Positions 1-64,000 of a stretch of DNA of 64,000 nt are shown here, piece by piece. Position 1 is the first letter of the stretch, and each line of letters begins with the position of its first letter. The translations under genes were made by a program, and so were the position numbers. Source of the DNA: Diphasiastrum complanatum (Eukaryota; Streptophyta; Lycopodiopsida; Lycopodiales; Lycopodiaceae); the NCBI GenBank assembly GCA_029204225.1, contig CM055096.1, positions 32,437,076 to 32,501,075 on the forward strand, written 5' to 3'. The notes under the pieces are model-generated. The model did no database searches and had not been told where the DNA came from. It saw only the letters and a program-made list of their open reading frames with translations.

Positions 1-520
1 TGTATTCTATGAAATGTCAAGGGCGCTTCCGACTATGGGCTAGTGTACAAGAGGCAAGAGGGTTTACCTGAAATCTATGGCTATGTGGATGCGAATTGGG
101 GAGGTGATTGCAAAAATCATAGATCCACCACAAAATATGTATTTAAGCTTCGTGGCAGTTGTGTTTCCTGGTCCAGTAAGAAGCAAAGTATAGTTGCTTT
201 GTTCGCAATAGGAGCAGAGTATAAGGCAATGTGTAGCGTAGCACAAGAAGCCATTTGGTTGAGGCAAATCTTGGATGAGATGGACATGAAGTAGGAGAAT
301 CCAACCACTATACATAGTGACAATCAGAGTGGCATTCAATTGGCATGTTTCACATGAGAACCAAACACGACAAAATTCACTATCACTTTAGACATGAGAG
401 GCTAATGAGTAGAGAAATAAATAAACATCTGATTAGGTTTGTAAGTAGGATTAGAACATGTCAAAAATATTGTACTTTTCATCGGTTCAAATTCTAGCCA
501 ACATTTTGGTACCATAGATG
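1..520 (+). pseudogene. Ty1/copia RNase H fragment (decayed)
   Basis: The reading frame from about 43 to 294 gives the end of a copia polyprotein: YVDANWGGD (first catalytic Asp region of RNase H), a VSWSSKKQSIVA strand, and AEYKAM with EAIWLR, typical of copia RNase H. After a stop near 292, other frames carry the SDNQSGIQLA motif (about 316-345) and a TKHDKIHYHFRHE stretch, matching the last catalytic Asp region and the conserved C-terminus. Stops and frameshifts show it is dead. The rest of the element lies left of the window. The family call is firm; the right boundary is a guess. Confidence 0.85.
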
Positions 521-942
521 ATGGATCAATGATCGTCCTAGTGCTTGCTTCAAAAAACTTACATCATGTAGTGTAAATGTTTTAATAACTTTGCTAGACA
601 TGACATCTAATTCCCGGATAGTTGTGTGGCATTTAGTGGGTCCCACCACTAGAACACTCTACATTTAGAGTAAGAGAAATGCCCTCCCCTTGTATAAGCC
701 CAACCCAATGAGCACGCTTATCATATTTGTAGACTAGGAATAATAAGACGTGGATCATTAGTTAGAATAAAATAATGTTAAGGTGTCAAAGTCAAGTTAA
801 CTCAAGTTCTAAATTTAGAAGAACTCACATGGACCATGTGGGAGCCATTCCACTCTAAAATGAGCTCACGTGAATAATGTGAAAGGTACATTTCTATATT
901 AGAACCATTAGATTTTAGAGGAAGGAAAAGAGCCAATTAGAG
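521..942. other. No recognisable gene
   Basis: AT-rich sequence between the copia relic and the first copy of the dispersed repeat. It may include the decayed LTR of the upstream copia element, but I see no clear polypurine tract, terminal motif or coding frame. Confidence 0.4.
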
Positions 943-954
943 TTGAAGGGGCAG

Positions 955-1420
955 GGTCTCTATAAGGTCCTACACCAAGGAAACACTAGCCAAGCAAGCC
1001 GCAACAAAGCAACACAAGGGAATCGGATGGTGGACAAACCAACCCAACCAAACCTAGATCAAACGGATCTAGCCCCCAAGCTATGGATCAATCACTCGCA
1101 AGAGATAGAGGAGTCATACCAGTAGCATGTAGCTACTAGCATCACAATCAAGCATACACCATTGAGAGCCCAATGGGTACCCTCCAAGGCCCATGCACCA
1201 CTGGTAGTGCACTGTGACACCTCATTGGACAGCCTAATTGGGCAACATCATTCAGTTCCCCTATGACTAACTGACCAATAGAATCCACCATCATGAGTTT
1301 AGGCCTCCAACCATTAATTATGACCATAATATACACTTGAGGGCCTCAAACCCCACACAATCATAATTAACTTACGCCTCTAATGAGATAATCAATCCAA
1401 GATAAGTAGTGGGCATGACA
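955..1420 (+). repeat. Dispersed ~450-bp repeat, copy 1
   Basis: This segment is closely similar to 6446-6880 and, inverted, to 41411-41908. Shared landmarks are a run of AACCAACCCAACC-like sequence near 1036, a near-palindromic TGCACCACTGGTAGTGCA near 1196, and a constant end GGGCATGACA at 1411-1420. The 5' ends of the copies differ while this end is constant. Short ORFs in it are not conserved as protein between copies, so I treat it as non-coding. It could be a solo LTR or another short non-autonomous retroelement; the third copy sits cleanly inside a LINE, which supports mobility. Confidence 0.75.
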
Positions 1421-1496
1421 TTTTTTCCCTCTTATTCAAGTTCTGAGCCCAGAACTTATAGTTAGGGAAATTCATTTTTAGGCTACCTTCCTATTT

Positions 1497-2470
1497 TTAA
1501 GAATCATCATCGTCTGTATGACTCTTCCATTGAACCAAATGCTCGATAACTATACAATTTCTCAATCGCTTAGTCCTAGTATCCAAGATCTTTTCAGCTT
1601 CAAGTCGATTCACACCCAATGATTCATCCAACATGTCCAATTGGTCTCTAGAACCAAGATGTTCCCCTTCACGTAGACTTTTCTTAAGTTGAGTTACGCG
1701 GAAAATCGAGTGCACTTGCGTTCCTTCCAGGAGGTCCATTGGGTAAGCCAAGGATCTAACATTGTTTAAGATATGATACAGTCCCCTATATCTAGCAGAC
1801 AGTTTGTAATGCTTGTTAGTACGTATTACACTAGAATCTTCGAGATTTGTACCCAATCCCCCACTTGAAAGTCTCGAGGCAATCTTTTCAAATCAGCATA
1901 ATGCCTATCATGGAAACTCTAGACATTCTCACGTGGTATTTGTAGCATTTTGCATATCATGTACAAAATCTGCTACTTTTTGAAACTTGATCATTCGAGT
2001 CTCAACCGCAATGGGTGATCTAGGCTCAAAACCATACATAAGCATGAACAAGCTATAACTGGTAGCCGAATGCTTCCTACTGTTGTAACTCAATCTAGGG
2101 TAGATACTTATCTCAATGATATTGTCATTAGGAAACATATGCTTGTAGCATTTGTTCGATTGTCTAATTTTTTCTTTCCGTCTGGCCATCCGTGATCAGA
2201 AGAACTCAAGCTCAATGTAATTTCTAGGTTAGCGAACACGACCGACCAAATGTGACTGGTGAACTTTGGATTGCGATCGCTCACAATGTCACCTGGTAAT
2301 CTATAAAGCCTAAGAAGATACGCAAATATTTGAGCTAAATCAAAATCCTTTGCAGTGATCTTTACAGAAATAAATGTAGCCAATTTGGTAAGATGGTCGA
2401 CACTACCCAAATTGCGACATTTTGTTTATTCGTTCGCAGTAATCCAACCATGAAATCCAGGGAAATACTA
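1497..2470 (-). pseudogene. Ty3/gypsy integrase fragment with chromodomain-like tail
   Basis: Read on the minus strand from about 2470 downward, frames give the integrase core (a SLDFMVGL start, VDHLTKLATF, then IVSDRNPKFTSH with a catalytic Asp), then SATSYSLFMLMYGFEPRSPI, and finally the C-terminal part with KLSARYRGLYHIL, VHSIFRVTQLKKSL and the ILDTRTKRLRN..LVQWK segment that in chromoviruses leads into or forms a chromodomain. The pieces lie in different frames with internal stops, so the copy is non-functional. Protease, RT and RNase H are missing. The gypsy assignment is secure; the exact lineage is not. Confidence 0.88.
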
Positions 2471-3610
2471 TCTCATAATCAATCTAGAAAATCCTATGGA
2501 TGTAATATTCCACAAAAACTTCCTTATTCTTGACATGATGTAATAATCCACAAAAACTTCCTTATTCTAGACATGACACAAAGTGTCATTCCCAAGTTAG
2601 GGTCCAATCCAAAATGCATCTAGATTCAAATAGTCTTAAGTTTTAATCTAGAATAACTTAAGATCCACTGGAACTTCTCTATAAAAAGTTATGAATTTTG
2701 GCTTACCTCAATGATCCAACTCCTTGAGTTTTCAGGATAGTATTCTATCTTTTGCCCAATCAAAAAAAAGATTAAGGCCAAAAGTTCCCATGTATTCTAT
2801 GCACAAAAACCCTCTATATGAATCAAAAAAATGACAAATAAAGATTGCGACTTATAAGCAATACATATCAACAACAATATCCATAAGTAAGATTATATTG
2901 TTGATTCAAACAACTAACTCATAAGTAGCACTTTTGACTCAGTTAGCTGTAACAAATTTAGAAAATATTTGAATGTCTAGGTGTGGGCCCAATTTCACAC
3001 CCCATTCAATCTTATTCTAAATCCATCCTAGGTCAACAAGTAATTCTCATTCAGAAATCATTGTTACCCAATGGAAATTGTCTCTATACAATTCTCATCA
3101 ATACGCCTATGCTTTATTGAATAGTTTATGCATGCATATAAACTCAGTATTCATTGTAGATTTACAGGATTAAAAAAATTGCACAAAAACTAATGATCTC
3201 GCACAATGATTCTCTACATAGCATAATTCTACAGATTTTACTCAATCTGTAAACAACTCTTTTTTTAACTAAGAGTCCTGTAACTCAATGAACTCTAAGA
3301 GAAAATATTTCTCAAAGAGTGCTATTTCATAACCAAAATGTCAGCTAAATATTATTCCAAAAGAATATATTTTTAGAAGATGTAATATCAAAATATCCTA
3401 TTGATTATGATCCTTGAAACAGGCCCCTCATCTATACATATTACGGATTCCTCCTGGAATCTATGCAATAGATGTTTCTTCTAGATAGAATATTGATCTT
3501 GATTCTAGAAACAAGTCCCTCATCTATGTACATTACGGATTCCTCCTAGATTCTATGCAATAGATGTTTTTCCTAGATAACTTTCTATTACATTTCTCTC
3601 TTTTTGATCA
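2471..3610. other. AT-rich spacer with two short tandem duplications
   Basis: No coding frame is recognisable. Two local duplications are visible: about 39 bp repeated at 2503-2541 and 2542-2580 (CCACAAAAACTTCCTTATTC in both), and about 92 bp repeated at 3399-3490 and 3491-3580 (both with CATTACGGATTCCTCCT or a close variant followed by TCTATGCAATAGATGTTT). They may be decayed LTR or leader sequence of the neighbouring elements. Confidence 0.5.
3399..3580. repeat. Two-copy tandem repeat, unit ~92 bp
   Basis: Two adjacent units, each starting TATTGAT and containing ACGGATTCCTCCT and ATGCAATAGATGTTT, differ by scattered substitutions. This is an old local duplication with no coding content. 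Confidence 0.8.
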
Positions 3611-3989
3611 GGGTGTGGATGGTCCTCTTGGAGGAGGAACTGGCAAGACACCCTATGGGGTGTGGACATGATCAAAACCATCACTCAAGAAGTGTCGGGA
3701 TGCATTGCTTCTGCTCAGATCTCCGAAGATCTAAGAAAGAAGCTAGATGACAAAAAACACAAAATCGATTTTCATTGGCTACTCCCCATATCACAAGGCA
3801 TATAAGCTTTACAATCTGGAAACAGAAAAAACATTTACGAGCAGAGATGCCATTTTTGTGGAAGATCGATCCATCAACCACAAGGGGAAAGCTTGAGAAA
3901 TTTCTAATCCAAGTATCGAAGAAATTTTTGATTCATGTATCGAAAAAGGCTTTAGGATCAAAAAACAAAAAATCGATACTCACTCAAAA

Positions 3990-5791
<1,802 letters not shown>

Positions 5792-5793
<2 letters not shown>

Positions 5794-6430
5794 AGGGGAG
5801 TGCTGGAATTCGATGCTCAGCCTCAAAGCCATTCATTAATCAGCATCCTGAAAGCTATACAAACCCAGAAAAAGAAGGCTCAAATTTTTGAATAGGAAAT
5901 CGCAAAATTCATGATCGATTTTTCTAAAAATTTTCGATACCGGATCGACCCAAAAAATTCTACATTTTTTGAGTCAGTGTATATTTTTTGAGTCATTGTA
6001 TATTTTTTGATACTTGTAAATTTTGATACTGTCGGGTCTAAAATCCAACCCAACGACTTCACGTTGATAGTCCGCCCACTTTGTACATGCATTAACTATA
6101 ATGAGGCAGTTCTAATAACTACAACAAAACAATTGTTGTAGATATTTTGTTGTACATCAATCCTAAAATTTTCATTAGAAAACTTCTTCTAATGATTCTT
6201 AATTTGATAAATCTTTTTGTAGCCATCGTTATCACGGCCAACGACTGTAAGCTAAAGTTATCACTTCAAGCATTGTACTCACTATTTGATATTAATCAAA
6301 GTGCAAATTCCCAGTCTCACTATTGTACAGTTTCATTGAGAATTTGTATGAATCATTCAATTTGAATATTCTATTGCTAATTGTGGCACTTTTGATCCTA
6401 CACGCACCCGCTCGAGCTTCTGCTGACTAA
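5792..6430 (+). mobile_element. Polypurine tract and likely 3' LTR of copia element
   Basis: Directly after the RNase H stop is AAAGGGGAG (5792-5800), followed by TGCTGGAATTC. This is the usual copia layout of polypurine tract then an LTR starting with TG. The LTR should run to near 6430, where the second copy of the dispersed repeat begins; no 5' LTR is present to fix the end. The start is well supported, the end is a guess. Confidence 0.6.
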
Positions 6431-6445
6431 CCTCTTGATTTTCGA

Positions 6446-6880
6446 CACAAGCAAGCCAAAACAAAACAACACAAGGGAATCGGATGGTGGACAAACCAAC
6501 CCAACCAAACCTAGATCAAATGGATCTAGCCCCCAAGATATGGATCAATCACTCACAAAGGATAGATGAATCATATCAACAGCATGTAGCTAGTAGCATC
6601 ACAATCAAGCATACACTAGTGAGAGCCCAATGGGTATACTTATACCCTCCAAGGCCCATGCACCACTAGTCATGCACTATGACACCTCACTGGACACCTC
6701 TGCAGCCTAACTAGGCCACGTCATCTAGTTCCCCTATGATTCTCTGATAGACTTATAAAAATCCACCATCATGAGTTTAAGCCTCCAACCATCCTCATAA
6801 TCATAATTAACTTACGAGTTGGGGTAGGCCTACTAACCTCTAATAGGATAATTAATTCAAGATCAGTTGTGGGCGTGACA
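6446..6880 (+). repeat. Dispersed ~450-bp repeat, copy 2
   Basis: Closely similar to 955-1420 and in the same orientation, ending in the same way (GGGCGTGACA at 6871-6880). It starts later in the repeat than copy 1. A partly decayed version of the near-palindrome is at about 6659. See copy 1 for the shared landmarks. Confidence 0.78.
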
Positions 6881-7934
6881 GTGTCCTCCAAGAATAAAAA
6901 GGCACTTTTGTTACTCCCATTTCATGTTCAATAAAGAGGTCCTAGGAGATTATGCTAAGAAGAGCATGGAATGTGAAAAGAAATATCATACTATACAATG
7001 AAAGTTGATGAATAGCCAAATCAAAGATTACGGAGAATATAAAATACATGTAATATAAATAACTTTTTATTGTGATCAAAATCATGAAAGGTCAAACAAA
7101 AAGTAAAATACATGAGAATAAAATGAATGGCATCAAAGTGCAAGAGAGGAAATGAGAAAGGTAGCACTACCTTAGTGGGAATCATCCAAGATTGAGTGTT
7201 TAAAAGTATAAATAAAGAATGTTGTCTTATAATAGTTGATCGAAGGAGAAAGTTATATTAAAGCACTTGGTTGCAAGCATTGATTTTGCATGTTTGCATC
7301 TAGTGTTTGATGTAAAGGACACTATTGAAAATGTCTTTTATGTTTTGCTTTATGTCAAAGCTTTAACAAGTTGTTACCTTTTTGTGGAATGATCTCATCA
7401 CAGTCTAATAAATTTTAAATGTTTCTCTTGTTTTTCATTTCTATATACATTTAAGTGAGGGGAAAAACCTAAACCCCATGAGCTTTTATGGGCATGATAT
7501 CCTTTATGATCCAAAGCCCATGGGCTTTTTGTGCAAACAAAAAAAGAGGGTGATTATGGGATATAATATTTATAAAAATGGACCACTTATTTATTCCTAG
7601 CCTTTTACATCTAGAATAAAGTCTATCTCCAAGGACCTTTTGGGATTGAGGACAAGCAAGGGCAAGGCTCCAAAAACCAAAATATTTGCATAGGGCATGA
7701 GTTCATCCTAGATAGAAGTTGTAGGCAAACCAACTTGTTGACATTTTTTTGCCTAGAAACTCTCTTTTGCACTTTCCACTTTCACTCATTATTCAATCAT
7801 TTTTATAGCATTCACATATTCCTTTGTTGCTTTCTTGTTCTTCATCATCGATGCATGTACTCCATTCTGTACATAATCTTCGTCTCAAAATTAGGCTTTT
7901 GTCTATTATTAATTTGGTCTTGCTAATTTGTACG
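6881..7934. other. No recognisable gene
   Basis: AT-rich non-coding sequence. Short open frames show no family motif on either strand, and I see no repeat boundary. Confidence 0.5.
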
Positions 7935-7988
7935 TGCGTGCGCGCGCGCACGTACACACACACACACACATTCATTCATTCATTCATT
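7932..7988. repeat. Compound microsatellite (GC)n-(AC)n-(ATTC)n
   Basis: Alternating purine-pyrimidine sequence, GTGCGTGCGCGCGCGCACGT, followed by an (AC)n run and five ATTC units. The GC/AC part could adopt Z-DNA. The tract directly abuts a tRNA-like segment. Confidence 0.9.
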
Positions 7989-8100
7989 GTTGGCTTAGTT
8001 GGTTAGCTTGACATCCAAAGTTTCTTTGGTCTCAGGTTCGAGCCTCCCCTTGGAAACCACGAAGCATTCATTATAGGTGTGACATGGATAATTGCACTTT
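7989..8100 (+). mobile_element. tRNA-derived SINE head (fragment) or tRNA pseudogene
   Basis: TGGCTTAGTTGGTTAG (about 7991-8006) matches an internal RNA polymerase III A box, and GGTTCGAGCC (8035-8044) matches a B box. The ~30-nt gap is normal for a tRNA-like promoter. The T-arm and acceptor stem do not pair well, so this is not a working tRNA gene. A plant SINE head is the simplest reading. The 3' limit is uncertain and no clear tail is visible. Confidence 0.5.
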
Positions 8101-9427
<1,327 letters not shown>

Positions 9428-9469
9428 TTACCCATAGAATTTGAAGTTCCAACCTTCTGCATTGATAAT

Positions 9470-10640
9470 GTGGAACGGATCAAGAACCAGAGGAAGAGGC
9501 AGAAGAAGATACATAAGTTGATGCTGACGAAGAACAAATGCAGATCGATATCCAACCAGAGCCAGCACATGAAGATCACCAAATTTCTGATATCCAGCAG
9601 GAAGAGGATGATGATGTTGAGCCAGCAGTCCTTGATGAAGAGCTATATTTGAAGACCTTCGGGATGCTGCTAGCAGACAGCCAGACATCCATTCAGCATT
9701 TTGTGAATTTGGAGAACGTTGCGCGGAAGTTGGGGAGCAAATACGACACTGTACGTGCAAACCTTATTCAGAAGGATAAGGAGATGCAAGCAACTAAATC
9801 AGAGTTGTCCCAGAAGACCAAAGAGCTTGAAGAAGTTCAAAATGCGCTAACAAAGAAAGACACAGCCCTAGAAGAAGACCAAGGCAAACTTGATGCCACT
9901 CTAGAGGCGACCAGTCCAACCAGTTTGAGAATGAAAATTCATTGCTCAAACAAAAACTCCAGACCCTGCAAGCCTCACTCCAGGAAGAAAGACATGCTCG
10001 TGCGACCCTCCAAAGTTCTAACAAGGAGCTGGAAGTTAAATTGAAGGACGTCGAGGCTAGTCAGAAGCAACTGAAAGACTTTGTTCTTCAATTGCAGAGT
10101 TCAACAGATATGTTAAAGTAGGAGTATACAAGAAACAGACTGAGGAAGCCATCTTGTGACGAATTAGTGTTGAAGTAACCCTTGGAGCCTGTGTTTTCCA
10201 TGGGAGATATAGGATTGATCTAGTGGCGTGGAAGGGAATCCAAGAAAAGATCATCCAATCCTTCCAGCTACAATATTTATAGCCGCAGATGGTAGAGTAT
10301 GAGAAGCTGAAGGATGAGTTGGAAGAGGCGAAGTACAATTCAAGCCAGATTCAGATTTTTGAATAAGAACCAGTCCAATAGCAAGATCAAGTGATGCAAA
10401 TGGGACGCACCAACTGTAGACACATTAGCAAAGGCCACCCAAACCGATGTAATTTTTAGGCAAGTGCAGAAAGACCAATCAGTGCAGACTGATGCTAAGA
10501 AGACCAAAGCTGTAGCAGAAGTACCATCCACTATTGTATCATTACCAGTGGTAGTCATTCCGCAGCAGAGCAAAATCACACCAAGAGGGAGTGCCAAGAG
10601 AAAGGACGAGGTAGCATACTCACTATAAAGACATAATTTT
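9470..10640 (+). pseudogene. Unknown coiled-coil protein, frameshifted
   Basis: From 9538 a 168-codon frame starts with an acidic N-terminus (MQIDIQPEPAHEDHQ, then an EEDDDVEPAVLDEE stretch) and runs into a long heptad-rich helix with segments such as SELSQKTKELEEVQNALTKK. Near 9915 the coiled coil jumps to another frame (ENSLLKQKLQTLQASLQEER and KELEVKLKDVEASQKQLKDF) and continues to a stop near 10120. A later piece (about 10460-10626) reads QVQKDQSVQTDAKK and PRGSAKRKDEV, a basic end. I do not recognise the protein. Its setting among dead retrotransposons, its decay, and the following unknown frame suggest an accessory ORF of a retroelement or a captured gene; neither is shown. Confidence 0.45.
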
Positions 10641-10689
10641 AGACATTCCAGCAAGAAATAACAAGTTTCTTACCTCTTTTTTATAGTCC

Positions 10690-11550
10690 TGAACTCCAGT
10701 GGAGAATGGATTATCTTCTCTTACCTAAACTTTTTGGTAACACCAAAGTGCAATGGAAAAGTCCTTGGACTTTCGCCAACCTAAACAATTTTCGGATGCA
10801 CAAAAGGTGTCTTGGCCTTAGCCATTGTTCATAACAAGTTCAATGTGCAAACTAACTACATTCATGTTGTTACAAGGTGTTTGTATATATATGTCCTAGA
10901 ATACCTAAAAACATTCGAAAACAATATTTTTCCTGCTCTGGATGAGTATGTGAATAAACTAGAAACAATAAATATTTTTGATGTGAAAGAAGTTGTTCCT
11001 AGTCCTACTCCCATCTCTCCCAGATTTTCAAGTCAACTTCTTTTCCCTGATCTGTGGGCAATCTACACAGATTGGGAAACTAATTATTCTCGATACTTGG
11101 ATGAAGTAAAAACCAACAATTTACTTCGATCCACCAATCTAATAACCAGACCACATTACACATACAGCCACGTAAATATCGGTTCTCTCATTTCCTATGC
11201 GCTCTTAGCCATCCAACAGCTGTACATTAAAGAAAAATTTCCAGAATATACATATGTAGTCCTCTCACTAACTGTTCCTTCTGAGGTGTCTGAAATCCTG
11301 ACTGAGGATAGTTGGTACGCTCACCTTGTGAATAATACACTGATCGACAACCCCCTTGGACCATTGGGCAATCGAGGAATGGGGAAATATCCCAATTTAT
11401 CATTTCAAGAAGATTATATGTAGAGGAACAACTACTTCCTTGCCACCAAAGGGATGGCAATTGAGCAAGTCAATGCAGAGAATGAAGCCCGAGTGAAGGC
11501 CATCTTCCACAGAAAGCCAGCCACCAGAAAGAGGCAAAGAAGGATGTGAG
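10690..11550 (+). pseudogene. Unknown ORF following the coiled-coil region
   Basis: The longest frame starts at 10812 and runs to a stop at 11421, but coding-like sequence begins earlier (PELQWRMDYLLLPKLFGNTK from about 10690, another frame) and continues past the stop (NNYFLATKGMAIEQVNAEN, ending RKPATRKRQRRM near 11548). Recognisable-looking segments are YLKTFENNIFPALDEYVNK, LWAIYTDWETNYSRYLDEV, a hydrophobic helix NIGSLISYALLAIQQLYIKE, and a strongly basic tail. I cannot place it in any family. The order coiled coil, globular segment, basic tail suggests a nucleic-acid-binding or structural accessory protein of a mobile element; this is inference only. Confidence 0.4.
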
Positions 11551-12599
11551 CAGACTATTTGCGAGCCGCTACACAACTGAGAAAGGGAATATGTGGAGGC
11601 CTATGATCCCACATTATCCAAATTCAATGTTTTATATTATAAAAATTTTCAATTTTTGTACATGAAAATATGCATAGTGCCTAAATTCATGTAAAGGCCT
11701 ATTTGCATTTTGTAAATTAATTTTAAGTAAGAACTCGTGACATTTTGTGCGACGTTCTATAGCGACACATTAGCGAATCCCAACCGACATCTTAACGGTT
11801 GGTGATCGACGCTCAAGCCGGTGTTCGTTCCTATAAGGGCGACACTCAGAGCCATTGTACGTATGCAGAGATTGAGCTATCAATAGAGAGAAGAGAGCCA
11901 GTTTTATAGCTTGTGCTTTCCTTTTATTTGTTATTTGTTACAGTTGCACTTCTTATCAATTGAGCGAACACACTTTGATTAATCTGTAACCGATTTAGAT
12001 AGACATCTGTTTGCGGCATTCACTCTTCACTTGTACTAAATTCCAGATTCTCTAACATGGATTTGCAGGCAACATCTGAGAGCGACAATTCTAACTAATG
12101 TGTGCAGGGAATTAGCTGAAGCCTTAAGCTTAATTCTAATCAGATTAACTCTGAATGAGCTATGTATTTAGATAAAGAACTTAACTAACGTTCTATTTTG
12201 TTTGTTTTCTGTGATAAAAACTAATTCCTTGTGCTTGTTAAGAGGAATCGAAAGCTGAATAGATTCTATGTGAAGGATGTTTTTGCTTGTTGTTGTCAGA
12301 TTAATTACTTACTGTTGTCTAAAGAGCCTAGAATTTGGATAACCAGACTTGTCGATGTAGTATTCTACCTTGAATATTACATTCACCATTTGTCCATCAC
12401 CCTTGTACACTTATCGATTTGAAAGAGGAGATTTCTCTCTCGAAGAAGAAGAACAATAAAACATTTTATACTACTTAATTCACTGATTTTGTGGAAATCT
12501 ATAACAACTAGGCTACCATGGATATGCTCAAGTTTCTCCGACACCTAGTCCATCGAGGAACTATCTGAGACATGTGAGTTCATTGGCCATTTTCGTGGC
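11551..12599. other. Non-coding; possibly LTR or leader sequence
   Basis: No coding frame is convincing. At 11820-11900 a TATA-like TATAAGGG and a following stretch with few A/T runs resemble the transcription start region of an LTR, which would fit an element containing the two unknown frames just upstream. No TG...CA ends or primer-binding site could be confirmed. Confidence 0.3.
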
Positions 12600-13255
12600 T
12601 ATGATATATTATGCTTCATAAGATGATTGAGCAGTGATAGTCTGCTTCTTGTTGACCCAGAGAATGGTTGCATTCGCTGCAATGGTGCACCCTCCCGAGA
12701 CACTTTTATAGTCATCCTTGAGTGATGCCCAACTTGCATCGCTGTAAGAGTGCATCTGGAATCCGGCATCACGAGAATAACACAGCCCGTAATCCTTCGT
12801 CTTCTAAAGGTATTGTAGGATCCGCTTCGCAATCTTCCACTGTGTCAAGCCTGGGTTCATGCTGAACTAGCTCATCCTAAACACGACATAAGAATGTCAG
12901 GGCATGTGTTATGTGCTAGCTACATCAGTGATCCAATAAGCCTCCTATAAGGCATGTGTTGCATTATCTCTTTCTCTTCATTAGTCTTTGGACAATCTTC
13001 GTTGGTCAGAATTGTTCCTGCAAGCATTGGGGTATTTGCCCCATTGCAAAGTGTCATCCCGAAATCATCTAGGATCTTCTGGATGTACCTGGACTGATGA
13101 AGGTATAGTTTTCCTTCGTCATAATCATGGTTGATTTGCAAGCCTAGGTAGCATCTAGCTTCTCCTAGGTCTGTTATCTCGAAATGTTTTGAGATGTCGC
13201 TCTTCACTTCGGTAATCAGCTCTTCGCTTCTGCATAGTATCAGTGTGTCGTCTGT
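12600..13255 (-). pseudogene. Ty1/copia RT-RNase H fragment
   Basis: On the minus strand, 13255 to about 12920 reads the end of copia RT: an STDDTLIL remnant of the YVDD box, SDISKHFEITDLGEARCYLG, then QSRYIQKILDDFGM and YRRLIGSL. From about 12832 another frame gives RNase H pieces (YSDASWASLKDDYKSVSGG, VNKKQTITAQSSYEAEY). Internal stops and frame changes mark it as dead. Both ends are cut off inside conserved domains, so this is a fragment and not an element with boundaries. Confidence 0.85.
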
Positions 13256-14435
13256 TGAGAAATCGTAGGCCGAACAATCAGGTTGCTCTGAGGAAATTCG
13301 AGTGTTTCTGATTAGGTGATGTTTCCGGTTGGAGCTCAGATGGAGCCGATCTGTCGGATAAGGCTACTGCCTCAAGCTCCAATCAATCATCCTTCGAACA
13401 ATAGATAGCTTTTGCTAATCTGACAATGAGTTTATGAAAATTAAAAGACAATATCTATTGACAGCGGAAACATATGTACTAAAAAATTGAACAAGCATTG
13501 TAACATTCAGACTTTGCACATTGAGCAGAGAAGATGTAACTCGTCCACATTTGTTGGAAGTATTTCTACTCCACTACGGTGGCTAGGTCTAAGAAAGAGG
13601 TTTGTCGGTAGACCGGTTGTCCACCTTCTAAGTTCTACAAAGCTTAACAACTGTGAAATGGAAACATGAATGAAAAGGAGCACCAAGGCTTCCCAACTGG
13701 TGCTCAGAATGGAAACTAGTTAAGGTGTGGCTAAGGCAATACCCAACTAGCCACTACTTGGAAAATAAACTTGCTAAAGCTTACTCAACTAGCAAGGATC
13801 AACAATAAACTAGGTTTGCTAAGGCTTCCCAACTAGCAGACCGTAAAACTAATTCTAACTCCCAAAGGAAAATAAAATGAGATTGCGGCTATAGTAAACA
13901 ATGAAACAATAAAAACATGCCACAATTAAAACCAATGAAAAGGAGACAAGAGGAGGCCCAAGCACCTTCCCTCAACCTACGCACCTTCCCAAAGGGAACA
14001 CAATGAAAATGCAAGATAATAACAAGAACAATTTGCCATAATCTCAAAGTGTTATTTTACAATGGAAATGCCTCTCTTCTTATAGCAAGAAGGGCCTTCC
14101 ATAAGCTTCTACTAACTTATGGGATTAGTTTCTAAAACTTGCCATTTTAAGGCTTCTAAACTTCTAACTTAGAAAGTTTAAGACTCTTAACTTAGAACTC
14201 AAGATAACTTAGAATCTTTTATTTTCTAAGCTTAAGTTTCTAAGTTTAAGTTCTCTAAGTTAAGTTTTTTAACTTAGAAGTTTAGAATTTATTAAAGTTT
14301 CTACCCCTGAACTTATAACACACATGCCATGGTAGGAGCTTATTAACAAGTACTCACACGTGGACTTACAATACACATGCCACGGTGTTTTATTTTACTT
14401 TGATTTAACTTTGTTGCTAACATTATCCCCCTATT
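13256..14435. repeat. Non-coding; degenerate short repeats
   Basis: From 13680 to 13860 the phrase CCCAACTAGC and variants such as CTCAACTAGC recur in loosely repeated units (the same phrase reappears at 16675-16690). From about 14140 to 14300 AACTTAGAA and its complement TTCTAAGTT alternate many times, giving a sequence rich in self-complementary hairpins. No protein family is recognisable. Confidence 0.55.
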
Positions 14436-14499
14436 AATTGGATTGGCGGTCCCACGCATCAATTCTGCAGTTGTCTCTAGCTTCCCATCATCCTAGTGC

Positions 14500-14850
14500 A
14501 CCCACATCATCCACCTTATCCATAAAAATGGTGATGATTCCTGGTAACTATCGTACTATCATGATTGGGCATGTTCTTGCGAAGCTATATGGTACTATAC
14601 TTCAGTTTGCTGTGAGTTCAGAGGCGAAAGCCAAGAGATTACGCTTTGGGCCAGGCAAGGTTCCAAGTCCATTATTCTACTATTGATTATATCTTCACAC
14701 TCCGGGCTTTGATTGAGGAAGCCAAGCACATGAAAGAGAAGGTTTACTATTGTTTCATGGACCTCGGGAAAGCCTTTGATTTAGTTCCTCGCTCCTTGCT
14801 CATGAGACTTCGTGATCTTGGCTTCTCCACTGGTATGAGCGTCTCCAGAA
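14500..14850 (+). pseudogene. LINE reverse transcriptase fragment
   Basis: Frames give the N-terminal part of a non-LTR RT: NYRTIMIGHVLAKLYGTIL, then a GQARFQVHYSTIDYIFTLRA segment (usually GQAGFR.. in this window's other copies), then KVYYCFMDLGKAFDLVPRSL, the palm-A region with Asp in FMDLGKAFD. The same protein order appears at 47521-47780 and 52850-53030. It stops abruptly near 14850 in unrelated sequence. It has no 3' tail of its own, so this is an internal fragment. Confidence 0.85.
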
Positions 14851-16390
14851 GATTTGGATCTTTGATGGGTTGTATTTCCAATTATTCACGCGAGGATTCA
14901 ATGGATGATGTACAAGAGCTTGGGTTGTTGAATATGGTATGAAAACAACACAAGGTGTGAATGAACGGTAATGAGAGAAAGATGAGGATAAGTGGTAAGA
15001 TGTGAGTCGGATATGGGGGTAGTAGTGGAAGTGAATGAATGGATCAAAGATTTATTGCTCATAGTTGTCTCTTGAAGACATGATGTTGGCAGAATTCAGC
15101 TTCTTTGAGGTCAATTGTACCGTTGAGAGCTACATGAAGGATTGCTTGGAATAGATGCTTGAACGATCGCCATTTTTTTTTTTTTGCATAAAGTAGTGCC
15201 CTTTGAATAGTCAACGAGTGAATAACTTGTCGATTTCTTCAATTGTGAAAACACCACTTTTTGTTTTTGTGAAAAATCTCCAAGGTCCTTTTGATAATAT
15301 GCTTGTCTTTGCTAGGCGAGAGTTTTGTATTGGCATCATTTGTATGCTGCAGATGTTGTAGACTTGTCTGCTCCACGAAGTGCTTCAATTGAGAACTAGA
15401 GCAAGTTCATATTGATCAATCAGGTGGGAAGGAGGACATGAAGCGTGGATGAGAAAAGCGAGTTGAAGCTTCAAGATGAACTATGGTTGAACATGGGGGA
15501 AGGAATGGGTGTGGACAAGGGATGATAGGGGTCTTGTGTGTTTTGTTATACCTATTCATAACCAATTCTCACTGTACAGTTTTTCAAAGAGTCATCGTTG
15601 TTTGCCTTTGAAAATGACATTTGTCCTTGAGGTCTTGGATCCATGATTCCATTCTCTGATTGACTTGGGATTTCTTTCATATGGCAACTTTTGAGCTTTG
15701 TTGAAGTAGTTGGCATGGATATACAACTGGAAAAGCATGGATTTTGTATCGCTTACGTAAAACCAACTGCTTATTGAAGGTGATTGTATTGTTTTATTTT
15801 TTATTTTTTAATTTTTGGAAACTTCCATCTTGTTGGGAGGACGGATCTTTTTTTGGATAATATTTGTAGCCAGATAATGTGCTCCACTTGTTTCCAAATA
15901 GAACAATTGTTGTGAAGTCCCCTTAACTGCGTTTCTCCAACTTGTATGTTGTGTTTTTGGAGTCCACTCATAAGAAAATACTACTTGGAAGCTTGTGCGA
16001 GTGGTCTCTAGCTTGTGTCTTCTGAGTAGTGATTTTTCCTCACATTTGAATTGTGCTTTGAGGTTGCACAACATCGCTTGTGAAGATAATTTGTGTTGGC
16101 CGCACACCGGTAGATAATATCTGATGGAGTATGGTGATAATGGCAGTGCACAAGATAATGTTTTGGAATAGAAGTTGAAAGTTACGCCTGAGTACTTTAA
16201 AGATTCTTTGAATGACAAACATGCAAGAAAAAAAAAAACAAAACGTAAAAGGGTGTAAAAAGAAAAGTAAAAAAGATGAGCAAACTAAAAGAACATGATC
16301 ACAAAACGACATAAGTCATGGACTTACAAACACATATTCAGACTCGCATAACAGACGTCAATCAGTAAATCTCTCATAAGTAGCACAACT
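14851..16390. other. No recognisable gene
   Basis: Non-coding sequence, with one 136-codon minus-strand frame (16218-15808) that shows no motif I know and is probably chance. Confidence 0.4.
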
Positions 16391-16393
16391 GTG

Positions 16394-16645
16394 TCAGAGC
16401 AAGCGTGAAGGGCAATCCTTAACATGGTGTTCAATCCCACAATTTTCACAAGCTGGTGGAAGATGAAGTTTGTTTGGGCAGCGAATACTAGGATGTTTAC
16501 CTGCATAGATAAAGCATCCGCGTATTGCGAAAAATTGTTGCGTCGCAAACACAGCTTGGTTTGGATCGTAGATTGGGGCATTAGGATCATACAGATAATA
16601 TACCACCGGTTCAAAGGAGTATCCTGATGGAGTAGTGTCGTTCAC
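16394..16645 (-). pseudogene. Possible gag-type zinc-knuckle fragment
   Basis: An 83-codon minus-strand frame ends with KLHLPPACENCGIEHHVKDC, a near CCHC zinc knuckle with one residue fewer than the standard spacing. Preceding residues GCFIYAGKHPSIRCPNK could be a second, broken finger. This would fit the nucleic-acid-binding part of a retrotransposon gag or a pol leader. No other gag or pol piece adjoins it, so the call is weak. Confidence 0.35.
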
Positions 16646-19136
16646 AAAATAAGGTTAATCAACTCATTTTATACCCAACTAGCAAGGATCAAATTGAATG
16701 ATTGTCGTGGTTGTTTAAAAAAGGAACTTTTTTAGGGCAGATCGTTGGAAGATATAGAATGTTTAGTGGAAAATGTAGCATTTCAAGAATCATATTCAAA
16801 TTATTGAGATTATTAGTTTAATGAATAGATTGAAAATAAATACAATCTTCTATTGTGGGGGTTTGTGAAAGTTCAATATATTGTATAGTCTTTTGTGCAT
16901 CAATTGTATCATCACTCATTTTTGTGTGATGCCAAGTGCTTGTTGCTCCGTAGGAACTTTATCACTTTTAAGCTCATGGATTTTTCAGAGTAGCATCTTC
17001 TTGATAAAATGTATCATCTTTTGACATATATTCATTTTGGATGGTTGCCATGTTTGTTCATTGATCAATTTGCATGCGGTCTTGAGGTTATGGACCTAAC
17101 AACATAGTCGATATGTGCTAAAAGTGTGTGTCATAAGTTTGATCGTTAATAATAAGAGCATTCATTGACTATGAGCACTCCAACATGGTTGCAAATGTGG
17201 AAGATGTGATAATGTCAAGCTTTAAAAAGGTTTCCATGCCATTATACCAAAGTTTATGATTTATCCTTCAAGGCTGTTCACATACTACCAAAATTTTGAA
17301 TTGCATTGTGTCAAACCTTACTCGGCTCAACTAGCTACCCACAAATATCAAGGGATGGCCCTTGAAAGCAACTTGTGAAGGGCTACAGATCACCAAGGAA
17401 GTAAGTCCTTATATCCTTGTGAATGTTGATAGATAAATCATTGAGGAAGTAATTTTTCTAGGAGATAATTTTGCCCTTGAATTTTGGTATATTGCCTCAA
17501 TGGGAAATCCTACAATTGGTGTGAATGACTTATTGACGACCAAGATATGGTGTTGATTTCCCATTCTATCGATGATGATATTGTCAACGCACATGTTTTC
17601 AAGAACTTTTTCACATCATCAATACAAACTATGCTTGCTTTGATGTACAAATTGCATGGCCAAGTGGGAGAAGTTGCAAATCAATTTTTTAAGAGTAAAA
17701 TTTTTTTGATCATGAAATGAGAGAAGCAAGCGAAACAAAAAAGAGCACTAAGATTGATAAAGCAAGATTAAAGGACTAGACCACAATTAGGTGTGTTAAA
17801 ATTGACAAAGGGATTTCCATCCTTCAAGTTTGTTGAATGAAAGCTGAGTGGGTTGCATGTTTTGGATATATTAATGTAGCAAGCATCAGATTTTGTTAGC
17901 TAGATATGAATAAAAGTGTTACATTTAAAAACTTGGACTGAAATTTCAATAACAATGTAATGAGTAATCCAATAGGCCTCCTAGTGTATGATGCAAAGAT
18001 ATAGGATTGTCTTATGTGAATCTAAAAATGACATGCCATAAATAAAAGACTAGGTATTCAAGGCAAAGGATAAGCAAAAATATGATAATCAAAATGAAAC
18101 CTTGGTAAATATACTTGGACAATGGCTATTTATTGGTCATAGAACTAGTGGAGGGTATGCTCTTTTGAATAACAAGTAGTTTGATCAAGGACTTACCTTC
18201 ATATGTGGGAGAGAGTTGATGCTAGAAATTTATCAAAATTGCATGTTGTTGAGGTGTATTAATGTCAAGCTATGATGTTGTAATTGACTATTCGAAATTA
18301 TATTGTCGTTCATTTTTTGAGAACCCTTTGATATTGTGTATTTTTATTTGTGATCAAGTGCGGGAGAACATTTGAGCACTTCCAAAAGCTAATGTTCATC
18401 ATTGCTTGACAAAGCTGAATGACAAGGTAGTTGAAGTTCCAAGGGTGGAATCACTTGCAATTTTTGTGCATTTGACATTCTGTCATGCAAGTATGTCAAC
18501 AAAAGCTAGGGTTATTGACATGACAATACTACAAGTTTCTTGAAGACATTTTGTGGTGCGATAAATGTGTCAAAGCTCAAGTCATCAAGTTGTAGGGTCC
18601 CTTTTGCCATTATGATAATTCGTGTGAGGTTGATCTTGTTAAAAAATCGACTCAATGAGGCTCCCACCAGAGTGTTGTTTTCATCGTCCAACAATGACTT
18701 CTGTTTGGATGAGCCTTGAATTTATGAGATTCTCACTTGGCAATTCATGAGCTTGTGTAAACTATTATGGATGTCTCAACTATTGGTGGATCCTTTGGGA
18801 TACTCATTACATATTCATCGTATCAGCGTATACAACATATCCTTTACTCCTCATCGTATAAGCATATACAACATATCTTTACCTCTTACCTTTTTAACAG
18901 TCACATCAGACTCATCCATGTCAACTCATGTAAATTGCACATTGTTTCCAAACGTTGTATACTATATGGTGTATTGTAAGAAAGGAAGTTACCTTTTGAT
19001 ATTGAAAGTCAAATAAATGATAAATTCCCATATGATAGATTCACTAGGTTGAACATGTCGATGTTGTGACAATTGTGAATTTTCGTGTATAACAAATTGC
19101 TACCACAACACACATTGTCTTGTTTCATCCAATTTC
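16646..19136. other. No confident gene; possible decayed retroelement
   Basis: Both strands carry only short frames. At 18040-18200 (+) out-of-frame pieces vaguely resemble the end of a copia integrase, but not well enough to call. Composition and setting suggest old retrotransposon sequence. Confidence 0.35.
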
Positions 19137-19523
19137 CTAAAGCAAGAAACTTTTGATGATTGCATACAAGACCGAGTTGAATTTTTTCAAAATACGCAAC
19201 ATGGACGTTGTAAACTCAAAGTGCATCATAATTTTCTGACCAAATACTAATTGTAATGGAGTCTTTCCTATGGCTACTTCATTGTTATGCAATAGGCTCG
19301 CATCACTATTTGTAAAATCTGCATCCACAATTTGTGTTTGTCGTTGAATTTGTGAGTGAGAGTGACTCTTCAAAATCTTGCTCACTTTTTGAGCTTGTTC
19401 ATTGGCTCCAAAATAGTACACCATGCATGTTTTATGATTAACATTCAACATGGATGTTAGCTCATAAATGACATTGTTAAAAAGGTGTGTCTTAATAGGA
19501 GACTCAAAGGCAAAGGGCACCAA
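19137..19523 (-). pseudogene. Probable Ty3/gypsy integrase remnant
   Basis: A 128-codon minus-strand frame contains VAIGKTPLQLVFGQKIMMHF, which fits the segment after the catalytic Glu of gypsy integrases (typically ..TPFQLVYG....MP.E). The rest of the frame (HKTCMVYYFGANEQAQKVSK) has no clear match. No other pol domain adjoins it. Confidence 0.5.
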
Positions 19524-19915
19524 AAATATGTTATAGTGTGGTTGATAGAGAACTTGCCAAAGTGTTGTTATCTTATAAGTTTTTCTTCAACTTGTTTAGC
19601 AGCATAATTGGTTGCCACGATGATATACTGGTCTCCATAATTCGCATCTTGGTTTCCATAAAATGAAGCACAACATTTTTGATGCATTTCAGCTTTGATT
19701 GTTGGAAGGAGACAATCAGTTGCAAAAGAAAGCATCATGAGGTAATGAGTAGATCAACACGCGAGTCTCCTTGGTCTCTTGCACATACCATGGAGCATAA
19801 ATGGAGATTGTTTGGGTTACACCTTGGTTGGAGGAGGAAGACGTTTCGGCGATAGGAGAGCAATGAGTCTCAAACCTCAACCCACCCTTGGCCCCAACTT
19901 TCATGTGAAACCACT
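19524..19915. other. Upstream flank of CPSF160; no gene seen
   Basis: A minus-strand frame at 20000-19716 has no family motif and overlaps the likely promoter; I regard it as chance. Confidence 0.4.
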
Positions 19916-20140
19916 TTAGAACCCACCATTGGTGATGGTAAACCCTAAACCACCCAACTTTCATGTGAAAACCACTCTTGCTGATTTTAAACCCATACAT
20001 TTAAGTCTCTCTTGCCTCTTCGTGTCTCTTTTCAAATAGAGAAAGGAAGCGATACACCTCTACTACACAAAAGAACGAGAGCGAGAGAGCGTTCCATTGC
20101 CTGAGGCCAGCGTAGAGGAGCTGGATCAGCGAAAGAGAGA
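19916..20140 (+). promoter_or_regulatory. Likely CPSF160 promoter and 5' leader, with a telo-box
   Basis: The ~220 bp before the CPSF160 start codon change from retroelement-like to GC-richer, pyrimidine/purine-rich sequence. AAACCCTAA (19940-19948) is a telo-box, an element common in plant promoters of housekeeping and RNA-metabolism genes. From about 20040 a purine-rich leader (GAGAGCGAGAGAGCG) precedes the ATG. No strong TATA box is evident. The transcription start cannot be located from sequence alone. Confidence 0.4.
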
Positions 20141-20541
20141 ATGAGCTATGCCGCATTCAAAATGGTGCACTCTCCCACGGGAGTGGAGAACTGTGTGGCT
20201 GCTTTCCTCACCCACAGTGCCGCCCCCAGCGGCAGCAGCAACAACAGCATGATGCAAGTAGACCTTCCCTCCTCTCCGTCCGGCTTCCCAGAGCATAGCA
20301 GCGCTGCTGCTGGACAGTGGGGATTTTCCCCTCGTGTCAGGGACACCGGCTCAGGAGGTGAATTCTTGCCCAATCTGGTGGTTACCAAGGGAAATGTTCT
20401 GGAGGTGTACAGGCTGCGGCTGCAGACAGGGAAAGCAAGAAGCTCTAGAGGCTCTGAGACTGGTATGGCCTTAGGCGCAAAGCGTGAGGGTGACATAGCG
20501 GGCATAAGTTCTGCTTGGTTGGAGCTCATCTGTCATCACAG
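20141..20541 (+). CDS. CPSF160: CPSF160 exon 1 (residues 1-133)
   Basis: Start of the 160-kDa subunit of the cleavage and polyadenylation specificity factor, a nuclear scaffold that with WDR33/FY, CPSF30 and FIP1 recognises the poly(A) signal. The N-terminus MSYAAFKMVHSPTGVENC is the highly conserved start of plant CPSF160 (MSYAAFKM.H.PTGVENC), which fixes the ATG. Then follow a Ser/Ala/Gly-rich low-complexity insert (about residues 29-70), LPNLVVTKGNVLEVYRLR (first strands of the N-terminal beta-propeller) and WLELICHHR. The exon ends CACAG|GTATCG after two bases of an Arg codon; the next exon supplies the third base. The frame would stop 4 codons into the intron. A minus-strand frame over the same bases is a shadow. 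Confidence 0.95.
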
Positions 20542-21430
20542 GTATCGAATTATTTTAGAGACAAGGTAGAACATTATTGATTGATCTTGGAATGCTATAG
20601 GAGCATTGGCACCAAAAATTGGTGTGGTTCTTTAACAATTTCATGGACTTTCATTTAAGGTTATACCAGCTTGTTTGGAATTACAATCCCCCACATTTAT
20701 CATTCATTTCTCTAATGCAAACTGAATAAATAATGCAGGGCACTCTTTCTTTTGCAGTTAGGGCCTAGGCACTTTTCCAACAGCATTACAGAACCGCTGG
20801 CTTGCAAACTCATATTAGACAACCTTAAAATATGCTAAGAAGTTCTTGTGTCTAGCATTTTTGGACTCCCAAGCACAAATCCTAATACCTGTATTATTAT
20901 GTGGCATGAAAGGTCAATGGTGATCATAAAGTTGTGCTCAGCATATTTTAGGATGTGCTTGGGTGCATCACAATGTCTATATTGAGTTTGGACTGTGGCA
21001 TTTGCGTTTCCCAGGCAGACATACCAGGCGCAATCCGCATCTGCCTTGTTATGATTCTAGGGCAGAGTATGCTTGACAGACCAGGCAATTATGGTGGCCA
21101 GCTTCTTGGTGATCCCAAGTTTCATTTTACAATCTATCACAAAAGTGTATGAAGTTTCATGTCAAGAAATACTGAAGGAAAATATCATGAGCAGGATATG
21201 GACAGTGATATACCTCATTTGACGTTTCATACTCTCCCACTGTTACCACATAATTGACATGTACATTTGGTATAGATCATTGCGTACATAAGAGATCCTA
21301 TTATCAAATGATAAGGATACTCACGCATCTCCTCCTTTTCTTCGATTGTTTGCGAACATTGGTCCTTTGACAATTTGAGACCTGTTTCCATTGGTGAGAG
21401 AGCTAACTTGCAATTCCAGATTATATCTGA
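20542..21430. other. 5' part of intron 1, no gene
   Basis: Ordinary intron sequence. The phrase GACAGTGATATACCTCATTT near 21204 recurs near 55593 in intron 3, so at least a small repeat is shared between these introns. Confidence 0.5.
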
Positions 21431-22315
21431 CTAAATATTGTAGATGTACCTCTGTTGAGTAATGTAAATCAACTTTCGATTTATGTCTCTGTGGATTTGA
21501 ATATTAAGGCAGAAATGAGCTTCGCCTATATCGGTCATGTCGAATTCGGAAGATAGCATTGATTTGCCTTCTTTTATCAGATCGATACTGTTGCCGAAAA
21601 GCAATGTGTCGTCCATGTATAAAGCGATAATGATAAAAGAATGCTGCACTGTCTTGAAGTAAACATTCGAATCTGAAGAGGTTGGTGTGTAGCCGTGATC
21701 CATAAGGAAAGTATTGATCCTTTGAAACCATGCTCGAGCAGATTGCTTCAAGCCATAAATTGCTTTATGGAGTTTACACACATGAATGTGTTTACCTTCG
21801 ATAATATAACCTTTGGCTGCAGCATGTAAATGTCTTCTTCGATAACTCCATTGAGATATGTTGTCTGTACATCCATTTGATGTATTCCCAAATCTGCTGC
21901 AACAGCAAAGATAATAAAAGTCAAATAGAAGAATGCTTGACTACTGGACTGAAGGTCTCAGTGTAATCGACATTGTATACCTGAGAAAATCCTCTGGCGA
22001 CAAGTCAGGCTTTTCTTCTGTCGATGCTTTCGTCTGCTTTGTACTTGACTTCTACGTTTCTGCTAGCAAGTAATTCGACAATCGTCCATGTCTGGTTCTT
22101 GATAAGAGATGAATACTCTTTATCCATAGCTTCTTTCCAGAGATCGGAATCGGGCTGACTGAGTGCCTCTTCGACAGTCGTCGACTTGTGAACAAGGTAG
22201 GCTGCAGACTCGTCGATATACCTGATAGGTGGTCTGCTAGTTTTTGATGATCTTTTGGGGAATAGAGAAAGTTGATTATTTTCATCATACCGTAGTTGCT
22301 GAATTTCAACATCAT
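21431..22315 (-). pseudogene. Ty1/copia RT fragment, antisense in intron 1
   Basis: From 22315 down, the minus strand reads the linker before RT (RSSKTSRPPIRYIDESAAYL), then EALSQPDSDLWKEAMDKEY and NQTWTIVEL, the start of copia RT. After a decayed middle (about 22005-21781, with remnants of the HQMDVQTTYLNG region) the frame 21781-21431 gives HKAIYGLKQSARAW, then IALYMDDTLLFGNS (YVDD box as YMDD) and FDMTDIGEAHFCL. Stops and frameshifts mark it as dead. It is cut at 22315 by a gypsy LTR and at 21431 inside RT. Confidence 0.88.
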
Positions 22316-22712
22316 AGTTATGGACTCGGCTCATGACATTCGCCACGTCCATTTACATTTACTTTACTTTATGCATAAGCAGGCCTTGGGCTCTTTTTTA
22401 TTCATTATTGACACTTAGATTTTATGGTTGGCCTTGGGCCTTATTATTCATTATTTGGACTTCTGGACATATTACTAGAGAGTGGGGGCCTTCTTGGAGG
22501 GCGCACTATTATCCCTCCCAGTTGGGCCCTTGCCACTGGAAGCTTCCTTTAGGCTATAAGTAAGGAATCTGTGTCATTTGTTATTTAGCTGATGATATTG
22601 ATCTCTCTCTTTAGTCTCCTTAATCCCTCTTTCTTGCTTTCTAGGGTTAAGTCTTGCTTATGTGATGCTTTCATAGCTTAGCTCTAGATGAGTCGTGGTT
22701 GTATTCGTAACT
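22316..22712 (+). mobile_element. Ty3/gypsy LTR (5' LTR or solo), family B
   Basis: This ~397-bp segment matches 45943-46315 along most of its length: both begin AGTTATGGACT, share TCCAT and ATGCATAAGCAGGCC, GAGTGGGGGYC, a GGGAGGGCGCACTATT phrase and a pyrimidine-rich TTTAGYCTCCTTAA near the end. The segment is followed without gap by a primer-binding site, so it is a 5' LTR whose element has lost its coding part. Its ends read AGTTA...TAACT, not the usual TG...CA. Confidence 0.78.
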
Positions 22713-22725
22713 TGGTATCAGAGCA
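22713..22725 (+). other. Primer-binding site (initiator Met tRNA type)
   Basis: TGGTATCAGAGCA directly after the LTR is the standard plant retrotransposon primer-binding site, complementary to the 3' end of initiator methionine tRNA. It fixes the LTR's 3' boundary. Confidence 0.85.
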
Positions 22726-23780
22726 CTTTCCTAATTGCTGAATTTCAGATCTGATTTTCTGATTGGGCGCTCATTTTTCTTGCTGATTTTTTTTTTCTCT
22801 TTGTTGAGGGCTTTCATCTCTTTGCTTCAGCAACATTCAGCACAGTTTGGAGGAGGACCAGCTCCCATCAGAGCATTTTCCTTGGCGGAGCTTTAGTGGA
22901 CAGTTCGCGGAAGTACTTCTGCTAAATTTGGCGGCCAGAAAAAATATATATCTATATATATAAATTTTTAGAGAGAGAGTGTAAGGGTTACCGTCAAAAA
23001 ATCAACCCTGTGCCGCCAAAAATGTCATGCTTTGCCCACAACAAATGTCATGCTCTTGCAAAGAAAAGAGCTAAAAAAATGTTTAAAAAAAATGGTAAAA
23101 AAATCTCACGTACAAGCCATTTTTTTTTTTCTTTTGGGCACGCCCACACACACATTTCAAATTTTTTTTTTCCCCCTCGCACGCGCTCTCTCCCTTTCTC
23201 TCGATCGGGTTTGTCTCTCTCTTTCAATGTGTGTCTCAGAGTAGCAGTGCTGCATTGCTACAACGGAGTCTGGTAACTTTGCAGCAGATCCGGCCAATAG
23301 CGGTTTGTTTTTGATGAGTCTTTGAGAGATTTCAGAGCGGAGTCTATGAGGCGAGAATTTAGGAAGAGGAAAATTATTGTCAATCTATCGTATGCTTTGA
23401 TCTGCAAGAGCTGTTGATGCGTTTCTATTTCAATAATATTTGCCAAGTCGCCTTCGGGGTTGATCCGGCGTGCATTCATTTCTCTCTTTCGGCTGTAGAA
23501 TGGAAAAGATTATGTTGACAGACAAGAATGTGATAGGCTATAGAATGCACTGACAGGCAAGTATGCTTTGTTGTGAATCGATTCCCAGAATCAAATCTGT
23601 TGGTAGGGTTTAGGATGCATGCTATTATGCTGGGAGTTGGATCAATATGGATCGATCTAGGAGTGCAGAGTCGATTAGCTGGAAAAGTTGACATGTAATG
23701 ACAGTTGAAGGCCGATTTGGAAGCTGCACTACAGGGTTACTTTAGTTGAAGATCTAAATAGTCGTAGGTGTGCCCAGTCA
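22726..23780. other. Gypsy leader and other intron sequence
   Basis: Probably the untranslated leader of the family-B gypsy element, then unassigned sequence up to the copia target site. It includes the first copy of a ~160-bp repeat (23055-23215). No gag or pol frame is present. Confidence 0.4.
23055..23215 (+). repeat. ~160-bp direct repeat, copy 1
   Basis: Matches 31862-32010: both have GAGCTAAAAAA or a close variant, AATGGTAAAAAAAT, a poly-T run, CACACACACATTTCAAAT, a C run, then a GCGC-rich pyrimidine stretch ending CTCTCGATCGGGT. In copy 2 the repeat leads into a (CT)n tract and an unknown gene fragment; here it leads into unassigned sequence. Confidence 0.75.
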
Positions 23781-24181
23781 TGTTGAAGAGTAATGCCTAT
23801 TTTACCCCTTTTTTGGCTAAGCATTAGTTAAGTTGTACATAACTCATGGGGCATGTTTTAATTAAATGCATGACCCCCCCTTTTTGTTAAGTTATGTAAA
23901 TTAGTGCAAGTGGCCCACTTGGCCAAGTAGCTCACTCCCATGGTTGACACCTAGACTTTCCATGCATGTAAAGGAGGTGCTTGCCTCACAAGGGATTTGG
24001 AGGACCCAAGCCCTCCTCTCTCTTACCAGCAATTCATTTCTTCTTGAGACTTTTGAGTTTGTGAGATGCTCATGCAATTCTCCTTGTGTGTGATATTTCC
24101 ATAGCCAAGTTTTCTCAAGCTTTCATAGTTGATCTAGCATCTGAGTTAAGATACTCCATAGCTAGGTCTTGTAATTCTTCA
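23781..24181 (+). repeat. 5' LTR of the copia element
   Basis: Starts TGTTGAAGAGTAATGCC, ends TAATTCTTCA, and so has TG...CA ends. Differences from the 3' LTR include a C run of 7 against 8, small changes near 24009-24030 and one near 24060. Confidence 0.95.
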
Positions 24182-24194
24182 TGGTATCAGAGCA
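24182..24194 (+). other. Primer-binding site of the copia element
   Basis: TGGTATCAGAGCA directly follows the 5' LTR, complementary to the 3' end of initiator methionine tRNA. Confidence 0.93.
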
Positions 24195-24649
24195 GGTTGT
24201 CTAGCCTGTGAGTCTGAGAGTGAGAGAAACTTCAGTGCTTAGATTCTTGAGAAGATTCTTATCTTCTACAAGCACCTCAATCTTGAAAGAGGGAGCATTT
24301 GATCTACAGGTGTCAGATCAGGTGGAGTCTTGCACTGTTGGTGAGCTATTGGCAAGGGGAGTGGGATGATCCAAAAACTTTCTAAATCTGGCTAAGTTTT
24401 GGAGAGTTTTCTGGAGGAGCTTACACAAAAGTAGGGCGCACTTTCTGTAGGGGCTTCTGGTTTCTGTTCCAGTGGAGCCTAGTGCTTGTGCTAGTGAGGC
24501 CACACCAAGTGGCAAAGACAAAAGCAGGAGCTGAAGGGTTGCCTTGAAGTGGCTACATACCCTAGTTTGGGGTTAAACCCTTGTTGCTGGAAGCTGTTCT
24601 TTTCTGATCTCTTTCAAGTTGAGCTTCTGTTTTAAGCACAGATTTTAGC

Positions 24650-27600
24650 ATGGCAAGTCTTGGGGAGAGTTTGTTGGGTGAATCTAGCAAACTAGATGGC
24701 ACAAACTACAGAGTGTGGAAGTTCAAGATAGCCAATATCTTGATGGATAAGAATTGCTGGGAGGTCATGACAGGTACAGAACCTGTACCAACATCTGATC
24801 CTGAATTGAAGGACTACATGAACAGGAGACATAAAGCTCATAGGATAATCAATCTTTCTGTCAAGGACAATATTATTCCTCACATTTGCAATGCAAGGGA
24901 TGCAGCTGATGCTTGGACAATTCTGAAGTCTATGTTTGAAACAGTGGATTCAGCCAAGCTGGTGTATTTGCAAAACAGGTTACATACTCTCAAGATGGAA
25001 GCAGGTGCAACAATTGGTGATCATATTACAAAGGTCAAGGACCTATTGGATCAGCTTGCTTCAGTTGGAGAGAAAGTAAGTGACAGGAGTATTGTTCCCA
25101 TAGTCTTGAACAACTTGTCATTCAACTATCAAGACTATGTGATGTCCCTTTCTGCTAGGGAGAAACTCCCAACCTTTGGGGAGTTATGTGGTCTTCTTTT
25201 ACAGGAGGAGATGAGAAGGAAGAATCTTTCTGAAAGGGAAGATAATCCAGAGCTTGCATTTGCTTCTAAGAAGAAGCAAAACTTTCAGAAGAAAGGCAAA
25301 GGCAAAAAGAAGAACTCAAAGCAAAGCTTGGAGCAGCAGGTGTCCAAGTTACAGGTTGGAGAGGAGTCAAGCACCAATTCCTCATCTACACCCAAGAGGA
25401 AGGGCAACTGCAACTATTGTGGTAAGTATGGGCATTTTGCTTTTGAATGCAGGAAGAAGCAAAGTGATCAGAAGAAGGGAAAGAACCAGCAGAGTCACTT
25501 TGTTGACAAAGTTGCAGAGGAGGAGCAATCTGGTGTGCTTGAGCTATTCACCGCAGCCCTATCATCTGAATCCACATTTGGTGGATGGTACATTGATTCT
25601 GGAGCCTCAAAGCACATGACACCTCATAGAGATTGGTTCAGCACCTATGAGGAGACAGAAGATAGCCAGCATGTTTGCCTTGGAGATAATTCTACACGTA
25701 TGGTGAGGGGCAAAGGTACAGTTGCAATACAGCTATCATCAGGTGAGGTGAAGGAAATTAAAAGTGTGTTGCATGTACCAGGGTTGGCTAAGAACTTGTT
25801 ATCTGTTGGTGCCATTACCAAACAGAACATGGTGGTAGAGTTTAATGATTCTAAATGTTTGGTAAAAGATAAAGAGAAGAACTTCAAACTGGTAGCCAAG
25901 GGAATGCAAGAAGGAGGTCTTTACAAGCTTTTCACAACCATTCCTAGCCAAGAGGCCTTGTCTGCAAGAGATACTAATCGGGACAAGCTTTGGCATGAGA
26001 GATATGGTCATTTGAGTTACAAAAGTTTGCAAGTTTTGAACAGGCACAAAATGGTAGTAGATCTTCCTAGCATTAAGTCTTCTTCAGATACATGTGAGGC
26101 TTGTGCATTAGGGAAGCAACAGAGGAAAAAGTTTCCAAAGGAGAAAGCTACCAGGGCCAAGGGCATTCTTGAACTTGTGCATTCAGATTTATGTGGTCCC
26201 ATGCAAGTCAAATCAGCAGGGGGGGCATACTATCTCATGACCTTCGTAGATGATTTCTCTCGGAAGGTATGGGTCTATTTTCTGAAACTGAAATCTGAAG
26301 CGTTCAAATACTTCAAACAGTGGGAAGCTATGGTGGAAAACCACACAGGAAAGAGGTTAAAGACTCTCAGGTCAGATAAGGGTGGTGAGTATATTTCTGA
26401 TGAGTTCAAAGATCTTTGCAAAGCATGTGGGATAAAGAGACAGTTTACTGCTCCACATACACCGCAGCAAAACGGCGTGGCTGATCGGAAAAACAGGTCT
26501 ATAGTTGAGTGTGCGAGGAGCATGCTCAAGGCAAAGGGGTTGCCAAATTCTTTTTGGGCAGAAGCGGTAGCAACTGCTGTTTTTCTATTGAATAGAAGTC
26601 CAACCAAAGCAGTTGAAGGAATCACGCCAGAAGAGGCATATAGTGGCAAGAAGCCCAAAGTGGGCAGCCTTCGAGTATTTGGGTGTACAGCATATGCACA
26701 TATACCAAAGGACTTGCGGAAGAAACTTGATGCAAAATCCGTAAAGTGTGTCTTTCTTGGGTATAGTGAAGGTGAGAAAGCTTATGTGCTATATGATCTC
26801 GAAAACAGGAGGAAGATCCTAAGTCGAGATGTCATCTTTGATGAAGAGCATGCACCCAAGATACAGGAGCAGGAGAAGGAAGGAATTACTGAGTTCATAC
26901 CCTTGATTGATTCCACGGATGAGGATCCTAGTCAAGAGTCCTGTAAGCCTCAAGTGCAGGAGCAACAACAGGAAATCGAACCTACTAGTTCGAGACCTCT
27001 TTTTGGCCAAGTACCAGAAGCAGAAGTTGGGGACAAACGGAAGACTAAAACAGTACCATGGGATACGTGGTCACCATCCACATCACCTACTGCTAGGAAG
27101 AAGCTACCTAGGTGGTATTGGGAAACAATCAAAGAAGGTCAAATGATTGAAGAAGGAGAGAGCAGTGAACAGGGTGTCAGAAGATCTCTTAGGTCTCATG
27201 AGAGACAAGAGACTAACTTTGCTCTTATGTCCACTATTCTGAATGCAGATGAGCCACAATTCTTTCATGAAGCCGTGAGAGAAAAGGTATGGCAACATGC
27301 CATGCAGGAGGAGTACGACTCCATTGTCAAGAATGACACATGGGAGCTCACTACATTGCCAGAAGGGAAGCAACCAATAGGTTGCAAGTGGGTCTATAAG
27401 ACCAAGTTTCATGCCAATGGAACAGTGGACAAGTACAAGGCAAGGTTGGTGGCGAAAGGCTATGCTCAGCAAGAGGGGCTAGACTATGATGAGACATTCG
27501 CACCTGTTGCTAAAATGACATCTATCAGGACCGTTTTGGCTATAGCCTCATATTTTGATTGGGATGTCCATCAAATGGATGTCAAGAGTGCCTTTCTTAA

Positions 27601-28796
27601 TGGGCACCTACAGGAGGAGGTTTACATGGAACAACCGCAGGGATTTGAAATAACAGGCAAGGAGAATCTGGTTTGCAGGCTTAGGAAAGCCTTGTATGGG
27701 CTCAAACAGGCGCCAAGGGCTTGGTATAGCCGAATTGATGAGTACTTTGCAAGGCAAGGGTTTGAGAAGAGTAAGTATGATTGCAATCTTTATGTCTTCA
27801 GGGAAGGAGAAGACTTTGTGGTTGTTGTGCTCTATGTGGATGATCTACTCATCACGGGAAGCAATAAGAAGCTTATTGCTTGTGTTAAGAAGAATCTTTC
27901 TAATGAGTTTGAAATGAAAGATTTGGGTTTGCTACACTATTGCCTAGGAGTTGAAGTTTGGAATGGAAAGCGTTGTCTTTTTATCTCACAGGCAAAGTAT
28001 GCACAGAAATTATTGAAGAAGTTTAACATGCAAGAAAGCAAACCAATCAGCACACCCATGGATGCAAGCAACAAGCCATCAAAAGATGATGGTCCAGCAT
28101 TTGCAGATGAGACGCTCTATCGTCAGTTAGTGGGCAGCCTGATTTACCTTACTACCACCAGGCCAGATATTGCTTATGCGGTTGGAATCGCAAGTCAATA
28201 CATGTGTAAGCCTACCGAAGCACATTGGAAGGCAGCCAAGCGGATCCTACGATATGTGAGAGGGACAGTGACTTATGGGATTGGATACACGGATGACGGG
28301 AACCTTCAGCTGGAAGGCTATTCAGATTCTGATTGGGCAGGTGATAGAGACGATCGGAGATCGACGACAGGCTATTGCTTCAGCCTAGGTTCAGGGGCTA
28401 TATCGTGGTGCAGTAAGAAGCAGCCTACTATTGCTCTATCGTCTACCGAAGTTGAGTACAGGGCGACTACGAGGTCCGCCTGTGAAGCCATTTGGTTACG
28501 CCGTCTACTTGAGGACATGCAGATTGCTCAAGTAAGAATTGTTACATTGTGATAACCAAAGCTGCATTCAGCTTGCAAGGAATCCAGTCTATCATGCACG
28601 GACAAAACATATAGAGGTGGACCAGCATTTTATACGAGAGAAAGTGCACAGTGGGGAGATCGAGCTAGTTTATTGCGACACCAACGACCAGACAGCTGAT
28701 ATTTTTACTAAACCACTTAGTAAAGATAAGTTTGAAAAGTTCAGAACTTTGTTGGGTGTCAGTTTGAATAAAATTGCCATTAAGGGGGGGTGTTGA
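24650..28796 (+). CDS. Copia gag-pol polyprotein, one frameshift
   Basis: A 1,300-codon frame (24650-28552) plus an 85-codon continuation (28539-28796). Order: gag with a CCHC knuckle (C254, C257, H262, C267); protease with DSG at 316-318; GAG-pre-integrase with LWHERYGHLSY from about 447; integrase with D513 and D576; RT with VHQMDVKSAFLNG, YGLKQAPRAW and YVDD at 1062-1065; RNase H with DSDWAGDRDDRRSTTGY and STEVEY. The domain order (integrase before RT) is that of Ty1/copia. Two defects: the third catalytic integrase residue, normally Glu in NGVAERKN, is Asp here (D612, NGVADRKN), and near 28530-28540 the frame shifts before the HCDNQS motif, cutting the last RNase H Asp off the polyprotein. 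Everything else is intact. Confidence 0.95.
28783..28790 (+). other. Polypurine tract
   Basis: AAGGGGGG immediately before the 3' LTR, the primer site for plus-strand synthesis. Confidence 0.9.
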
Positions 28797-29191
28797 AGAG
28801 TAATGCCTATTTTACCCCTTTTTTGGCTAAGCATTAGTTAAGTTGTACATAACTCATGGGGCATGTTTTAATTAAATGCATGACCCCCCCCTTTTTGTTA
28901 AGTTATGTAAATTAGTGCAAGTGGCCCACTTGGCCAAGTAGCTCACTCCCATGGTTGACACCTAGACTTTCCATGCATGTAAAGGAGGTGCTTGCCTCAC
29001 AAGGGATTTGGAGGACCCACGCCTCCTCTCTCTTACTAGCAATTCATTTCTTCTTGAGACTTTTGAGTTTTTGAGATGCTCATGCAATTCTCCTTGTGTG
29101 TGATATTTCCATAGCCAAGTTTTCTCAAGCTTTCATAGTTGATCTAGCATCTGAGTTAAGATACTCCATAGCTAGGTCTTGTAATTCTTCA
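28791..29191 (+). repeat. 3' LTR of the copia element
   Basis: 401 bp, TG...CA ends, about 99% identical to the 5' LTR and followed by the AGTCA target duplication. Confidence 0.95.
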
Positions 29192-29196
29192 AGTCA

Positions 29197-29800
29197 TTCT
29201 CAACAATTCCATAGATAGTCTCCATGTTCATTTTATTTTGATCCCCCACGGTTCTCCCACAAATTTGAAATATATCTGGAACTGGGGAGAGCAAAGGGGT
29301 CTAGGTCTTTGAGCAGGATTTGAAGCGATGGTTTCTCCTTATAATTTTGGCTTAGATGTAAACAAGGATAGCGATGGAGCCCAGCCCACGGACAACAGTG
29401 ATAGCTCATTGATTTCGCAAGTAGGAAACCCAGAAACCAATCATCAACAAATCACATAACTTGATCATTCTCTCAAAAGATCTCCACAATAAATGACATG
29501 GCTTAATTGGCAGCATCCGCCCTTCATAGATAGCGATGGCCTCCTTTCTTAATTGACCTCAATGTGAAACTTCTCCAAGTGCAGAACGATGGCCATCAGG
29601 CAGTGATGGTCTTTGGTCTATAAGCTCATACATTAATGTAATCGACTGTGGTGGATAGTGGTCATAAGGCAGCGATGGCCTTCTTTAGCACTTGACTCAT
29701 TTGGAAATGAGGATAAACTGCAGGCAGTAGCTTCACAAATGTGGCTTTCTGGCGACAATGTCTCTCCATGGAAATGGCCTTAGAGCAATGGCTCATATCT
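29197..29800. other. Intron sequence with a loosely repeated GCGATGGCC motif
   Basis: The sequence left of the copia target site continues here. The phrase AGCGATGGCCTYCTTT occurs near 29532 and 29671, suggesting an old ~140-bp tandem duplication. No gene is evident. Confidence 0.4.
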
Positions 29801-31497
29801 CATAATAACATGACTTCTCAAGAAGATACCCCACGTCCTATCCAGGTAGAGGAGAGGCATAAGGCCTTTCAGGCAGCCCGTAAGTCTGGCAGACGAGTCA
29901 TTTACCGAGATGGACGAGTGCGTTTTCTTGACAGCGCACCTAGCAGCTCCCAGTGCTAGGGATTTGGGGTCCCCGCGTTCGGGTGTGCCCCGGGGCCCCA
30001 TCCACACCATCTCCGGATTGGAGTATGGAACTGTGATGGTTTACACTCATCTTCCATTGCTGGCGATTTCATCGATTTCATCACTGACAGAGATTTACTG
30101 CTCTTTATGGAGACTCATGAGAGTCAGGAGAGAGGATTACCTATTTTTCCAGGATATAGATGGGGTTCCGTGTACAGACTTGAGACTAGATCAGCTAGCA
30201 GTTGTGGAGCCGGAGGTGTTGCATGTTTATACAGAGAGTCTCTTCATCCGAGCATCGAGTTCATCAGACACGACGAGCATGCACGATATATATGGATTCA
30301 TATTGCTGGGCAGGATATTGGTTTGGACAAGGACCTTTTTGTGGCGGCATGTTATTTTCCTCCAGAGTCTTCGTCCTTTGTTGAGGGCACAGGTTCACCC
30401 TACCTTGATTTATCGCCTGATATTGTCAGATTTGCAGAGCGGGGGCATATTCTCCTCACTGGGGATTTTAATGCCCGAACCTCTTCACGGCAGTCAGAGT
30501 TTTATGACATCACTGACCAGCTCCGCGTTCATGCCCTTGACAGCGATGACATGGGAGTTACCAGGATTTCAGAGGACAGCTTGGGACCTACTACCCCATA
30601 CGGTGAGCATTTGTTGCAGTTTGGAGAGGCCCATGAGTTAGCCATTTACAACGGCCTAACGTGTTGGCCAAAATCCGGCAGTTATACTTGTCACCCTCAC
30701 AGTGGTGGACATAGTGTTGTGGATTACCTCATGGGATCACCATCTTCCATACATCTCATCTCTGATTTTCATGTATCTCCCACCACTCTCTCTGATCACT
30801 CCTTTCTCTCCTTCGCTATCGGCCGCCTCCCACCTCCCCAGCCATCCTCACACCCCCTGCTTACACGGGCACCCAGGTATACATTCAGTTCTCTCTATAC
30901 ACCAGTCTACCAGGAGTTCCTAACCTCCTTGCTCCATTCCTTCCCTCACGATAGTATAGTCGAGACTCAAGCTGCCTTTCTTAGCACTTCTCTTCATACC
31001 GTTGCTTCCCTTGCTTTTCCATCCCCATAAAAGCATAGGCACCCGCTCCTCATCGATACGACCCACACACCCCCCGTGGTATGATGCTGAATGTCGCTCT
31101 CTTCATCAGCTTGTCACCCATGCCCGCACTCACGATCCTCATCTCCTCCACTCCGCTAGGCGCTCTTACCGTCGCACACTCCGCCGAAAAAAGCGTATCT
31201 ACGATGACTCCGAAGGAACGCATCTTGTTGATCTTCTCTTCAGTTCCTCTTCAGGCGCCTTTTGGCGTGAGTTTATCCCTCGTGCTCCACCACCCCTCCT
31301 GGATGACCTTCGCATATGGACCAATATGCTACCAAACTATATACCATACCCACTGACGCACCCATCTCTATCTCCCCACGCCCCTCTGAGTTCACCTTCT
31401 TCACATCTGACATGGTACTTACGGCCATCAAGAGAATGAAGTCCCATAAAGCAAGAGATATCGAAGACCTTAAATCTGAACTCCTAACCCATGCTTA
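29800..31497 (+). pseudogene. LINE relic: end of ORF1 and ORF2 endonuclease
   Basis: 29800-29958 reads the end of an ORF1 (IQVEERHKAFQAARKSGRRV, YRDGRVRFLD), resembling the C-terminal domain of L1-type ORF1 proteins and matched at 50940-51060. ORF2 then opens at about 30005 with LRIGVWNCDGLHSSS, and the endonuclease continues to about 31025 with FMETHESQERGLP, GDFNAR (near 30461), and SDH (near 30793), the usual AP-endonuclease landmarks. From 31002 another frame carries the linker to RT (PPWYDAECRSLHQL, GAFWREFIPRAPPPLL, a KSHKARDIEDLKSELL end). It breaks off at 31497 before any RT motif and has no 3' tail. Confidence 0.88.
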
Positions 31498-31861
31498 ATG
31501 ACTGTCAATAAAGAGCACGGCCGTGCGCTACTTTACTGGTTATTTGAGGTTGATCATCCCGATTCGTCATCCCTACCCTTGGCTGTATGGTCCAATGGAG
31601 GTGAGGATTCGACAAGAATTAAGCTAATGAGCCACTTTCGTGTAATATCTCTGTGCTTCTAAAAGGGGATCGTTAGAAATATCAGGTCTATGTCAATGAC
31701 GCATTATCATAATGTAGCAAAGAGAGTGTTCCAATCAATGCGTGTTGGCTTTCTTTCTTGATGTTCTGGACACTCTCTATTTGATACATTAACCATAGAT
31801 AATTGCTTGATTTACTTATTTCACAGAAGTTGCTCTAAGTCTGTTCTATCAAAGAAATGAA
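31498..31861. other. Unassigned intron sequence
   Basis: No coding frame or repeat boundary recognised between the LINE relic and the 160-bp repeat. Confidence 0.45.
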
Positions 31862-31995
31862 GCAAAGGCAAAAGCTAAAAAACGTTAAAAAAAAATGGTA
31901 AAAAAATGAAACCTACAAGTCTTATTTTTTTTTTTAGCGCACACACACACATTTCAAATTTGTTTCCCCCCCCTGCGCGCACTCTCTCTCGATCG

Positions 31996-32010
<15 letters not shown>
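31862..32010 (+). repeat. ~150-bp direct repeat, copy 2
   Basis: Second copy of the segment at 23055-23215 (AATGGTAAAAAAAT, CACACACACATTTCAAAT, a CCCCCCCC run and CTCTCGATCGGGT). It leads straight into the (CT)n tract below. Confidence 0.75.
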
Positions 32011-32046
<36 letters not shown>

Positions 32047-32065
32047 ATGGCTGGAGCATTCCGAT

Positions 32066-32122
<57 letters not shown>
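31986..32122. repeat. (CT)n - (GA)n inverted repeat (hairpin)
   Basis: A (CT)21 tract (31999-32040) and a (GA)26 tract (32071-32122) face each other across about 30 nt, so either strand can fold into a ~42-bp stem. GATCGGGT occurs once before the CT arm and once before the GA arm. Minus- and plus-strand frames through it read Ser-Leu or Arg-Glu repeats and are not independent genes. Confidence 0.9.
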
Positions 32123-32126
<4 letters not shown>

Positions 32127-32810
32127 GAAGGAAACCGTGTTGAGAAACGCAGGTGAGGAAGCACAAGACAAGACGGATCGCCAGAAGCTGGGCGACGTTA
32201 TTCACACTGCCACTAACTCGCCCCACATTGCCATCGATGTTGCCCTTCTGAAGGTGTATCAAGAACATGGTTCGAGGGTCTGATGAGAATGTCAGAGCCG
32301 TAGTTGACCTGCTCATGGACAGATTGAAGAAAAAATCATGCACAGGTAGCTCGCCCTCTGTTCTTTCCAACACTTCATATTTACTTTGGAAATCAGGTTT
32401 TTACTCCGTCCTTCCCTGATCAAAATCAGGGCTGCCCCTTGTGTTCAACCAATTGAAAGAGATGTTCCTACTATTCGTGAACATAATTGAATTATTTGAT
32501 CTGGGTGTCTTATTTATCATGTACGCAAGGCAAGGGTGAAGTTCTCTAAGGCTTTTTATTCAGTTTCTTGCACCAAGGAAAGATATGACATAGGAGTGCA
32601 CCTTTGCAAAACAAGTACATGTCAAATCTGTAGCTCTATGCATGGAGAATAATCCTTTACGTCCATGTTAGTTAAGTGACCCTCAGTTAAGCAGTTGGCT
32701 TTTACAGTGGCTGCAGATGCCAGAAGCACCTCAGCAGTGCATGTGGAAGCAACCCACCGTGAGATATTAAGAAAGCTCAAAGCTATAGATTCAGATTCAG
32801 GTTTCAGAAC
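32047..32810 (+). pseudogene. Spliced gene fragment of unknown identity
   Basis: A frame starting MAGAFRSGE at 32047 passes through the (GA)n tract and reads MPKETVLRNAGEEAQDKTDR, IHTATNSPHIAIDVALLKVY, QEHGS. At about 32275 a one-base shift leads to DENVRAVVDLLMDRLKKKSC, ending in a donor-like ACAG|GTAGCT near 32346. A second exon-like block (about 32710-32806) after TTTTACAG reads AADARSTSAVHVEATHREIL and RKLKAIDSDS, ending CAG|GTTTCA; the split codon phases agree (G|TG). So it looks like real exons with an intron, not a processed copy. I do not recognise the protein. It could be a captured or duplicated host gene piece, now frameshifted and expanded by a GA microsatellite. Confidence 0.42.
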
Positions 32811-33270
32811 AAGATTTTAGTTTGGATATTAACCTGCAAAACGTTAGAAGCAACAAAAGATGGAAAAAACTGAAAGTATTTATGGAACCTGCTCAATCAC
32901 CTGCTAATGATCTGGAAGCAGTCTATGATCTGGTGTAGGGGATATGGAGTAAACTCAGTTTTCAAAGTTCTTTTCACCGATGAGCAACATATTTCTATGA
33001 GATTTCGTTGAATCAAGATAGCTGAAGTTGAATATTGTTTATGGTAATGTTTTCGTCTCTTTATTGCAAATGGACCAAATTGTAGCTAATTTTTGTTCAC
33101 AAAGCTTAAACAAAATCATGTGATCCTTTTACATCTATTGGCGCTTTTGGTTTTAATAAGCCTTCGCGACAATCAATTAGGGTAGATATACATTGTTGTT
33201 AGTCGTTCATAGTACCCCTATATTGTCCCAAAACGGACTTGAATATCACTTCAGAAGTCATAAGGTAAGA
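32811..33270. other. Unassigned intron sequence
   Basis: Possible continuation of the unknown gene fragment, but no further exon can be supported. Confidence 0.35.
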
Positions 33271-33276
33271 TGATTT

Positions 33277-33800
33277 TGTGTTCCGACCCGACCCGACCTG
33301 ACCTATGGTCGGAAAATTTCAACCCGACCTGATCTGACCTAACCAAGGGTCAGAAAATTTCGACCCGACCCGACCAAGGGTCGGAAAATTTCAACCCAAC
33401 CCGACCCGACCAAGGGTCGAAAAAATTTCGACCCGACTCGACCCGACCAAGGGTCGAAAAATTTCGACCCGACCCAAACTGACCAAGGGGTCGGAAAATT
33501 TCGACCCGACCCGACCCGAGCAAGGGTCAAATTTTTTACCATTAGATGGGAAAATTTTGACCCGAACCGACCTGACCAAGGGTCGAAAAATCTGGACCCA
33601 AAATGACCAAGGGTCGTAAAATCTGTTTTTGACAAGGATGCCATTGGGTCGGAAAATGTTTTGGGTCAGATTTTTTCCATTGGGTCGGATTTTTTTGACA
33701 AGGATGACCAGGGTTGAAAAAGTCAGACCCGATTCGACCCGGCCAAGGATTTTTGACAAGGATGACCAAGGTCGAGAAAGTCAGACCCGACCACTTTTAT
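33277..33800. repeat. Minisatellite, CGACCCGACCAAGGGTCG unit
   Basis: About a dozen imperfect units of roughly 40-50 bp, each with GACCCGACC, CAAGGGTCG and AAAATTTC or close variants. GACCC and GGGTC alternate, so each unit can form a small hairpin. The minus-strand frames (Gly-Arg-Val-Gly-Ser-Lys-Phe repeats) are a by-product. Confidence 0.88.
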
Positions 33801-33954
33801 AAGAGTTACAGTGGGTCGAAAAAGGCTTGGATCGAAAAAGGCTTGGGTCGAAATTATCCGATACTGGGATACCCAAAATCAGAATTTTCCAATACGAGAT
33901 CGACTCGAAAAATTTGTAAATTTTCAATACCCAAGATCAGACGTCCACCCGTGG

Positions 33955-34000
33955 TACTTCGGCCACGTACATACACATACATCGGCCACCATGTCCTGTT
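33955..34000 (+). repeat. Short direct repeat after minisatellite 1
   Basis: GGCCACGTACATACACATAC followed by ATCGGCCACC; matches 35173-35205 with one or two changes. Confidence 0.8.
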
Positions 34001-34369
34001 GCCTAATCTCACTACGCAACTATCAGTCAGTAAGTCATTCCATTGGAGTAGTACTTCTTTGTCAATATCAGTTTTCCTTTCACGAGCCCTTTCTACTGCG
34101 TCGTTCAGGCCAAGACTTGATTCTGAATGCGTTGTTCAAGCCAAGACTTGATTCTGAAAGAGCTCCTATCCCCACTTCTATCACATGAGGTAGCATTCAG
34201 ATTCCAAGAGGTTGGATATTTCCAAGAATTGGAGACCCTATGAACATTGGAGTGCCAAATTAACAAGGCTACAAGGAATTTATTGAAGTCACACAACGTT
34301 CACAAAACAAAACAAATGCTATGGGATTTTGCATTGTCGTTTTCTTTTTATATGGGAGTGTATCAAATT
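34001..34369. other. Unassigned sequence between two minisatellites
   Basis: Includes a short duplication: CCAAGACTTGATTCTGAA occurs near 34111 and 34141. No gene seen. Confidence 0.45.
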
Positions 34370-35170
34370 TTTTCAAAGGATCGGATTTCTCCAAAGATTC
34401 GAATTTTTCCAAAGGATTGAATGTTTCCAAAGATTCAAATTTTTCCAAAGACTCGAATTTTTGAACAGACTCGAATTTTTCGAAACACTCGAATTTTTTT
34501 CAAAGACTCGAATTTTTTTTCCAAAGACTCGAATTTGTAGAAAAAAAAAATTTCGAAGACTCGAATTTTTCAAAGACTCAAATTTTTTCAAAGACTCGAA
34601 TTCTTCCAGAGACTCGAATTTTTTTTTCAAAGACTCGAATTTTTTTAAGACTCGAATTTTTTCCAACGACTCGAATTTTTCAAAAGGCTCGAATTTTTTC
34701 AAAGACTCGAATTTTTTCAAGGAATCGAATTTTTCAACAGACACGAATTTTTTCAAATACTCGAATTTTTTTCGAAAACTCAAATGGACGGTCAAAAACT
34801 AGAATTTTTTTTTTCCAAAGACTCGAATGTTTCAAGGATTCGAATTTTTTCAAAGACTCAATTTTTTTTTCCAAAGACTCGATTTTTCAAAGACTCGAAT
34901 TTTTTCGAAGACTCGAATTTTTCTTTTGTCCAAAGACTTGAATTTTTCAAAGGTTCGAATTTTTTCCAAGACTCGAATTTCTCTCAAGACTCGAATTTCC
35001 CAAGACTCAAAATTTTCAAATACTCGAATTTTTTGAAAGACTCAAATTTTCCCAAGACTCGAATTTTTTCCAAGACTCGATTTTTCCCAAGACTCGAATT
35101 TTTCCCAAGGCTCGATTTTTCCCAAGACTCAAAATTCTCGGAGACTCGAATTTTTCCTAGACTCGAATAG
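34370..35170. repeat. Minisatellite, TTTTTCAAAGACTCGAA unit
   Basis: About 40 imperfect copies of a 16-24 bp unit built on CAAAGACTCGAATTTTT. Because units vary in length, long open frames arise on both strands reading Phe-Lys-Asp-Ser-Asn-type or Lys-Lys-Phe-Glu-Ser-type repeats; I regard them as chance translations. Confidence 0.92.
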
Positions 35171-35172
35171 AT

Positions 35173-35205
35173 GGCCACGTACATACACACACATACATCG
35201 GCCAC
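35173..35205 (+). repeat. Short direct repeat after minisatellite 2
   Basis: Second copy of the GGCCACGTACATACAC..ATCGGCCACC phrase, again just downstream of a minisatellite. Confidence 0.8.
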
Positions 35206-35314
35206 CTGACCATCGACTTTCCTTTGGCCCAACGATGAAGGACCCTTTCCCGGACCATGGCCAACTATTCTGCGGTGAAGTTCATCCGTCAAAAGAATTG
35301 AAGTACCTTCAGAC

Positions 35315-35977
35315 ATGACGAAACTAGTAGAGACAATCAAACAACAAGCGACAGCTGATCTTATGCAGAAACTACCAAAAATTGTTCAACAGGCGATACA
35401 ACGATCCTTGGACGCTGTAATACCAACTCAACTCACAACTTGTAAGCCTTATGATTCACAAGTCAAATGTGCTTTCACGAAGACTCCTACAAAGAACACT
35501 GATAGAGGCAAGGCCAAGGCAGTTGATTACAACCCATTGCAGAGATCAACAACGAGTAGTCAACCCCTGAAGCCAACGCGTTCCAACAGCAAGCCGACCA
35601 CCACAATGCCAAATCCGGTTACATCAACGATCAAAGGGCCAAATCTAGGGAATCCAAGCCCGACACGGCCACCCATCCAGCAAGCATCAACATTTGAAGT
35701 ATCAAAACCTTGTACTCAAGCGGTACTCTTGACTGTCGAAGAAAGTCTTCAAGTTCAAGCATATCATGAACACATGGATCGATTAAGCAATCAATCAACC
35801 CTATCCTATCTGTCGTACCAATTGAGCGAACTTTCGACAATACCACCGATAACAATTGCACCATTCTATGAAGATCCATGCCAACAAGTGTTATCTTGGG
35901 ACCCGGTTTTCAATGACGACAACTATCCAATTGTCAAGGAACAAGGTTATCAAGAATGGCCGCCAGAATTTTATTGA
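35315..35977 (+). CDS. Unknown 220-aa ORF in intron 1
   Basis: An uninterrupted 220-codon frame. The N-terminus is helical (MTKLVETIKQQATADLMQKL, PKIVQQAIQRSLDAV), the middle is Ser/Thr/Pro/Lys-rich and probably disordered, and the C-terminus is Tyr/Pro-rich (ITIAPFYEDPCQQVLSWDPV, QEWPPEFY). I do not recognise a family. The position upstream of a gypsy protease relic (37980-38280), with only non-coding sequence between, suggests a gag-like or leader ORF of a retroelement, but there is no zinc knuckle and no gag motif. It may also be chance. Confidence 0.3.
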   Translation: MTKLVETIKQQATADLMQKLPKIVQQAIQRSLDAVIPTQLTTCKPYDSQVKCAFTKTPTKNTDRGKAKAVDYNPLQRSTTSSQPLKPTRSNSKPTTTMPNPVTSTIKGPNLGNPSPTRPPIQQASTFEVSKPCTQAVLLTVEESLQVQAYHEHMDRLSNQSTLSYLSYQLSELSTIPPITIAPFYEDPCQQVLSWDPVFNDDNYPIVKEQGYQEWPPEFY

Positions 35978-37516
35978 AAATTGGGCAAGTCCGGGTTCTT
36001 GCGACACCATCCATCAATAAAGCATCAGGTTTTACGTAAGTGAACACTTATCTACGCTTTTCCTGAGGCAAAACAAAAATATATATCTATGCTCTCTACA
36101 ATTGTGACAATGCCATGGACTCATCAACAACAAAACGCTACCATCCCAAAGATTCCGTTACAAGCAGTCCCTTGGGACTGGCACCTGTTTGGTCGTGGGA
36201 GAATGTTGCCCGATTCTAGGAATGACATGGAATATTCTAAAAGTCGGCAAAAGGCTCCTATAGTAAACCCAAACGCTACATGAAGCCATCTTTACAAATT
36301 TAGATTAAGCAGACAATGAGATTGGATCTAGATTTTTTAATCACAATTATCTCAGATCAGATCTGCTAGATCTATTCCATTTTTCAAGAATCTGATTCTA
36401 TATCATGAAAAAGTTTTTGAGATTCGATCAATCGATACTTCTCAAAAATGATAAATCTCTCAGAATCCAATTCAAAATATATCAGATTTGATCCAGATTT
36501 TGACAGAGACTTGATCTGGAAAATTAGAAACTTAAAATAGGTCTGGCAAAGGTTCACTAGGCGAAGATTGGCTCGGCGAAGGTTCAATACTGCTATTTTT
36601 AGCAAAAAACTATTTGAACATTTTTTTTGATGATTTCTTGGGAAATAACCTTCGTCGATCTCTCAGGTGAAAGATCTGACACAGATACAATTATGGAAAA
36701 ACGGGCGAAGGTTAATGACACAAGAAAATACAGTTTTTGATGGTTGGCGAGGGTAAAATTCAAGATTTTCTATGATCTGATCAAGAAGAATCTTCGTCGT
36801 ACTAAAAAATAGTATTTTACTATAAATAGAATGTTCTGAAAACTCGACGAAGGTTCTGGGGAAGGATCAAGAGTAATACTGGTAATTTTGCAAAAGAGTG
36901 ACTTTTTTGGCAAAAATATGACAATATGACAACCGATCCTCTAAAACCCTTGTTATTTTTGGTATTATTCTTCGCCGATCTGGCAGTAGATAGATTTGAA
37001 TCACACCTGTGCACAGTGAATCAGGCGAAGGTTCTTCTTTTGTATTTTTAGGGTTTTGATGATTTTTTGGTGTTTTTTGACGGTTTTTCTGATGTTTCTG
37101 GAAATCTGCTGGGAATTAATCTTCGCCCTTCAAATTGAAGGTTTTGTGAACAAAACTGAAGGTGTCTACAACTCGGTGAAGGTTTACTAAAAGAGAGTAA
37201 AAAGTTCTAAGCTCTGATGATGCTTTTTGCCTCTTTTTGACCAAATCTGGCAGAATTTGACCGATTTTTGTTATTTTTTCCGATATCTCAGATCCAAATG
37301 GATCTTAAGATTGGTGATCTGAATAGATTTCCTTGTTTTAACAATCAGATTAGATTGCTAGCGATACACACGATATTACACAGTGTGAGCGAGTTGCCTA
37401 ATTTACTTGAGATAGTTATTGATCTACCTGAGCTCGTCATTGTATCCCATAGTGAGTCAGAGTCACATATACAGGTTCCTACTGATGCTAATTCACATAT
37501 ATAGGTTGCAACTGAT
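35978..37516. other. AT-rich intron sequence with GGCGAAGGTT motifs
   Basis: Non-coding. The phrase GCGAAGGTT or GACGAAGGTT and its partner CTTCGYCGATCT recur loosely from 36540 to 37180, giving a degenerate interspersed repeat with both orientations. No gene motif is seen. Confidence 0.45.
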
Positions 37517-38280
37517 ATGGTCCTTGATACTGATATAGCATGCTATGATACTATTGATGATGCCGTTGCATGCTTTGATGGTGCTACCGATGTTGCATGC
37601 TATGATATTGTTCCATGCTTTGATACTGATATAGTATGCCTTGCTACTATTGCCGATGTTGCATGCTTTGATATTGTTGTTGAGTACTTTGATGCTACTC
37701 ATGTTCTTGAGCGCCATGCTATAGATGTTGTCGCCTATGCTCCTTATTTCGATATTACTCATGGGTCTACGGTTGCTCTTTCAGATGCTTTGGCTACTCC
37801 AGTAGATCTCCATATGGCATATGGTTATACATTTCATGATGGTCCTATTGTATACTCACTAGCTTATTTTGCTGATACCTGTCTAGATGGGTATGCGGTT
37901 CTTCTAGATGCATATTTAGGCCAGAACTTATCAATTGATGCTTCTGTTATTATGCCTACGTATGTTGTTCCATTTGTGGATCATATTATTCTAGATGCGG
38001 GACGAGAGTATATTTCTTTAGTGGATACAGGTAGTACACATTCATTTACTAGCAGTTACATTTCCACCAAGATTCGTGCTACACTTGTTCCTGCTTCCCA
38101 ACCTCTCAGTGTTGAGGTTGCTCGTTCCCATTTTTTTCCCAGTTCTCAGATGTTTCAGGGATTGGATTATCGCATTGGTGATTTTTCTGGTCAGGCAGAT
38201 TTCTACATCATTCCTCTGGAGCGCTATGACATTATTTTTGGTACAGACTAGTTCTCTTCACTTGGTACTGTTGCTGTGGA
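37517..38280 (+). pseudogene. Ty3/gypsy-type retropepsin fragment with repetitive N-terminus
   Basis: A 244-codon frame. The first ~85 residues are Asp/Cys/Ala-rich loose repeats (DIACYDTIDDAVACFD, ATDVACYDIVPCFDTDIVC). The C-terminal ~90 residues read ISLVDTGSTHSFTSSYIS, with the DTGS catalytic loop, and end FYIIPLERYDIIFGTD, the YD..LG.DW flap-side motif of gypsy proteases. A TAG replaces the usual Trp (FGTD*FSSLG). RT and later domains are absent. The protease call is good; whether the repetitive part is truly coding is unclear. Confidence 0.72.
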
Positions 38281-38728
38281 ATAATACCCTGAAGCCAATA
38301 TTGCCAAGTAATCAATAAGGCCCAAATAACACCTCTAGAAGCCAATGTTGCCGAACACATGCTATGGTCTCCCACAAACTTCCTTTGGCCCACAAGAAAA
38401 CGATTCATTATAGAAGCGAAATTAGTGTTCAATCTATGTCGATGATCGATTGTGACCTTATGAACCAATGATTGACCTCTTTATCATTTAAGATGCCTTT
38501 CAAAACCAAACGACAATATTTACTTTTAATTTTAAACAATTAACATTTGTGACATGGAATCTTTAATTTTGCATTTAGATGATTCAAGTGGATACATGTA
38601 TGCAAATAGTGCTAAGAATCACCTTTTGTTGCCCAATTGTACATATCCTTAAAAAATCATGTATATATTCTTTTTGTTAAGTGAACTATCATTTATGTGA
38701 AATCATTGGTGGTGCTAAACTTGTGCAG
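38281..38728. other. 3' end of intron 1
   Basis: Ordinary AT-rich intron end with a T-rich stretch before the TTGTGCAG acceptor. Confidence 0.6.
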
Positions 38729-38872
38729 ACTTAATGGAAATGTTGAAAGCATGGCAGTTCTATCACATGGTCGTGATGGTCGTCTACGAAGGGATGCAAT
38801 CATGCTTACTTTTCGTGATGCGAAGATTAGCGTTCTTGACTTTGATGAAGCAAAACACAGCTTAAGGACGAG
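38729..38872 (+). CDS. CPSF160: CPSF160 exon 2 (residues 134-182)
   Basis: Begins after TTGTGCAG with the last base of the Arg codon split by intron 1, then LNGNVESMAVLSHGRDG and the strongly conserved RDAIMLTFRDAKISVLDFDE, AKHSLRT. Arabidopsis CPSF160 has the same block (GNVES.AVL, ILTFRDAKISVLEFD). It ends ACGAG|GTATTT with two bases of a Ser codon. 144 bp; the phases match exons 1 and 3. These are beta strands of the first propeller. Confidence 0.95.
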
Positions 38873-39441
38873 GTATTTGAAATTTCACATTGTTTTTTGG
38901 CCTTTTAGCTAATTGCATTTTGAACATGTTCTTCTTGTGCAACTCTAATGTATAGACTATATTGTCCACTTATGCAAACCAATTTTTGGAAATACTCACT
39001 ATCAGAAAATGGAACCATTGAAGACATTTGTTGCTGTTTGCTACTAGATTTGTTTTTTCCTTTCTTTTGAAGTTCATACATGTTCATTGCATTTTTGCCC
39101 CTGGTTTATCTCACATTGTCAAACGTACTCTTATGGATGGCCCATGCCCTCTCCATTTATGCCTCATCATTGTTTTTTCAAGTGCAATTTGAAAAGAAAT
39201 GCATTGTCAAGTGAAAGATCAAAAGTTTGGTTCTATAAGAGATGTTTAGTATTGGATTGTTTGTAACTTGAGTTGTTAAAGGTTTATGTTGAGCATGGTT
39301 GAAAATCATCTGGTCTGAGTGCGGTCTTTAAGAGATATTGATACCTAACTGCATTTTTATATTCATTTTTTTGGTCTTTGTAATCCATGTGCAGTTTAAA
39401 TTCGTTTAAAATTGGCTTACTTTGTTATACTTGTATTGCAG

Positions 39442-39595
39442 TTCTTTGCATTATTTTGAGGGACCTGATTTTCAACATCTAAAAAGGGGAAGGGAAAAGT
39501 TTCCTAGGGGGCCTTTGGTTCGTTCCGATCCTCATGGAAGGTGTGCTGGGGTATTGCTGTATGGTTGCCAACTGGTGTTAATGAAAGCTGCTCAG
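39442..39595 (+). CDS. CPSF160: CPSF160 exon 3 (residues 182-233)
   Basis: After TATTGCAG the exon reads SLHYFEGPDFQHLKRGREKF, PRGPLVRSDPHGRCAGVLLY, GCQLVLMKAAQ, matching the plant block HCFEGPDWLHLKRGRE.FPRGPLV..DP.GRC. It ends GCTCAG|GTACTC in phase 0. Intron 2 before it is only 569 bp and GT-AG. Confidence 0.96.
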
Positions 39596-40800
39596 GTACT
39601 CCGTGCTTGTTGATCTCTACTTGTTAGAATTAACGTTTTACATTGTTACCCCTAATGTTCTCATGTAGGGTTAGGAGGGTTAATTAGGACTACTGGGCCA
39701 TGCCTCTTCGCTGCCTATAGGGTGATTTTCAGATTTGAATTTCTGGAATCAGATCACTGGACTGCTGTTGGAAGCAGCTCGCTGGCTGTTTACAGGTTAA
39801 TCGCCGCTGGATCAGACCTACAGTGTTGATCGCTGCCTACAGATGAATCTCTGTCTACACATCTGTTGAATTGCTGAGTTGAAAGCAGATCAAAAAGGCT
39901 GTTGAAATCAGACCTATAGTTGTTGTTGGAAACAGTTCGCTGGCTGGAATTGGTCCCGCTGGCTGGAATTAGTCAGACTGCAGATTGCTGCTGTTAGAAC
40001 TGCAGACCTACTCTCTGCTGACAATTCACTGTCTCCTGTAGTACCTGTTCGCTGGAAACAGGCAGATCGCTGGAGAAAACAGTGCAGAGGAGCTGATGCA
40101 ACTTGATTCGTGGAGATCAACATAAAGGTGTCGCATAGCTTTCAGGAGTTTGAGTGAGTCAATGCATCTTATGAAGGTGCAACTAGCTGATGTGAACGGA
40201 GCCATCATTGCTGGATATTGTTCATGAAAGGAGCCAACAGGGCGAAGTGATTGTTTGTTGTGGTTGTCAAGTAATTCTTGGATACCATCCAAGTCAGTTG
40301 ATTGTTCATGTGGTGGTACAAAGTGAGATCAATTCTTCTAGGAAGATCTGTTTTTCCAAGTTCTTGGATCTATCCAAATTCATGTTCTGTCATGTGGTAG
40401 ATTTTGAAGCTAAGGTTGTTGATTAGCCATTGAAAATCAACAGTACAGGTTATTCTTTAGCCTCAAGAAAAACAACAGGGTTCAATATTGACAGGTTATT
40501 GATTAGTCTTAGAAAATGAAGTCTTCTTAAGTGAAGCAGGTTTCTTCAAGGAAGATGGACGTACACTAGTTGGGAAGTTTGCAAAGACATAGTGTCAGAA
40601 TAAATAGATGTCATGATGAGATGCTTTCTAAGTTGCAAATTTGTTTGAAGCAAGTGACTCTATGTGTGATAGAGGTAGGAGATTCCATGGAAAAGATAGT
40701 GTCAAGTACTTTGTGTGAGAAAGTATTTGAGGGGGAGTATCAGCTACTTTGTGTGGGGAAGTATTGTATACATTTTATCTTTCTATTGGAGATGCTCTAG
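39596..40800. other. Unassigned intron sequence, CGCTGG-rich
   Basis: Between 39720 and 40080 the words TCGCTGG, CGCTGCC and CAGACC recur, similar in style to the gypsy leader at 43130-43560. This may be the leader of another retroelement. GAGGGGGAG near 40730 resembles a polypurine tract. No gene is seen. Confidence 0.4.
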
Positions 40801-40983
40801 TACTTGCATATTTGGTTTGGTTCATGGATGACAGGAAAGCCTTTGATTCTGTCCGACGCTCCTTACTTATCCAGAGACTCCGAGACTTGGGTTTCTCTAC
40901 AGATATTATCCTAGCTGTCATGGCTCTCTATGAGAGGGTTTTGGGTTGCTTCCGTCATGGTAGTGGCATCTCTGAGCAGATCT

Positions 40984-41345
40984 GGAGTACTATTGGGGTT
41001 AAGCAGGGATGCTCTCTCTCACCAGTTCTCTTTGGATTTATATATTGACGAGCTAGAGCAGGTCATCTCTCAGTGTGGTGGGGATGGTTGTCGGCTTGGG
41101 GACATTCTGATTGCCATCCTTCTCTATGCGGATGATGTGGTACTAGTCTCCCGTACCAGAGAGATCCGGAGTACTATTGGAGTTAAGCAGGGGTGCTCTC
41201 TTTCACCAGTTCTCTTTGGACTATACATTGATGGGTTGGAGCAGGTCATCTCTCAGTGGGTGGGGACTATTGTAGGCTTGGTGACATTCTGATCGTCATC
41301 CTTTTCTATGCGGATGATGTGGTAGTCTCTCATACCAGAGAGGGA
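40984..41345 (+). repeat. Tandem duplication of the LINE RT palm segment
   Basis: Two ~184-bp units, each starting GGAGTACTATTGG, encoding motif B (VKQGC) through YADD to the conserved Thr-Arg-Glu. The units have diverged at scattered sites. Confidence 0.9.
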
Positions 41346-41410
41346 TTACAGAGATAGTTGGATTGCTTACACACCTTTTGTACTCAATGGGGTTTAGGGG
41401 TGAACATCTC

Positions 41411-41908
41411 TGGCATGCCCATGACTGGTCTCGGGTAGCGTGTCCACGCTAGGGACCGGTAGACCAACAACCCGTAAGTTAATTGTGACTATAAGGGAAT
41501 TGGGGCCCCTATGAGTACATGGTCATAATTAATGGTTGTAGGCCTAAACACATGGTGGTGGAGTTGGTATGGGTCTATTAGTGAGTCATTAGGGAACTGG
41601 ATGACGTGGCCCAGATAGGCTGCAGAGGTGTCCAGTGAGGTGTCACAAGTGCACTACTAGTGGTGCATGGGCCTTGGAGGGTATAAGTATACCTGCTGGG
41701 CTCTCACTAGTGTATGCTTGATTTTGTGATTAGTAGCTACATGCTGCTGGTGTGACTCCTCTTTCCATGACTCTGATTGATCCATAGCTTGGGGGCTAGA
41801 TCCATACAATCTAGGTTTGGTTGGGTTGGTTTATCCACCACCTGTTCCCTTGTGTTGTTGCTTTGTATGGTATGCTTAGGCTAGAATCCTGTTGTGAGGA
41901 CTTTATAC
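41411..41908 (-). repeat. Dispersed ~450-bp repeat, copy 3, inserted in a LINE
   Basis: Inverted relative to copies 1 and 2. Its GGGCATGCCA end lies at 41411, and TCTC at 41407-41410 and again at 41909-41912 could be a 4-bp target duplication. The LINE frame before (GVNIS) and after (KTKIMVF) would join directly without it. The TGCACTACTAGTGGTGCA near-palindrome is at about 41651. Confidence 0.8.
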
Positions 41909-42618
41909 TCTCGAAGACCAAAATCATGGTCTTTAATACCTCTCGGGCCTTCATGCAGCGCCATGAGCTTACCTTTGATGGACAGCCCCTAGAGGTGGTT
42001 TCTTCATACACTTACCTGGGTGTGCTCTTTTCTAGTCCTACCCATATATTATGCAACTAGAGGGAGATATCACTGCCTATTCCAGGACATGCCTACTACA
42101 CTCAGATCACTGATCACATATGAGGACCCTCGCTGTGTTGAACTTATGCTACGAGAGATGGTCTTGCTGCGACAGGATATGTACCAGTTAGCTCACCAGC
42201 CACATCCTAGCTCTCAGGCTCAGATTACGTCTTTCTTCACCAGGAGACGGCCACGACGAGACCTCGGGTCTGATGACGACACACCCCCTCACAGATATCA
42301 GAGACAGTGTATCACCCACAGTCATGTGGCAGCTCGCACTTCCCGCCTTGTCACAAGAGCACAGTTTTCACCCTCTTAGACGACGTCAGCGACGGTCCAT
42401 ATTACCTCCTGCTACAGCTCGTATCACATCCTTTTCCAGCAACAGTGCTAGATGATATGACTCTATTCCTAGTAGCTATTTTGCTCCCACTCATGGACAG
42501 CTTGCAGTTTGTAGTTTACAGTTATATTATTCATCTTTTATGCATAGTTTTTTCTTGGAGACGTTTATATACGCTCCCATGGTTACCACATACTTGACAT
42601 GTACTCTTTTGGTCTTAT

Positions 42619-42632
42619 ATGCCTTTTGGCAT
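42619..42632 (+). other. LINE 3' hairpin, type A
   Basis: ATGCCTTTTGGCAT, a 5-bp stem with a TTTT loop, 12 nt before TATTAATAAAGC and the CT tail. Confidence 0.75.
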
Positions 42633-42682
42633 GGAAAAGATATTAATAAAGCTCTCTCTCTCTCTCTCTCTCTATGGGGGCC

Positions 42683-42941
42683 TGTTACGAGCACGTGACC
42701 AGTGCCGAACCCTAGAGAACACAGGAGGTCAGTTACCACAGTCAGGGTCGTGTCCAGCGTGGCCCCCAGTTGGGTCCCGACGTGCAGTCGGCCACGTCAG
42801 TGCCACGTGGCCGACACTTGGCAATATGCATGCTACTAGTCCTCACACTGGGCTAGGAGGGGCTTACTCTATATCAGGGAGTAGGCAAGGTTGGGTGGAT
42901 TAGTTAGTGTTTGCCCTATTGTGGTGTTAGGATCTATTACA
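42683..42941 (+). mobile_element. 5' LTR of the chimeric gypsy element, family A
   Basis: Begins TGTTACGAGCACGTGACC right after the LINE copy c tail and ends CTATTACA, so it has TG...CA ends (259 bp). One base later TGGTATTAGAGCC is a primer-binding site with one change. It has no visible similarity to the LTR at 45943-46315. It contains several ACGT cores, including CACGTG G-boxes near 42692 and 42812. Confidence 0.72.
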
Positions 42942-42942
42942 C

Positions 42943-42955
42943 TGGTATTAGAGCC
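42943..42955 (+). other. Primer-binding site (one mismatch)
   Basis: TGGTATTAGAGCC, initiator Met tRNA type with T for C at position 7; fixes the end of the family-A LTR. Confidence 0.78.
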
Positions 42956-43835
42956 ATCTCCATCTTTGGGAGCTAAGTAGCAGCAGTAGAGAAAGCTATC
43001 AGAAGATAGGAAATATTTCTCAGATTCTCAGAAAAGTATAGAGGAGGAGAATCGCTGTAGGAACAGCTTTCAAACCCTTGAATTTTGCTGGGAATTTACA
43101 GTAGTAGGAAGTACAATTCTTTGTACAGGTAAATCGCTGGAAAGGCAGCTATCCATCTCTGATTTCAGAGATTTATTTTCTGATTTCTGAGCGGGTTTGA
43201 GACAGCAGAATGGGAGCAGATCCATCGCTGTAAAATTAGCCTTCACTTCTGATTTTCGTATGAAAGTTCGGGTACATCAGAGCGAGTTCTAACCTGAAAT
43301 TTAGTAGCACGGCCAGCGCTGGACAGGGAAGAGAAAAAGTGAAGTTTCATCCCTGAGTTTTGTAAATTTCAGAAGTCTGGGCATCAAACTTTCTTGCCAC
43401 AGACCAGCGACCAACGAGCTGAGGCTAAATCAGAATTTCAAACGGGTTTTGGGCCTCAAATTTCAGAAATCTTGGCCAGACAGAGTGCTGTCAGATCAGC
43501 GAGGGTAGGCAGCTAGAAACCTCAGAAAGTTTTGTACTTTTTTTGGTCCTTTGCCTGGTTTTTTGGAGCCCCAGGTCTGCAATCAGATCAGCGAGCAAGT
43601 TTACTCAGGAAACCGGAAATTCTTGTACCATATTGGAGCCACAAACTGGGATTTTCCGGGACAGCAGGTCTGAAATTTTGGGCAGAAGAGCTGAGAGGGT
43701 TCCTCTTCGTATTTTCTTTGGAAGTACAGTCCTCGGAAACAGCTAAGTCTTCTTTCCCTCTTTGTACAGTTATAACTTAGTCTTTTCGACTTTTTTTGAA
43801 AGGAAACGTCAGGCAATCTTTTTCTATCTCTGAAA
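42956..43835 (+). other. Gypsy leader sequence
   Basis: The ~880-bp untranslated leader between primer-binding site and gag, rich in CAGATC and CGCTGG words. Short frames here are not conserved. Confidence 0.6.
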
Positions 43836-45725
43836 ATGACCACTTCTCCGGGACCTGATCAACCCCTGACAAGAGGCATTGATGAATTAGAAACGGAATT
43901 CCTGAGGTTCAGTAAAGGGAAAGAACCAATGGAAGTTGAAGAACATGAACAATTCGCCGAAGAACTCGACGAATTGGTTACCACGGAGCAGTTTCTCAAC
44001 TTGGTAACAGAAGTGGATGAACTGAAGTCGGCATTAACCAATTTCAAGTCCAGTGTGGACGACTCGTTCGCTGAACTCAAAGGCTTGATTTTGAGTTCCG
44101 CGAAAGGAAGCCTTCCCTCCACTTCTCAGTTGTCCCCTTCTCCACTTCCATCAGTTTCGGGTGAGCCTATGCGGTCTCACCCCAGTTTCTTTAAAGACTT
44201 AAAGCCTCCTACTTTTATAGGGGAAGAGAAGGATAGAAACGTAGATATTCTACAAACCTTCCTCAACAAATGGAAGAACATTCATGCTTTTAAACAGACC
44301 CCTGACCATTTGCAAGCTATCGAGGCCAGTCTTTCCTTAGGGCCCATGGCCTATAAGTGGTGGTTAAATCTCCAGGAGACTGGGCAGACTCCTCGATCAT
44401 GGAAGGCCTTTGAAGAAGCCTTCCTAAGAGAATTTCTACCTGAAAATGAACTTGATAGAGCCTGGGAAGCCTGGGAGAAAACAGTAATGGACAAGTCCCT
44501 AATCCAATATATCTCGCAGTATCGAGAGGCAATTTTAAAAATTAAAAATATGGATGATTATCAGAAAATCAGGGGATTCCAGAGTTGGCCCATTCCTCAT
44601 CGCCAGTGGACAGATATTTCTATGGACTTTATCCTTCGTCTTCCTCATACCCGCCATGGTCATGACTCTTGTATGGTGGTGGTAGATCGGTTCTCGAAAC
44701 AGGCACACTTTATACCGGTCCGTAGTACTATTACAGCTGAGCAGTGCGCACGTCTTTTTTTATCAGATATTTTTCGCCTGCATGGTATGCCACGTATTAT
44801 CCTATCTGATCGGGATAGTAAGTTTACATCTACGTTCTGGACATAGCTTATGCGTATTTTGGATGTACAACTTTTGATGGGTACTGCTTATCATTCTACT
44901 GTTGATGGGCAGACTGAGGTCCTTAATCGGATCCTTGAGGATTACCTTCGACATTTTGTTTCTCCTTTCGAGAAGGATTGGGACCAGCATTTATGTTTGG
45001 CAGAGTATAGCTATAATAGCTCTGTTAGTACCAGCACTGGAGTTTCACCTTTCTTATTGGCTCATGGGTATGCTCCACTTTTGCCAGGGGTGCCTCTTCC
45101 TCCTGATGATACACCAGTTACCATTGTTTATTTTTTATCCGGTGCTCGTGAGCTTATTGCTAGGGCTACTACTCACTTACAGCATGTTCAGCAGCGCTAT
45201 CAGACTTCTGTTGATCGTCATCGCCGTCATGTTGAGTTTCAGGTTGGTGATATGGTTTACCTCCGGTTACGCTTTGCACGTCATCACTTTGTTCAGGGTC
45301 ACGCTTCTACTGAGAAGCTTGCACCGCGCTATTATGGGCCTTACTGTATCTTGGATCGCCTCAGCCCTGTTACATACTGGTTACAGTTGCCTGATTCTAC
45401 ACGAGCTTGTGATATCTTTCATGTTAGCCTGTTACGAGCTGCCATTGAGGATGATGCTCCTCGCGATCTCACATTTCCTACAGAGCCAGAGCTGTTCCCT
45501 TTTTTGCCAGCCGCCATCCATCAGGTTCGCCTTTAGTACAGTCGACGTCGCAGGCAGGTTCAGTTTTTAGTACAGTGGGATGGTCGTCCTCTTGAGGAGG
45601 CCACTTGGGAGCCTATTGATGTGTTTTATCATACACCATTATTGGCAGATCAGGCTCGAGCCCTCATGGCTTTAGTTCTCTCCTCTACTACAGATGTCAT
45701 TGTAAATGTTCCCTCTGCTTCATGA
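43836..45725 (+). pseudogene. Chimeric gypsy gag-integrase-chromodomain frame
   Basis: A single reading frame of 629 codons broken only by two TAG stops (44844-44846 and 45534-45536). Residues 1-245 are gag: an acidic helical N-terminus, then [20 protein letters not shown] and [20 protein letters not shown]. At about 44570 gag runs straight into integrase ([59 protein letters not shown]). Zinc knuckle, protease, RT and RNase H are missing. After the second stop a chromodomain-like FLVQWDGRPLEEATWEP follows. Both stops could be CAG-to-TAG changes. The gag side adjoins a family-A LTR and the integrase side ends at a family-B LTR. Confidence 0.88.
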
Positions 45726-45942
45726 TTCGGCTAGCTATGACTATTCTTTATTGTCGTATTTGCTTAGTACTTGCTTTACACAATTATGATGCTTTTGGGG
45801 TATCTGTTGTGATGACTTATGTCCTCTCCATCAGTATTTCCATTAGTTCGTGATTTTTCAATATTTAGCATGCTTACATTATTGTTTTAGATAGTCATTA
45901 TGCTTGCTAGCCGGTGGAGGGCTTTGTTTTTCTGCAGGGGAG
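45726..45942 (+). other. Gypsy 3' untranslated region and polypurine tract
   Basis: Non-coding sequence ending GCAGGGGAG (about 45935-45943) just before the family-B LTR. Confidence 0.6.
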
Positions 45943-46315
45943 AGTTATGGACTTGGCTCATTACATTCGCCGCGTCCATTCTTTTAATGTTATTATGCAT
46001 AAGCAGGCCTAAGGGCCCTTTTTATTCATATACTGGCCTTGGGCCCTATTTGGTTATATTTTAGGACTTGGTCACATTGATTTGGAGTGGGGGTCCTCCT
46101 ATTGGGAGGGCGCACTATTTTCCCTCCAAATCCTTTTCCCTCCCTTTTTTTGAATCATCCATTTGATTCAGGGAGAGGGTATAAGTAGGGTAGCATTGTA
46201 TTCCTTTATTCAGTTTATGATGATTGCTCCTCTTTAGCCTCCTTAAGCATTCTCTTCCTGCTTTCTACCTTAAGTCCTGCTTTCTAGCATAGCTAGTGAA
46301 TCTTAGCTTGTAACT
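45943..46315 (+). mobile_element. 3' LTR of gypsy, family B
   Basis: Similar to 22316-22712 along most of its length, beginning AGTTATGGACT and ending TTGTAACT. The shared AGTTA...TAACT ends occur in two places with different flanks. Confidence 0.78.
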
Positions 46316-46379
46316 GTTTGGGTTAGAGGTATTCAGAATTCCCAAGATGCTGTTGGAGATTTAAGAAGTTCCTGGAAGA

Positions 46380-46920
46380 GAATCTTCAGCTTCACAGCAA
46401 AGGTATGGAAACTGCTTGGCGGCCTAAGAAGGATCTTGATACTCTTGTCATACGCTTCACCTCAGTGTCCCACCGTCGTGAAGTGTTGGGACAAAGATCG
46501 AAGCTGCGGGATACCAAAGTATACTTGGACGAAGACCTTAAGGCTTACTGTCATCCAGGTGCGAGAACGAAAAAAGGCAAGACAAGAAGCTGACAACTGA
46601 AAAGTGGCTTATCTATCGTGATGGCATTATCAGATTTGTAGTCGTAAACTTGTTGCCATTAACGAGAGTTTGAATTCTGAGATAGAATCAGAGTTAGAGA
46701 AACGAAGAGATGCCTAGTTGAACTTTTTTAGTGGCCTTTGTATCATATAATCTTGGCTATAAAATTCGCTTCTTAGTTAGCTATTTTGTTTTAGTTAAGT
46801 TGCTTGACGATATCGATTTTTCTAGGTTCCATCTTATCTGGTGTTTTGTTTGGCCTTATATGGCTTATGGCATGGAAAAGACGTTAATAACTCTTTCTTT
46901 CTTTCTCTCTCTCTCTCTCA
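46380..46920 (+). pseudogene. LINE copy d: ORF1 end joined to 3' tail
   Basis: 46405-46640 reads ORF1 C-terminal sequence: VIRFTSVSHRREVLGQRSKL, TKVYLDEDL, then after a frameshift YRDGIIRF-like residues, resembling the C-terminal domain of L1-type ORF1 proteins. There is no ORF2: from about 46690 it is 3' untranslated sequence ending with ATGGCTTATGGCATGG (weak hairpin), GACGTTAATAAC and a TTTC/CT tail. It could be an internally deleted copy or a short non-autonomous partner that uses the same 3' end. Confidence 0.72.
46859..46873 (+). other. LINE 3' hairpin, type A (weak)
   Basis: ATATGGCTTATGGCATGG; the stem is weaker than in other copies, followed by GACGTTAATAAC and a pyrimidine tail. 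Confidence 0.5.
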
Positions 46921-49195
46921 TGATGGTTCTCTAGATGAGCAGGCCACCTTCCTTTCCTGAACTCTCCATATTGCTACCTCTCTCTCCGTCCCCTCTAGAC
47001 GTTTCTGTCATAAACCCATCTCATCGCGTTCGTTGCCTATGGTATGATTGTGAGTGTCATCACCTTCATTTACGACTACAAATCTGATAATGCCATTACG
47101 ATCCGCTTCTCTTGCATACCAGTCGTCACTCCTATCACCATGCACTCCATCGTAAGCTCCTCTTTGGGAGCTTTTTGGTGTGAGTTCATTCCACGTGCTG
47201 CTCCACCCATCTTGTCAGACTTTCGGACTTGGACCGATTATGCCACCACTCTTTATACCATAGCTGTTGACACTCCCATCTCCATTTCTCCTCGTCCCTC
47301 TGAGTTTTCATTTTTTACCTCTAAAATGGTCCTAGCGGCCATTAAGAGATTAAAATCCCACTGCACTCCTAATATCGAGGATCTTGAATCTGAGTATGCT
47401 ATTGATACACTTTCTCCCATCTTGGCCACATTACTTAGCCGAGCCATTGTATATGGTTTCCCCCATCTCGATGTACTAACATCATGCATCCCATCCACAA
47501 AAGTGGTGATTCCATGAAACTTGATAACTACCGTACTATCATAATTGGTCATGTGATTGCGAAGCTGTATGGCACGATTTTATAGTCCGCTGTTAGTTCT
47601 GAGGCGGAATCTAGGAGGCTATTTGCCATATATGGGTCAAGCCGGTTTTAGGGCTGATCATTCTACCACAGATTATATCCTTACTTTCAAGGCTATCATT
47701 GAGGAGGCCAAGCATAGACGTGAGAGGGTCTTCTGCTGTTTGTGGATTTCCGGAGAGCCTTTGACTCTGTTCCACGCTCTTGGTTATCCAGAGGATCCGA
47801 GACCTGGGCTTTTCTACAAATGCAATGCTTGCTATCATGGCTTTTATATGAGAGAGTATTGGGTTGTTTCAGATGACTTGGGTATCTTCGAGCAGATTTT
47901 GAGTACCATTGGGGTGAAACATGGGTTATCGCTCAATGTGCTGGTGCTGGTTGCAGACTTGGGGACATCTTGATTGCTATCTTATTATATGTAGATGATG
48001 TGGTTTGGGTTTCACCAACCAAAGAGGGACTTCAGAGGCAATTACGTAGTCTCCATACCTTGTGCACCATTGGGGTTTGAAGGTTAACATCTTGAAGACC
48101 AAAATTATGGTCTTCAACATTTCTAGGGCTTTAATGCAACGTTAGGAACTTATATTTGACGGCCAGCCACTGGAAGTAGTATCATCCTACACCTATGTGG
48201 GGGTTCTTTTTTCCGGACCTATCTTATGTATGAGGTGAGTAGGTGTTGCTAGACTCGGGAAAGGATATTCTTCCCTTGTCCAGCTACAGAGGTTCTGCTT
48301 CATGAGATTTTTTTTGGATGCCCTAAGTAAATGTCGTCTTTTTGATACTATTGTGACTCCCACGGCCCCGTATGCAGCAAAGACTTGGTGTATTGGTATT
48401 GCTTCCTCAGATTTCTCTCGCCTGCAGGTTACCATGTTATCACATATGATCCGAGCTAAGTCCTCAGTTTGGCACAAATCATCCTTGCCGAGTTTGCAGT
48501 CACACCAGTCCAGCTTGCTGCCATCTTTCAGCTCATTACTTATATTAAGCGAGTTATGGAGTTCCCAGTTACAGAGCAGTGGTACTCTCCATTGGCACTT
48601 ATATCTTCACAACACCTTCACTCTGAGGGATATCAGCTCTCATGGTATTCTCAATGTTCGCGCATACTTGATACATTCGACATTTTCATCTTGCATCTCC
48701 CTACTGGTTCTCACCAGTATATTTGCCGGTTCCTTTATTGAGCTTATATTCAGGACACTTCGCATGGTGAGTTGGGGGTCAAACCCGACTTTCATCGGAC
48801 TCATTTCTTGGAGTTGGATACTGCTGGTCTGCCGATTCTACCTTGATATCTGGACTATGGTCTTTCGCATGGTCTTAGATTCCTATTGGGCCAGCTTAGA
48901 GTATTGTCACACCAGCTTGTAGTTGAGATGGGCCGTTTTCAAGGTATCCCTCGAGAGGAAAGGCTTTGCTAGGTTTGTCCTTTGTGAGAGGTCAAGACCG
49001 AGGACCACTTTCTTTTCAGATGTCCTATGTACTATGAAATCAGAGGGAGATTCTTTTGTCTCTTTAGAGATTCCCCAGTCACATTACGTTCCTACTTCAA
49101 AGAGCCTAGGCCATACACAACAACATCATACATCACAGCTCCAGATTACCTCTTTCTTCTCTGGGAGAAGATCTCGTGATGTCCTTGAGTCCGAG
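46921..49195 (+). pseudogene. LINE copy e: endonuclease linker, RT, C-terminus
   Basis: Starts directly after the CT tail of copy d. Frames in order: the linker (WYDCECHHLHL, GAFWCEFIPRAAPPILSDF), NYRTIIIGHVIAKLYGTIL, MGQAGFRADHSTTDYILTF, GVKHGLSLNVL (motif B remnant), LLYVDDVVWVS (catalytic YADD as YVDD), SYTYVGVLFSGP, then the C-terminal part (HEIILAEF-like, LHLPTGSHQYICR, RFQGIPREERLC). Many frameshifts. It ends near 49195 without untranslated region or tail, merging into copy f. Confidence 0.85.
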
Positions 49196-50660
49196 ATGAT
49201 GCATTTTATTATGATGGACAACAGTTGGAGATTGTTACCTCTTACACCTATCTAGGTGTATTATTCACCGGCCCCTTACTCACTTTTCGCTCTACTGCTC
49301 TATCTCGCCTGCGTAAGGGGCATGCTGCCTTGGTACATATGGAGAGAGTGTGTACTACTTACTATATCCATGATCTTGCTACTAGAGACCACCTTTTCTC
49401 TACAGTGGTCTCACCAGTGGCTATGCACTCGGCCTAGGGATATCTCAGGGTACTTGGAGAGACATCACTTGCCTGCAGGTCACCATGTTAGGAAGGACGA
49501 TCCGTGCAAAGCCATCAGTTCCTCATGAGATTCTTTTAGCGGAGTTTGCCTCACTCCCCATGGTGGTTGAGGCTTTGTTTCAGATTGTTACCTTTCTACA
49601 TCGCATTGAGACCATGGATTCTTGCAGATACGTGATGGCAACGCTTACTTCTTCTCAGACTATAGCTGGACAGCAGGCTAGATCTTCTTGGTACAATGAT
49701 GTGATGGCTTTCTTCCAGTCATGGGGCTTCTCGATGTTGGATCTCCCACAAGGCACTCATGCATTTATCAGACATAAGCTATATCGTAGATATTGTCACA
49801 TAGTATGGGATCGTCCTGATCATGGGAGAGTCAAGCTTACCTTTTATGGCGCACATATCACGCAGAGACAGTTTGGGACTTCCTATTAGACCTTTATATC
49901 TATAGAGCATCGGATATGCCAGGTATGCACATTGGGTGTAGTGGAGGATGAGTTCCATTTTATCTTCATTTGCCCTACATACTTTGAGATACGAGGTCGA
50001 TATCATTGTTTATATCGAGACACCCCTATTACTCTCAGTACCTTTTTGGAGTATCAGGATCCCAGATGTGTCGGCCTTTTACTACGAGAGATGCTTATGT
50101 TGAGAGCCTCTTTGCTACCATCGGAGAGTATTACTGATTCGGGCCAGCATCTCATTACTAGCTTCTTTCAGAAGCGGGAGCGCGATGACCTATCAGATGA
50201 TGAGACAGTCATAACGGTGAGGGCGAAGGCCCAGCGTGCCCAGCCACCACCTCTTGTCAGATCTACACGCGCCTCCAGAGCTACCAGAGCTCCTCGACCA
50301 TAGATCACATCTTCTATGAGTATCAGACGTTTTTTTCGAGATTGATATTTTACTCTTCCTTTTCCTTTTCTCAGCAGAGCAGGCGGTTAAGCTCTTGCAC
50401 CTGTACCCTCTTCAGAGTTGGAGGTTAAGCTCTTGTATATTTGCTCTTATATGCTTTTTATGACTCTATGTTAGATGTGTCTTTATCTAACTAGAGAGAG
50501 TTCTATATTGTCTTTTCCTCTTAGACTAGTGATTTTTTTTTTATGTTGTCCGACGTGGACAGTGATGCTACGAGATATGTACTTATTTATTTTGTCTTAT
50601 GTGCCCTTGGGCACTCAACAGACATTAATACATTTCTTTCTTTCTCTCGCTCTCTCTCTT
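49196..50660 (+). pseudogene. LINE copy f: C-terminal half with type-B tail
   Basis: Begins mid-ORF2 with FYYDGQQLEIVTSYTYLGVL and FRSTALSRLRKGHAALVHME, continues with IRAKPSVPHEILLAEFASLP, LPQGTHAFIRHKLYRRY, then the cysteine/histidine block ICQVCTLGVVEDEFHFIFIC and YFEIRGRYHCLYRDTPITL. ORF2 ends near 50300 with a basic tail (RASRATRAPRP). The ~300-bp untranslated region has two GGTTAAGCTCTTG phrases and ends with the hairpin at 50601-50614, GACATTAATACA and a CTTT/CT tail. It is 5'-truncated and frameshifted. Confidence 0.88.
50601..50614 (+). other. LINE 3' hairpin, type B
   Basis: GTGCCCTTGGGCAC, a fully self-complementary 14-mer, followed by CAACAGACATTAATAC and a pyrimidine tail. Confidence 0.75.
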
Positions 50661-50815
50661 GTTTATATGCATTGTTTTCTTTCTTGGAGACATTTATATA
50701 CGCTCCCATGGTTACCACATGCTTGACATGTACTCTTATTGGTTATATATGCCTTTTGGCATGGAAAAGACATTAATAAAGCTTTCTTTATTTCTTTCTT
50801 TCTTTCTCTCGTTAC
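50661..50815 (+). mobile_element. LINE copy g1: 3' end only
   Basis: About 155 bp matching the end of copy c (TCTTGGAGACATTTATATAC, GCTCCCATGGTTACCACATG) with hairpin ATGCCTTTTGGCAT at 50749-50762, GACATTAATAAAGC and a CTTT/CT tail. It begins directly after the CT tail of copy f. Confidence 0.85.
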
Positions 50816-50905
50816 CGTCATACTTGGATGCATTTTTGTCTTATATGCATTATGGCATGGAAAAGACGTTAATCAAGCTTTATTCCTTCTCTCTCTCTCT
50901 CTTCA
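50816..50905 (+). mobile_element. LINE copy g2: 3' end only
   Basis: About 90 bp starting GTTACCGTCATACTTGG with hairpin-like ATGCATTATGGCAT (50845-50858), GACGTTAATCAAGC and a CT tail. It begins directly after the CT tail of g1. Confidence 0.8.
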
Positions 50906-52415
50906 AAGACACTAAGATCTTCATGGATGATGATCTTACCTATATCCAAGTTGAAGAGCGACGCCAAGCATTCCAAACCGCCAAAGCTACCGGAAGATGG
51001 GTGATCTATTGTCATGGAGTTGTTCGGTACCTTGATGGTACTGCATCCGGAAACAACCTATAGGAAATTGGGGTCCTCGGGCATGGGAGCATCCCGGGCC
51101 CTTCCACACCACCTGCATCTTGGAGTATGGAACTGTAATGGCATACACTCATCATCCACGGGGGGCTGGAGTTCTTACCGATTTCATCACAGACAGAGAT
51201 ATACTGTTTTTTATGGAGACACATGAGAGCCTAGAGCGAGGACTACCTACATTTGCAGGCTACAGTTTATAGGACAGAGACTCGATCAGCAAGTGGCAGA
51301 GGTTCGGGTGGAGTAGAATGTCTTTATCGAGAGTCACTACAGCTAGCTATAGAGTTTATCCAACATGATTTACATGCACGATACATATGGATTCATATCA
51401 CTGGATGAGCTATTGGTTTGGATAGGGATCTCTTCATTGCTGCCTGTTTGTTCCCTCCAGAGTCCTCCTCTGCGGACGGATCTGCCTCTCCTTACACTGA
51501 TCTCTCAGCAGACATTGTCAGATTTACAAATCGGGGTTATGTCCTTCTCACGGGCGACTTTATGCAAGGACTGCTACCAGACAGGTGGATTTTCATGACA
51601 TTGATGTCCTATTATGTACATGAGCTATTGACTGCGAGGGTATTGGTATGACCATGACCTCAGAGGACATGATGGGCCCTATTACGAGCTATGACACAGT
51701 GTTGTTGACTATCTCATGGGGTCACCAGCTTTTATCCCGCTCATATAAGATTTCCACATTCTTCCCACCACCCTCTTCGATCACTCATTTCTATCTTTCA
51801 GTATAGGCTCCATCATGACTTGTCAACCACTGACTATTCCATTCATCTCTCGTGCACCCACGTACACTTTTGATTATCCCTACATTAAGACATACAGGAG
51901 GCCGTCAACTCATTTTTGTCATTTTCCACACCACACCCCGTTGGAAACACATGCTATCTTCCTTACCATTTGACTCCATACTGCTGCATCACTTTCCTTT
52001 CCCTCCAAACCACATCGGCTCCCACCCACTTTGCCACACCCTATCCGACCTCCCTGGTTTGACGTCGAATGTCGTTTTCTTCATCTCCAAGTCACCCAGG
52101 CTAGATTGCATAACACACATCTTCTTCCTACAGCCCGTCGATCTTTCCACCATGCCCTCTGTTGGAAGAAACGGGTGTATGAAACTCAAAAAGGGAAAAG
52201 CTTAGTCGATTCCCTTTGCAGTTCCTCCACCGGTGCTTTTTGGAGGGAATTCATTCCCCGTACCCCACCTCCTCTTCTCACTGACGTTTATACCTGGACA
52301 GTTTTGGAGTCGTTTATACGCTCCAAGGTTACCAAATACTTGACATGTATTTCCTTAGTCTTATATGCCTTTTGGCATGGAAAAGACATTAATAAAGTTC
52401 TCTCTCTCTCTCTCA
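50906..52415 (+). pseudogene. LINE copy h: ORF1 end, endonuclease, 3' tail
   Basis: Begins directly after the g2 tail with the ORF1 C-terminus (TKIFMDDDLTYIQVEERRQA, VRYLDGTASGNNL). ORF2 endonuclease follows in broken frames: LGVWNCNGIHSSS near 51115, FMETHESLERGLP near 51210, FIAACLFPPESSSADG, VLLTGDFMQG (GDFNA motif decayed), then the linker (RPPWFDVECRFLHLQVTQAR, GAFWREFIPRTPPPLLT). At about 52295 it jumps to the 3' end (ACAGTTTTGGAGTCG...), deleting RT. Hairpin ATGCCTTTTGGCAT at 52365-52378, GACATTAATAAAGT, CT tail. Confidence 0.87.
52365..52378 (+). other. LINE 3' hairpin, type A
   Basis: ATGCCTTTTGGCAT, identical to those at 42619 and 50749. Confidence 0.75.
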
Positions 52416-52741
52416 TCACAGCTTCTATGGGTATCAGACGTTTTTTCCGAGATTGACATTTTATTCTTCCTTTTTACTATCCTCAGCAGAGCAGGCGGTT
52501 AAGCTCTAGCACTTGTACCCTCTTCAGAGCTAGAGGTTAAGCTCTTATATGCTTTTTACGATTCTATGTTTGATGTGTCTTCTGACTAGCTAGAGAGATT
52601 TCTATATTGTTTTTTCCACTTAGACTAGCGATTTTTATGTTGTCCGACATGGACAGTGCTCCTACGAGATGTGTATTTAATTCTTCTGTCTTATGTGCCC
52701 TTGGGCATCCAACAGACATTAATGTAATTTCTTCTTCTTCT

Positions 52742-52821
<80 letters not shown>
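52416..52821 (+). mobile_element. LINE copy i: 3' untranslated region with long CT tail
   Basis: Begins directly after the tail of copy h (ATCACAGCTTCTATGGGTAT) and is nearly the same as 50304-50660 of copy f. Hairpin TGCCCTTGGGCA at 52696-52707, GACATTAATGTA, then (CTT)n and about 37 CT units to 52821. Confidence 0.9.
52746..52821 (+). repeat. (CT)n tail of LINE copy i
   Basis: About 37 CT units preceded by five CTT units. The following base begins LINE copy j. Confidence 0.95.
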
Positions 52822-52825
<4 letters not shown>

Positions 52826-54840
52826 CATGCGGAGACAGAGGAGTTATATGCTATGGGACAGGCAGGTTTTAGAGCAGGCTATTCCACAGCGGACCAAATA
52901 TTCATACTGAGGTGTATTATTGAGGCGGCGAAGTTCAGGAAACAGAGAGTCTATTGCTGCTTTGTGGACTTCCGCAAAGCATATGATTCGGTTCCGAGAC
53001 ACTTGCTGCTCCAGCGTTTGGCATCCCTTGGTTTCTCACAGGAAGTCTGCTATCATCACATTATACGAGAGTTTTGGCCCGATTCCGTGATGGAGATGGA
53101 TGGTCTTCATATATTCGTAGTACGGTCGGAGTAAAGCAGGGGTGCCCCTTATCACCCACCCTATTTGCTCTATACATTGACGACCTTGAGTGGATCATTC
53201 GGGAAGAAGGTGGAGATGGCTGTCCTCTAGCAGATCTTATTATCCCTATCCTTCTTTATGCAGATGATGTGGTTCTACTCTCTAGTTCAGCTGCAGAACT
53301 TCAGCGACGTCTGGATGCCTTGTATACTTTTTGTCAGATATGGGTGCTGATGGTGAACATTGGTAAGACTAAGGTTATGGTGTTTAACACCAACGCAGCA
53401 TATGAGAGACACTATGTTCTATTTTGATGGACAACTTCTAGAGATAGTGGCGTCTTACACATACCTAGGTATTCTCTTCTCTGGTCCATTGCTTTCTTTT
53501 AGATCAGCTGCATTGGCTAGGCTCCGCAAGGGGCACTCTGCTCTTGTTCAGATGGAGAGGTTTTCTACCACTTATTACGTGCATGACCCGGACACACGTT
53601 ATCGCCTCTTTTCTTCGACTGTTTCTCTGTATTCAGCAGAGACATGGTGCCCAGGTTTATCTAGAGACACTTGGAGTGACATCTCGCGTTTGCAGATTCA
53701 CATGCTTAGCCAGATGATTCGGGCCAAGCAGTCGGTTCCTCATGAGATTATTTTGGCGGAGTTTGCTTCTCCTCCACTGATTGTAGAGGCTATTTTCAGG
53801 ATCATCACGTTCATTCACAGAGTCTCAGAGCTTGATTCTTCCAGATACGTGGTAGTGGCTTTTACATCCTCTCGCACTTTAGCCGGGCAGCGTGCTAAGT
53901 CTTCATGGTTTCAGTATGCTTCGGACTTTCTGCATAGCTGGGGATCATCTATGTCTGACCTCCCAAATGGGACTCATGCGTTCATTCGCTGACAGATCTA
54001 CAGAGCATACATACATACTGTTTGGTCTCACCTGGATCCCTCACGGGTTAAGCTTTAGTTCTACCGCATTCACTTGCTTCACCTGGATGCTTTAGGGCTT
54101 CCCGTTAGACCGAGTTATCTCTCTCATCAGCTTCTGGTCTCTTCTCATCAGCTAGCTATTGAGACCGGTAGATACACAGACACGCCACGACCATTACGGA
54201 TCTGTTAGTGCTGTACTCTACATGAGGTTGAGGATGAGTTTCACTTTATTTTCATATGTCCAACTTACTATGAGATCAGAGGCAGATACCACTGTCTCTA
54301 TCGAGACACTCCACTCACGCTTGGTTCCTTCTTTGCCTATCCAAATGTGAGATGTGCTGGTTTACTTTTGCGAGAGCTGTTCTCTTTGAGATCTTCACTT
54401 TTGTCAGATGATTAGGATGTTGACCGCAGCCAGCCACATATTACACTTTTCTTTCAGAAAAGAGCTAGGGAGGATACTTCGATAGTGAGATTGACATTCC
54501 AGCTCGTCGACCGAAGCTCCAGCGTCTTCCTCGACCATCCAGAGTTCGTCACCAGAGGCCACCAGGTGCCTCACACCAGATCACACAGTTTTTCTCTCTC
54601 AGTTAGTGAGTTTTATTCCTCCGCGTAGCTGGTGGTTAAGCTACTGCTTTTGTACCCTCACCATAGTTGGAGGTTAAGCTTTGGTTTTTATTTCCAATTT
54701 ATCTCTGTTTTTGGTTTTAGCTGATAGAAATAAGTCCGACATGGACACTGCCCCTTTTTGATGTACTTTTTCTTTGTCTTATGTGCCCAAGGGCACTCTA
54801 CAGACATTAATATATTCTATTCTTCTCTCTCTCTCTCTCT
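52822..54840 (+). pseudogene. LINE copy j: best-preserved RT to 3' end
   Basis: Begins directly after the tail of copy i, inside ORF2. RT motifs: MGQAGFRAGYSTADQIFILR, CCFVDFRKAYDSVPRHLLLQ (palm A), GVKQGCPLSPTLFALYIDDL (about 53128), LLYADDVVLLSS (YADD at 53257-53268), then NIGKTKVMVFNTNAAYERH. After a frameshift near 53400: YFDGQLLEIVASYTYLGILF, IRAKQSVPHEIILAEFASPP, LPNGTHAFIR, then decayed frames with HEVEDEFHFIFICPTYYEIR and GRYHCLYRDTPLTLGSFF. Only about two frameshifts lie in RT, so this is the youngest-looking LINE. Untranslated region from about 54605; hairpin GTGCCCAAGGGCAC at 54783-54796, GACATTAATATA and a CT tail. Confidence 0.92.
54783..54796 (+). other. LINE 3' hairpin, type B
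   Basis: GTGCCCAAGGGCAC: the stem matches the copy at 50601 exactly while the central TT is changed to AA. Confidence 0.75.
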
Positions 54841-55575
54841 ACTTATACCAAGCATATATTTACAGAGTCCAGGCACTTCTAGATGTAGAGGGGAGATATA
54901 CACAAAGCATTCCCTTCTTCACACTATCTTCATGATCAGGGCTACAGGCTGTCATGGTTTTCTCAGGCAGCTGGGTTCCCAGTCTTGCCACATTACTTGG
55001 ACTTAGGATTATCACATAGCCTCAGATTCACATTGGGCCAGCTCCGCGTATCGTCACATTAGTTGGCTATTGAGAACGGGAGGTTCCATGGTATTCCAAG
55101 AGAGGAGCGGATCTGCCATTTATACTCTTTGAGTGAGGTGAAGTTTGAGGAGCATGTTATCTTTAGGTGCCCTGTATACTATGAGATTCGAGGGAGATAC
55201 TATTGCTTGTTTCGAGACACCCCCACCACACTATGATCACTCATAGCATATGAGGACTCCTGTTGTGTTGCACTTAAGGTACGAGAGATGTTCCTACTAC
55301 AACGAGATGTATGTTAGATAGCTCAGCAAAGTCATCTTACCTCATCCTTAGATTACCTCTTTCTTTACCACGACGGAACCCAGAGTGTGGTGATGATGAT
55401 GAGGATGACAATGTACCTATTCATAAAGATCAAAGGCAACGCACCACTCTTCGCAGATCGAGTTATTCGACCTGTCATGCGGAGACACACATCTCATCCT
55501 CCTAGATGACGTCAGCAGCTACCAGAGTACCTCATATTGCAATTCATAGTGCATCTTTTTATTATAGCTATCAGT
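54841..55575 (+). pseudogene. LINE copy k: ORF2 C-terminus
   Basis: Begins directly after the tail of copy j. Broken frames carry the C-terminal block in order: a GRFHGIPREER-like start (about 55078), the Cys/His region with EVKFEEHVIFRCPVYYEI (about 55135-55185) and GRYYCLFRDTPTTL. It ends near 55575 with no hairpin or tail. Confidence 0.78.
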
Positions 55576-56571
55576 AGCAGGACATGATGACAGTGATATA
55601 CCTCATTTTTGACATTTAGTAGCACTTATGCTCCAATATATCTCGTCTCATTTATTTCAGTTAGTATGTAGATATGTTGTTTCTTTACCCCTCATTGCAA
55701 AGTACATGTGATGAATTGATGTGATGTGGTTGACAAGATGTCTTTTCTTTGCATGCAATTTGATTTTTCCGCAAGATCTAAATAGTACATCCATCACTTC
55801 ATGCATGTAAGTAAAATTCCCTACTTCTAACTACATGCATGTATTCTTCCCGTTGACGTCATTGCATGTAATGGTTAATGCTTACTTTTAGTACTTTTGA
55901 CTTCATAAGTCCAATCTCACTTATTTGGTTCACACAATAAGTGAATCGTACATGGAGGACGACATTTTATCATGGGTGAGAATGACTTTCATGGCCCTAT
56001 CCTCTGCTTTATGAAACTATTTTGTTGATAGAGATTGTGTCGACCTTGAAGCATCGCCATTATCTCATTTTCTTAGATCTCATTGAGGAGTTCAATCGAT
56101 GTTTATGCAATATTGAAAGAATCAAGGTGCCCTTGAGTGGATAGAACTATCTTCTCTTGGATGACACTCACACATTTCATGCAGTAAGGATTTTTTTTGA
56201 AACTTCACATGGTGCTCTTTCATAGATTTCATAGGAAGGTCAATAATAAGCAATACTTGTTGCTGTGATTCGTAATACCATGTTTTGATCATATTGGCTT
56301 GTTCAATGGCACACATCTCTTTGCCATTTGTACTTGAGCTTGGAACATGCACATCATGTACTTGGCATGTGATTATTTAACCTTTGCTTACATGTGAAAA
56401 TGCATGTAGTGGACAAGGCTCTCTTATTTTGATGGTTGTTACAAATTATGCAATTGTTGTTGCATTGATGAGTTTAATGTGTCCCACTATGAACTAGTTT
56501 TGTTATTGCTTTTTGTTTGTCTCTTTTTGTTTTTGTATGTGTGGCTAACACTATGATGTGCATCATTACAG
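55576..56571. other. 3' end of intron 3, no gene
   Basis: AT-rich intron sequence, ATGCATGT-rich around 55800-55870, with a T-rich stretch before the CATTACAG acceptor. Confidence 0.55.
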
Positions 56572-56707
56572 GTAGGATATGATTTGGGAGAGGAAGATGA
56601 AAGTACTGCCACTAGCGTTATTGCATATGCACATATTGAGTTTTCTTATGTGGTGAGCCTTCGTGATATGGAAATGAAGCACATAAAAGACTTTGTCTTT
56701 TTGCATG
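56572..56707 (+). CDS. CPSF160: CPSF160 exon 4 (residues 234-279)
   Basis: After CATTACAG: VGYDLGEEDESTATSVIAYA, HIEFSYVVSLRDMEMKHIKD, FVFLHG. The second half is a conserved CPSF160 block (S.Y...LRD.EMKH.KDFVFLHG). The exon starts in phase 0 and ends TTGCATG, one base into a Gly codon. The next exon supplies GC. The following six bases are GCAAGT, so the intron starts with GC, a known minor donor class with exactly this +1 to +6 consensus. No GT nearby would keep both the frame and the protein match. Confidence 0.94.
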
Positions 56708-59700
56708 GCAAGTTTCCTGAACTAAGTTCCAATTTTCTTCTATGCTTTCGCAATCCAGTCAGATTGAAAGAGAGTAAACAATTGTTGAGTGAGTTTTCAT
56801 GTAAATTTCAAACGAGCAATAAGTTCATGCATGCAAATTTAAGACCTTGTATTGTGCTCAATGTCTTATTTGGGTTCTTAGTGAGTCATGCGAGGCTTTT
56901 CTATCAAAATTTATGGTGCTTTTGTGTTGGGTATAAATATTAAATAAATATTTCAGGTTTTTAAGTTTGCAATGTTCTGCCCTTGATTAACTACGAATAA
57001 TCAATTTCTAGCCTTAGGTTAGGGGAAGCTCATTTAGGCACCACATGGTGGTACATTTAGTGTTAGTTAGAGCCTAGCCTTATCGAGCTTCCCCTAATTC
57101 TAGTATTGATAGTAACTAATTGGATAGGGATGTAACATGCGACTCCTAAATTGCCTCGAATATTGTTATGCTCTATTCAAGGATTTTGAATTTTGTTGTA
57201 TCCTGTGAAGGACACAAGGTTGTGGATCTGAATGTTGAGGTACTTAAATTTGACTGACCCGAAGTTGTTGGCTTAGAAGCCATTTGCCAAGAGACTCATT
57301 TAAGCTAAGCTCTTTAGGTGAAGCCAGTGCAGAATTGGGTTTTCAATTGGAGAAAGCATGCAAAGCTAAGAACATACTATCATGTAGATCATCTTATTGA
57401 CATTAATTGAAGAATCATAGAACCATATATTGTACAAATGTATGAAAACTAATGTGGACGTATGTTTGATGTCATTTAGCCTACGCTTGGGCACTGAAGC
57501 AGTGAATAGGGATATCCTAGCATTCGGTCCGTGTTGTGCATGTTGAAGTTCATGTTGAGAGTGTGTGGGTAGAATCTATTATTTGAACATTGTATGCATC
57601 ATTTTTAATGTTGTACTATCCTATTAGACACACAATTTAGAGGAATCATTGTCCAAATTGTGGCTAGCTTGTCTTTGCTAACATTCTCTATTTTTGGTGG
57701 TGCATTTCCAACTAGCTATGCTTTATAGCCATAATGGAATGGTAGTACGTGTGTGGTACTCCAGAAAAACTATCATTCCAAGACCTACGTAAGAGCCCAA
57801 AAAAGGATTGAAGCTAATGCCACAAAATTGGAAATGGGAAAGAGTGTCGGTTGAATGGAATGCAAGATGAAAAGACCTTAAAAAATCACTTAACCAAGCT
57901 TAAAAATAAGGAGCAACTAGCAGTTGTAGGAGAGAGAATAGATGATAAAGACTTGGTCCTTATCACAGTATTACTCTTAACAATTTTGGTCCATAATATC
58001 ATGTTTTGTTGCTAGTTTCATTATAAGGACTAGCCCAATCTTATTTGAAGAGTTAAGGCTTTTTGTAGTAGGACAAGCAAAGAAGACGACATTTTACAGG
58101 TATAAATTTTTAACATCCATTTGCAGCCAAGCGGATGATTTCTAAAAAAGAGTGGTTTACTAAGTTTGAAGATGATAGGGATAATCAAGTCGTGGAGCTT
58201 GGTGATGACTTTACATAACAAGGTATAGGATCAGGGCATCATAGTTATCAGGGTGCCTATTGGTATTTGGAATTAGTTTGAAATGTGCGCAATGTTGCGG
58301 ACTATATGTTGTGCTATATTGGTAGTCAATTGGTGCCATTGTTGACCAAGATTTGAAGTGTTATGGATTTTACTGCACTTGGACCCATGGTGTCATTCAT
58401 AATTTTATGATGGAACATTATGTGCAGTCATATTCTTTTTGGTACCTTCTAGAGAATGTATTATTGAATGTGGCATCATGTTGTGCTTTAGCCCTATTGT
58501 CTTGACATCTTGCGAGTTTATGTATCCTGACCTTCATAGCACCACAAGGGACTGCTTCATTTGAGCTTAAATAGTGGCCTGCTGACTCCTGGACTTGATT
58601 TCTTACTGCATTTTCGTCACGTTACTAGATGAAGGCTACACAATGCGAATTCATACTCACCAAATTGTAGCAAGGACATACAGACAAGAGGTTTCCACTA
58701 TGACGGGTCCAGGAAGTGTGGTCGAGTTAATTCTTATGCAGAACTGTTATCCAGCAGCTCCTTAGCCAAGGGCCTTTTGACACATACAAAAAATGACTGC
58801 CTGGATGTACCATTTTGCTGACTCCTGAGACCACCAGCATTTTTTCTAGTGAATTTGATTATGTATGATAGTATGATACAATGTGATTGCATATTTAAGG
58901 TATTTGGAAGATTTTACGGTTGGATTCTATGCTTTCAGATGGGAGTTATAGGCATTGGGCTGATCTTGATCATGCATGGTATGATTGTTTAAGTTTTAGA
59001 AGTTATATAAACAAAAAATGCTGGATGCTTGATTTTGAGAATGTTACAAAAGGCAACTTTTGCCAATATTGACAAGGGTTACATTTTAATGTTTTAAATC
59101 CTACCTTCCACTCTCCATCAGGTGTTGCTAGTGGCCTGCATTTGTAATCCCAATGGAAACAGATTAATTCAATCATTATTCATCCCGCTTGGCAGAAAAT
59201 TATTTCTTATTTAAAATCATTTCTCAGCAGCTGCCTCTCTAACACAGAGCCTCTTTGTAGAGGCAGGTTAGCTACTGGACTTTTGTGACGTTTGAGAGCC
59301 ACCAGGAGCTGATTTATTGAGGAACCCTGTATATCATCACCCTTGCAAGTTGCTGCTGAAATTGTACAGCCAGTGCGAGTGGGATAAGTCCTTTCTTGAA
59401 GCTAGTGATTGACAAGAAATTTGACCATTAACAGAACACTCATATTTGTAGAGAATCAACGCTGATTACTTATTAATCAACCCAGAAGCAGATATCAGAG
59501 GATCTGGTTATAAATTAATGATCTGGAGGCTGTAACAAGCTAAATAATGTGCTTCAAGTATCGAGAATCTGTTTCTGAAGTTCCTTTCATCTGAAGCTTG
59601 CATGTTTTCAGATTGGATTACCAGGGTCTCACTCAATATGTGATATTTGACCATAGTTGAGTTTGAAACTGGTAATGGCCAGATGTATGCTGCAAGATGC

Positions 59701-60262
59701 ATACTATCAAGGTCCGGTATATGAAATTGATCTTGACTAGAGTTTGCTTATTGTGAGATTGCATTTCCATCCCACAAGAAAGGAAAAATTCATCATGAAA
59801 TCCTTAATGCGTTTGTGAAATGCTTTCATGAGATAACATCCAGTTTGTATAAGCTTGTTACATGCAATGCAAAGCTCACTTATTTGTGAAATAGCATATG
59901 GCGACGTATTGTACAGATCCAACAGAAACCATGATAAGTAAATTCACTATCCTTCAGACATTGAAATTGTCTTAAATCACTAGCTTGATGCTAGTTTTGA
60001 CAAAATCCACCCTTTAAAATTGTCAAGTTTCTTTGAATTTTTGGCGACTAATGTCATCTACTAGCACACATTTTGAATCTTTTCTTACTTGGATTTCAAG
60101 TGATTCTGGATATAGAAGTTTCTCCTCTTCTTGCATATTGATCTTGCTAAATGGAGGGGCATAATTGTAATCTATGTTTGCCTTTGAGGATATTGATACA
60201 GCACACATCCTGAAAGACAAAAAAGGCACTTCTGTCTTTTCTCATTTCCGTCAATGGTACAG
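56708..60262 (+). other. CPSF160: CPSF160 intron 4 (3.6 kb, GC-AG)
   Basis: GCAAGT at 56708 and GGTACAG at 60262. It contains a copia gag-protease relic (57780-58420); the remaining ~1.8 kb to the acceptor shows no gene or repeat that I recognise. Confidence 0.85.
57780..58420 (+). pseudogene. Ty1/copia gag and protease relic
   Basis: About 57890-57960 reads LTKLKNKEQLAVVGERIDDK and DLVLI, the helical part of copia gag that is usually LTKLK..KEQLA.VGE.I.D..LV. Further on, about 58140-58215, KKEWFTKFEDDRDNQVVELG (preceded by a decayed DSGASxHMTS motif) followed by DDFT fits the start of copia protease, and LCYIGSQLVPLLTKI resembles the LYVPGL region. All in broken frames. Confidence 0.5.
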
Positions 60263-60408
60263 GCTATATCGAACCAGTTGTTCTGGTGCTGCATGAAAAG
60301 GAGCCTACCTGGGCTGGACGGGTAGCAATGAAGTCTCATACCTCTATCATCACGGCTCTTAGCATCAATACCACCCTCAAGCAACACCCACTCATATGGT
60401 CTGCAGAT
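60263..60408 (+). CDS. CPSF160: CPSF160 exon 5 (residues 279-327)
   Basis: Reads GYIEPVVLVLHEKEPTWAGR, VAMKSHTSIITALSINTTLK, QHPLIWSAD. Arabidopsis has GYIEPVIVILQE.E.TWAGR and ALSINSTLKQHPVIWSA in the same order. It starts with the last two bases of the Gly codon and ends GCAGAT|GTATGA in phase 0. The minus-strand frame over it is a shadow. Confidence 0.96.
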
Positions 60409-60670
60409 GTATGACCCAACTTACTCTCGGGAAAGCTTTTGAACTCTAGTACATAATGCTTTTGCGTGTCGTTTATGGCTTATTTCAATAGGAAATCACT
60501 GTGGGTTGAAAGAGGTTCTCTTGTAGCGATTTATTTGCAGTTGCCTTCTGAGCAGCTCCTTAATATGCAAATCAAGAATTGAGAATCTACTATGAGATGC
60601 CAAAGATATACACATGCCTTTTAGATAAAAGGTTAATTGTCAATTTAATATGAGCTTGCATGATTTGCAG

Positions 60671-60766
60671 AACCTTCCTTACGATGCTTATAAGTTGTTG
60701 GCCGTACCTGCACCGATTGGAGGGGTTCTTGTTGTCTGTGCCAATAGTCTTCACTATCATAGCCAG
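60671..60766 (+). CDS. CPSF160: CPSF160 exon 6 (residues 328-359)
   Basis: 32 codons: NLPYDAYKLLAVPAPIGGVL, VVCANSLHYHSQ, between GATTTGCAG and |GTAGTG, phase 0 at both ends. It matches NLPHDAYKLLAVPSPIGGVL.LCAN of plant CPSF160. Intron 5 is only 262 bp, GT-AG. Confidence 0.97.
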
Positions 60767-61701
60767 GTAGTGGCATCTCACAGTGCTTTTTCTGTATGTG
60801 TGGAGAGCGAATGTGGTTGGTACAACATGAATCTTGGATAGGACATTCTTAGCATTGTTTCTAGCAGTAACAAGTTAAGTGTGATGAGGAACAACCTACT
60901 TAACCTTGGATTTCGTACTGCTAGCAAAATTTTATTGCAATTTGGAAATTGCAGCAATCTTTTTGAGATCCCGATTAAGAAGGCTCAGGTATCTTCTTTT
61001 ATACGGTTGCTTTGATCTATGATATTACCCTTTGGGTATCTTGAGGTCAAAAGGAGTATCTGATAGTAGTATCAGATAAGTATGCAGGCGTGCATACTTT
61101 GAAGCATTGTTAAGTATGTCTCCTTGAAAAGAGTGTGGTGCATTCAAGGTGCATATTCAGGTGAAGCTCGTTTCAAAAGTCTGAAACCTTTGATGGGTGC
61201 ATTGCATGCATGTTCTCAATGTTCATCATTTCCACATAATCCTTATTTCAACCAGTCTTATTTAACCAGAGGATGAGAATGCATTTGTGTCCATTGTAGA
61301 GTGACACAGTGAGAACATATGGTTCATGAAAATGAATCAGGCTATAAAAGAGTTTATTAGTGTCAGTTCTTTGATAGTATCCTTTTGAGGTTTTTTAGGA
61401 TTTAAAGTGTTAACAAAAGTATTGTCCCTCTCAAAATCCATGATGACAACATACTGATTGGGTTATGAATCATTGAGGCCAAATTTTGACTCACTTGTGG
61501 ATCTTTGGTAAATAAGTGTTGGTGGTGGTAGTGAGTCAAGCACATTTTAAAGCTTTAAGGGCATCCAAATTTACATCATCGCACAGTACCTTTCAATCTT
61601 TTTTGATATTTGCAGATATTGTTGTTCATCATCTAATAGTTGTTATAACTAAAGATTTACCAGCTAAGATCAGATTTTTTGTCATTGTTGGATGTGAACA
61701 G

Positions 61702-61754
61702 TCTTCTTCATGCTCTCTTGCATTGAACGACTTTGCTGTTTCACCAGAGGGAAG
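61702..61754 (+). CDS. CPSF160: CPSF160 exon 7 (residues 360-377)
   Basis: A short 53-bp exon: SSSCSLALNDFAVSPEG then two bases of a Ser codon, between GTGAACAG and |GTCAGT. It matches the S.SCALALN.. region that follows HYHSQ in plant CPSF160. Intron 6 before it is 935 bp. Confidence 0.9.
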
Positions 61755-62194
61755 GTCAGTAACTTGGTTACTTATAGTAGTTTGTAGTTGAACATCGACT
61801 TTTGTAGACAGGAAACTTCAGTAGTGAAAAATGGGTATGTCTTGTTTATGACCTGCTCTCCCTGTTACTAGTGTCAAGATTATAGTCTGAAAGAGAAATA
61901 AGAAAACTGTTTCTACTGAAAATGCTTGGAGAAAGTATACCATGGCCTTGGTGTTGGATTTATTACTTTCACCTTATGTAGACTCCTGTTCATGTAATGC
62001 AAACTAGCCAAAGTTTTGCATGTTTTGCTTTAGAGATTTTTAGTCAATCTTTTCACAAAGAAAGATAACGTGGACTTCAAAGTTGAGTTTGATTCAAAGT
62101 CTAGCACTAGTGCCATAGACTTTCGAGTCCTTATTTGTCCCTGGCCTTCTTCATGTTGGAGTCTTCCCTTCCACCTCTAGAGCAGTGATAAAAA

Positions 62195-62250
62195 CTCAAC
62201 ACACAAACACATACAGTGCACGTGCGCGCGCACACACATACATGTGGACA
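62195..62250. repeat. CA/GC-rich simple repeat in intron 7
   Basis: CACAAACACATACAGTGCAC followed by GTGCGCGCGCACACACATAC; same type as the tract near 7932. Confidence 0.8.
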
Positions 62251-62590
62251 CGGACGCATATGTATAAATGTATCTAAACTTGTCAATGCTGGTAGGGACG
62301 GTTGTATATAAATCTGATCTGCACCTACCCTTGGGTTCTGATAATGTGAGTAGGGATTTTGTAATATGTTTTCTGTGCAACACACACATTGTTGAATTGA
62401 TGGTAGAGACTTCAATTGGGACTTCATAAAGTTTAAGTTTGCACTTTTTGCCTTATACTTGGCAGTATTCTGAACTTCATAACAATGTTATAATTGTTAG
62501 CTGGTTTCCTGATTGAATTTCTGTAAGAATCTAACCGTTGTCATGAAGCGATGAGGCGAGTATCATTCTTTCTGTCTTTGTGTTTCACAG

Positions 62591-62722
62591 TACAGAGTTT
62601 CCAAAGTCAAAGATTAGTGTGGAGTTTGATGCAGCTAATGCCACATGGATATCACATGATGTTGCAATATTCTCAACAAAAACAGGAAATCTTTTCTTGT
62701 TGTCGTTGGTGTTTGATGGCAG
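62591..62722 (+). CDS. CPSF160: CPSF160 exon 8 (residues 377-421)
   Basis: Reads STEFPKSKISVEFDAANATW, ISHDVAIFSTKTGNLFLLSL, VFDG then AG|GTAGAC (start of an Arg codon). It matches F.VELDAA..TWIS.DVALLSTK.GELLLLTL.YDGR. Intron 7 is 836 bp. The next exon (usually ..VQRLDLSKSKASVL) is not found before 64000, so the gene continues past the window with at least two thirds of the protein still to come. Confidence 0.95.
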
Positions 62723-63391
62723 GTAGACCTTTCTTGTTCTGTTATGTGCATACATTGTTGCAACTTATCATTTTGCTGAAACTTAATCGATATTCAGTTG
62801 CAAGAACCAGGAAAGGAAAAACTGAGTAATAAACACTTTAGCAGAACTATTCTGATCAGAACTTTTGAAAAAGCTCTGATTCATGGTCAAATGTTCAGAA
62901 TGTAAGTTGGCAGCTAAGCGCTTTCTAATTCCAAAAAGGTAAACATGGGGAGCTGTTTTCATGCCAAACACCAAAACTACCCAAAAGGGGTAAAAAAGAC
63001 ATTGCCAGTAAATGAGGCTGTAAAATAATGTTCTCAGAAGTCTTAGGCTTCCTGAATCCTGTCTTTGTTCAAGTAAGTTGTTCTTTTTGACAGAAGGCTC
63101 ACTGACATAGTTGCAGAGCTAACCTAGTGTTTGCTCCTAAGTTGCTATGTTTCGAAATGCGTATGTAACCCTTGATCTGGTACGGTCCAGAATACTGCTC
63201 CAAATAGTTTTTGAATATTACAGCTACCAAGATAGAATTTGAGTTTACACATTCATAGACTCAATATACTATAAGTAGGAAGGAACATCACTTAAAACAG
63301 AACAACTCTCTACCGCATTAGTATAGAAGCTGTTTAACCACAAGAATGTAATACAGACAAGAGATCTCAGAATCCCTATGTAGCACTAAAT
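62723..63391. other. 5' part of intron 8
   Basis: Ordinary intron sequence; no CPSF160 exon or transposon found. Confidence 0.5.
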
Positions 63392-63955
63392 GAAAAGAAG
63401 TCTAGAAAAGGGTGAATAGTGGAAAGATACACCATATGTCAAGGAAAAAGGAGAAATATACATGGACATGGCTTTACCAAGGAGCTTGGAAGGTTTTTTG
63501 AAGGCTGTAACTTTAACGTGCAAAGATTTGAAGTTGCATAGATGGAGGACCATCGGTGCATGTTTATTACATTTCAGGGCTGTTTGTTTTGTTCCATATG
63601 TGCAGAACAGAATTTGCTCCATCTATACAAAAGCAAAATAAAGAAAAATTCTATATTTTATATTTTGGAACAGGAATGAGCAGAAAAGAAGTCTTAGAAA
63701 GGGTGAATAGCAGAAACATACACGAGATGTTCAAGGAAATAAAAGAGAAAAACACATAGACATAGCTTTACCAAGGAGATCGGAAGGGTGTTACTTAATG
63801 TGCAAGGAGATCGGAAGGGTGTTGAATGTTCTTTGAAGGTGTAACTTAATGTGCAAACATTTGAAGTTGCAAAGATGGAGGAAACAAGGATGCCCATTTG
63901 ATACATTTTAGGGTTTTTTGTTTCATTCCATATGGAGCAAAACTTGTTCCATATG
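63392..63955. repeat. Two-copy tandem duplication, unit ~291 bp, in intron 8
   Basis: Units start at about 63392 and 63683 (GAAAAGAAGTCT in both) and share GGGTGAATAG, GACATRGCTTTACCAAGGAG, a TTTGAAGTTGCA.AGATGGAGGA phrase and TTCCATATG. The second unit has its own small internal duplication of AAGGAGATCGGAAGGGTGTT (63773 and 63804). Confidence 0.85.
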
Positions 63956-64000
63956 TCTGAAACAAAATAAAAGATTGAATTTTTTAGATTTTATTTTTCA

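Follow-up and report, generated by a model that had tools for sequence, protein, structure and literature searches.

LINE retrotransposons in the land plant Diphasiastrum complanatum stand head to tail on the pyrimidine tails of earlier copies, share one strand with their close neighbors, carry an excess of (CT)n to the left of their 5' ends and include one pair of homologous loci in which a (CT)n tract is filled in one and empty in the other. An APE-endonuclease LINE and a related form that carries only ORF1 probably insert through target-primed reverse transcription, with a preference for (CT)n/(GA)n, and stack head to tail. The stretch of DNA analyzed, referred to as the window, comprises 64,000 nt of the forward strand of assembly GCA_029204225.1 (CM055096.1:32,437,076-32,501,075). 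Seven of the eight pyrimidine tails in the window lead directly into a LINE piece on the same strand. An earlier note on this DNA had claimed seven such junctions, and all of them are present within ∼1–6 nt of the places it gave; the tails end at 46919, 50660, 50810, 50904, 52414, 52821 and 54840, each followed by a LINE piece that begins at the next base or a few bases later. The pieces concerned are as follows.

42536-42673, + strand: subfamily-B 3' end with a CT tail (42648-42673), the exception in that no recognizable LINE comes after it.
46380-46919, + strand: 3' part of an ORF1-only LINE, in which the ORF1 C-terminus passes straight into the 3'UTR (3' end 46888) with no ORF2 match between them, followed by a mixed CTTT/CT tail; similar to 50834-50902.
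46920-49191, + strand: degenerate LINE piece (linker, RT and C-terminal region) that begins at the preceding tail, has an RT-like frame at 47557-47973 and joins the next piece without CT.
49192-50660, + strand: subfamily-A LINE piece, 3' end 50629, tail 50630-50660; near relatives of its 3' end lie at at least 26 other places.
50661-50810, + strand: subfamily-B 3'UTR piece that begins at the preceding tail, 3' end 50777, tail 50778-50810 mostly of TTTC units; 89% identical to 42536-42673.
50811-50904, + strand: very short LINE 3'UTR piece that begins at the preceding tail, 3' end 50873, CT tail to 50904.
50905-52414, + strand: LINE piece with ORF1 C-terminus, endonuclease and linker (50905-52303) and a B-type 3'UTR (52304-52393), CT tail to 52414; its inner joint has no CT, and the whole may be one copy with an internal deletion.
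52415-52821, + strand: subfamily-A-like 3' piece that begins at the preceding CT tail, 3' end 52723, tail of (TTC)n and then (CT)38.
52822-54840, + strand: LINE piece from the RT domain through the C-terminus (RVT_1 E 6e-8 and 8e-15) that begins at the preceding tail, 3' end 54811, CT tail to 54840.
54841-55575, + strand: C-terminal LINE piece that begins at the preceding tail, with no tail of its own recognized; similar to 48851-49076, 49904-50026 and 42045-42245.

Between 46380 and 55575, 7 of the 10 marked starts of LINE pieces lie at most 6 nt from the end of a tail. None of 200,000 random placements reached seven and the maximum was three, with the ten starts picked by eye and one of them, 47925, doubtful. 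Adjacent pieces belong to different subfamilies and have different truncation points. Two LINE-to-LINE joins in the window, at ∼49191/49192 and 52303/52304, have no CT. A second contig, C961, carries the same stretch at 99.4–99.7% identity (L009) and has six of the seven junctions with slightly different CT lengths, the seventh (54840) lying beyond the compared part. An assembly artefact was rejected as the source of the junctions because these six recur on C961.

The ORF2 of one copy, L010, matches the Pfam domains RVT_1 (E 1.6e-33) and Exo_endo_phos (E 2.6e-14), and copies of the family are truncated at many different 5' points. With an endonuclease and a reverse transcriptase predicted in a single ORF, together with the 5' truncation, the family is classed from its sequence as a non-LTR retrotransposon with an APE endonuclease (LINE). 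A match to ORF1 without one to ORF2 marks the ORF1-only copies, namely B045, B050 and those that follow the tails of L014, L018 and L021. B045 and B050 were rejected as two-ORF LINEs on this ground, which weakens the statement on complete copies. No clade was obtained from a protein search, a PDB sequence search or a quick tree of few named rows without a labeled algal L1; R2 and human L1 came out about level when the element protein was searched against PDB, and in the quick tree the single Hibiscus protein found sits on a long branch, distant from this ORF2.

The 3' ends of these LINEs have in common a short hairpin, then ACATTAAT or ACGTTAAT, and then a pyrimidine tail, which is of the (TTTC)n, (CT)n or (TAATTC)n kind. 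The tails had been described as (CT)n-type and not poly(A), which agrees with 19 subfamily-B copies chosen irrespective of tail and flanks: 18 have pyrimidine-rich tails, one has nearly no tail and none has poly(A). The list of tails in the window was preselected for pyrimidine-rich tails and is not a test of the absence of poly(A). Mixed CTTT/CT tails, also reported earlier, occupy 46891-46919 and approximately 50787-50810, and 50630-50660 holds a further one; the tail at 52728-52821 opens with (TTC)n. Tails of the plant RTE type, (TTG)n or (TTGATG)n, were absent from the 19 subfamily-B copies and from the copies of other subfamilies, the latter preselected for pyrimidine tails.

The preference for (CT)n and the self-stacking extend well beyond the window into the sampled subfamily-A and -B loci. 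Of the 27 readable 5' ends, 11 have CT on the left, as compared with ∼0.065% of positions in a LINE-rich background (binomial 1.1e-28). It is found in all four copies that keep the 5' leader, their 5' boundary being taken from the CT edge itself, versus 7 of 23 truncated copies. The other 16 truncated copies, and hence 16/27 readable ends, have no CT on the left, though most tails contain long (CT)n. These 27 ends show the CT excess expected by the earlier note; its claim of a constant left flank is not supported. The family strongly prefers CT on the left without being bound to it, and the right is the more constant side, as 16/19 subfamily-B tails have at least five CT units (by eye).

The 27 readable ends were drawn from 44 copies. 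Eleven copies were dropped with their 5' end unreached (L017, L021, L026, L036, L041, B044, B047, B051, B054, B056 and B057) and six for a LINE-to-LINE join without CT (window 50629, L019, L038, L040, L059 and B046). B048 has such a join too, yet stayed in the count as non-CT on the basis of its upstream end; a further join of this kind lies at window 52304. Handling L038 in the same way as B048, as non-CT by eye, gives 11/28 (binomial 1.9e-28), and omitting the L010 copy, which was met in a locus fetched for a stack, gives 10/26 (7e-26). The count treats L030, L031, L032, L029 and L035 as duplicates of L028, L026, L023 and L034. Loci L016, L020 and L025, together with the A and B copies of L004, L010 and L011, were excluded, since they had been retrieved with a query that itself included a stack. 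The count of 27 also excludes B copies inside A loci (e.g. L013, L015 and L027), five further B places and the remaining subfamily-B places.

CT also stands to the left of 5' ends with no recognized LINE before it, as in L012, L018, L034, L053, L061 and B050. In L034 the CT left flank breaks a repeat, and the L027 copy of that repeat lacks CT at this point; in some cases left-hand CT may therefore be created rather than pre-existing. L058/L093 exemplifies an insertion outside CT and has a TTTAAG duplication; no target duplication was seen by eye in L060 or B043. L039 was rejected as a case of a CT left flank on re-inspection. Left flanks consist of CT, LTR-element or other sequence, and no telomeric repeats were noticed in them by eye.

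Stacking is also visible in the spacing and orientation of copies. The first 100 listed places of the subfamily-B 3' end on contig C1, spread across 40 Mb, include 18 neighboring pairs at most 6 kb apart versus 1.5 expected. Neighbors are on the same strand in 16/18 pairs within 6 kb, 5/14 at 6–25 kb and 11/22 at 25–200 kb. Seven close pairs were read for their joins alone and lie outside the 27-copy count: in five the join was judged by eye to be at CT, a sixth combines CT with a non-CT spacer, and the pair on opposite strands shows no stacking. Thirteen subfamily-A tails have a long right flank, and a same-strand LINE comes after 10 of them. Among the matches listed, the best or first blastx match in the right flank of a tail runs in the LINE's own direction in 12/12 cases (two-sided 0.0005), a count that leaves out a self-match in L014 (13/13 with it).

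One homologous pair has a (CT)n site that is filled in one locus and empty in the other, a type of comparison that the earlier note had proposed between accessions. L010 holds a two-ORF LINE within a (CT)n tract that is unbroken in L011, and the tract is the tail of an earlier LINE's 3' end. Over 4,331 compared flank bases the two loci show 11 substitutions, and the CT measures 90 nt in the empty locus and 47 + 68 nt in the filled one. Measured from stop to stop, the two open frames of the inserted LINE span 366 and 1,183 codons; counted from its first ATG, ORF1 has 306 codons. Taken alone, the pair fits either an insertion or a deletion between the two CT tracts, in alleles or in recent duplicates. 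A sibling of this LINE in L061 shows 5 differences in 1,720 bases of the 3' part and 4 differences plus one gap in 395 bases of the 5' end. It begins after (CT)n, the left flank of which has no LINE match, and is followed by a LINE that has stops and frameshifts, which indicates that the two differ in age.

These observations are probably best explained by target-primed reverse transcription of a two-ORF LINE and of an ORF1-only form with a related 3' end. The preferred targets would be (CT)n/(GA)n, whether they stand as ordinary microsatellites or form the tail or left edge of an earlier copy, and the pyrimidine tail of the LINE RNA may pair with the nicked purine strand. An insertion inside (CT)n would leave CT on both sides, so the site would remain usable and copies would accumulate head to tail in one orientation. 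A preference of the endonuclease for (GA)n would leave the same marks as annealing of the RNA tail, and the long (CT)n may stem from the RNA, the target or both. A more far-reaching version, put forward tentatively, is that the LINE lineage and its ORF1-only followers make their own landing sites. Integrations that reach the leader would then occur almost only in (CT)n with CT on both sides, earlier tails would be reused repeatedly and one dinucleotide motif would steer head-to-tail stacks genome-wide, with truncated insertions outside CT as a second, aberrant outcome.

Some junctions may be explicable in other ways. In template jumping, the reverse transcriptase switches from one LINE RNA to the 3' tail of a second in the course of a single integration, and a stop inside the tail would give a CT left flank without a target tract. 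The R2 reverse transcriptase can jump between templates, and leader-bearing copies that abut tails, the CT of L034 and the LINE-to-LINE joins without CT are all as this process would leave them. It is nonetheless unlikely as the general explanation, since the young LINE of L010 is missing from L011, which has both neighbors, and the L061 sibling adjoins a decayed LINE, the neighbors there probably not having been laid down together. Exchange or slippage between CT tracts, which would unite or duplicate LINE pieces and make stacking a by-product of recombination, is hardly probable either. CT lengths do differ between the window contig and C961, L011 could be a deletion product of L010, and the two short copies in L095 have unusual letters in common, as expected after a local duplication; against this, the second copy in L094 differs from the first, adjacent window pieces differ in subfamily and truncation point, and CT precedes 5' ends that have no recognized LINE before them. 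An ordinary LINE with random targets, whose tails grow into (CT)n after insertion and whose clustering reflects a common genomic niche, is very improbable: microsatellites grow and 16/23 truncated copies have no CT on the left, but the CT enrichment speaks against it and the same-strand bias, confined to pairs within 6 kb, already makes it unlikely.

Preferential integration into (CT)n with self-stacking has parallels in several known systems. The Zepp and ZeppL L1 elements of green algae are described, in the sections cited, as inserting into existing copies, with arrays mainly of 3' pieces through 5' truncation, and as clustering at centromeres or telomeres, with a single cluster on each Coccomyxa chromosome (PMC8226300, PMC3446292); a relative in Chlamydomonas, L1-1_CR, has a poly(A) end (PMC3747384). 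Head-to-tail nesting in earlier copies is present here too, whereas the tails are pyrimidine-rich, plain (CT)n sites are also used and the 40 Mb spread on C1 speaks against a single cluster. The fish element Kibi, of the Tx1 group, is specific for TC repeats. Togen, specific for (TG)n, and some HERO families are likewise described as microsatellite-specific non-LTR elements (PMC4640811). The family shares a simple-repeat target with these elements, and with Kibi the motif itself (compared by description). Unlike them, it shows a preference, with self-stacking on its own tails prominent; strict (TC)n insertion as in Kibi was not found, CT being present at 11/27 left flanks. Insertion into telomeric repeats, as in SART/TRAS-type LINEs, was not seen in the left flanks (by eye).

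Among flowering plants, the source consulted describes nearly all L1 elements as ending in poly(A), RTE elements as ending in (TTG)n or (TTGATG)n, and one L1 lineage as conserved at its 3' end, where the RNA forms a solid structure (PMC3747384). The present family is also a land-plant LINE and resembles that lineage in its conserved 3' end, but differs from both groups in its pyrimidine tails. The mammalian HAL1 (half-L1) is an ORF1-only derivative that shares its 3' end with two-ORF LINEs. The ORF1-only copies here, of a different lineage, likewise have a 3' end common to two-ORF LINEs (compared by description). The family appears to be a plant counterpart of the algal and fish elements that seek out repeats and nest in their own copies; among the open-access papers that the searches listed, no title or displayed abstract describes such an element in plants, most subscription journals lying outside these searches. 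Microsatellite target choice is known in animal LINEs and self-nesting in algal ones, and here both occur together in a land plant. The family is large, with 4,514 exact matches to the subfamily-B 3' end in the genome, and has at least one young copy with open frames, which makes it a natural system for asking whether the RNA tail or the endonuclease selects the target. The joint growth of LINE stacks and long (CT)n tracts in this genome could be explained by this family.

The region 45001-56400 of the window was inspected and the whole window was aligned against itself. All seven of the LINE-to-tail junctions claimed in the earlier note are present: each LINE piece starts where the pyrimidine tail before it stops, or a few bases further on, and shares its orientation, and the pieces are truncated at different points, as claimed, with starts in the linker, 3'UTR, ORF1, RT, and C-terminus. 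Seven of the ten LINE starts marked by the author coincide with tail ends, and none of 200,000 random placements got to seven. An eighth tail (42648-42673) has no LINE recognised behind it in the window, and CT-free LINE-to-LINE joins lie at about 49191/49192 and 52303/52304. Assembly slip is an unlikely source of the junctions because six of the seven recur, with slightly changed CT lengths, in a near-identical copy on a second contig (L009, 99.4-99.7% identity).

The LINE 3' ends consist of a short hairpin, followed by ACATTAAT or ACGTTAAT, and then the tail. The hairpin stem varies between subfamilies with pairing kept (TGCCC/GGGCA, ATGCC/GGCAT, CACCC/GGGTG, CGCCT/GGGCG, ATGCT/AGCAT); some stem is present in 27 of 28 distinct 3' ends and none in one, several of the printed stems being in other registers. 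The subfamily-C element at locus L010 carries two open frames, 366 and 1,183 codons long when measured stop to stop. The first contains an ORF1 of 306 codons counted from the first ATG, and the second encodes an APE-type endonuclease, with residues that we take to be the APE signature, and an RT domain with a YADD box. The closest relatives in a protein search share about 41% identity, and the sole Hibiscus LINE protein found is distant in a quick tree.

Tabulation of the flank left of the 5' ends revealed the CT excess expected from the earlier note. The sample pooled 44 copies from three sets: 21 independent subfamily-A loci from one similarity search (26 places, 5 duplicates) with two window copies; 19 subfamily-B copies among the first 100 listed places on contig C1, chosen before their flanks were seen; and two members of subfamily C (young, two-ORF), of which the L010 copy came from a locus fetched for a stack. 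After removal of 11 copies with the 5' end unreached and 6 joined to another LINE without CT, 27 were readable. A CT tract adjoins the 5' end in 11 of these (L012, L013 with about 11 nt, L018, L023, L034, L053, B045, B050, window 52723, and the subfamily-C copies in L010 and L061) and is absent from 16 (L014, L015, L022, L024, L028, L033, L037, L039, L042, L049, L055, L060, B043, B048, B052, B058). As background, positions at most 2 nt from the right-hand edge of a CT tract at least 10 nt long make up 0.065% of the fetched, LINE-rich sequence and 0.031% once LINE tails are removed. The excess over background is extreme (binomial 1.1e-28 for all readable copies and 1.2e-17 for the truncated copies only, 7/23).

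CT is present at all four copies retaining the 5' leader, two two-ORF and two ORF1-only (Fisher 0.019, small sample, post hoc). The 5' boundary of the leader copies was read from the CT edge itself, so the element may bear CT at its own 5' end. One of the two two-ORF leader copies, on contig C7, was read at its two ends only; these are 4,914 bases apart versus 4,927 in L010. On the far side of the CT in L012, L013, L018, L034, L053, L061, and B050, no adjoining LINE was recognised; a search with the L061, B050, and L053 flanks, two of them only about 60 bases, gave no match. A dispersed repeat with a tRNA-like stretch is present to the left of two LINE copies (L013 flank, L055).

One pair of loci was found in which a (CT)n tract is empty in one copy and filled in the other. 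L010 and L011, which are alleles or recent duplicates, match in both flanks with 11 substitutions in 4,331 compared bases. L011 consists of an earlier LINE 3' end, (CTTT)5, 90 nt of CT, and a subfamily-A copy that is truncated. This order recurs in L010, except that the two-ORF LINE sits within the CT, with 47 nt of CT to its left and 68 nt to its right, the latter preceded by the LINE's own tail TAATAATAATTCTAATTCTAATTC. The simplest reading of this alignment is that the L010 LINE inserted into a pre-existing CT tract; loss of the LINE from L011 via exchange between the two CT tracts would give the same picture. The C7 sibling (3' part with 5 differences over 1,720 bases) also lies between CT tracts, and its right neighbour is a LINE with stops and frameshifts. 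Long (CT)n tracts of 67 and 77 units at window 5450-5583 and 8613-8766, with no LINE recognised alongside, are candidate empty targets.

Stacking extends beyond the window. Thirteen independent tails of subfamily A have 1.5 kb or more of sequence beyond them; 10 of these are followed by a same-direction LINE (L013, L014, L015, L017, L018, L019, L021, L024, L026, L028), and the right flanks of L012, L022, and L023 were not classed as LINE. The first coding match in L014, L018, L021, and L026 is ORF1, preceded by a leader, and in L028 the LINE match starts about 100 bases beyond the tail; direct abutment is inferred in these five. For subfamily B, where the sequence read past the tail covers roughly 320 to 470 bases, a LINE lies behind 4 of 19 tails (B047, B048, B053, B056). 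No opposite-direction LINE was present behind tails among the best and first matches listed. By eye, the starts after several tails are alike, around GCGATGG (L096, L100, L013, L033, L040), possibly the common beginning of 5' leaders. In L039 (minus strand, about 883-1168), an older LINE 3' end is followed by roughly 280 bases of (CT)n, and the repetitive sequence into which these lead has no LINE match.

For the 24-base subfamily-B 3' end there are 2,211 + 2,303 exact matches (reversed control, 0). In the first 100 listed C1 places, 18 pairs of neighbours are at most 6 kb apart versus 1.5 expected; 16 of them share a strand and 2 are opposite (11 of 20,000 in a strand shuffle). The bias is absent at 6-25 kb (5 same, 9 opposite). 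Seven close pairs were read. Five have CT joins by eye (L094, L095, L097, L098, L100), L096 has CT plus a non-CT spacer, and L099, the sole opposite-strand pair, is unstacked. The second copies in L098 and L100 have a LINE coding match, that in L097 (3'UTR) has none, and that in L095, with letters common to the first, may be a local duplication.

Some observations fit a CT target less readily. The right-hand CT is hard to ascribe to the target alone because most tails are CT-rich, including those of copies without a CT left flank. CT is not a requirement for integration, since the tails of L027, L028, and L043 are (TTTC)n only and L058, with a TTTAAG duplication, is almost tail-less. In L034, the CT left flank breaks an apparent LTR-element leader, of which L027 holds a copy without CT; this CT may be a tract left by an earlier insertion or a tail copied through template jumping. 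Joins of the endonuclease/linker or nearby coding region to far-downstream LINE parts recur (window about 52303/52304, L059, L046/L084, L048/L086, L038); they are read as internal deletions, possibly from splicing or template switching.

A form with ORF1 only shares the stacks with two-ORF LINEs, since the first window piece and copies behind three subfamily-A tails lack an ORF2 match.

ORF1-only copies and their positions
Window 46380-46888: piece that opens the stack in the window, with ORF1 matched and ORF2 unmatched
L045/L083: ORF1-only copy B045
L050/L087: ORF1-only copy B050
L014, 7121-8470: ORF1-only copy behind a subfamily-A tail

From start to 3' end, ORF1 is matched and ORF2 is unmatched in B045, in B050, and in the copies that follow subfamily-A tails at L014, L018, and L021. 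The 3' ends of the ORF1-only copies are related to one another. Behind the L026 tail, both ORF1 and ORF2 are matched. Half-L1 elements exist in mammals, and the ORF1-only copies look similar.

Kibi elements have a dinucleotide target, comparable with the CT preferred by the Diphasiastrum LINE. Togen also has a dinucleotide target (passages of PMC4640811), nesting within own copies is described as a Zepp trait (passages of PMC8226300 and PMC3446292), and the flowering-plant L1 and RTE tails covered in part of PMC3747384 are unlike the Diphasiastrum tails. Self-nesting is common to Zepp and the Diphasiastrum LINE. Given its nesting within own copies, its CT preference, and its differing tails, the LINE would be a variant that works like both Zepp and the Togen/Kibi type, with membership of neither claimed.

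Elsewhere in the window, an approximately 182-base tandem duplication (86% identity) lies within a LINE RT region at 40978-41342. A Copia-like element at 23781-29191, with one open frame of 1,309 codons (24623-28552) between direct repeats of 98.8% identity (23781-24181 and 28791-29191), is probably a young insertion.
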